A DNA stretch of 21,950 bases from a virus. Positions 1 through 21,950 of this stretch are shown one piece after another. The translations under genes and the position numbers were made by a program. The notes under the pieces were generated by a model. It was not told where the DNA came from and searched no databases. It saw nothing but the letters and a program-made list of their open reading frames with translations. Every line of letters begins with the position of its first letter. The stretch's first letter is position 1. The stretch is from positions 1 through 21,950 of IMG/VR virus record IMGVR_UViG_3300037296_000063; one strand, 5' to 3'.

Positions 1-1046
1 TCAACGATCAGGTTTTTCAGGTCGCGGGCAGCGTCAGCAGCAGCGGCGAAGTTCTGCGCGTTCAATGCGTCAGAAAGCGCCGTGCGCAACTCCCGGTATT
101 GGCCGATCACATCAGCACCCGGGCCAAGCTGGCCGACACGATCCCCCGCGCTGTCAAGGTCGCCCTTTAGCAGCGCGATGTTCTCTTTCAACTTGCCGAT
201 CCGCGCCGTCAGAATGTCGGTGAAATTGTTGCCGTTTGGCTCGACTTCCAATGTGGCTTGCAGTTGCTCTTGCAGACCCGCAAGCTGATCCTCAAGCCCC
301 TTTATCTCGCCCTCGGTCGCACCGACCACAGCAGACCCAAGGTTGTCTAGTTCACTGGCCAGCTTAGAGCTAAAGTTGTTGAATATGGTAGGGTCAAACA
401 GCGCCTTCATATCAGCCGCTGCAGCCCGCAGTTCAATATCTGCCAGCGCGTCTGCCAGTTCGGAAACGGCAATCGTTATTTCGCCGTATTTCTTGCGCAA
501 ATCCTCAATGCCGCCAGCACTTGCCGCGACCATTGCCGCCTCGGCACGCCCTAAAGCGGCCTGCGCGGCGTCCAGCTTATCGGTAAAGGTTTTCACCTTG
601 TCGCCGGTTTTGTCAGTCTCGCCACCGAGAGTGAAGAACATCGCGGCCAATGGGATGCCGACCGCCGCCACAGTCCCCAGAAGGGGCGCTACAAGGCCAA
701 GTGCGCCGCCAAGCGCACCGAACCCGCCAAACAACTGCGGAAGCTGCTGGGATAAGATACGGCTGGCGCTGGTGCCCATTTCCATCTGCACGGCCATGTC
801 ACCAATCTGCGCGGCTGTGTTTTGCAGGACAAAGCGCCCTGCCCCGCCGATCTGCACTACCTTGCCCAAACCAGTCGCGGCCTTGTTCGATGACACAGCC
901 ATGCGGCTGCCCATTTTGTCGAACCGCTTTTCGATGTTCGTCGCTGTGCTGGTGCCGACCTGCGTGGCCTTAGACATCTGCTTCTCAAACTTGGAAAGCG
1001 AAGCCTCCATGCGCAGCATCAGGCCGGTGTCGATGTTCTGCGCCAT
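1..1046 (-). CDS. Tail length tape-measure protein (N-terminal part, runs off left edge)
   Basis: The minus-strand reading frame opens at ATG 1046 and has no stop down to base 1, so about 348 N-terminal residues are visible. Residues 1-60 begin MAQNIDTGLMLRMEASLSKF and are helical. Residues about 95-140 are strongly hydrophobic and glycine/alanine-rich (an LFGGFGALGGALGLVAPLL stretch), like the membrane-interacting segment of tape-measure proteins. From about residue 145 onward the sequence is charged and heptad-like (EDQLAGLQEQLQATLE), consistent with coiled coil. In siphophages this protein sets tail length and is injected with the DNA. It starts 5 nt after the tail chaperone stop, the expected position for this family. 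The call rests on context and composition; no catalytic motif is expected. The C-terminal part is outside the window. Confidence 0.85.
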   Translation of the reverse strand, partial: MAQNIDTGLMLRMEASLSKFEKQMSKATQVGTSTATNIEKRFDKMGSRMAVSSNKAATGLGKVVQIGGAGRFVLQNTAAQIGDMAVQMEMGTSASRILSQQLPQLFGGFGALGGALGLVAPLLGTVAAVGIPLAAMFFTLGGETDKTGDKVKTFTDKLDAAQAALGRAEAAMVAASAGGIEDLRKKYGEITIAVSELADALADIELRAAAADMKALFDPTIFNNFSSKLASELDNLGSAVVGATEGEIKGLEDQLAGLQEQLQATLEVEPNGNNFTDILTARIGKLKENIALLKGDLDSAGDRVGQLGPGADVIGQYRELRTALSDALNAQNFAAAADAARDLKNLIV

Positions 1047-1051
1047 AGCGG

Positions 1052-1567
1052 TTAAACCTTCATGCGTTCGAGCATTTCTTCAAACTCCGCCTCAGTTGGC
1101 GGCTGCACTTTTTCGCCACCAAAGGCGCGGCACATATGAATGAAGTCTTGGTATGACATTTCGCGCAGCGCGGACGGCGCAACGCCTAGCTTGGCAAATG
1201 ACGCCAGCAATGGGCCAACGTCGTATGGTTCGGCAGGGTCGCCTGCTGGCTTGGTTTCATCGGGCTTGATGCCCTCCATGACGGAAAGCAGGATATCCAG
1301 CGCCAACTCTACCCGCTCGGCCATCGGTGCCGCATCGAATCGGTCTTTCATCAGCCGTTCCGCTTCAACCGACGACATGCCCCCGCCGATCAGGCCGAGG
1401 CGGATCGTGTGGTAAATATCGCGGGCGAAGTAGGTGTGGCGGCCAAGCCGCAGATAGATTTCGCCAAAGCCGACTTTTCCGCAGGCTTCTTCCAGATCCA
1501 TCAGCTTGCCAAAGGGCAGGTTGAACGGGCGATCTTCGCCCGCCCATTGCTTGATGACTTCCGGCAT
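1052..1567 (-). CDS. GTA-gp10-like tail assembly chaperone
   Basis: A 171-residue protein (MPEVIKQWAGEDRPFNLPFG...) resembling the gene-transfer-agent family protein/gp10-like tail chaperone. The N-terminal half (LMDLEEACGKVGFGEIYLRL) looks like the GTA gp10 domain, and the C-terminal part (ALREMSYQDFIHMCRAF) resembles the separate gp10.1-type chaperone segment, so both seem joined in one frame. Such proteins bind the tape measure during tail assembly. The start at ATG 1567 shares one base with the TAA stop of the tail-tube gene (TAATG), implying translational coupling; an earlier in-frame start at 1585 would overlap the tube gene further and has no visible advantage. No convincing slippery heptamer is present, so the usual chaperone frameshift is not evident here. 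Confidence 0.82.
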   Translation of the reverse strand: MPEVIKQWAGEDRPFNLPFGKLMDLEEACGKVGFGEIYLRLGRHTYFARDIYHTIRLGLIGGGMSSVEAERLMKDRFDAAPMAERVELALDILLSVMEGIKPDETKPAGDPAEPYDVGPLLASFAKLGVAPSALREMSYQDFIHMCRAFGGEKVQPPTEAEFEEMLERMKV

Positions 1568-2016
1568 TAGACTGCCGCCGTCCAAACGCGCTGACCTGCG
1601 CCCATGATCGATGCACTGAATGTCGCCGTACTCTTGCCTTCTGCGCCAAACTCCAGCGTGTCCAGAAACGCGGGCAGCGTGTAGAATCCGCCTCCGTCAG
1701 CAGTCGATTCATCAAACATGATCTTGATGTTTTTCTTCGTGGCGTCATCGGCCCATGCACGCCACTGCGTTAGGCTATCGCCCTTCGCTACACGGCCAGA
1801 GATGCTAACAGTCGTATCTTGGCTTTCCAGATAGCGCACAATCAGCGCAGGCAGGCCCAGCGGATCATCGCAGTCCAGCACGACATCTTCGCCCAGGTTG
1901 TTCTTGAGGGTCACGTTGCGGGCATTCGCGCCGCAGGGGAAAGCGAATGTTTCGGTTGGCGTAGCGCCATCACCTAACAAAATGATTAACTTGTCGGACA
2001 GATCGGGTGCAGCCAT
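1567..2016 (-). CDS. Major tail tube protein
   Basis: A 149-residue protein starting MAAPDLSDKLIILLGDGATP. Its length, the beta-rich composition, the 'DGA...ETFAFPCGANARNVTL' opening and an internal SISGRVAKGDSLTQW segment fit the TP901-1/lambda gpV-like tail tube family of siphophages, where it polymerises around the tape measure. The start is ATG 2016, preceded by AAGGAA on the minus strand at good spacing; a longer frame reaching 2067 would add a proline/arginine-rich leader that overlaps the upstream gene. It sits directly before the chaperone and tape measure, as expected. The family call is by pattern and position rather than a signature motif. Confidence 0.8.
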   Translation of the reverse strand: MAAPDLSDKLIILLGDGATPTETFAFPCGANARNVTLKNNLGEDVVLDCDDPLGLPALIVRYLESQDTTVSISGRVAKGDSLTQWRAWADDATKKNIKIMFDESTADGGGFYTLPAFLDTLEFGAEGKSTATFSASIMGAGQRVWTAAV

Positions 2017-2020
2017 TGGC

Positions 2021-2179
2021 CTATTCCTTCTTTTCGGGTTCAACGGGGGTGGCGGAGCCGCTGGCAATCAATGCCTCTGCGGTTGCTTTCGGCAGGTTGT
2101 GTTCACCACCCGCGCGAAATGCTTGAATGACTGCCGGTTTTACCCGATGGTCAACGTCTCGAATGATCCTCACCTTCAT
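2021..2179 (-). CDS. Small conserved-type phage protein, 52 aa, function unknown
   Basis: A 52-residue protein starting MKVRIIRDVDHRVKPAVIQA and ending GSATPVEPEKKE. The start at ATG 2179 has a perfect GGAGG Shine-Dalgarno 5 nt upstream on the minus strand, which rules out the longer frame from 2275. It ends 4 nt before the tail tube start. The visible pattern (a short beta hairpin, 'FRAGGEHNLPKATAEALIASGSA') resembles small proteins encoded beside neck and tail-tube genes in other siphophages, but I do not know a function. It follows a roughly 300-nt gap in leftward genes that is occupied by an oppositely oriented gene, so it needs either read-through or a promoter of its own. Confidence 0.75.
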   Translation of the reverse strand: MKVRIIRDVDHRVKPAVIQAFRAGGEHNLPKATAEALIASGSATPVEPEKKE

Positions 2180-2190
2180 GGGAACCTCCA

Positions 2191-2493
2191 ATGTTAAGAA
2201 TTGCTGTTGTGCTGACCGGCCTTGCGTTGCCGTCCGTCGCGTTGGCCGATGCCTGCGACAAAATACACGCCTCAATCGCAGCCGACTTTAACGCCGCCGC
2301 TGATGATGCCGCCCGATTGATCCAGCGGCGTTTTGACCTATTCAGCCTTGCGTCGAACCAGACGGGCAGCCAATTAGAAGCCGTCGCGCGTCAGGCCGGG
2401 GAACAGGCCGCAGCCATAATCTTGCAGGCCGAAATATCCCGCCGCAACGAACGCGCCGCGATTGATATGCTCTGCCCGATCAGCTTGCCTTGA
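2191..2493 (+). CDS. Predicted exported small protein on the opposite strand (moron)
   Basis: A 100-residue plus-strand protein inside an otherwise leftward tail operon. It opens with a textbook Sec signal peptide: MLRIAVVLTGLALPSVALA, with an A-L-A cleavage site before DACDKI. The mature part, about 81 residues, is alanine-rich, helical and charged (ASIAADFNAAADDAARLIQR) and has two cysteines (in DACDKI and near the end in MLCPIS), which could pair in the periplasm. There is no lipobox. The gene starts 11 nt from the divergent 52-aa gene and overlaps the 3' end of the gp10-like gene tail-to-tail by 14 nt. No minus-strand gene competes for this stretch. The ribosome site is weak, so translation initiation is uncertain. 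Function unknown; a periplasmic lysogeny or exclusion factor is a guess. Confidence 0.6.
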   Translation: MLRIAVVLTGLALPSVALADACDKIHASIAADFNAAADDAARLIQRRFDLFSLASNQTGSQLEAVARQAGEQAAAIILQAEISRRNERAAIDMLCPISLP

Positions 2494-2884
2494 TGGCCTT
2501 GTTCATGGCGCGGGTAATGCGGTTTTTCACGCTTTTGCGCTTCGCCCGCCATACGGGGAAAAAGAACGGGTTTGCAGGCATTTTCACGGTGCCGAACTCT
2601 TGGAACCTTGCATAGAACGCCTTGCCGCCGCCTGCGTAGATCGTGATACGCATGGTGGCGTATTCATTGCCCGCCACCTTGCCCAGCGTGAAGCTGCCCT
2701 TTGGCGCATCGCCCCACGTCCAGCCAATAGACCCGGCCAGATCGCCGGATACATGCGGTGCGACCTGATACATCTGCGCGACGATTTCCTCTGCGATTTC
2801 CTCCATCGCATTGCGCACTTCCATTGCGACACGTTCGGGGATTGCGCCCCATCTGCGCTGAAAATCGGCCAAACCCTGCACCAT
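2480..2884 (-). CDS. HK97 gp10-like head-tail/neck protein
   Basis: A 134-residue protein with the HK97-gp10 family pattern: an N-terminal helix (MVQGLADFQRRWGAIPERV), a central APHVSGDLAGSIGW segment (equivalent to the family's 'AP..tG.L..SI' motif), a beta region ending in FQEFGTVKMPANPFFFPVW, and a basic C-terminal helix. The 'EFGT..MPAnPFf.Pa' stretch is the strongest signature. Members are tail completion or neck proteins joining head and tail. ATG 2884 follows the TGA of the DUF3168-like gene by one base. It is flanked by the expected neck genes. Confidence 0.88.
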   Translation of the reverse strand: MVQGLADFQRRWGAIPERVAMEVRNAMEEIAEEIVAQMYQVAPHVSGDLAGSIGWTWGDAPKGSFTLGKVAGNEYATMRITIYAGGGKAFYARFQEFGTVKMPANPFFFPVWRAKRKSVKNRITRAMNKAIKAS

Positions 2885-2885
2885 G

Positions 2886-3290
2886 TCAGCGCTGCTCGAT
2901 TTCTGCCGTGACGCTCAACCACGAATGCGAAGTCAGTCCGTCAGGGTCCATCATCGCCCGCACGCTTTCCACATAGATTCGGGTCAGCGCGTGAACGTTC
3001 ATCTGCAATGGCTGGTTGTGCAGCGCGTTGTAGACCGCATCCGCCAAATCCTTCGCAGGCCGCAGCCGCTTGCTGCCGTCGCGCACCCAGCAGTCAATCT
3101 GGATGGTTTCCTCGCGCCCGTCGATGCAGTCCATATCCTCCGGCACAAAGTCGGACGGGCCGAAGCTGATCGCCGGGTAAGACGCGGGCTTGCCGTCCAC
3201 AACGTTCGCGCCGACGATAGCCGACACGGCAGGGTCAGCGATAAGCGCGTTGTAGATCGCGGTTTGCAGTTCTGTTGATGCGGAAGCCAT
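2886..3290 (-). CDS. DUF3168-type tail terminator/completion protein
   Basis: A 134-residue protein starting MASASTELQTAIYNALIADP. The pattern 'L..AIY.AL.ADPAVSAIVG', then 'YPAISFGPSDF' and 'QIDCWVRDGSKRLRPAKDLADAVYNAL' is characteristic of DUF3168 (gp17/tail-completion-like) proteins, which cap the tail at the neck in HK97- and GTA-like particles. The start at 3290 shares a base with the stop of the upstream unknown gene (TAATG), so translation is coupled even though that upstream gene looks like an insertion. Length is normal for the family. Confidence 0.87.
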   Translation of the reverse strand: MASASTELQTAIYNALIADPAVSAIVGANVVDGKPASYPAISFGPSDFVPEDMDCIDGREETIQIDCWVRDGSKRLRPAKDLADAVYNALHNQPLQMNVHALTRIYVESVRAMMDPDGLTSHSWLSVTAEIEQR

Positions 3291-3673
3291 TAGCCTTCGG
3301 CCTGTATGCGCGCAATCTCATCATCTGCAAATTTCCTGACTGCGAGAATGCGGTGATCTTCGGGGAAAACGTGGCCAGCAAACCTATCCGACAAGCTAGT
3401 GACCGATCGGTCAAAGTCATCTAGACGACGCCCCGAACAAGTATCCGCCCATCCAAATTCGATAGAGCCTTTGCACTTCTCCGCCGCCCACTTGAGCGTG
3501 TTGCGGGAAAGACTAAACCGCTCGCCAGCACGATTGCACTTTTCATATACTGTGCGGGCGGTTTGCTCGGCCTCAAACTTGCTCTTGCATATAACCAGAA
3601 CGTGCTGCCCAGCTTGCGCCATCTGTAGCGCACTTGATAAACCCATTGTGGACTTGTTTACTGTGTCAGTCAT
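3290..3673 (-). CDS. Unknown protein, 127 aa (third gene of moron-like cassette)
   Basis: A 127-residue protein (MTDTVNKSTMGLSSALQMAQ...). I do not recognise the family. It has an N-terminal segment GLSSALQMAQAGQHVLVICK that resembles a helix followed by a hydrophobic strand, as in Rossmann-like or P-loop folds, but no complete Walker A motif is present. Three cysteines (CK, KCN, KCKG) are scattered and DTCSG adds a fourth. ATG 3673 is preceded by AAGGGTG and overlaps the previous gene's stop by 4 nt (ATGA). It ends in TAATG overlap with the DUF3168 gene. Base composition here is visibly lower in GC than in the structural genes, suggesting acquisition from elsewhere. Confidence 0.7.
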   Translation of the reverse strand: MTDTVNKSTMGLSSALQMAQAGQHVLVICKSKFEAEQTARTVYEKCNRAGERFSLSRNTLKWAAEKCKGSIEFGWADTCSGRRLDDFDRSVTSLSDRFAGHVFPEDHRILAVRKFADDEIARIQAEG

Positions 3674-3897
3674 TTTTCACCCTTAATGCTTTTCATCACC
3701 TCAAAGGCGTTGAATACGATCCTAGCGGAATCGGTTTCGTCCATATCTGGAAGCGCAAGGATTCCTGCGATAAGCAGGATGATAGAGTTTTCGCGGATAT
3801 TACCAGTTACCGCGAATTGCGCCTCGAATGCCGCCATGATCGGCTCAATGAAGTCATAGTCGATCTGGCTAATTCGGTTGTTATCATCTGTGCCCAT
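3670..3897 (-). CDS. Unknown protein, about 75 aa (second gene of moron-like cassette)
   Basis: A short acidic protein starting MGTDDNNRISQIDYDFIEPI if ATG 3897 is used. In-frame TTG (3933) and GTG (3906) codons lie upstream but would overlap the previous gene more and have no better ribosome site; the ATG start overlaps the previous gene by 14 nt. The sequence has one amphipathic/hydrophobic helix (ENSIILLIAGILALPDM) that could be buried or membrane-associated. No recognised family. It overlaps the next gene by 4 nt, so the three cassette genes form one translationally coupled unit. Confidence 0.6.
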   Translation of the reverse strand: MGTDDNNRISQIDYDFIEPIMAAFEAQFAVTGNIRENSIILLIAGILALPDMDETDSARIVFNAFEVMKSIKGEK

Positions 3898-4375
3898 AAA
3901 TTTCACCGTCCGGGCTAGTGTTCTCAGATACAAGACGGTTCAGGGCGGCAACGTCAGCATTCAGCGAGCGCAGAATATCCTTATAAAATTTGGCGCTTCG
4001 TTTTGGCCAGCCTTTCCAGCTAGAAGGCTTAGCCAAATGACTCGCATCCTGCATGGAGCAATATAGCTCTGACAAACGTGTCGTTATAGCTGCGTCAACC
4101 ATGCCAGAGACGGCTGTTTCGTATTTATTCTTGCGCCAATTCTGGGCAATTCTGGTGCGGATCGCATCGCTCGCAATCGCCTCAAATGAGTGGCCATAAA
4201 GCAGCATGTATGTGTAGACAAAAACCACGTCCGGCCCAGCGGATAGCATCGCCTCAAGTTCATCATTGTCGTAGTGAACGGCTTCGCCAGAAACATAGCT
4301 GGCAAGCCGTGGAATAGGCTTGCTATCATCTGCTAGCATTTGATCTGGGAACGGTGTAACCGTGTCGGTAGCCAT
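3884..4375 (-). CDS. Unknown protein, 163 aa (first gene of moron-like cassette)
   Basis: A 163-residue protein starting MATDTVTPFPDQMLADDSKP. ATG 4375 has a strong GGAGG Shine-Dalgarno 8 nt upstream, which chooses it over an in-frame ATG at 4396. The protein is mostly helical; the segment ELEAMLSAGPDVVFVYTYML is hydrophobic, and the C-terminal half is basic and tryptophan-containing (HLAKPSSWKGWPKRSAKFYK). I recognise no domain. It is the first gene downstream of a good sigma70-like promoter (4445-4473), in a stretch with lower GC than its neighbours, between the head closure gene and the neck genes where other phages of this layout have none. This is what makes it a likely moron. Confidence 0.72.
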   Translation of the reverse strand: MATDTVTPFPDQMLADDSKPIPRLASYVSGEAVHYDNDELEAMLSAGPDVVFVYTYMLLYGHSFEAIASDAIRTRIAQNWRKNKYETAVSGMVDAAITTRLSELYCSMQDASHLAKPSSWKGWPKRSAKFYKDILRSLNADVAALNRLVSENTSPDGEIYGHR

Positions 4376-4444
4376 ACTTGAACCTCCTAAGTTCATTGTT
4401 GGTTAGGGCTGGATCGGTGCTGAATACACCTTTCCGGCTCGTTC

Positions 4445-4473
4445 ATTGTAAACCTATATGATCTAAACGGCAA
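4445..4473 (-). promoter_or_regulatory. Sigma70-like promoter for the moron cassette
   Basis: On the minus strand TTGCCG (4473-4468) is followed after exactly 17 nt by TACAAT (4450-4445), five of six bases of the -10 consensus and four of six of the -35. Transcription would begin near 4438, about 60 nt before the ATG at 4375. The -35 lies in the last codons of the head closure gene, so this is an added internal promoter. Confidence 0.5.
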
Positions 4474-4798
4474 CGCCTGATTCGACACGCAACCAGATCC
4501 ACGCCCGGTCGGTGATCGCGTCAATTTCGCGGATATTGTATTTCACGCCGCGCCGCACGTCTCGCATCACATAGTCCGTCGTGATCGCCCGCGATGCCGC
4601 GCTAGACCGCAACTTGACGCGAAAGACCGCCGTGCCGGTCAATCCGCCTGCGTCAACCGCCTCTTTGCCGCGATCATATTCCAGCGATGCCCATGCTGTG
4701 AACACCTCGCCAAACGACACGTCGAAGCCGCCAGAACCGTCCGGCACTTTCGTTTCGCCGTCAAACGCAACGCGCTCATTTAGCTTGCCTGCGGTCAT
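4463..4798 (-). CDS. Phage head closure / head-tail joining protein (SPP1 gp16-like)
   Basis: A 111-residue protein starting MTAGKLNERVAFDGETKVPD. The family pattern 'G.L..RV.......DG.GG....F......WASLE', then 'FRVKLRSS...ITTDYVM' and a C-terminal 'YNIREI' is that of the Phage_H_T_join/head closure family. It caps the connector on the head side before tail joining. ATG 4798 shares a base with the stop of the connector gene (TAATG). Its stop codon is followed by a roughly 90-nt gap containing the moron promoter, unlike the tight spacing elsewhere. Confidence 0.88.
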   Translation of the reverse strand: MTAGKLNERVAFDGETKVPDGSGGFDVSFGEVFTAWASLEYDRGKEAVDAGGLTGTAVFRVKLRSSAASRAITTDYVMRDVRRGVKYNIREIDAITDRAWIWLRVESGVAV

Positions 4799-5367
4799 TA
4801 AATGCTGCCCCAGCGGTGCGGCGCAATCAGCGCCTCATATGCGCCGGTCGGCTTGGCATTGTCCGCAATCGTCTCGCGGTATTCGTAGAGCGTCCCGACG
4901 TGCAGCAATATCGCTGCCTTGATCGACCAAGGCACCTCTGCCGCTGCGCCGTATCCGGTTGTAAATGTCACGCGGACAGGGGCGGGGTTATCATCCTGCA
5001 AGCTGCCCTGCGAAAAGCTGGCAGGGAAAGACACGACAGGCCCGCCGACCATGCCAGCGACGTATGCCCCGGCCACGGTCTGCGGATTTCCGTCCGCGTC
5101 GTCATAGGCAACAGCCACATCGGACGCGGTAGGGAACGGCAAAGCCAGCGTATGATACCAGCATGGGAAGTCCTGCCTCCATGTCTGAGTTACAAGACAC
5201 CGACCAAGGACGCCGTTGTAGCCGTCCAGATAGTCAGTCGCGGCCTGCACGATTGCCTCGATCAGAGTGTTGTCGTCGTCATAATCAACGCGCAGGTGCG
5301 CCTTCGCCTCAATCAGCGTGATGACCTGCTCGGCAGGCGGCGTGATAAGGACAGGGCGCAACTTCAT
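4798..5367 (-). CDS. Head-tail connector protein, gp6 / phiE125 gp8-like
   Basis: A 189-residue protein starting MKLRPVLITPPAEQVITLIE. The segments PPAEQVITLIEAKAHLRVDYDDDN (quoted in part), 'LIEAIVQAATDYLDGY', 'LVTQTWRQDFPCWYHTLALP', 'PVRVTFTTGYG' and 'PWSIKAAILLHVGTLYEYRE' match the DnaA-like-start connector family of GTA/HK97-like phages, which forms the ring under the portal. Length is typical (about 190 residues). ATG 5367 shares one base with the TGA of the 42-aa gene before it. High confidence. Confidence 0.92.
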   Translation of the reverse strand: MKLRPVLITPPAEQVITLIEAKAHLRVDYDDDNTLIEAIVQAATDYLDGYNGVLGRCLVTQTWRQDFPCWYHTLALPFPTASDVAVAYDDADGNPQTVAGAYVAGMVGGPVVSFPASFSQGSLQDDNPAPVRVTFTTGYGAAAEVPWSIKAAILLHVGTLYEYRETIADNAKPTGAYEALIAPHRWGSI

Positions 5368-5495
5368 CAGTCAGCGGCCTTCAAGCCATAAGCGACAGGA
5401 TCGACGCCAAGCGCCTTAGCCTTTTCAAGCGTCATGCCGGAAGGCGATGGCTTTTCGACAGGCTTAGCCTGCTTCGCATCATCTTTGGTAGCCAT
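5367..5495 (-). CDS. Very small protein, 42 aa, between capsid and connector genes
   Basis: A 42-residue reading frame starting MATKDDAKQAKPVEKPSPSG and ending KAADstop. ATG 5495 has a GGAG ribosome site 8 nt upstream (CGGAGTAATCAA), and its TGA shares a base with the connector ATG, so it fits the coupled operon exactly. Composition is lysine/proline-rich at the N-terminus followed by a short 'TLEKAKALGVDPVAYGLKA' segment. Small proteins of this sort are often found at this position in related phages; the function is unknown (capsid decoration or assembly are possibilities only). Confidence 0.7.
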   Translation of the reverse strand: MATKDDAKQAKPVEKPSPSGMTLEKAKALGVDPVAYGLKAAD

Positions 5496-5507
5496 TTGAT
5501 TACTCCG

Positions 5508-5542
5508 AAAAAATGTGGTGAAGGGGCGGCGTTAACCGCCCC
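5508..5542 (-). terminator. Stem-loop after the capsid gene (terminator-like or mRNA-stabilising)
   Basis: In the 55-nt gap after the capsid stop there is a perfect 7-bp GC stem, GGGGCGG (5523-5529) with CCGCCCC (5536-5542), and a 6-nt loop. On the minus strand a run of six T (5513-5508) follows 9 nt later. The T run is too far from the stem for a canonical intrinsic terminator, so partial termination or protection of the abundant capsid mRNA is more likely. Confidence 0.45.
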
Positions 5543-5550
5543 CGCGTTGA

Positions 5551-6783
5551 TTAAACCGCAGCTTGCTTCAAGACCTTGAGGCCCTGTGGATCGACCACAG
5601 AACCGCCAACGCGCTTGGTTGTGTAGAAAAGCACCTTTGGCTTGGCGGTATATGGGTCGCGCAAAACGCGAACACCGGTGCGATCAACGATCAGGTAGCC
5701 CCGGCGGAAGTTTCCGAAGGCGATACCCATCGCGCCAGCAGCCAGGTCAGGCATGTCCGGCAGTTCGGTCAGCGCATAGTTCAGCAAAGTGGATGGCTGA
5801 CCTGCGGCTGTGGACGGTTGCCATAGTTGGCGACCATCGGCATCGCGCAGCTTGCGGATTTTACCCATCGTTGTGCGGTTCATCACGAAACGTGCGTCGT
5901 TGGTGTAGGACGATGGAACCGAATAAATCAGATCCAAAAGTTCATCCTCTGTCACCGCTCCGACAGCAGCGGCAGTCCGCACTGCAATCGCGCCAAGGGG
6001 GTTGATAGCAGCGTTTACACCACCGGTGGCAAAGCTAAGGAAACCAGCGGGTTTGTTGGTGCCGTTGCCGGACACGAACGCAAGACCTTCCTGCTGAGAA
6101 AACTCAGTATTGACCTCGCCAGCGATCCACGCCTCAAGGTTCACCTCGGCATCATCCAGCATACCCTGCGTTGCGCCGGGGTTGGCGTAGATCTCACCGG
6201 TGGTGATCGTCATTTCACCGAACTGCGGTGTGTTGGTCTCAGGACGAGCCGCAGCTTCGCCAACCCAGCCGGAGCCAGTGCCGCGCAGGTTGAACAGCTT
6301 GGTAAAGGCGTTCTTTGAAATGGACTGCGTGGAAGCAATCGCCCGCATTGGTGACACTTCGATCAGCTTATCGGTGATCGTGCGGTCCCATTCCGTCGGG
6401 GCCAGATAACCGCCCTCTGCGTCCGCGCCCTTGTTCAGATTGGCCTGAATTTCGCCGCGCTTAAAGTGCGCATTAAACGATGCGGTGTATTCGGCATCCT
6501 TAACCGGCTCAGTGCCGCCCAGAGTAGAGGCAGCAGCAATCTTCATGTTGGCTTCATCGACCATCTTTTGCAGATCGCCGACACTTGCCTCGATGCGCGA
6601 CAGTTTTTCGGTGGTCACAACGTCATCGAACTTGGCGTTGATTTCCTTGTCCTTATTCACAGTCTCGGTCTTGAAAGCAGACCAATCCCGTTGAAGGTTG
6701 GCAAGGATTTCTTTAACGTCGCCGGTGGCTTCAGCACGCACGGCAACAATACCGCGCTTGGCGGTTTGGTTCGCATAGGTCAT
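5551..6783 (-). CDS. Major capsid protein, HK97 fold
   Basis: A 410-residue protein starting MTYANQTAKRGIVAVRAEAT. Residues about 20-90 form a charged helical delta-domain/scaffold region (EILANLQRDWSAFKTE..., DLQKMVDEANMKIAA) that is normally removed by the prohead protease. The shell domain starts near residue 120 (GADAEGGYLAPTEWDRTI) and carries classic HK97 capsid motifs: 'NLRGTGSGWVGEAA', 'EIYANPGATQGMLDDAEVNLEAWI', 'FVSGNGTNKPAGFL' and a C-terminal 'FGNFRRGYLIVDRTGVRVLRD'. It forms the icosahedral shell. ATG 6783 has AAGGAA upstream. The protease gene ends 15 nt before it, the standard arrangement. Confidence 0.97.
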   Translation of the reverse strand: MTYANQTAKRGIVAVRAEATGDVKEILANLQRDWSAFKTETVNKDKEINAKFDDVVTTEKLSRIEASVGDLQKMVDEANMKIAAASTLGGTEPVKDAEYTASFNAHFKRGEIQANLNKGADAEGGYLAPTEWDRTITDKLIEVSPMRAIASTQSISKNAFTKLFNLRGTGSGWVGEAAARPETNTPQFGEMTITTGEIYANPGATQGMLDDAEVNLEAWIAGEVNTEFSQQEGLAFVSGNGTNKPAGFLSFATGGVNAAINPLGAIAVRTAAAVGAVTEDELLDLIYSVPSSYTNDARFVMNRTTMGKIRKLRDADGRQLWQPSTAAGQPSTLLNYALTELPDMPDLAAGAMGIAFGNFRRGYLIVDRTGVRVLRDPYTAKPKVLFYTTKRVGGSVVDPQGLKVLKQAAV

Positions 6784-6798
6784 TTTGGTTTCCTTAAA

Positions 6799-7614
6799 TT
6801 AGACCTTGAACAGCCCAGTTGCGAGGGCTGCGATTTCGCCAGCGTCGTGCGTGACGGTTAGGCCAGCGTCTAGCGTGGCCCCTTTCGCCTCCGACAGAAG
6901 CGCTCGGCTTTCTGTGCGGGTGCGACCTTCGCGCCGAAGCGCGTAATCAATCGCGGCAACCGCCTTGATCGACTTGGAATTGTTTGCGGCAACCTTAGAG
7001 ATTGCATCGGCAGGCAACAGCGCGTCAGCCAGACCGGCTTCAACAGCTTCATCGCCCGTCAAGTATGTTTCTGCATCCATCATTGCGGCAATCGCGGCGA
7101 CATCGCCGCCTGCGCGATCAGCGTAAACCCCTGCCATTGTGGCGTCGAACTTTTCCATGTTGGCGATGACATCGACTAACTCATGCCGGTTTGCGATGAT
7201 GATCGCCGAACAGTTGTGGATCATGAGATTGCCAGCCTTGCCGATCAGAACCTCGTCGCCCGCCATTGCAATGACAGATGCCGCAGACGCCGCGATACCA
7301 AGGATGCGGACAGTCACCTTCATTGGGTGTTCTCGCAGCAGGTTGTAGATCGCAACGCCCTCAAAGAAGTTGCCGCCTTGGCTGTTGATATCGACCACAA
7401 CGTCACGGTCGCCAATCGACCGGAGCGCAGCGGCGATACGCTTTGCGTCGTTTCCGTCTGCGCCAATCTCGCCAAAGATGCTGATACCCGCCGGGGCCGC
7501 AGCAGAAGGCGCTAGGGATGCGTCCCATAGATCAAGGGCGCGATCGCTAATGTCAAAGGCATTGACGACAGGCATATTGAACGCCTGAATTTCAGGAAGT
7601 GCTCGTAGGCTCAT
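6799..7614 (-). CDS. ClpP-like prohead (head maturation) protease
   Basis: A 271-residue protein from ATG 7614 (MSLRALPEIQAFNMPVVNAF), preceded by AGGGG; a longer frame to 7728 lies wholly inside the portal gene. It has the S14/ClpP fold pattern: 'DVVVDINSQGGNFFEGVAIYN' split around residues 71-90, the nucleophile in GIAASAAS (Ser110), MIHN with His133, and 'YLTGDEAVEAGLAD' at about 184-197, near which the acidic triad residue (around Asp180/Glu182) should lie. It cleaves the scaffold domain of the capsid protein during head maturation. Its start overlaps the portal gene's 3' end by 23 nt. The extra 60-residue C-terminal tail is helical and may act as scaffold. Confidence 0.93.
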   Translation of the reverse strand: MSLRALPEIQAFNMPVVNAFDISDRALDLWDASLAPSAAAPAGISIFGEIGADGNDAKRIAAALRSIGDRDVVVDINSQGGNFFEGVAIYNLLREHPMKVTVRILGIAASAASVIAMAGDEVLIGKAGNLMIHNCSAIIIANRHELVDVIANMEKFDATMAGVYADRAGGDVAAIAAMMDAETYLTGDEAVEAGLADALLPADAISKVAANNSKSIKAVAAIDYALRREGRTRTESRALLSEAKGATLDAGLTVTHDAGEIAALATGLFKV

Positions 7615-8845
7615 TTGCTGCCCCTTTCTGCGCGCCCATTGGGGGCGGTAAATCGTCACGATTTGGCAAGTCCATCCAGTCGCGGACCTCGCCTTGGTGA
7701 AGCCACGGCTGATGACCGCCGGAGCCAAGACCTTTTGCGAAGAACTCAGCTTGATCTTTCATAGAACCGCGAAGCAATGCGCCCGCGTTAAACTTTGCCT
7801 CGTATTTGTCCGCGTCCGCGTCAGACAATAGCGAACGTTCAATCGCTTGTTCCCACGCCTGAAACCAAGGGTTCAGCGCATAACGCACAAAAAACTGGCC
7901 CAGAACGTCGATACCGGAACCCCAAGACGTGTCGTCTACGCCTAGAAGCGGGCGCGGCACGCCAAACGGGCGGGCGATTTCTTCGATCTGGTGTTTCCGT
8001 TGTTCAATGGCTTGACTGTCACGGCCCGTTGCCGGGGGTGCGTCAAAGTCCATGCCCTCTTCAAGGATCATGGTTTTGAATGCGTTGTCTGCACCTTCTT
8101 TGTCGGCCATGCTGGCCTTGAGGCGGTCAAACACTTCCTGCGACAACTTATTCGGGTGCTTCAGCATCCCGCCAACCATCATACCGTTATTGAAAAGCCG
8201 TGCAGACGCCCGCTCTGTCTGCTGCGCAAGCCCGATAGCCTCTGCGGCCTGCTTGACCATAGACAGGCCGTGGATGCCGTCCTCACTCATGCCGTTGCGC
8301 AGGTGGAAAACTTCACTCTGGGACATGGTAGTTGGGCTGCGGCCATCCGAACTTAGCGTGTAAGTCAGGGACCAATCGTCGTTCTGCTTGACCGTCACGC
8401 GGCCCGCAGCGAAAGGCACAAGAGCAATCACCCGGTTGCCGCTGCGAACGATGCGCGCGTAGGCGTTGCCCTCAGTCAGCGCCATCTGCTGCATATAGCT
8501 TCGGAACTCAAAGGCGGTTTGCCAGCTATTCGGCTTGCGGTGCAGAACCTTGAACAGTGGGTGTTCTTTGGCGTTCCTTTTCGTTTCTACCTCTTGCAGG
8601 TGCAGCGGCAACATGCCGATTGCAAATGCGATCAGAGAGACGCAGCGCAAAACGGTTGTATTCTTGAGCGCCGCCTTCGTGCCAACATATGCGCCGGATG
8701 CGGTCAGGCTGGCACCGCCAGATCGCATAAACTCTTTCAGGGCCGGGTCATCAAGACCGCTGAAAATGCCGCCCTCGCCCGCCATCGCTGAAACTTTCGG
8801 TTCAGGTTTGGCGTCTTGGCGGCCAAATAGACCGAATAAATTCAT
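7592..8845 (-). CDS. Portal protein, HK97 family
   Basis: A 417-residue protein starting MNLFGLFGRQDAKPEPKVSA. ATG 8845 is preferred to GTG 8851 because the AGGAG ribosome site is immediately before the GTG and 5 nt before the ATG. Portal signatures include 'TVLRCVSLIAFAIGMLPLHL', 'HPLFKVLHRKPNSWQTAFEF', 'LTEGNAYARIVR', 'VFHLRNGMSEDGIHGLSMV', and 'EEIARPFGVPRPLLGVDD', then 'NPWFQAWEQAIERSLL'. The dodecameric portal is the DNA entry channel on the prohead and binds the large terminase. It lies 8 nt downstream of the terminase gene. High confidence. Confidence 0.96.
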   Translation of the reverse strand: MNLFGLFGRQDAKPEPKVSAMAGEGGIFSGLDDPALKEFMRSGGASLTASGAYVGTKAALKNTTVLRCVSLIAFAIGMLPLHLQEVETKRNAKEHPLFKVLHRKPNSWQTAFEFRSYMQQMALTEGNAYARIVRSGNRVIALVPFAAGRVTVKQNDDWSLTYTLSSDGRSPTTMSQSEVFHLRNGMSEDGIHGLSMVKQAAEAIGLAQQTERASARLFNNGMMVGGMLKHPNKLSQEVFDRLKASMADKEGADNAFKTMILEEGMDFDAPPATGRDSQAIEQRKHQIEEIARPFGVPRPLLGVDDTSWGSGIDVLGQFFVRYALNPWFQAWEQAIERSLLSDADADKYEAKFNAGALLRGSMKDQAEFFAKGLGSGGHQPWLHQGEVRDWMDLPNRDDLPPPMGAQKGAANEPTSTS

Positions 8846-8853
8846 TGCCACTC

Positions 8854-10527
8854 CTAAAACATCAGCAATCCGCGATCTTCATAGACCGATGGGCCTTCGT
8901 TTTCGTCCAATAGCCAGCGCCCCAGCGCCATCATTGCGGCCACCGGGCCGTCGATCTTGTTCGCCGCACGCTCTTTTGCGGGGCTGTGAATGTCGCCAGT
9001 CTTTGACCGGTTCACCACGTTAGACAGCATCCACGCAAAAGCGGGTTCGCCGTCGTGGATCAGCTTCTTGTCTGCGATCAGCGCATCCATTTTGCGCATC
9101 GGTTCGTTCATCAGGGTCGGACGGTTGGCGAAGTCGATGCACGCAACGCCCTGTTCCATCAGTTGCACGGCCATTTGCCGGGAATGCAGCGGGTCAAAGG
9201 CGACCTCACGCACGTCAAACAGCTTGCACCATTCCAGAATGTCGGCTTCAATCTCGCGGTCGTCCGTTACCGCCCCGTCCGTCTGGATCAGCACGCCTTG
9301 ATCGCGCCACAGCCTGAAATGCTCGTTTTCCGGCAATTCCACGGTTTCCTCTGGCGCGTAGTAGCGCCCAAACCGCACATAGCCGTCGCCCTGCCGAAAC
9401 AGGATTTCAACCGCCGTCAAGTCGCGCTTTTCGGCCAAGTCAACACCGATGATCGCCTCTTGTCCGGCAAAGTCCTCTAGCTTTAGGTCTGGATTGCCCG
9501 CCTGCTGATACCGCAGGACGTTGAAATAGGCGTCACGCGCCTGCACCCACACGTTGAGATGCTTTGTTTTGAACTGCCCAGCCTTGCGGGGGCTTCCCAT
9601 TGCCTCGCGCTGGCGGGCTAAGAGAAAATCTTCGCCCACGGAAACGCCGAAATTCGGGTTGGCCTTGCGCAGATTGGCAGGGTCCGTCCAATCGTCATCA
9701 GCATCAACGCCGTAAACAAGCGCGAATGTCTCGTCATCTTGCCGCGTGCCTTCTAGCATCGCCTGCGCTTCGTGCTGCATCGCGTAACAAGGGCCTGCGA
9801 TGTTGTCGCCCGCCGTCGTGATCGCCAGCATCATCGGCTGTTCACGCGCACCCATGCCCGTTTCCATTGTGGAATACATCGCGTCGGTGTCGTGTTCGTG
9901 GTATTCGTCAACAATTGCGCAGCTTGGCGATGCGCCGTCACCCGGCTTGCCAATCAGCGGTTCAAACCGGCTTTCATTTGCCAAGACGTGCAGGTTGGAC
10001 GCGTTCACCGTCAAACCGTAATGGCTCAACATGGCGGGCGACTTCAACGCCATCAGGCGGGCAGGACGAAACACCTCCCAAGCCTGCTTTTCAGACGTCG
10101 CGCCGGAATAAACCTCTGCGCCGTGTTCGCCATCAGCAACCAGCATGTAAAGCCCGATTGCCGCAGCCAGTGCCGACTTGCCGTTCTTGCGCGGAACCAG
10201 CAGCAGCACCTTGCGGAACCGCCGCATGTTGTCCTTGCGCCGCAGCCAGCCAAAGACGCAGACCACGAAAAACACTTGCCAAGGCTCAAGGATCAGCGTT
10301 GCCTTTTGCGCCGCCCATTTGCCCTTGGTGTGCGGCATCAACTCGATAAACGCGCACGCCTTTGTCGCGGCCTTGCCATCGAAGCGATAAGCAAAGCCGT
10401 CGTCGGCCTGCCAATCCAGATCGTCAAGGTGACGCTGACAGGCCAGCTTGATATATTTGCCCGCCGGTATCTTGCCGCTAAGAACGTCGCGGGCGTATTG
10501 CTCTGCAACGGCGGGATAGTCTGTCAC
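8854..10527 (-). CDS. Terminase large subunit (Terminase_1 / phage HK97 type)
   Basis: A 557-residue packaging motor. The ATPase domain has a Walker A-like VPRKNGKS at residues 111-118 and Walker B CAIVDEYHEH with Asp207/Glu208, followed by the coupling motif 'MLAITTAG'. The nuclease domain begins near residue 355 with GVDLAEKRDLTAVEI (Asp363 probable metal ligand) and includes 'EVAFDPLHSRQMA'. The C-terminal 'HSPAKERAANKIDGPVAAMMAL' is characteristic. The enzyme cuts concatemeric DNA and pumps it into the prohead. Translation starts at GTG 10527, which overlaps the small-subunit stop by 4 nt (GTGA). Its length is normal. Confidence 0.97.
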   Translation of the reverse strand: MTDYPAVAEQYARDVLSGKIPAGKYIKLACQRHLDDLDWQADDGFAYRFDGKAATKACAFIELMPHTKGKWAAQKATLILEPWQVFFVVCVFGWLRRKDNMRRFRKVLLLVPRKNGKSALAAAIGLYMLVADGEHGAEVYSGATSEKQAWEVFRPARLMALKSPAMLSHYGLTVNASNLHVLANESRFEPLIGKPGDGASPSCAIVDEYHEHDTDAMYSTMETGMGAREQPMMLAITTAGDNIAGPCYAMQHEAQAMLEGTRQDDETFALVYGVDADDDWTDPANLRKANPNFGVSVGEDFLLARQREAMGSPRKAGQFKTKHLNVWVQARDAYFNVLRYQQAGNPDLKLEDFAGQEAIIGVDLAEKRDLTAVEILFRQGDGYVRFGRYYAPEETVELPENEHFRLWRDQGVLIQTDGAVTDDREIEADILEWCKLFDVREVAFDPLHSRQMAVQLMEQGVACIDFANRPTLMNEPMRKMDALIADKKLIHDGEPAFAWMLSNVVNRSKTGDIHSPAKERAANKIDGPVAAMMALGRWLLDENEGPSVYEDRGLLMF

Positions 10528-10985
10528 CCCAGCACCGCGAACGGATTAGCCGCCGCCGCCTTGCCTGCGGAAACCTTAGACCGCGCCGATGGGGTCAGGC
10601 CGAACTCTGCCAAGAGAGATTGCGCATGGCGCATTGCCTCGTTCCGCATGGCTACCTCTGGCGCAGCACGCCGCATCCGCACATTGCCGTCGTCGTCCTT
10701 TTGCTCATACGTCCGCCCACCATCTTCAATCGCAGCGGTCATCAACTCGACCTCCTCGATACGGCTGGCCAGCAATGAAAGCGCGATCTGGTCGTCAGGC
10801 GATGCAATGCCCATACCTAGAAGCGTGGCCGACATTTGCGCGAACAATTCCGCAGCGCGTTCGGACAGCCAATCGGGGGCAACAGCCACACCGGGATTAG
10901 CCGCAGGGGCTTCGAGGTTCATCCGATCAGGACGAGCCGTGCCTTTGACCACTTTCAGGTGATCGGGGGTTGGTTTTCGGCCCAT
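10524..10985 (-). CDS. Terminase small subunit, P27 family
   Basis: A 153-residue protein from ATG 10985. The opening MGRKPTPDHLKVVKGTARPD is the highly characteristic P27-family N-terminus ('GRkP.p..lk.l.Gn...R'). The middle is helical (APDWLSERAAELFAQMSATL, 'SPDDQIALSLLASRIEEVEL'), and the C-terminal part 'LLAEFGLTPSARSKV' is the conserved oligomer/LTP-box region. The protein recognises the packaging site and regulates the large subunit. An in-frame start at 11000 is possible but lacks a ribosome site; AGGG lies upstream of 10985. Gene order HNH-TerS-TerL is standard. Confidence 0.93.
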   Translation of the reverse strand: MGRKPTPDHLKVVKGTARPDRMNLEAPAANPGVAVAPDWLSERAAELFAQMSATLLGMGIASPDDQIALSLLASRIEEVELMTAAIEDGGRTYEQKDDDGNVRMRRAAPEVAMRNEAMRHAQSLLAEFGLTPSARSKVSAGKAAAANPFAVLG

Positions 10986-11063
10986 GTTAACGGCCCTCAC
11001 ATTTTGTCTTGATTTTGACGGTATTTAAAAAGCACAGAGCCGCCGGTCCTGAATAACCCAGCC

Positions 11064-11483
11064 CTAGACTTTCACCCACCCCCGCCCCTGTAGCGCGCCT
11101 CTAGTGGCCTTGGGCGCCTTGCGCCACTCGACCCACCGCAGCAGATCGTCGCCCCTGTAGCGGGCTTCTGCGCGGGCCTTGTCGCTATTGTGGTGCTTGG
11201 CGCATAGGCCAGTGAATGTGTTTATCCAGAACAGGTCTGCATCGCCTTCGTGCGGCAGGTCGTGATCGCATACCGTGGTCGGCTCAACCCTGCCGTCTGC
11301 CAAGCAATACTCGCACAGTGGGTGCTGCCTGATGAACGCGGCGCGGAAGGTGTCCCATCGTGCGTCGTATCCACGGTCGCGGGCGCTGCCCCTGTTCTCG
11401 CGTGGCTTGTGCGTGTGCTTGGCTGCGACCGTGTGCTTGCCGCCTATGGTTGGGCGTCTGTGTGTGCCGGGTGCAGCAGCCAT
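11064..11483 (-). CDS. HNH endonuclease, terminase-associated
   Basis: A 139-residue protein with ATG at 11483, preceded by GAGG at 8 nt spacing; a longer frame from 11576 would run through the tRNA gene and is rejected. The HNH module is plain: CEYC zinc knuckle (Cys57, Cys60), the VCDHD motif with Cys72/His74, an Asn near residue 88, and LCAKHHN (Cys94, His97/His98). The N-terminus is basic and low in complexity (HTVAAKHTHKPRENRG), likely DNA-contacting. HNH proteins next to terminase in HK97-like phages support specific DNA cleavage during packaging. About 78 nt separate it from the small terminase start. Confidence 0.92.
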   Translation of the reverse strand: MAAAPGTHRRPTIGGKHTVAAKHTHKPRENRGSARDRGYDARWDTFRAAFIRQHPLCEYCLADGRVEPTTVCDHDLPHEGDADLFWINTFTGLCAKHHNSDKARAEARYRGDDLLRWVEWRKAPKATRGALQGRGWVKV

Positions 11484-11543
11484 GCGTGTGGCCTCATGTG
11501 CGGGTGATGGTTGCGCGTCGGCTGGTGTGCCGTGCTGCGTAAA

Positions 11544-11620
11544 TGGCAAAGGTGGAGGGATTCGAACCCCCGACACGCGGTTTTGGAGACCGCTGCTCTA
11601 CCTGACTGAGCTACACCGAT
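11544..11620 (-). tRNA. tRNA-Trp (anticodon CCA), with imperfect acceptor stem
   Basis: The minus strand folds as a complete 77-nt cloverleaf: T8-A9, D arm GCTC/GAGC, anticodon arm GCGGT-CTCCAAA-ACCGC with anticodon CCA (plus-strand 11584-11586), variable GTGTC, T arm GGGGG-TTCGAAT-CCCTC, discriminator G and an encoded CCA tail. The D, anticodon and T arms are sound (one G-T pair in the T arm). The acceptor stem, ATCGGTG with CACCTTT, has mismatches at 2:71 (T-T) and 3:70 (C-T), so only five of seven pairs form. It reads UGG. It lies between the NusG-like gene region and the HNH gene. An 8-nt direct repeat GCCATTTA flanks it at both ends. Confidence 0.85.
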
Positions 11621-11889
11621 AAATGGCGAACCCTTGAGCCGTGGCATCAGAGGGGAAAGCCGTATTGCTGAGAATTGGTTGCCCGTCTCTCCGGGCTGTC
11701 ACAAGTTTGACCGTATGTTGCGGGCCAGCGCCCTTCCCTTGGGCTAGATCACGGACTCGAACCGTGGGCTTCTGACTTATCGAACCCCATGTAGTCTGGG
11801 GAATTGCTTACGCAGTGGGGACTGCCTGCGCCGGAACGCGACCCCACCGCCAGTGCGCCCGATTGCTCTGGTGCGCTAATAGCCCTTGG
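11621..11889. other. Non-coding stretch before the late genes
   Basis: Together with the tRNA this makes about 400 nt without a confident protein gene, the longest such gap in the window. It contains a second tRNA-like fragment (11738-11801), a 5-bp GC hairpin GCCCG/CGGGC with a 6-nt loop at 11688-11703, and a GCCC/GGGC hairpin with a 7-nt loop at 11730-11744. I see no strong promoter consensus and no terminator with a T run on the minus strand. It would be the leader of the late operon if transcription continues from the early genes. Confidence 0.5.
11738..11801 (-). other. tRNA-like fragment (3' half relic)
   Basis: The minus strand carries a perfect T arm, CACGG-TTCGAGT-CCGTG (11766-11750), followed by ATCTAGC and CCA, as in the 3' end of a tRNA. 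Upstream of it is a hairpin CCCCA/TGGGG with a 7-nt loop GACTACA (11801-11785). A matching 5' acceptor strand and a D arm are not evident, and position 33 of the loop would be A instead of U, so this is probably a degenerate or rearranged tRNA. Confidence 0.4.
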
Positions 11890-12096
11890 CTACCACATGC
11901 GGTGCGTGAACGCAAGTGCTATGACGTGCGCCATGTTATCAGGATATATGCCGAAAATACAAACCCCGATGCGCCGAGGCCCCCCACGAAAAGACGCCCA
12001 CTCAGCGTGATTAGACAGCGCATAGGCAAGCGCCACCGTTACGGCGAAGGCGGCTATAAGCGCGCCTGCTATGAAGCAACGGAACTTTTCCATCAT
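11890..12096 (-). CDS. Small membrane protein, 68 aa, function unknown
   Basis: A 68-residue protein starting MMEKFRCFIAGALIAAFAVT. Residues 6-27 form a single hydrophobic transmembrane helix or uncleaved signal anchor, preceded by positive residues (K, R), so an N-in, C-out topology is expected. The rest is mildly basic with FRGGPRRIGVCIFGIYP. The start overlaps the NusG-like stop by 4 nt (ATGATG; either ATG can serve), with GAGGGCGGG just upstream, which supports a real, coupled gene. It is the last gene before the non-coding tRNA region. I see no spanin, holin or other signature strong enough to name it. Confidence 0.62.
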   Translation of the reverse strand: MMEKFRCFIAGALIAAFAVTVALAYALSNHAEWASFRGGPRRIGVCIFGIYPDNMAHVIALAFTHRMW

Positions 12097-12695
12097 CCCG
12101 CCCTCACATCAAGCGGATCGAACTGCACCGGCATACCGCCCGCCGTGGTGCCTGCGATGCGCTGCCACTTGTCGTGCGGCGCTTTCACCAGCTTCTCAAA
12201 CGTCACGAGCATATCAGCGAACGGCCCCGAAACCACGCGCAAGGGCTGGCCTTTTTTGTATGCGGTCACACTCGCCCGCGAATTGGCGTCTACGCGCTCA
12301 GCGGCGCTAAATGCGGCCTCTACTTCGGCCTTGAACTGGTGCAGGCCCATAACGCCGTCGCCGCCTTTCAGCGCCCTTCCTGCAACAAGCGTCATCGTCG
12401 GGGATACATGCGCCACGCTGGTCACGGTGAACATGTCCTGCGGGTCCATATCAACCACGATGTAGTTGGGCAGTGCTGGCACATCGTAGCGCGTCCATTC
12501 CCTCGACTTGCCGGTGCGCTTGAACTCTACGCGGGTGCCGCACCATGCGTTGATGCCAAGGAGGCGCAGTTCTTCGATCACCCACAACTGCTTGCGGGTC
12601 ATTCCAACGCGGATCGGTTCGCCGTCCTCGTCGCGTGTCGGTGCGTGGGTGTCCCGGCATACGCCCCCGGATACGTAGGCAAGATATGTGGCCAT
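12093..12695 (-). CDS. NusG-like transcription elongation/antitermination factor (NGN + KOW)
   Basis: A 200-residue protein that I read as a phage NusG/RfaH-type factor. Residues about 35-100 resemble an NGN domain: a helix QLWVIEELRLLGINAWCGT, an insertion with a basic patch (EFKRTGKSREWTRY), then VPALPNYIVVDMDP equivalent to the family's 'PlfPGYvFv', and 'FTVTSVAHVSP' equivalent to the 'v....gv' strand. Residues 146-170 (YKKGQPLRVVSGPFADMLVT) are a good KOW motif, 'f..Gd.VrV..GPFa...g.v'. NusG-family proteins bind RNA polymerase and suppress pausing or termination. The residues 1-34 are extra and the linker (103-145) is long. It sits at the end of the early operon, upstream of the structured leader and late genes. 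Assignment strong for KOW, good for NGN; the target is inference. Confidence 0.82.
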   Translation of the reverse strand: MATYLAYVSGGVCRDTHAPTRDEDGEPIRVGMTRKQLWVIEELRLLGINAWCGTRVEFKRTGKSREWTRYDVPALPNYIVVDMDPQDMFTVTSVAHVSPTMTLVAGRALKGGDGVMGLHQFKAEVEAAFSAAERVDANSRASVTAYKKGQPLRVVSGPFADMLVTFEKLVKAPHDKWQRIAGTTAGGMPVQFDPLDVRAG

Positions 12696-12727
12696 GATGC
12701 TCTGTCCTCTGTAGCGGGGTGTGGTGG

Positions 12728-13045
12728 TTATCGTTGAACCAAGCTGTGCGGTAGCGGTGCATCCGTGACGCTGACCGGCTCATAGGTTGCCTCGAAAATA
12801 TCCGGCTTGCAGGCGTAGAACTCGCCTTGCACACCCCTGATGATCCAGTCGCCCTCGGTCGCTACATGCTTGGCGCGGCCATCGCTCCCATCTTCCAGCG
12901 TCACGATGTCGGCCTCTGCCTTTGCGCCGGGGTGGCGTGCCTTGCGAACGTTCTTCATTGCTGGGCAAAACCAGGCCATTAATTCGGTCTGCGGATATAC
13001 AAACTGCATCGCCTCAATGACGACGGGCTTCTTACGGAATTTCAT
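12728..13045 (-). CDS. Conserved phage protein (KKPVVIEA...GDWIIRGVQGEFY type), 105 aa
   Basis: A 105-residue protein with two segments shared by a widespread small phage protein family: the N-terminal MKFRKKPVVIEAMQF and the C-terminal GDWIIRGVQGEFYACKPDIF followed by EATYEPV. The fold appears to be a small beta-rich domain; no catalytic residues are apparent. The family is common in replication or accessory regions of phages of many hosts but has no established function that I know. ATG 13045 overlaps the preceding stop by 4 nt. A 32-nt gap separates it from the NusG-like gene, which has its own AGAGGA ribosome site. Confidence 0.82.
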   Translation of the reverse strand: MKFRKKPVVIEAMQFVYPQTELMAWFCPAMKNVRKARHPGAKAEADIVTLEDGSDGRAKHVATEGDWIIRGVQGEFYACKPDIFEATYEPVSVTDAPLPHSLVQR

Positions 13046-13263
13046 GCGTTCTCTCCTTTGCTGTGCGGCTTTCCGGCGTCTGCGCTGGTGTCGTGCAGTC
13101 GCTCCATCCCCATGATCTGCATGATGCGCGGCGTCTTTACCGGGCAGTAGCGCATGGCGACGATGGCGGCGGCTATCTCGATGTGATCGGGCGGTATGCT
13201 GCCACCGTGTAGGATTGCGGCGGATAGCTGGTGGCGGGTGGTGGCGCGGCTGGGGTCAGTCAT
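13042..13263 (-). CDS. Small hypothetical protein, 73 aa
   Basis: A 73-residue protein starting MTDPSRATTRHQLSAAILHG. It appears helical (DHIEIAAAIVAMRYC) with a short tail of low complexity (DAGKPHSKGENA). No family recognised. It is supported by position: the start overlaps the previous gene by 8 nt and the stop overlaps the next start by 4 nt, continuing the chain of coupled early genes. Confidence 0.6.
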   Translation of the reverse strand: MTDPSRATTRHQLSAAILHGGSIPPDHIEIAAAIVAMRYCPVKTPRIMQIMGMERLHDTSADAGKPHSKGENA

Positions 13264-13516
13264 CGCATTTCTGCTTAATGCTAAACTTAAGCGTTGTTAG
13301 GTCGTAACCGCGCCGATCCAGTTCCATTGCCAAACCGTCAGCATAATTCCCGATCTCGCCTTCTAGGGAGTTTGACAAAATCCGGCAGTCTGCCTTTTCA
13401 GCGCCGCCGCCGCCCCATGCATAAACAATGCTAGGTTCGGCAAACCTGTCAGCACGCCCCCATCTCGCAATCAATTCACCATGGTTTGCTTTTGGCGTCA
13501 TTACCCGCTTACTCAT
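13256..13516 (-). CDS. Hypothetical protein, 86 aa
   Basis: An 86-residue protein starting MSKRVMTPKANHGELIARWG. The C-terminal part 'NYADGLAMELDRRGYDLTTLKFSI' looks like an amphipathic helix followed by a beta strand and resembles a motif found in other small phage proteins ('l..eLd.RGYDl.TLkFsI'). Its local GC content is lower than that of its neighbours. There are two cysteines and a WGGGGAEKAD loop. The start overlaps the previous stop by 4 nt. Function unknown. Confidence 0.65.
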   Translation of the reverse strand: MSKRVMTPKANHGELIARWGRADRFAEPSIVYAWGGGGAEKADCRILSNSLEGEIGNYADGLAMELDRRGYDLTTLKFSIKQKCDD

Positions 13517-13728
13517 CCCCTGCCCTCCTCTGTTGCGTTGATTGCCTCGCGCAGGGCAGTTGCGGCCTGCGTGTATGCCTGTCCGGGGTATTGCTTCGCC
13601 ATCCGGTCGTAGAACGCGAGGCGGCGGTCAGCATCGGCAACCGCGAACGTGTCGGACCATAGGTTGCCTGCCATATGGATGCTGTCGCCGTCGCCGTCGC
13701 GATTGGCTGTGAAGGTTGCGGCGGTCAT
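13513..13728 (-). CDS. Small hypothetical protein, 71 aa
   Basis: A 71-residue protein starting MTAATFTANRDGDGDSIHMA and then a helical part (DADRRLAFYDRMAKQYPGQA, TQAATALREAINA). No recognised family. It is joined to both neighbours by 4-nt ATGA overlaps, the main support that it is real. Confidence 0.6.
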   Translation of the reverse strand: MTAATFTANRDGDGDSIHMAGNLWSDTFAVADADRRLAFYDRMAKQYPGQAYTQAATALREAINATEEGRG

Positions 13729-14312
13729 GCGCGGGCCTTCTTCGCGCGGTCTTTGGCGACAATCTTCATCTCAGCGGCAGAATCCCGCATCTTGCGCACC
13801 ATGATTGCCTCTAGTGCCGCCGCTGCTGTGATGTTCCCCGACTTTGAGTATTTAGGCCGCTTGGCAAGGCCCAATCGCGCTACGGCTTTGTGTACTGTCG
13901 CAGACGATTTATAGCCAAAGTGACGCTGCATTTCAGCGCCGCTTACGTTCATGTTCCACATTTCAGTGAACAGATTTTCATCTACGGGTTTTTTCGACGT
14001 GGTGCGATAAGGCAGGCCAAGCCTCCTTGCTTTATGGAAAACGGCGGCAGGCGTGACGCCAAGCATTTCGGCAACCTGCTTAATCGTCGTTTTGCGGCTT
14101 GATATGATGGGGGCCAAGACTTCGCGGGTAATCCCGTCTAGTGGATACGGGCGGCTTCCCCTTGCAAACTCCAGCCCCAGCTTTTTCACTTTGCGCAGAG
14201 CTGTGGTTGCAGACACGCCGTGATATTCTTGCGCCTCTTTGCGCGTCATGCCTGCCGCTGCGCATTCCGCCCACGTCATCGGCGCTGCTGTGATGGGGCC
14301 GTGCTTGCTCAT
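13725..14312 (-). CDS. DNA-binding protein with three helix-turn-helix repeats
   Basis: A 195-residue basic protein made of three similar HTH units. Unit 1 (about 12-47) ends ATTALRKVKKLGLEF, unit 2 (about 64-103) has TTIKQVAEMLGVTPAAVFHK and ends ARRLGLPYR, and unit 3 (about 112-153) has 'SGAEMQRHFGYKSSATVHKAV' and ends ARLGLAKRP. Each has the pattern helix-turn-helix then 'K..RLGL', as in AsnC/Hin-type or GcrA-like repeats. The C-terminus (KMRDSAAEMKIVAKDRAKKA) is lysine-rich. A protein with three tandem HTHs would contact an extended site of about 30 bp. A role as an activator of the late region or as a replication regulator is possible but not shown. It overlaps both neighbours by 4 nt. 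Confidence 0.72.
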   Translation of the reverse strand: MSKHGPITAAPMTWAECAAAGMTRKEAQEYHGVSATTALRKVKKLGLEFARGSRPYPLDGITREVLAPIISSRKTTIKQVAEMLGVTPAAVFHKARRLGLPYRTTSKKPVDENLFTEMWNMNVSGAEMQRHFGYKSSATVHKAVARLGLAKRPKYSKSGNITAAAALEAIMVRKMRDSAAEMKIVAKDRAKKARA

Positions 14313-14575
14313 AGGGTTGCCTCGTCTTGTGTCAGGTCAGAACGAACAAACCGCCCATCCAGGAAGTCACGCGCCACACGCACCCAAGCCACCGATCCTT
14401 CACGGGTGGACCTGTAGATAACCACAGGCTCTTGCCCACCCTCTGATAGTGCGACCCCCTCCGCGATGTAGTCACCGCCGCTCTTGCTGTGCCGCCACTT
14501 CGAACCCACTGGCACGGCCTCAGTCGCGGGGCGCACCATTTCAGAAAGTTTTTCATCGGTTAGATATTCGGTCAT
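14309..14575 (-). CDS. DUF1653-like small protein, 88 aa
   Basis: An 88-residue protein starting MTEYLTDEKLSEMVRPATEA. Residues about 22-75, 'VGSKWRHSKSGGDYIAEGVA' and 'PVVIYRST...VAWVRVARDFLDGRF', follow the small beta-barrel pattern of DUF1653-type proteins ('yrHyKg..Y.v...a.h......vVvYr.......WvRp...F'). The function of that family is not established. ATG 14575 has GAGGAA upstream. A 50-nt gap separates it from SSB, one of the few gaps in the early operon. Confidence 0.65.
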   Translation of the reverse strand: MTEYLTDEKLSEMVRPATEAVPVGSKWRHSKSGGDYIAEGVALSEGGQEPVVIYRSTREGSVAWVRVARDFLDGRFVRSDLTQDEATL

Positions 14576-14625
14576 GAGGCTTCCTCGTGCTATTGGTTTA
14601 GGTGTAAGCGTTTGATATTGCGCGC

Positions 14626-15123
14626 TTAAAACGGAATTTCGTCCCCTAGGTCGCGATTATCGCCGCCCTGCCCGCCATTGCCGCCGCCGTATCCGCTACC
14701 GCCGCCGCTGTTGCCGTAGCCGCCGGTGTCGCGCTGGCCGCTGTCACGGTCGCCGTTGCCGCCTCCGTTGTTCGCGCCGTCCAGCATCGTCATGACCGCG
14801 CCGGGGCCTTGCAGCACAACCTCCGTAGAGTAGCGATCAGCGCCGCTCTGGTCCTGCCATTTGCGCGTTTGCAGCTTGCCCTCGATGTAGACCTTGCTGC
14901 CCTTTTTCAGGAACCGCTCACAGATGCCGACAAGCCCGTCCTGCATGACTGACACGGTGTGCCACTCCGTCTTTTCCTTGCGTTCGCCGCTGGTCTTGTC
15001 CTTCCACGTCTCGGATGTGGCGATGCGCAGGTTTGCGACCTTGCCGCCGTTGCCGAATGTCCGCACTTCGGGGTCAGCGCCCAGATTTCCGATCAGAATT
15101 ACCTTGTTTACCGATCCAGCCAT
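14626..15123 (-). CDS. ssb: Single-stranded DNA-binding protein
   Basis: A 165-residue SSB. The OB-fold domain occupies residues 1-110 ([20 protein letters not shown], with '[25 protein letters not shown]' in the usual position and '[19 protein letters not shown]'). A glycine-rich, disordered linker (about 118-157) leads to the acidic tail LGDEIPF, the conserved hook that recruits replication and repair proteins. All features of a functional bacterial-type SSB are present. It protects ssDNA at the phage fork. The start shares a base with the previous stop (TGATG). Confidence 0.97.
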
Positions 15124-15467
15124 CAGAAATATCCCCCGTCCATTGTCCGGCCACAGCGGCCATTCTCTACCTTAGTTTTACGCTCCCATCGCTGCGACCG
15201 CGCCTTGGGCAGTTTCAGCTTGGCGGATTGGTGGTAGCCGACTTGGCGCTCCATGCCGTCAGCCTTCCAGCCGTCGCCGTCCGGCATTGTCGGGGCGTCA
15301 CCGCTTGGGCGTTCGCCTTCTGGCGTCTCCACAAGGTCGGTTGTTTCCGCATACTCATACGGGCGGCCAACCTCGGCCCATGCCATGCACTTTGCCCCGA
15401 CGCAGGGCGCGAAGTTGTTGAACGGGCACCAGTGATCGCCTGCGTTTGCTTCTTTGATCGTCGGCAT
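15123..15467 (-). CDS. Cysteine-containing phage protein, 114 aa, unknown
   Basis: A 114-residue protein beginning [20 protein letters not shown] and continuing [12 protein letters not shown]. The cluster Cys14, Cys22, Cys27 with Cys105 near the end could bind zinc or an Fe-S cluster; the 'CPf......C.G..CMAW' arrangement recurs in small phage proteins near replication genes. The C-terminal half is basic ([17 protein letters not shown]). Function unknown. It is one base-coupled to SSB, and the start at 15467 has GGGGG about 9 nt upstream, so both belong to the same transcription unit. Confidence 0.7.
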
Positions 15468-15469
15468 GT

Positions 15470-15703
15470 TCAGTTGCCCCCTGCGATTGCGGTTTCGTAT
15501 GTGTCCAGCAGGGCGTCGGCCTCTGCTACGTCGTCGCGGCTTTTCTTGCGGCGCGCGATGACGGTGTTGAACGTCGGCAGGTCGTAGCCAAACGATTTGA
15601 CCTCGGCGTTCAATTCCTTGATGTCGTCAGCCGCGTCAGCCTTGACGGCTTCGAGCCGCTCCCGGCGCTCCACGAATGCGGTCAGTTGTGCGTTGTCGGT
15701 CAT
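15470..15703 (-). CDS. GapR-like (DUF2312) DNA-binding protein
   Basis: A 77-residue protein starting MTDNAQLTAFVERRERLEAV. It follows the DUF2312/GapR pattern closely: 'L..fveRierLe..ka...DIKel.aEaKs.GyD...f..vi..RKk...d..E.dalLdtY..A'. GapR in Caulobacter is an alphaproteobacterial chromosome-structuring protein that binds overtwisted DNA ahead of forks and aids topoisomerases. This copy is shorter at the N-terminus than chromosomal GapR (usually near 90 residues). A phage version would act at its own replication fork or tune host nucleoid structure. The start overlaps the upstream gene's end (15700-15703) by 4 nt. Family call good; the role here is inferred. Confidence 0.8.
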   Translation of the reverse strand: MTDNAQLTAFVERRERLEAVKADAADDIKELNAEVKSFGYDLPTFNTVIARRKKSRDDVAEADALLDTYETAIAGGN

Positions 15704-15975
15704 GCTGTTTCCTTTTTCGCTTTAGCTGCGGCGCGGGCTTTCTGCGCGTTCTCTTGGCGGGTGACGTATGCGGCTTCGTGCTTCGCCACGGCTTCCGCTA
15801 CAAAATCAGCGCACGACTGCTTTGCCGCCTCTGCCGTCTTGCCGTGCCAGAACACCGGATAGGTGTCGTATGGATGCAAGCGGGCGATGAACGTCGCGCC
15901 AGTGCCGTCGTTGTCAACGCGCTGAAAAACGTGGATCGGCGCGTTCCGCATCGGGTGTTCGATGGTGTCGGTCAT
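15700..15975 (-). CDS. Hypothetical protein, 91 aa
   Basis: A 91-residue protein starting MTDTIEHPMRNAPIHVFQRV. ATG 15975 has GGAGAA upstream; a much longer frame reaching 16251 is an out-of-frame read of the neighbours. The N-terminal half is beta-like (TGATFIARLHPYDTYPVFWH), and the C-terminal half is a long helix rich in Ala and Lys (AYVTRQENAQKARAAAKAKK) that could bind nucleic acid or form a coiled coil. No family recognised. It overlaps both neighbours by 4 nt. Confidence 0.65.
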   Translation of the reverse strand: MTDTIEHPMRNAPIHVFQRVDNDGTGATFIARLHPYDTYPVFWHGKTAEAAKQSCADFVAEAVAKHEAAYVTRQENAQKARAAAKAKKETA

Positions 15976-16187
15976 TGCGATTTCTCCGGTGTGTGAACTG
16001 GCGCGGCCTGTCGGTTGCATGGCCAGTGAATTGCGTTGATGTGGATCAGGGCGTTGAGCCGCTGGACGGATATGCCAAGGATCGGCGCGGCCTCCGTCTG
16101 CGTGATGTGTCGGGATGCTTGCGCCTTGATCGCGGCGATGACCTCGCGCTTGTGGCGGGCCTTCATGGCGGGGATGGTCTCGGTCAT
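15972..16187 (-). CDS. Small helix-turn-helix protein, 71 aa
   Basis: A 71-residue protein with ATG 16187 (MTETIPAMKARHKREVIAAI), chosen because it overlaps the previous stop by 4 nt. Residues 31-58 (ITQTEAAPILGISVQRLNAL) are a clean HTH: helix, LGIS turn, recognition helix, then 'I..NAIHWP'. It looks like a transcriptional regulator or excisionase-like fold without further domains. Its position between replication and GapR-like genes gives no specific target. Confidence 0.68.
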   Translation of the reverse strand: MTETIPAMKARHKREVIAAIKAQASRHITQTEAAPILGISVQRLNALIHINAIHWPCNRQAAPVHTPEKSQ

Positions 16188-16612
16188 GCGGAAACCCACT
16201 TGATGCGCTCGTCGCGATATTGGATCGTCTTGCCGTTGATCTTTTCTCCACGCATCAACGCGGCTTGGGTGCAGGCGTCACAGCGATCAATCCCCTCCCC
16301 CATGTGCTTAGTCTTGATCGCGTTGAAGGTGCCGCATGTGCAGCGGCAAACCCATCTGGCAATCCACTTTTTGCGCCCGCCTGGCTTCTGCATCACGCCC
16401 AAAACTGTCAGGCGGCCAATGACCTGCCCTGTGTAATCTGGCTTGTCGGTTGCGCCTCGCGAAGTGATTAGCTGCGCACGCGGCAACAGCGGCGGGCAGG
16501 TGTCGAACGTCAGACGTGTTGTCTCAAACGCGTAGTGCGTCCCGTGACTGGCAGACGCCCCGGCCTGCGCGTTAAGCGGCGCGGATGCTGCGATGCGGTC
16601 AAAGTCGGTCAT
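16184..16612 (-). CDS. Zinc-ribbon protein resembling the N-terminal part of AP2/HNH proteins
   Basis: A 142-residue protein. After a poorly conserved N-terminus (1-55), the segment YTGQVIGRLTVLGVMQKPGG, then KKWIARWVCRCTCG and, after about 17 residues, DRCDAC, gives a five-cysteine pattern (Cys89, 91, 93, 111, 114). The 'G.riGrLtVl......W.CrCdCG......C..C' pattern is that of the zinc-binding domain that precedes HNH or AP2 domains in mobile nucleases; no HNH part follows here. It probably binds DNA. It is coupled to both neighbours by 4-nt overlaps. Confidence 0.65.
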   Translation of the reverse strand: MTDFDRIAASAPLNAQAGASASHGTHYAFETTRLTFDTCPPLLPRAQLITSRGATDKPDYTGQVIGRLTVLGVMQKPGGRKKWIARWVCRCTCGTFNAIKTKHMGEGIDRCDACTQAALMRGEKINGKTIQYRDERIKWVSA

Positions 16613-17157
16613 GCGCTGGCCTTCCAGAAATAGGGCCGCACCGCTTCGCCGTAGCGATCCTCCATCATGCGCTGCGCGTCTTGGCGGTAGATTTCGATGA
16701 AGCTGTGGACGCTGCCCTTGCGGTAGCTTTCGATCTGGTCGCGGGTCACAAGCCGCGCCCCGATCATGCGCGAAGCCTGCAAGCCCCAGATCGCCGCCTC
16801 TTGGACGCTGCGCCCGTCGTTGATCAGCTTCGCAGCTTCGCGGTCATAGTCGCGCTGTTCGTCGGTAGCGCGGGTGGATTCAGTCGGCGCAATCGAAGGC
16901 AAGGCGGCGACGAACTCGGCCTGCGTCGGCCATGCGTAGCTGTCGTGGCGGTCAAACACGGTCTGGAACACGCGGCGCAGATTGTCGCGGAAAGTATCCT
17001 CGCGGCCAATCGGCAGCTTGCGGTTCATCGCGTCAGCAATGCGGCGGATCACGGCCTCTTGCTCGGACGGGTCCATGCCACGCGGCGGGGTGAAGCCTTG
17101 AAGGCCCTCCTCGACTAGCATCGCGGTGCAGACTTTCATGCGGTCTTGGAAATTCAT
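16609..17157 (-). CDS. Possible replicative-helicase loader (P-like), 182 aa
   Basis: A 182-residue helical protein starting MNFQDRMKVCTAMLVEEGLQ. It directly follows the O-like initiator gene, the place of gene P in lambdoid phages, with a 4-nt overlap. A central 'VFQTVFDRHDSYAWPTQAEFVAAL' region (quoted in pieces: VFDRHD, AWPTQAEF) resembles the WPT-containing motif of some phage replication P proteins. No Walker motifs are present, so it is not a DnaC-type AAA+ loader. Conclusion is based on context plus weak similarity; it could also be an unrelated accessory factor. Confidence 0.5.
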   Translation of the reverse strand: MNFQDRMKVCTAMLVEEGLQGFTPPRGMDPSEQEAVIRRIADAMNRKLPIGREDTFRDNLRRVFQTVFDRHDSYAWPTQAEFVAALPSIAPTESTRATDEQRDYDREAAKLINDGRSVQEAAIWGLQASRMIGARLVTRDQIESYRKGSVHSFIEIYRQDAQRMMEDRYGEAVRPYFWKASA

Positions 17158-17705
17158 TGGTTAGCCCCTTCGATCAGTCGTTGCTTCAAATTCTTATCAA
17201 CCCCAAATGTTGGGCCATCCCTTTTGCGCCCCCTCTTAGGGGGTTGGGGGTATGGTTCCTTTCCCGGTTCCTTTCCAAGGTTCATGGAGTCCGAATTTAG
17301 GACACGGGATGCGGGTTTTTTCGGACACGGCTTGTCGCTCTTTTCGGACACGGGCCGTGTATCGTTTTCGGACGCGGCACCTACTACATCTTGTGGCTGT
17401 GTCTTATTTTCGGACGCGGACTTTTCAGCGCCGTCCATCAGCAAAATGTAGTCGGTTGCCCGCTGCCGATTTGTCTTTGGATCAATTTTTGGGATGCGCT
17501 TAATCAGGCCCAATTCCTCCAACTTTGCCAAATGCAAGTTGACGGTTGAGCGGCTCATTTCGCATTCATCTGCCAAGGTGTCTTGGCGTGGATTGCACTG
17601 TCCGGTGTGGCCATTGTGGCAGTCAGAGAGAAACCACAGCACAACCTTAGTTGCGGGCTTCAATCCCTTCTGGCGGATAGCCCAATTCGTAGCTGCATGA
17701 CTCAT
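17154..17705 (-). CDS. Phage replication initiator, O-like, winged-helix N-terminal domain
   Basis: A 183-residue protein. Residues 1-75 are a winged helix: MSHAATNWAIRQKGLKPATK, then KVVLWFLSDCHNG, a tight 'DTLADECEMSRSTVNLHLAK' HTH and 'LEELGLIKRI' wing. This layout is typical of O-type initiators. Residues 90-183 are disordered and charged with a repeated S-E-N/K-x-D/T pattern (SENKTQ, SENDTRP, SEKSDKP, LNSDS) and a GKEPGKEP repeat; these are encoded by the iteron-like DNA repeats. In lambda the origin lies inside gene O in the same way, and the N-terminal domain binds the iterons. It lacks any helicase or primase domain. The start overlaps the previous stop by 4 nt. Confidence 0.78.
   Translation of the reverse strand: MSHAATNWAIRQKGLKPATKVVLWFLSDCHNGHTGQCNPRQDTLADECEMSRSTVNLHLAKLEELGLIKRIPKIDPKTNRQRATDYILLMDGAEKSASENKTQPQDVVGAASENDTRPVSEKSDKPCPKKPASRVLNSDSMNLGKEPGKEPYPQPPKRGRKRDGPTFGVDKNLKQRLIEGANQ
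17254..17276. repeat. Two direct copies of GGTTCCTTTCC
   Basis: GGTTCCTTTCC at 17254-17264 is repeated exactly at 17266-17276, a 12-bp period inside the initiator gene (encoding GKEPGKEP). Immediately beside it is a CCCCCT-CTT-AGGGGG inverted repeat (17229-17243). Both adjoin the iteron-like block, so they may be part of the same origin or simply reflect protein repeats. Confidence 0.6.
17296..17419. repeat. Iteron-like repeats, probable replication origin
   Basis: Reading the plus strand, TTTTCGGACACGG/TTTTCGGACGCGG occurs at 17318-17330, 17341-17353, 17365-17377 and 17407-17419, and a weaker copy TTTAGGACACGG at 17296-17307. Start-to-start spacings are about 23, 23, 24 and 42 bp, so copies are nearly evenly phased. 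All lie within the initiator gene, as in lambda ori inside gene O. The T-rich left part of each copy and the CGGAC core are invariant in the four best copies, and the third codon positions are conserved too. Confidence 0.65.
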
Positions 17706-17875
17706 AGAGTCACCAAGCCATCTTGCGCACGAGGCGCAGGCGCATTAAATGGGGTCAAAGGTCGTGATCCTTGGGTTAGAGCTTGGGTTGCGACTAGGAG
17801 AGGCCGGTGCGCTAACACCGCGTCCTCTCCGCTTTTTATGGCATGGATACCCACGCGCGGCAAGGTAAATGTCAT
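17702..17875 (-). CDS. Small hypothetical protein, 57 aa
   Basis: A 57-residue reading frame starting MTFTLPRVGIHAIKSGEDAV. Its start (ATG 17875) and end (TGA 17702-17704) both overlap neighbours by 4 nt, the same pattern as the confirmed genes, and GGGGCGAGG is just upstream. The protein itself has no recognisable domain and is rich in A, L, P and R. The gene contains a 34-nt inverted repeat (17797-17830). It may be a real small gene or a spacer kept in frame. Confidence 0.48.
   Translation of the reverse strand: MTFTLPRVGIHAIKSGEDAVLAHRPLLVATQALTQGSRPLTPFNAPAPRAQDGLVTL
17797..17830. repeat. Two-tier inverted repeat, terminator-like on the plus strand
   Basis: GGAGAGG (17797-17803) pairs perfectly with CCTCTCC (17824-17830), and inside it CGGTG (17805-17809) pairs with CACCG (17816-17820) around a CGCTAA loop. 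On the plus strand it is followed 2 nt later by TTTTT, the form of an intrinsic terminator for rightward (antisense) transcription. The GGAGAGG/CCTCTCC-G ends also look like a tRNA-Ser acceptor stem. Confidence 0.55.
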
Positions 17876-18174
17876 GCCTCGCCCCTTATTTTCATGGCGT
17901 TTTCTGCCCATTGCGCGACAATCTCGGCCACGTCATCGACAGTCCGCAGCAGGGGAACCTCCCACTCGTCAACGAAAGCGTTTTGCGTCGGCTGGTCTTT
18001 GCGACGGCGGGCCTTGATGCCCTTCACCTCGGCCAAGAACACGCAGCCACGGTAACGGCAAAGCAGATCCACAGGCTTGTCCATGCGCTCTACGGTTACG
18101 CCGTGCTTTTGCAGCGCCTCGACGATGGTTTTTTCGTTTGCATCGCGCTTGGCTATTGCGGGGGGGCGTCTCAT
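17872..18174 (-). CDS. PD-(D/E)XK nuclease (VRR-NUC / resolvase-like), 100 aa
   Basis: A 100-residue protein with a minimal restriction-endonuclease fold. Residues 12-26 form the first helix (ANEKTIVEALQKHG, with Glu14 a possible extra ligand). The active site is Asp36 in PVDLLCRYRG and Glu49-x-Lys51 in VFLAEVKG, the D-x12-E-x-K pattern. TQNAFVDEW (63-71) corresponds to the 'Lt..Q..f...w' helix of this family, and the rest is 'VPLLRTVDDVAEIV'. Members cut branched or damaged DNA; in phages they often resolve junctions. It lies just before the initiator region and is coupled to the amino-methyltransferase gene by a 4-nt overlap. Confidence 0.78.
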   Translation of the reverse strand: MRRPPAIAKRDANEKTIVEALQKHGVTVERMDKPVDLLCRYRGCVFLAEVKGIKARRRKDQPTQNAFVDEWEVPLLRTVDDVAEIVAQWAENAMKIRGEA

Positions 18175-18929
18175 AGCAGGCCCTCCTGCACACGCGATTC
18201 AATGATGGGCCAATAGTCCGGGAACTGTTCTGCGCCGAGCCAATCGCGGCCTAGACGCTGCGCAACGGCGGCTGTTGTCCCGCTGCCCATGAACGGATCA
18301 GCCACGGTATCCCCGGCAACACTGGTTGCCAGAATTGCACGCTCCACCAGCGCCTCGGGGAACTGGCAAGGATGGTCAGTTTTCTCGGGGTGATTGTGCT
18401 TTACGTTACTTATGTCCCAAACATCTCCGGGGTTTTTACCTAGCGGATTTCCCGAAAGCTGGCCCTTCTTCGGACCCTTGAAGTGCCGCTTATTTGGGTA
18501 TTTTGACGGGACACGGATCGAGTCTAGATCGAACAGGTAACTGTCGGTCTTGGTGAACCACAAGACGGTTTCGTGGCGACCGGACAGGCGCTTAGATGCG
18601 TGCAGCCCATGCCCGAACGTCCACACAATCCGGTTGCGAAGCTGCATCCCAAGTGCTTTAAAGATTGGGTAGCATATGACATCCAAGGGCACGACTTCCC
18701 CACGGCTCACATAATTTCCGACGTTAAAGAATATTGACCCGGTTTCTGAAACGGCATCAAACATGCCACGCGCAACGCTTGAAACCCAGATCTCATATTC
18801 GGCAAGGCTCGTGCGGGTCTCGTATTCTTTGCCGATGTTGTATGGTGGCGATGTAACAAATGTCTGGATACCTCCGGGCCGCAATTCCGACAGGAATTCC
18901 AAACAGTCGCCGCGATATAGGTTCCTCAT
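18171..18929 (-). CDS. DNA amino-methyltransferase (N6-adenine or N4-cytosine), beta class
   Basis: A 252-residue enzyme. The catalytic motif IV is TSPPYN at residues 26-31, and the AdoMet-binding motif I ADPFMGSGTTAAVA lies near the C-terminus (FMGSG at about 213-217), which is the order of the beta group. GSIFFNVGNYVSRGE, RNRIVWTFGHGLHAS and HETVLWFTKT are typical framework segments. An S in place of D in the first position of motif IV (SPPY) is common among N4-cytosine and some N6-adenine enzymes, so the target base is not settled. No restriction partner is present, so it is an orphan enzyme, likely protecting phage DNA from host restriction or acting in regulation. Confidence 0.93.
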   Translation of the reverse strand: MRNLYRGDCLEFLSELRPGGIQTFVTSPPYNIGKEYETRTSLAEYEIWVSSVARGMFDAVSETGSIFFNVGNYVSRGEVVPLDVICYPIFKALGMQLRNRIVWTFGHGLHASKRLSGRHETVLWFTKTDSYLFDLDSIRVPSKYPNKRHFKGPKKGQLSGNPLGKNPGDVWDISNVKHNHPEKTDHPCQFPEALVERAILATSVAGDTVADPFMGSGTTAAVAQRLGRDWLGAEQFPDYWPIIESRVQEGLL

Positions 18930-19105
18930 TGCTTCACCTCATACGCGGCCTGTGCGTTGGCCCTGTCAGCCAGTAGGACGGCATAGGCGGGGGATATTGC
19001 GGGGGCATCCACGCCAGCGCCGCCCCCATGACGCAAAGCAACGGGAGGGAGGTTTCCCGGCGACGTGGAATTGGTGAAATGTGAGAGGATACGGGTCAGC
19101 ATCAT
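18926..19105 (-). CDS. Small hypothetical protein, 59 aa
   Basis: A 59-residue protein starting MMLTRILSHFTNSTSPGNLP. It overlaps the cytosine methyltransferase stop and the amino-methyltransferase start by 4 nt each. The C-terminal part (ISPAYAVLLADRANAQAAYE) is helical; the middle is glycine/proline-rich. No known family. Its placement between two methyltransferases suggests an accessory role but nothing in the sequence demonstrates it. Confidence 0.52.
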   Translation of the reverse strand: MMLTRILSHFTNSTSPGNLPPVALRHGGGAGVDAPAISPAYAVLLADRANAQAAYEVKQ

Positions 19106-19878
19106 GCGGACGCCTCCGAGGCTAGGATTGCGTTGCCGATCAGTTCGGGGATTTGCGGCACAACAGAGTTGCCGGCGGTCTTTATGCGACGTCGGTCCAT
19201 TGCGGGGGAAACCCCATCGCCATCTCGTAAAGGGGCGCGACGTTCTGCCATGCGACACCAGCCGTCAATGCCAGCGTCGAAAGCGACGGGGAATGCCGAT
19301 CCCGTGCAGCTAGGAACGCGGTAGTCCGCGATAGGTCTTTGTAGTCCCGTGCGTTTGGGGTAGGCAGTAATCCAGACACGTTCGCGACGGTGGGGAGCGC
19401 CCACGGCTGACGCTGGTATGTTTTCCCATTCCGCATCATACCCGCACTCGGCCAAGTCTCCGAGAACTCGGCCAAACCATCCGCCAGGCGAAGTGTCTGG
19501 GCCAGCAAGCAATGCTGCGACGTTCTCCACGATGACGTATCGGGGTCGTAACTCGCCAATAAGACGGACGATTTCAGACCAAAGGCCGGAACGGGTTCCT
19601 TCGCCCATGCCACGCTGCTTTCCTGCGACTGAAAGGTCTTGGCAAGGGAACCCGCCTGTGATGACATCGACGGAAATTCCATCGGCAGCGAGCCTTGAGC
19701 CTGTGAGTGTGCGAACGTCGTCATATTGCGGAACCTCCGGCCAGTGCTTCGCCAAGACGCGGCGGGGAAAATCTTCAATCTCGCAGAAAGCCACAGTCTC
19801 AAAGCCGCCCGTGCGCTCTAGGCCAAGGCTGAAACCGCCAATTCCGGAAAACAGGTCAAGGACGCGTAACTTTCTCAC
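19102..19878 (-). CDS. C5-cytosine DNA methyltransferase (Dcm-like)
   Basis: A 258-residue enzyme from GTG 19878, which overlaps the previous stop by 4 nt (GTGA); the longer frame to 19902 adds residues from the upstream gene. Motif I is LDLFSGIGGFSLGLE (8-22), motif IV GGFPCQDLS with catalytic Cys79, motif VI ENV (118-120), motif VIII HRRERVW (163-169), and motif X KTAGNSVVPQIPE (233-245). The target-recognition region between VIII and X is only about 60 residues, short for the family, so specificity is likely a small site. A second long frame (19182-19802) overlaps the middle and C-terminal part. No restriction partner is visible. Confidence 0.93.
   Translation of the reverse strand: MRKLRVLDLFSGIGGFSLGLERTGGFETVAFCEIEDFPRRVLAKHWPEVPQYDDVRTLTGSRLAADGISVDVITGGFPCQDLSVAGKQRGMGEGTRSGLWSEIVRLIGELRPRYVIVENVAALLAGPDTSPGGWFGRVLGDLAECGYDAEWENIPASAVGAPHRRERVWITAYPKRTGLQRPIADYRVPSCTGSAFPVAFDAGIDGWCRMAERRAPLRDGDGVSPAMDRRRIKTAGNSVVPQIPELIGNAILASEASA
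19182..19802 (-). CDS. Overlapping +1-frame ORF inside the C5 methyltransferase gene, possible overprinted phage protein
   Basis: This 206-codon frame is read in the +1 phase relative to the methyltransferase. Its translation is not random-looking: YDPDTSSWRTSQHCLL, FSETWPSAGMMRNGKTY, LLPTPNARDYKD and, at the very end, EMAMGFPPQWTDV. From memory these motifs ('DtsSWRT.Q..LL', 'tWPrsGMMrnGt.Y', 'lPTP.ARD', 'LMGFP.gWT') mark a family of phage proteins that accompany or extend C5 methyltransferases. No strong ribosome site precedes the internal Met codons (residues 47 and so on), so if expressed it would need weak initiation or frameshifting from the methyltransferase frame. It could instead be an ancestral frame or conserved composition shadow. 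Confidence 0.35.
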   Translation of the reverse strand: MRLWLSARLKIFPAASWRSTGRRFRNMTTFAHSQAQGSLPMEFPSMSSQAGSLAKTFQSQESSVAWAKEPVPAFGLKSSVLLASYDPDTSSWRTSQHCLLAQTLRLADGLAEFSETWPSAGMMRNGKTYQRQPWALPTVANVSGLLPTPNARDYKDLSRTTAFLAARDRHSPSLSTLALTAGVAWQNVAPLYEMAMGFPPQWTDVA

Positions 19879-20081
19879 GCCACACCGCCAATCTGGTCGC
19901 ACACGTCAGCCGCAGCGTCAGGGGCGGGAACGTAATACGAGGTCCGCGCGTCAACGAACCACGCAAAGCTAGTGCCTACGCGGTCGCGGGAACTTACAAC
20001 GGCAACACGCGCCGCGCGGGATCGGGCGATAGGCGCAGGCGGGATCAACAGCGGGCATGGGGGGAGCGTGATGCGGGTCAT
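19875..20081 (-). CDS. Small hypothetical protein, 68 aa
   Basis: A 68-residue protein starting MTRITLPPCPLLIPPAPIAR. The N-terminus is proline-rich and mildly hydrophobic, then basic (RSRAARVAVVSSRDRVG); the C-terminal half has WFVDARTSYYVPAPDA. No family recognised. It is coupled to neighbours by 4-nt overlaps at both ends. Confidence 0.55.
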   Translation of the reverse strand: MTRITLPPCPLLIPPAPIARSRAARVAVVSSRDRVGTSFAWFVDARTSYYVPAPDAAADVCDQIGGVA

Positions 20082-20266
20082 GCGGACATCCAGACGATAG
20101 TGCTGTAGGAAATCAGTTCGCCGTTTGGGAAGTCGCGGCGGAAAATGCCCTCGAACATTTCACCGGCTGACAACGCATCTTTCGCTGTCACATCCATTCG
20201 CCCCTTGCGGGACGGCGCTGCGGTGTAAGAGATGGTGAACCGCGTTCTGACGACTGGATTTGTCAT
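20078..20266 (-). CDS. Small hypothetical protein, 62 aa
   Basis: A 62-residue protein starting MTNPVVRTRFTISYTAAPSR. A predicted small alpha/beta domain: two strands (RTRFTISYT, ELISYSTIVWM) and one helix (ALSAGEMFEGIFRRDFP). This looks like a tiny double-stranded-RNA-binding-like or 'phage YopX-like' fold, but no name can be supported. It overlaps both neighbours by 4 nt. Confidence 0.58.
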   Translation of the reverse strand: MTNPVVRTRFTISYTAAPSRKGRMDVTAKDALSAGEMFEGIFRRDFPNGELISYSTIVWMSA

Positions 20267-20871
20267 GCGCGGGCCTCCGTGGGGGTGGGGGATAGGCCAA
20301 GGACGCGGCGCAATTTTCCATCCTCAGTCAGCTTGGATATTTCTGCGCGGATGTCTGAGAGGGGCAAACCGTCAATGGCGTGGATATCCTCAACGCCGTA
20401 TCCTTGACCTAATCTAGCGTGGATAATTGCGGCGGTTTCGCCCTCGGCGTTTCCATCGTATCCTAGCGCAGTGCACACGCCAGCACCGCCAATGGCCTTT
20501 AGTTTGGCCTGACGCACTTGCAGCATCGTGTCGCCTTTGGCGATAATACGGCCCTGAGACGCATTAGTCTGAAAAGCCCAAGTAACAACCTCGCAGGGCA
20601 GAACCTCCAAAAACAGGCCGTCAAGTTTTGCGTTTGCAATCACCCATTCGCCGTGATCGCGATAGCGGTCGGCAGTAGCGAGAATGTGGCGCTCCCAAGC
20701 GTCAGCTTCTGGGCGAGTTGCCAGCTTCACGACATGACGAAACCGCATTTCGAATGGGGCTTGCGCACGCATGTACTGAAAGCGAGATCGTGGGTTGGAA
20801 CTTGCCCCAACTTTGGCAAATCCAGCCTGACGCGCCTCTATGCAGTATACAAAATGCTGCACTTCCCTCAT
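20263..20871 (-). CDS. GIY-YIG-type (T5orf172/MUG113-like) domain protein
   Basis: A 202-residue protein. Residues 5-80 resemble the GIY-YIG fold of the T5orf172/MUG113 group: 'HFVYCIEARQAGFAKVGASS' (the VYC... G.aKVG strands), NPRSRFQYMRAQAPFEM, then 'EADAWERHILATADRYRDHGEW' with the helix that carries the family's Glu/Arg contributions. In this group the first Tyr may be replaced, and activity is not guaranteed. The C-terminal part (150-202), 'VEDIHAIDGLPLSDIRAEIS' and 'LTEDGKLRRVLG', looks like a winged-helix domain that would bind DNA. It is early in the leftward operon, immediately after the Cro-like gene. Confidence 0.72.
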   Translation of the reverse strand: MREVQHFVYCIEARQAGFAKVGASSNPRSRFQYMRAQAPFEMRFRHVVKLATRPEADAWERHILATADRYRDHGEWVIANAKLDGLFLEVLPCEVVTWAFQTNASQGRIIAKGDTMLQVRQAKLKAIGGAGVCTALGYDGNAEGETAAIIHARLGQGYGVEDIHAIDGLPLSDIRAEISKLTEDGKLRRVLGLSPTPTEARA

Positions 20872-21113
20872 GACGCCACCGACTTAACGGCAAGGTCATC
20901 GACAACGTAAAAGTCGCGCAGACTTACATCAACTTCGCCGCGTTTACTGGCTGCAAGAATTATATCTTGCGCGGACCGAGGCACAACGCCACCAGTCCCA
21001 CCGCGATTTTTTGGGTAGTCCCACTTGTAAACGCTGGCTAGGGTTCGCCCAGTGAGTAGGGCTGTTGCGGCAACTCCGCCGCATTTATCAATGATCTGTT
21101 TGGCAGGGGTCAT
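20868..21113 (-). CDS. Cro-like HTH regulator, first gene of the leftward early operon
   Basis: An 81-residue protein from ATG 21113 (MTPAKQIIDKCGGVAATALL), preceded by GGAG at 6 nt spacing. An upstream ATG at 21149 lies within operator O1 and the presumed promoter, so it is rejected. Residues 3-35 (IIDKCGGVAATALLTGRTLA, SVYKWDYPKNRGGTGG) form an HTH of the Cro/YdaS type in which 'W.yP...GG.GG.iP' follows the recognition helix, common in small phage regulators. It would be expressed when the leftward promoter is active and could repress the rightward promoters. The C-terminal residues (DVSLRDFYVVDD) resemble a dimerisation strand. Divergent from the repressor. Confidence 0.75.
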   Translation of the reverse strand: MTPAKQIIDKCGGVAATALLTGRTLASVYKWDYPKNRGGTGGVVPRSAQDIILAASKRGEVDVSLRDFYVVDDLAVKSVAS

Positions 21114-21137
21114 TGTGCACTCCGATTGCTCGCGTGC

Positions 21138-21156
21138 ACTTTCGCTCATCGAAAGT
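21138..21156. promoter_or_regulatory. Operator O1 (leftward promoter)
   Basis: ACTTTCG-CTCAT-CGAAAGT is a perfect 19-bp inverted repeat with 7-bp arms. On the minus strand it lies 25-43 nt before the Cro-like start and 6 nt inside a TTGACT -35-like element (21169-21164), so a bound repressor would cover the promoter spacer and -10. Confidence 0.7.
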
Positions 21157-21173
21157 CTTTAGTCAACACCTTG

Positions 21174-21192
21174 TCTTTCGATCTTCGAGATA
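21174..21192. promoter_or_regulatory. Operator O2 (imperfect), before the repressor gene
   Basis: CTTTCG-ATCTT-CGAGAT (21175-21191) matches the operator consensus with one altered base in the right arm core. It overlaps a candidate rightward promoter (TTGTCT at 21171-21176), 40 nt upstream of the repressor start, so it would give autoregulation. Confidence 0.5.
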
Positions 21193-21231
21193 TCATCTAA
21201 AATCAGGTTCGATATTCATAGGGTTATGAGA

Positions 21232-21534
21232 ATGCAGTGGATAGATCAGCAACTTAAGCAGCGGAAGATGAACCGTCGGCAGCTTGCCGACGTCATCCCA
21301 GGCATGACTGAAACCAAGCTGTCCCTATCTATGAGCGGCCAGAGGAAACTATCCGCAGATGAGGCGGATGCGATCCGTCGCCACTTTGGGTATCAACTGC
21401 CTGACGATCCGATTGATACGCCTTTGGGCAGGATACATGAGCAGCTAGCCATGCTTGGTGACAGTCAAATACATTCTGTAGCTCTATATCTGGAAGCCCT
21501 GACGGGTAACGCGCCTGAGCGGCAGCAAGCATAG
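21232..21534 (+). CDS. CI-like repressor, short HTH protein without cleavage domain
   Basis: A 100-residue protein (MQWIDQQLKQRKMNRRQLAD) from ATG 21232; a second ATG at 21226 is in frame, but the AGGG ribosome site is better spaced (8 nt) for 21232. Residues about 12-52 are an HTH_3-type domain: 'MNRRQLADVIPGMTETKLSL', with the recognition helix and 'SGQRKLSADEADAIRRHFGY'. The remaining 45 residues are a helical tail with 'LGRIHEQLAMLGDSQIHSVA', likely a dimerisation region. There is no LexA-type peptidase domain, so induction cannot be by RecA-stimulated self-cleavage of this protein. It faces away from the Cro-like gene across a divergent promoter region with two operators. Confidence 0.75.
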   Translation: MQWIDQQLKQRKMNRRQLADVIPGMTETKLSLSMSGQRKLSADEADAIRRHFGYQLPDDPIDTPLGRIHEQLAMLGDSQIHSVALYLEALTGNAPERQQA

Positions 21535-21613
21535 CAAAAAACACCTGAATAGACTCATTGTTTACCTCAAGACCGACCGATTTTAGTGTCAGGTCATCGT
21601 TTCCGCTTGTCAT
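21329..21613 (-). CDS. Possible antisense-overlapping leftward gene, 94 aa
   Basis: A minus-strand frame starting MTSGNDDLTLKSVGLEVNNE at ATG 21613, with an unusually strong AAGGAG ribosome site 8 nt upstream and operator O3 about 80 nt upstream. Only the first 26 codons are outside the repressor gene; the rest is antisense to the repressor's 3' half. The protein is not recognised. The ribosome site suggests translation starts here, but antisense overlap of 206 nt with a credible gene makes the full frame doubtful. Confidence 0.35.
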   Translation of the reverse strand: MTSGNDDLTLKSVGLEVNNESIQVFFAMLAAAQARYPSGLPDIELQNVFDCHQAWLAAHVSCPKAYQSDRQAVDTQSGDGSHPPHLRIVSSGRS

Positions 21614-21691
21614 AAGTTAAACTCCTTAAAGATTTACAGATTGCGCATGGCTTTCGATTTGCCGCAAGGCGCTTTGCCGTCAAACGTAATA

Positions 21692-21710
21692 ATTTTCGAT
21701 TTACGAAAGT
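21692..21710. promoter_or_regulatory. Operator O3
   Basis: ATTTTCG-ATTTA-CGAAAGT (21692-21710) has the same 7-5-7 architecture as O1 with one arm mismatch. It lies between the leftward start at 21613 and the rightward gene at 21784. Confidence 0.6.
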
Positions 21711-21726
21711 TTTTGCTTGCGTGACG

Positions 21727-21745
21727 GCTTTCGATGAGCGAAAGT
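21727..21745. promoter_or_regulatory. Operator O4 (rightward promoter)
   Basis: GCTTTCG-ATGAG-CGAAAGT is identical at 18 of 19 positions to O1 read on the minus strand, spacer included. A TTGCGT -35-like element begins 12 nt before the TTTCG, the same distance as TTGACT at O1, and the rightward ATG 21784 follows 38 nt later. Confidence 0.7.
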
Positions 21746-21783
21746 ATCCTCAACGGCACTAACGCCGCATAGAGGATTGCCCC

Positions 21784-21950
21784 ATGAAAACCACCGCCGC
21801 ACCGACGACCGCCGAAAGCCCGCTGTCAGTCAGCATTGCTGAAATGATGGCAAACCCAGAGCGCCGCCAGCGCCTCGTGGACGCATCGGAGCGTGCGCTC
21901 GAGGAAAAGCTGATTGAGCAATTCAAGTGGAACCTGCCGGACAGCATCAG
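21784..21950 (+). CDS. Start of a rightward gene, runs off the right edge; unknown
   Basis: Fifty-five residues are visible: MKTTAAPTTAESPLSVSIAE, then an apparent helical, charged region (MMANPERRQRLVDASERALE, EKLIEQFKWNLPDSI). ATG 21784 has GAGGAT 6 nt upstream, and operator O4 lies just before it, so it is the first gene of the rightward early transcript. The visible part carries no recognised domain. The frame stays open to the end of the window. Confidence 0.65.
   Translation, partial: MKTTAAPTTAESPLSVSIAEMMANPERRQRLVDASERALEEKLIEQFKWNLPDSI

Follow-up and report, generated by a model that had tools for sequence, protein, structure and literature searches.

Specialised paralogs of NusG are known from capsule, antibiotic, LPS and conjugation systems. 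In phage lambda, the Q gene lies directly before the late promoter and an untranslated leader. LoaP requires an RNA hairpin in the 5′ leader (PMC12691694), UpxY acts in 5′ leaders (PMC7819879), and p7 of Xp10 is a late antiterminator encoded by a phage (PMC4513864). Gene 67 of Sulfitobacter phage phiGT1 (QLB38279.1) is annotated as an RfaH/NusG transcription antitermination protein, about 64% identical to the protein described here; it is not mentioned in the phiGT1 papers PMC10386132 and PMC7427195. Homologues in pCB2047-A, pCB2047-C and NYA-2014a are annotated as hypothetical.

The sequence analysed, called the window, is a virus record of 21,950 bases (IMGVR_UViG_3300037296_000063), of which 42 ORFs were compared. 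Nearly all genes are on the (−) strand, so that transcription proceeds towards lower coordinates. In this direction, the genes for replication and DNA modification come first. A NusG-like gene and a leader follow, and after them an HNH gene, the small and large terminase subunits, portal, head protease and major capsid. The original prediction had read the NusG-like product as a counterpart of lambda Q acting on a tRNA-containing leader.

The NusG-family protein and its relatives

The ORF at 12093..12695 (−) encodes a 200-aa protein with an NGN-like N-terminal part and a KOW domain. Single-sequence profile searches reached none of the curated cut-offs: the NCBIfam NusG model gave E = 5e-5 (far below its cut-off), NCBIfam UpxY E = 8e-5 (22.7 against 100 bits), RfaH 15.9 against 144.5 bits and the Pfam NusG family 14.5 against 22.2 bits. 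The protein fell into PHROG 23142 (3e-86), a family with no function assigned in PHROG, and the antiterminator family PHROG 6386 was linked at 1e-7. A six-member profile of the NusG-like family matched the KOW domains of Thermus NusG (E = 0.014) and Aquifex NusG, with alignments to 1nz9 and 1m1g.

An AlphaFold2 model was built from five sequences, with low confidence (pLDDT 58). When it was compared with the PDB in Foldseek, NusG, RfaH and Spt5 made up nearly all of the first 29 matches (best E = 3e-8), and proteins named RfaH and NusG were among the best viral matches. The domain order of NusG and Spt5, NGN then KOW, was recovered from Foldseek and the KOW alignment together, on a model of low confidence. 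Both the family similarity and the NGN/KOW fold that had been predicted were thus found. The KOW motif was placed by alignment to E. coli NusG and reads GPFADM where NusG has GPFADF. The I164-F165-G166 loop of E. coli NusG, which contacts Rho (PMC7593976), is kept in no member of the phage family; the residue numbering of the E. coli reference in this alignment was checked. The KOW region was modelled as strands (pLDDT 56-81), AlphaFold2 being no reliable test of fold switching. On the profiles, the KOW match, the fold search and the missing loop, the product is a NusG-family protein of specialised type. It falls outside RfaH and UpxY in the strict sense.

The missing Rho-contact loop would also suit a factor of general reach, directed against Rho or serving host takeover, that takes the place of host NusG on all transcription; its position before the late genes would then be a matter of timing. 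Rho is known to act on phage DNA (PMC7819879). The constant position of the gene and the conserved element described below suggest a local target instead, and we hold such a general role to be quite unlikely.

Seven GenBank records, representing four distinct phages, carry a NusG-like homologue, and IMG/VR added L002, L009 (as NYA-2014a), L010 and L015. The relatives number only six lineages, and downstream sequence was sufficient in five lineages. A search of plasmids gave no homologue, and two scans of genome contigs for prophage copies found none. The homologues come from Sulfitobacter phages, which makes a Roseobacter-group alphaproteobacterium the probable host. In pCB2047-A (L006), the NusG-like gene at 20001-20621 is annotated with a late start (20094) that loses the conserved CRDTHAPTRDE segment; its start is probably 20001, as in pCB2047-C.

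The 42 window ORFs were compared with seven related records by tblastn. The NusG-like protein had a homologue in 7/7 (62-94% identity), its presence being by construction, as the relatives were collected through it; the absence of other shared genes is not. Each of the other 41 ORFs had a homologue in at most three of the seven records, and the virion genes of the window had no match in any. Synteny placed a leader and terminase genes downstream of the NusG-like gene in all five lineages with enough sequence. The L002 protein is 94% identical to that of the window, yet L002 has a terminase and a portal from families other than those of the window. The only DNA in common between the two is the nusG region (707 bp, 93%), 66 bp round the element and two distal leader blocks.

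Genes flanking the leader were assigned as follows. A possible hydrophobic ORF of 68 aa (11890..12096, (−)) overlaps the nusG stop and the conserved element and is not conserved, so the stretch after the gene, taken earlier to lack any strong protein gene, is not wholly empty. The HNH endonuclease gene at 11064..11483 (−), with its start set at ATG 11483, is the first after the leader. The first packaging gene encodes the small terminase subunit (10524..11000, (−); profile matches in Pfam and PHROG), followed by the large subunit (8854..10527, (−)); portal, protease and capsid then run to 5551, as predicted. Conservation of the order NusG, leader, HNH had been suggested as a check: NusG, leader and terminase are kept in five lineages, and the HNH gene is not conserved in the relatives. 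An HTH protein at 13725-14312 (−) is similar to D5-like transcriptional regulators (PHROG, 1.4e-8) and weakly GcrA-like, and is another possible late regulator.

The conserved promoter-like element

A conserved element, absent from the original prediction, lies at 11880..11915 (−). It comprises a putative −35 (TTGCGT, 11915-11910) and a putative extended −10 (TGGTAGCC, 11895-11888), holds an ops-like core GGTAG, and includes the palindrome TAGCC-AAG-GGCTA (11892-11880, (−)), with a predicted transcript start near 11880. Its consensus, TTGCG-N6-CRC-NN-YAT-N-TGGTAGCC-NNN-GGCTA, was found in 5/5 lineages with enough sequence, at 4 to about 1,066 nt from the stop codon of the NusG-like gene. The element was not found in the 650 nt after the gene in L015, where the record ends. 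Searching the window with up to three mismatches returned a single site, 11915-11880, against 0.03 expected. A chance association of gene and element is unlikely.

Read as a promoter, the element combines TTG at −35 and TA at −12/−11 with a 17-nt spacer and a TG extension. The T at −7 is missing in three of the five lineages, which is the majority state among alphaproteobacterial promoters (PMC8407463). A scan with the E. coli promoter consensus did not detect the element, owing to alphaproteobacterial traits such as the missing −7T. From these features we infer promoter activity, of alphaproteobacterial type. A strong late promoter within the leader, with no effect of the protein on read-through, had been named beforehand as grounds against antitermination. 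The promoter-like element does sit at the start of the leader; lambda Q and pR′ are arranged in this way too, so that antitermination is not refuted by it alone. The order of regulator gene, promoter-like element, untranslated leader and late operon recurs in five lineages.

Motif scans of 2.9 million viral contigs recovered the nusG phages. The remaining matches were at chance level or were promoter-like sites without the GGCTA half. Matches L153-L161, which do not have the conserved spacer, fit chance and were rejected. Sites of the form TTGCG...TGGTAGCC without the GGCTA half lie at L012:10145-10180 (+) and around 2716-2751 (−) in L020, with no nusG-like gene on either locus; this form may be a promoter type in wider use among such phages.

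These two sites, together with the promoter spacing of the element, would also suit a plain late promoter switched by another regulator, the NusG paralog acting elsewhere and being merely linked. The palindrome spans the −10 in the usual layout of an operator, and the D5/GcrA-like HTH protein, by its PHROG match, could be the regulator. That protein is not conserved with the element, however, showing a weak 38-aa similarity in one trio of near-identical phages, and gene and element stay paired across unrelated backgrounds. We consider a plain promoter unlikely, though the most serious of the alternatives.

GGTAG falls inside a perfect palindrome, TAGCCnnnGGCTA, of which the three middle bases vary. 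These five bases are G4-G8 of the RfaH ops, where RfaH reads G5 and T6 in a small non-template hairpin (PMC5995543). The full ops (GGCGGTAGCGTG) is absent from the target leader; GGTAG(C) is all it has in common with the conserved element, and the pause flanks are missing. The five-base match is taken as a lead and no test.

The leader, its tRNA and a recurrent RNA hairpin

A putative hairpin at the RNA 5′ end, GCGC-A-CC-A-GA-GCAA-UC-GG-GCGC, lies at 11855..11876 (−) and has equivalents in the relatives. A short hairpin can form after the element in each lineage; only that of L010 is clearly stable (z = −4.9), and in the window its stability is within chance. Between the window and L002 the bases of the outer stem differ and pairing is kept. 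The two distal leader blocks are at 11620..11680 (−) (93.5% over 62 bp with L002) and 11506..11550 (−) (95.6% over 45 bp).

Folding of the window leader was ordinary relative to shuffled sequence (z = −0.86), and the GC hairpins to which structure had been ascribed are no stabler than that. Leader stability was dropped as evidence, folding energies being ordinary in all but L010. A search of the window leader found no intrinsic terminator, so the barrier to be overcome would be Rho or later terminators. In the leaders of podovirus relatives (L003 20835-21340, L005 14420-14890, L010 2395-3150), the modules AAGCCGCTTTTATGTGGTG and ATAAGCGCGGCTG recur and could pair, and the 756-nt leader of L010 folds better than 20 shuffles (z = −3.4). 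These modules are perhaps a large structured RNA.

The predicted tRNA is real: tRNA-Trp (anticodon CCA) was found at 11544..11620 (−), between the two leader blocks. The direct repeat GCCATTTA on both flanks and the contiguity of the two blocks in L002, the closest relative, suggest a recent insertion. ARAGORN found no tRNA in the loci of the relatives. Given this and the insertion-like site, the tRNA looks like a passenger with no part in the control device, and the proposed action on a tRNA-containing leader is not supported.

Insertions of this kind (a tRNA here, HNH or GIY-YIG genes at other loci) would suit a mosaic region, with the conserved block serving recombination or packaging and the NusG-like gene playing no part in late expression. 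The protein, on the other hand, is kept at 62-94% identity while almost nothing else is conserved, and promoter spacing is seen in the block of each lineage; an accident of mosaicism therefore seems very improbable.

What had been called a tRNA-like relic, at 11681..11776 (−), was rejected as a tRNA by ARAGORN and Rfam. It is a structured RNA element of about 100 nt with a T-arm-like hairpin, in which three hairpins in a junction are followed by UGACAG-CCCG-GAGAGA-CGGGC (11701-11681). In Sinorhizobium phage phiM9, an unrelated phage of 149 kb, a stretch without annotation (L027:4003-4098) matches the element at 81% identity. One hairpin covaries between the two, GCCC/GGGC becoming TGAC/GTCA with an identical loop. 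Its likeness to the 3′ half of a tRNA was considered as an attP site, and this was rejected as the main reading because phiM9 carries the element too, one hairpin covaries and no integrase lies beside it. Identity with Y RNA (YrlA) was rejected (Rfam E = 4), as was likeness to a cobalamin riboswitch (AGGGAA, CCCGCAAC), for which the order was wrong and Rfam gave no match.

The last hairpin of this element, UGACAG-NNCGGARAGACGNN-C, had at least 120 matching stretches in IMG/VR viral contigs, against roughly a dozen expected by chance, an estimate that assumes about 50 billion bases in the collection. Among the matches listed, 114 of 121 had a fully paired stem, and the base pairs that formed it varied widely. 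The matches were mostly outside long open frames; in several, a tRNA gene followed within a few nt or a start codon a short way downstream. Sites include 11701-11681 (−) of the window, the L010 leader (a variant) and L028-L032. No Rfam family was found for the hairpin in the loci tested, and a text search for its sequence gave nothing relevant. The hairpin thus seems to be a widespread RNA element of phages that has so far gone undescribed.

Proposed mechanism and comparison with known systems

Our preferred reading, which we regard as moderately probable, is that a specialised NusG paralog controls late expression from the position of lambda Q. The paralog would be expressed from the distal part of the early operon. 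Host polymerase would start at, or pass, the element at 11915-11880 downstream, and the paralog would there replace host NusG on the polymerase. The loading cue may be the exposed non-template strand (GGTAG in TAGCCnnnGGCTA), the hairpin at the RNA 5′ end, or both. Sigma and NusG proteins compete for the same polymerase site; if the element is a promoter, loading would thus have to wait until polymerase has escaped from it, or the paralog would be recruited by the 5′ RNA hairpin. Polymerase would then stay processive through the untranslated leader and along the long late operon, with a resistance to Rho and pausing that is proposed from the missing Rho-contact loop.

The predicted Q analogue fits the locus, and conservation of protein and element across unrelated late modules strengthens it. 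Because phages with quite different virion genes keep both, gene and element probably form a portable late-expression switch. More tentative, and on balance doubtful as a whole, is the full version: a NusG paralog in Q's job, loaded in cis at a palindromic, ops-like, promoter-embedded non-template signal, the whole being a module of alphaproteobacterial phages exchanged entire across unrelated virion genes.

A NusG-like phage protein is not new in itself, phage proteins named NusG or RfaH being already in databases. No functional report of a phage NusG paralog as a late switch was found in open-access papers, and to our knowledge the nusG and element cassette across unrelated virion modules is undescribed. 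Gene 67 of phiGT1 and the homologues of pCB2047-A, pCB2047-C and NYA-2014a share with the window the protein family, the place before leader and terminase, and the downstream element. They differ in having unrelated podovirus virion genes, another leader and no tRNA.

Like the window protein, RfaH of E. coli has a NusG-family fold and no Rho loop, and the core of its ops, GGTAG, is held in the window element. Unlike it, RfaH acts in trans on several operons and uses a 12-base ops with pause flanks. The KOW domain of RfaH is a helical hairpin in the free protein and switches fold. LoaP of Bacillus and UpxY of Bacteroides are also specialised NusG paralogs; each is encoded next to its target operon and acts in the 5′ leader. 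No UNCG hairpin was seen in the window leader. Their targets are bacterial secondary-metabolite or capsule operons, in contrast to phage late genes. Lambda Q and Xp10 p7 are early-made factors that let host polymerase transcribe a long late operon, as proposed here, whereas they are unrelated proteins with other polymerase contacts and neither is a NusG. The proposed device, open to test in phages that are in culture and whose hosts are known, would if true explain how phages with unrelated virion modules keep one timing device. It would join lambda Q and RfaH in one compact unit, of one small protein and a 36-bp element.
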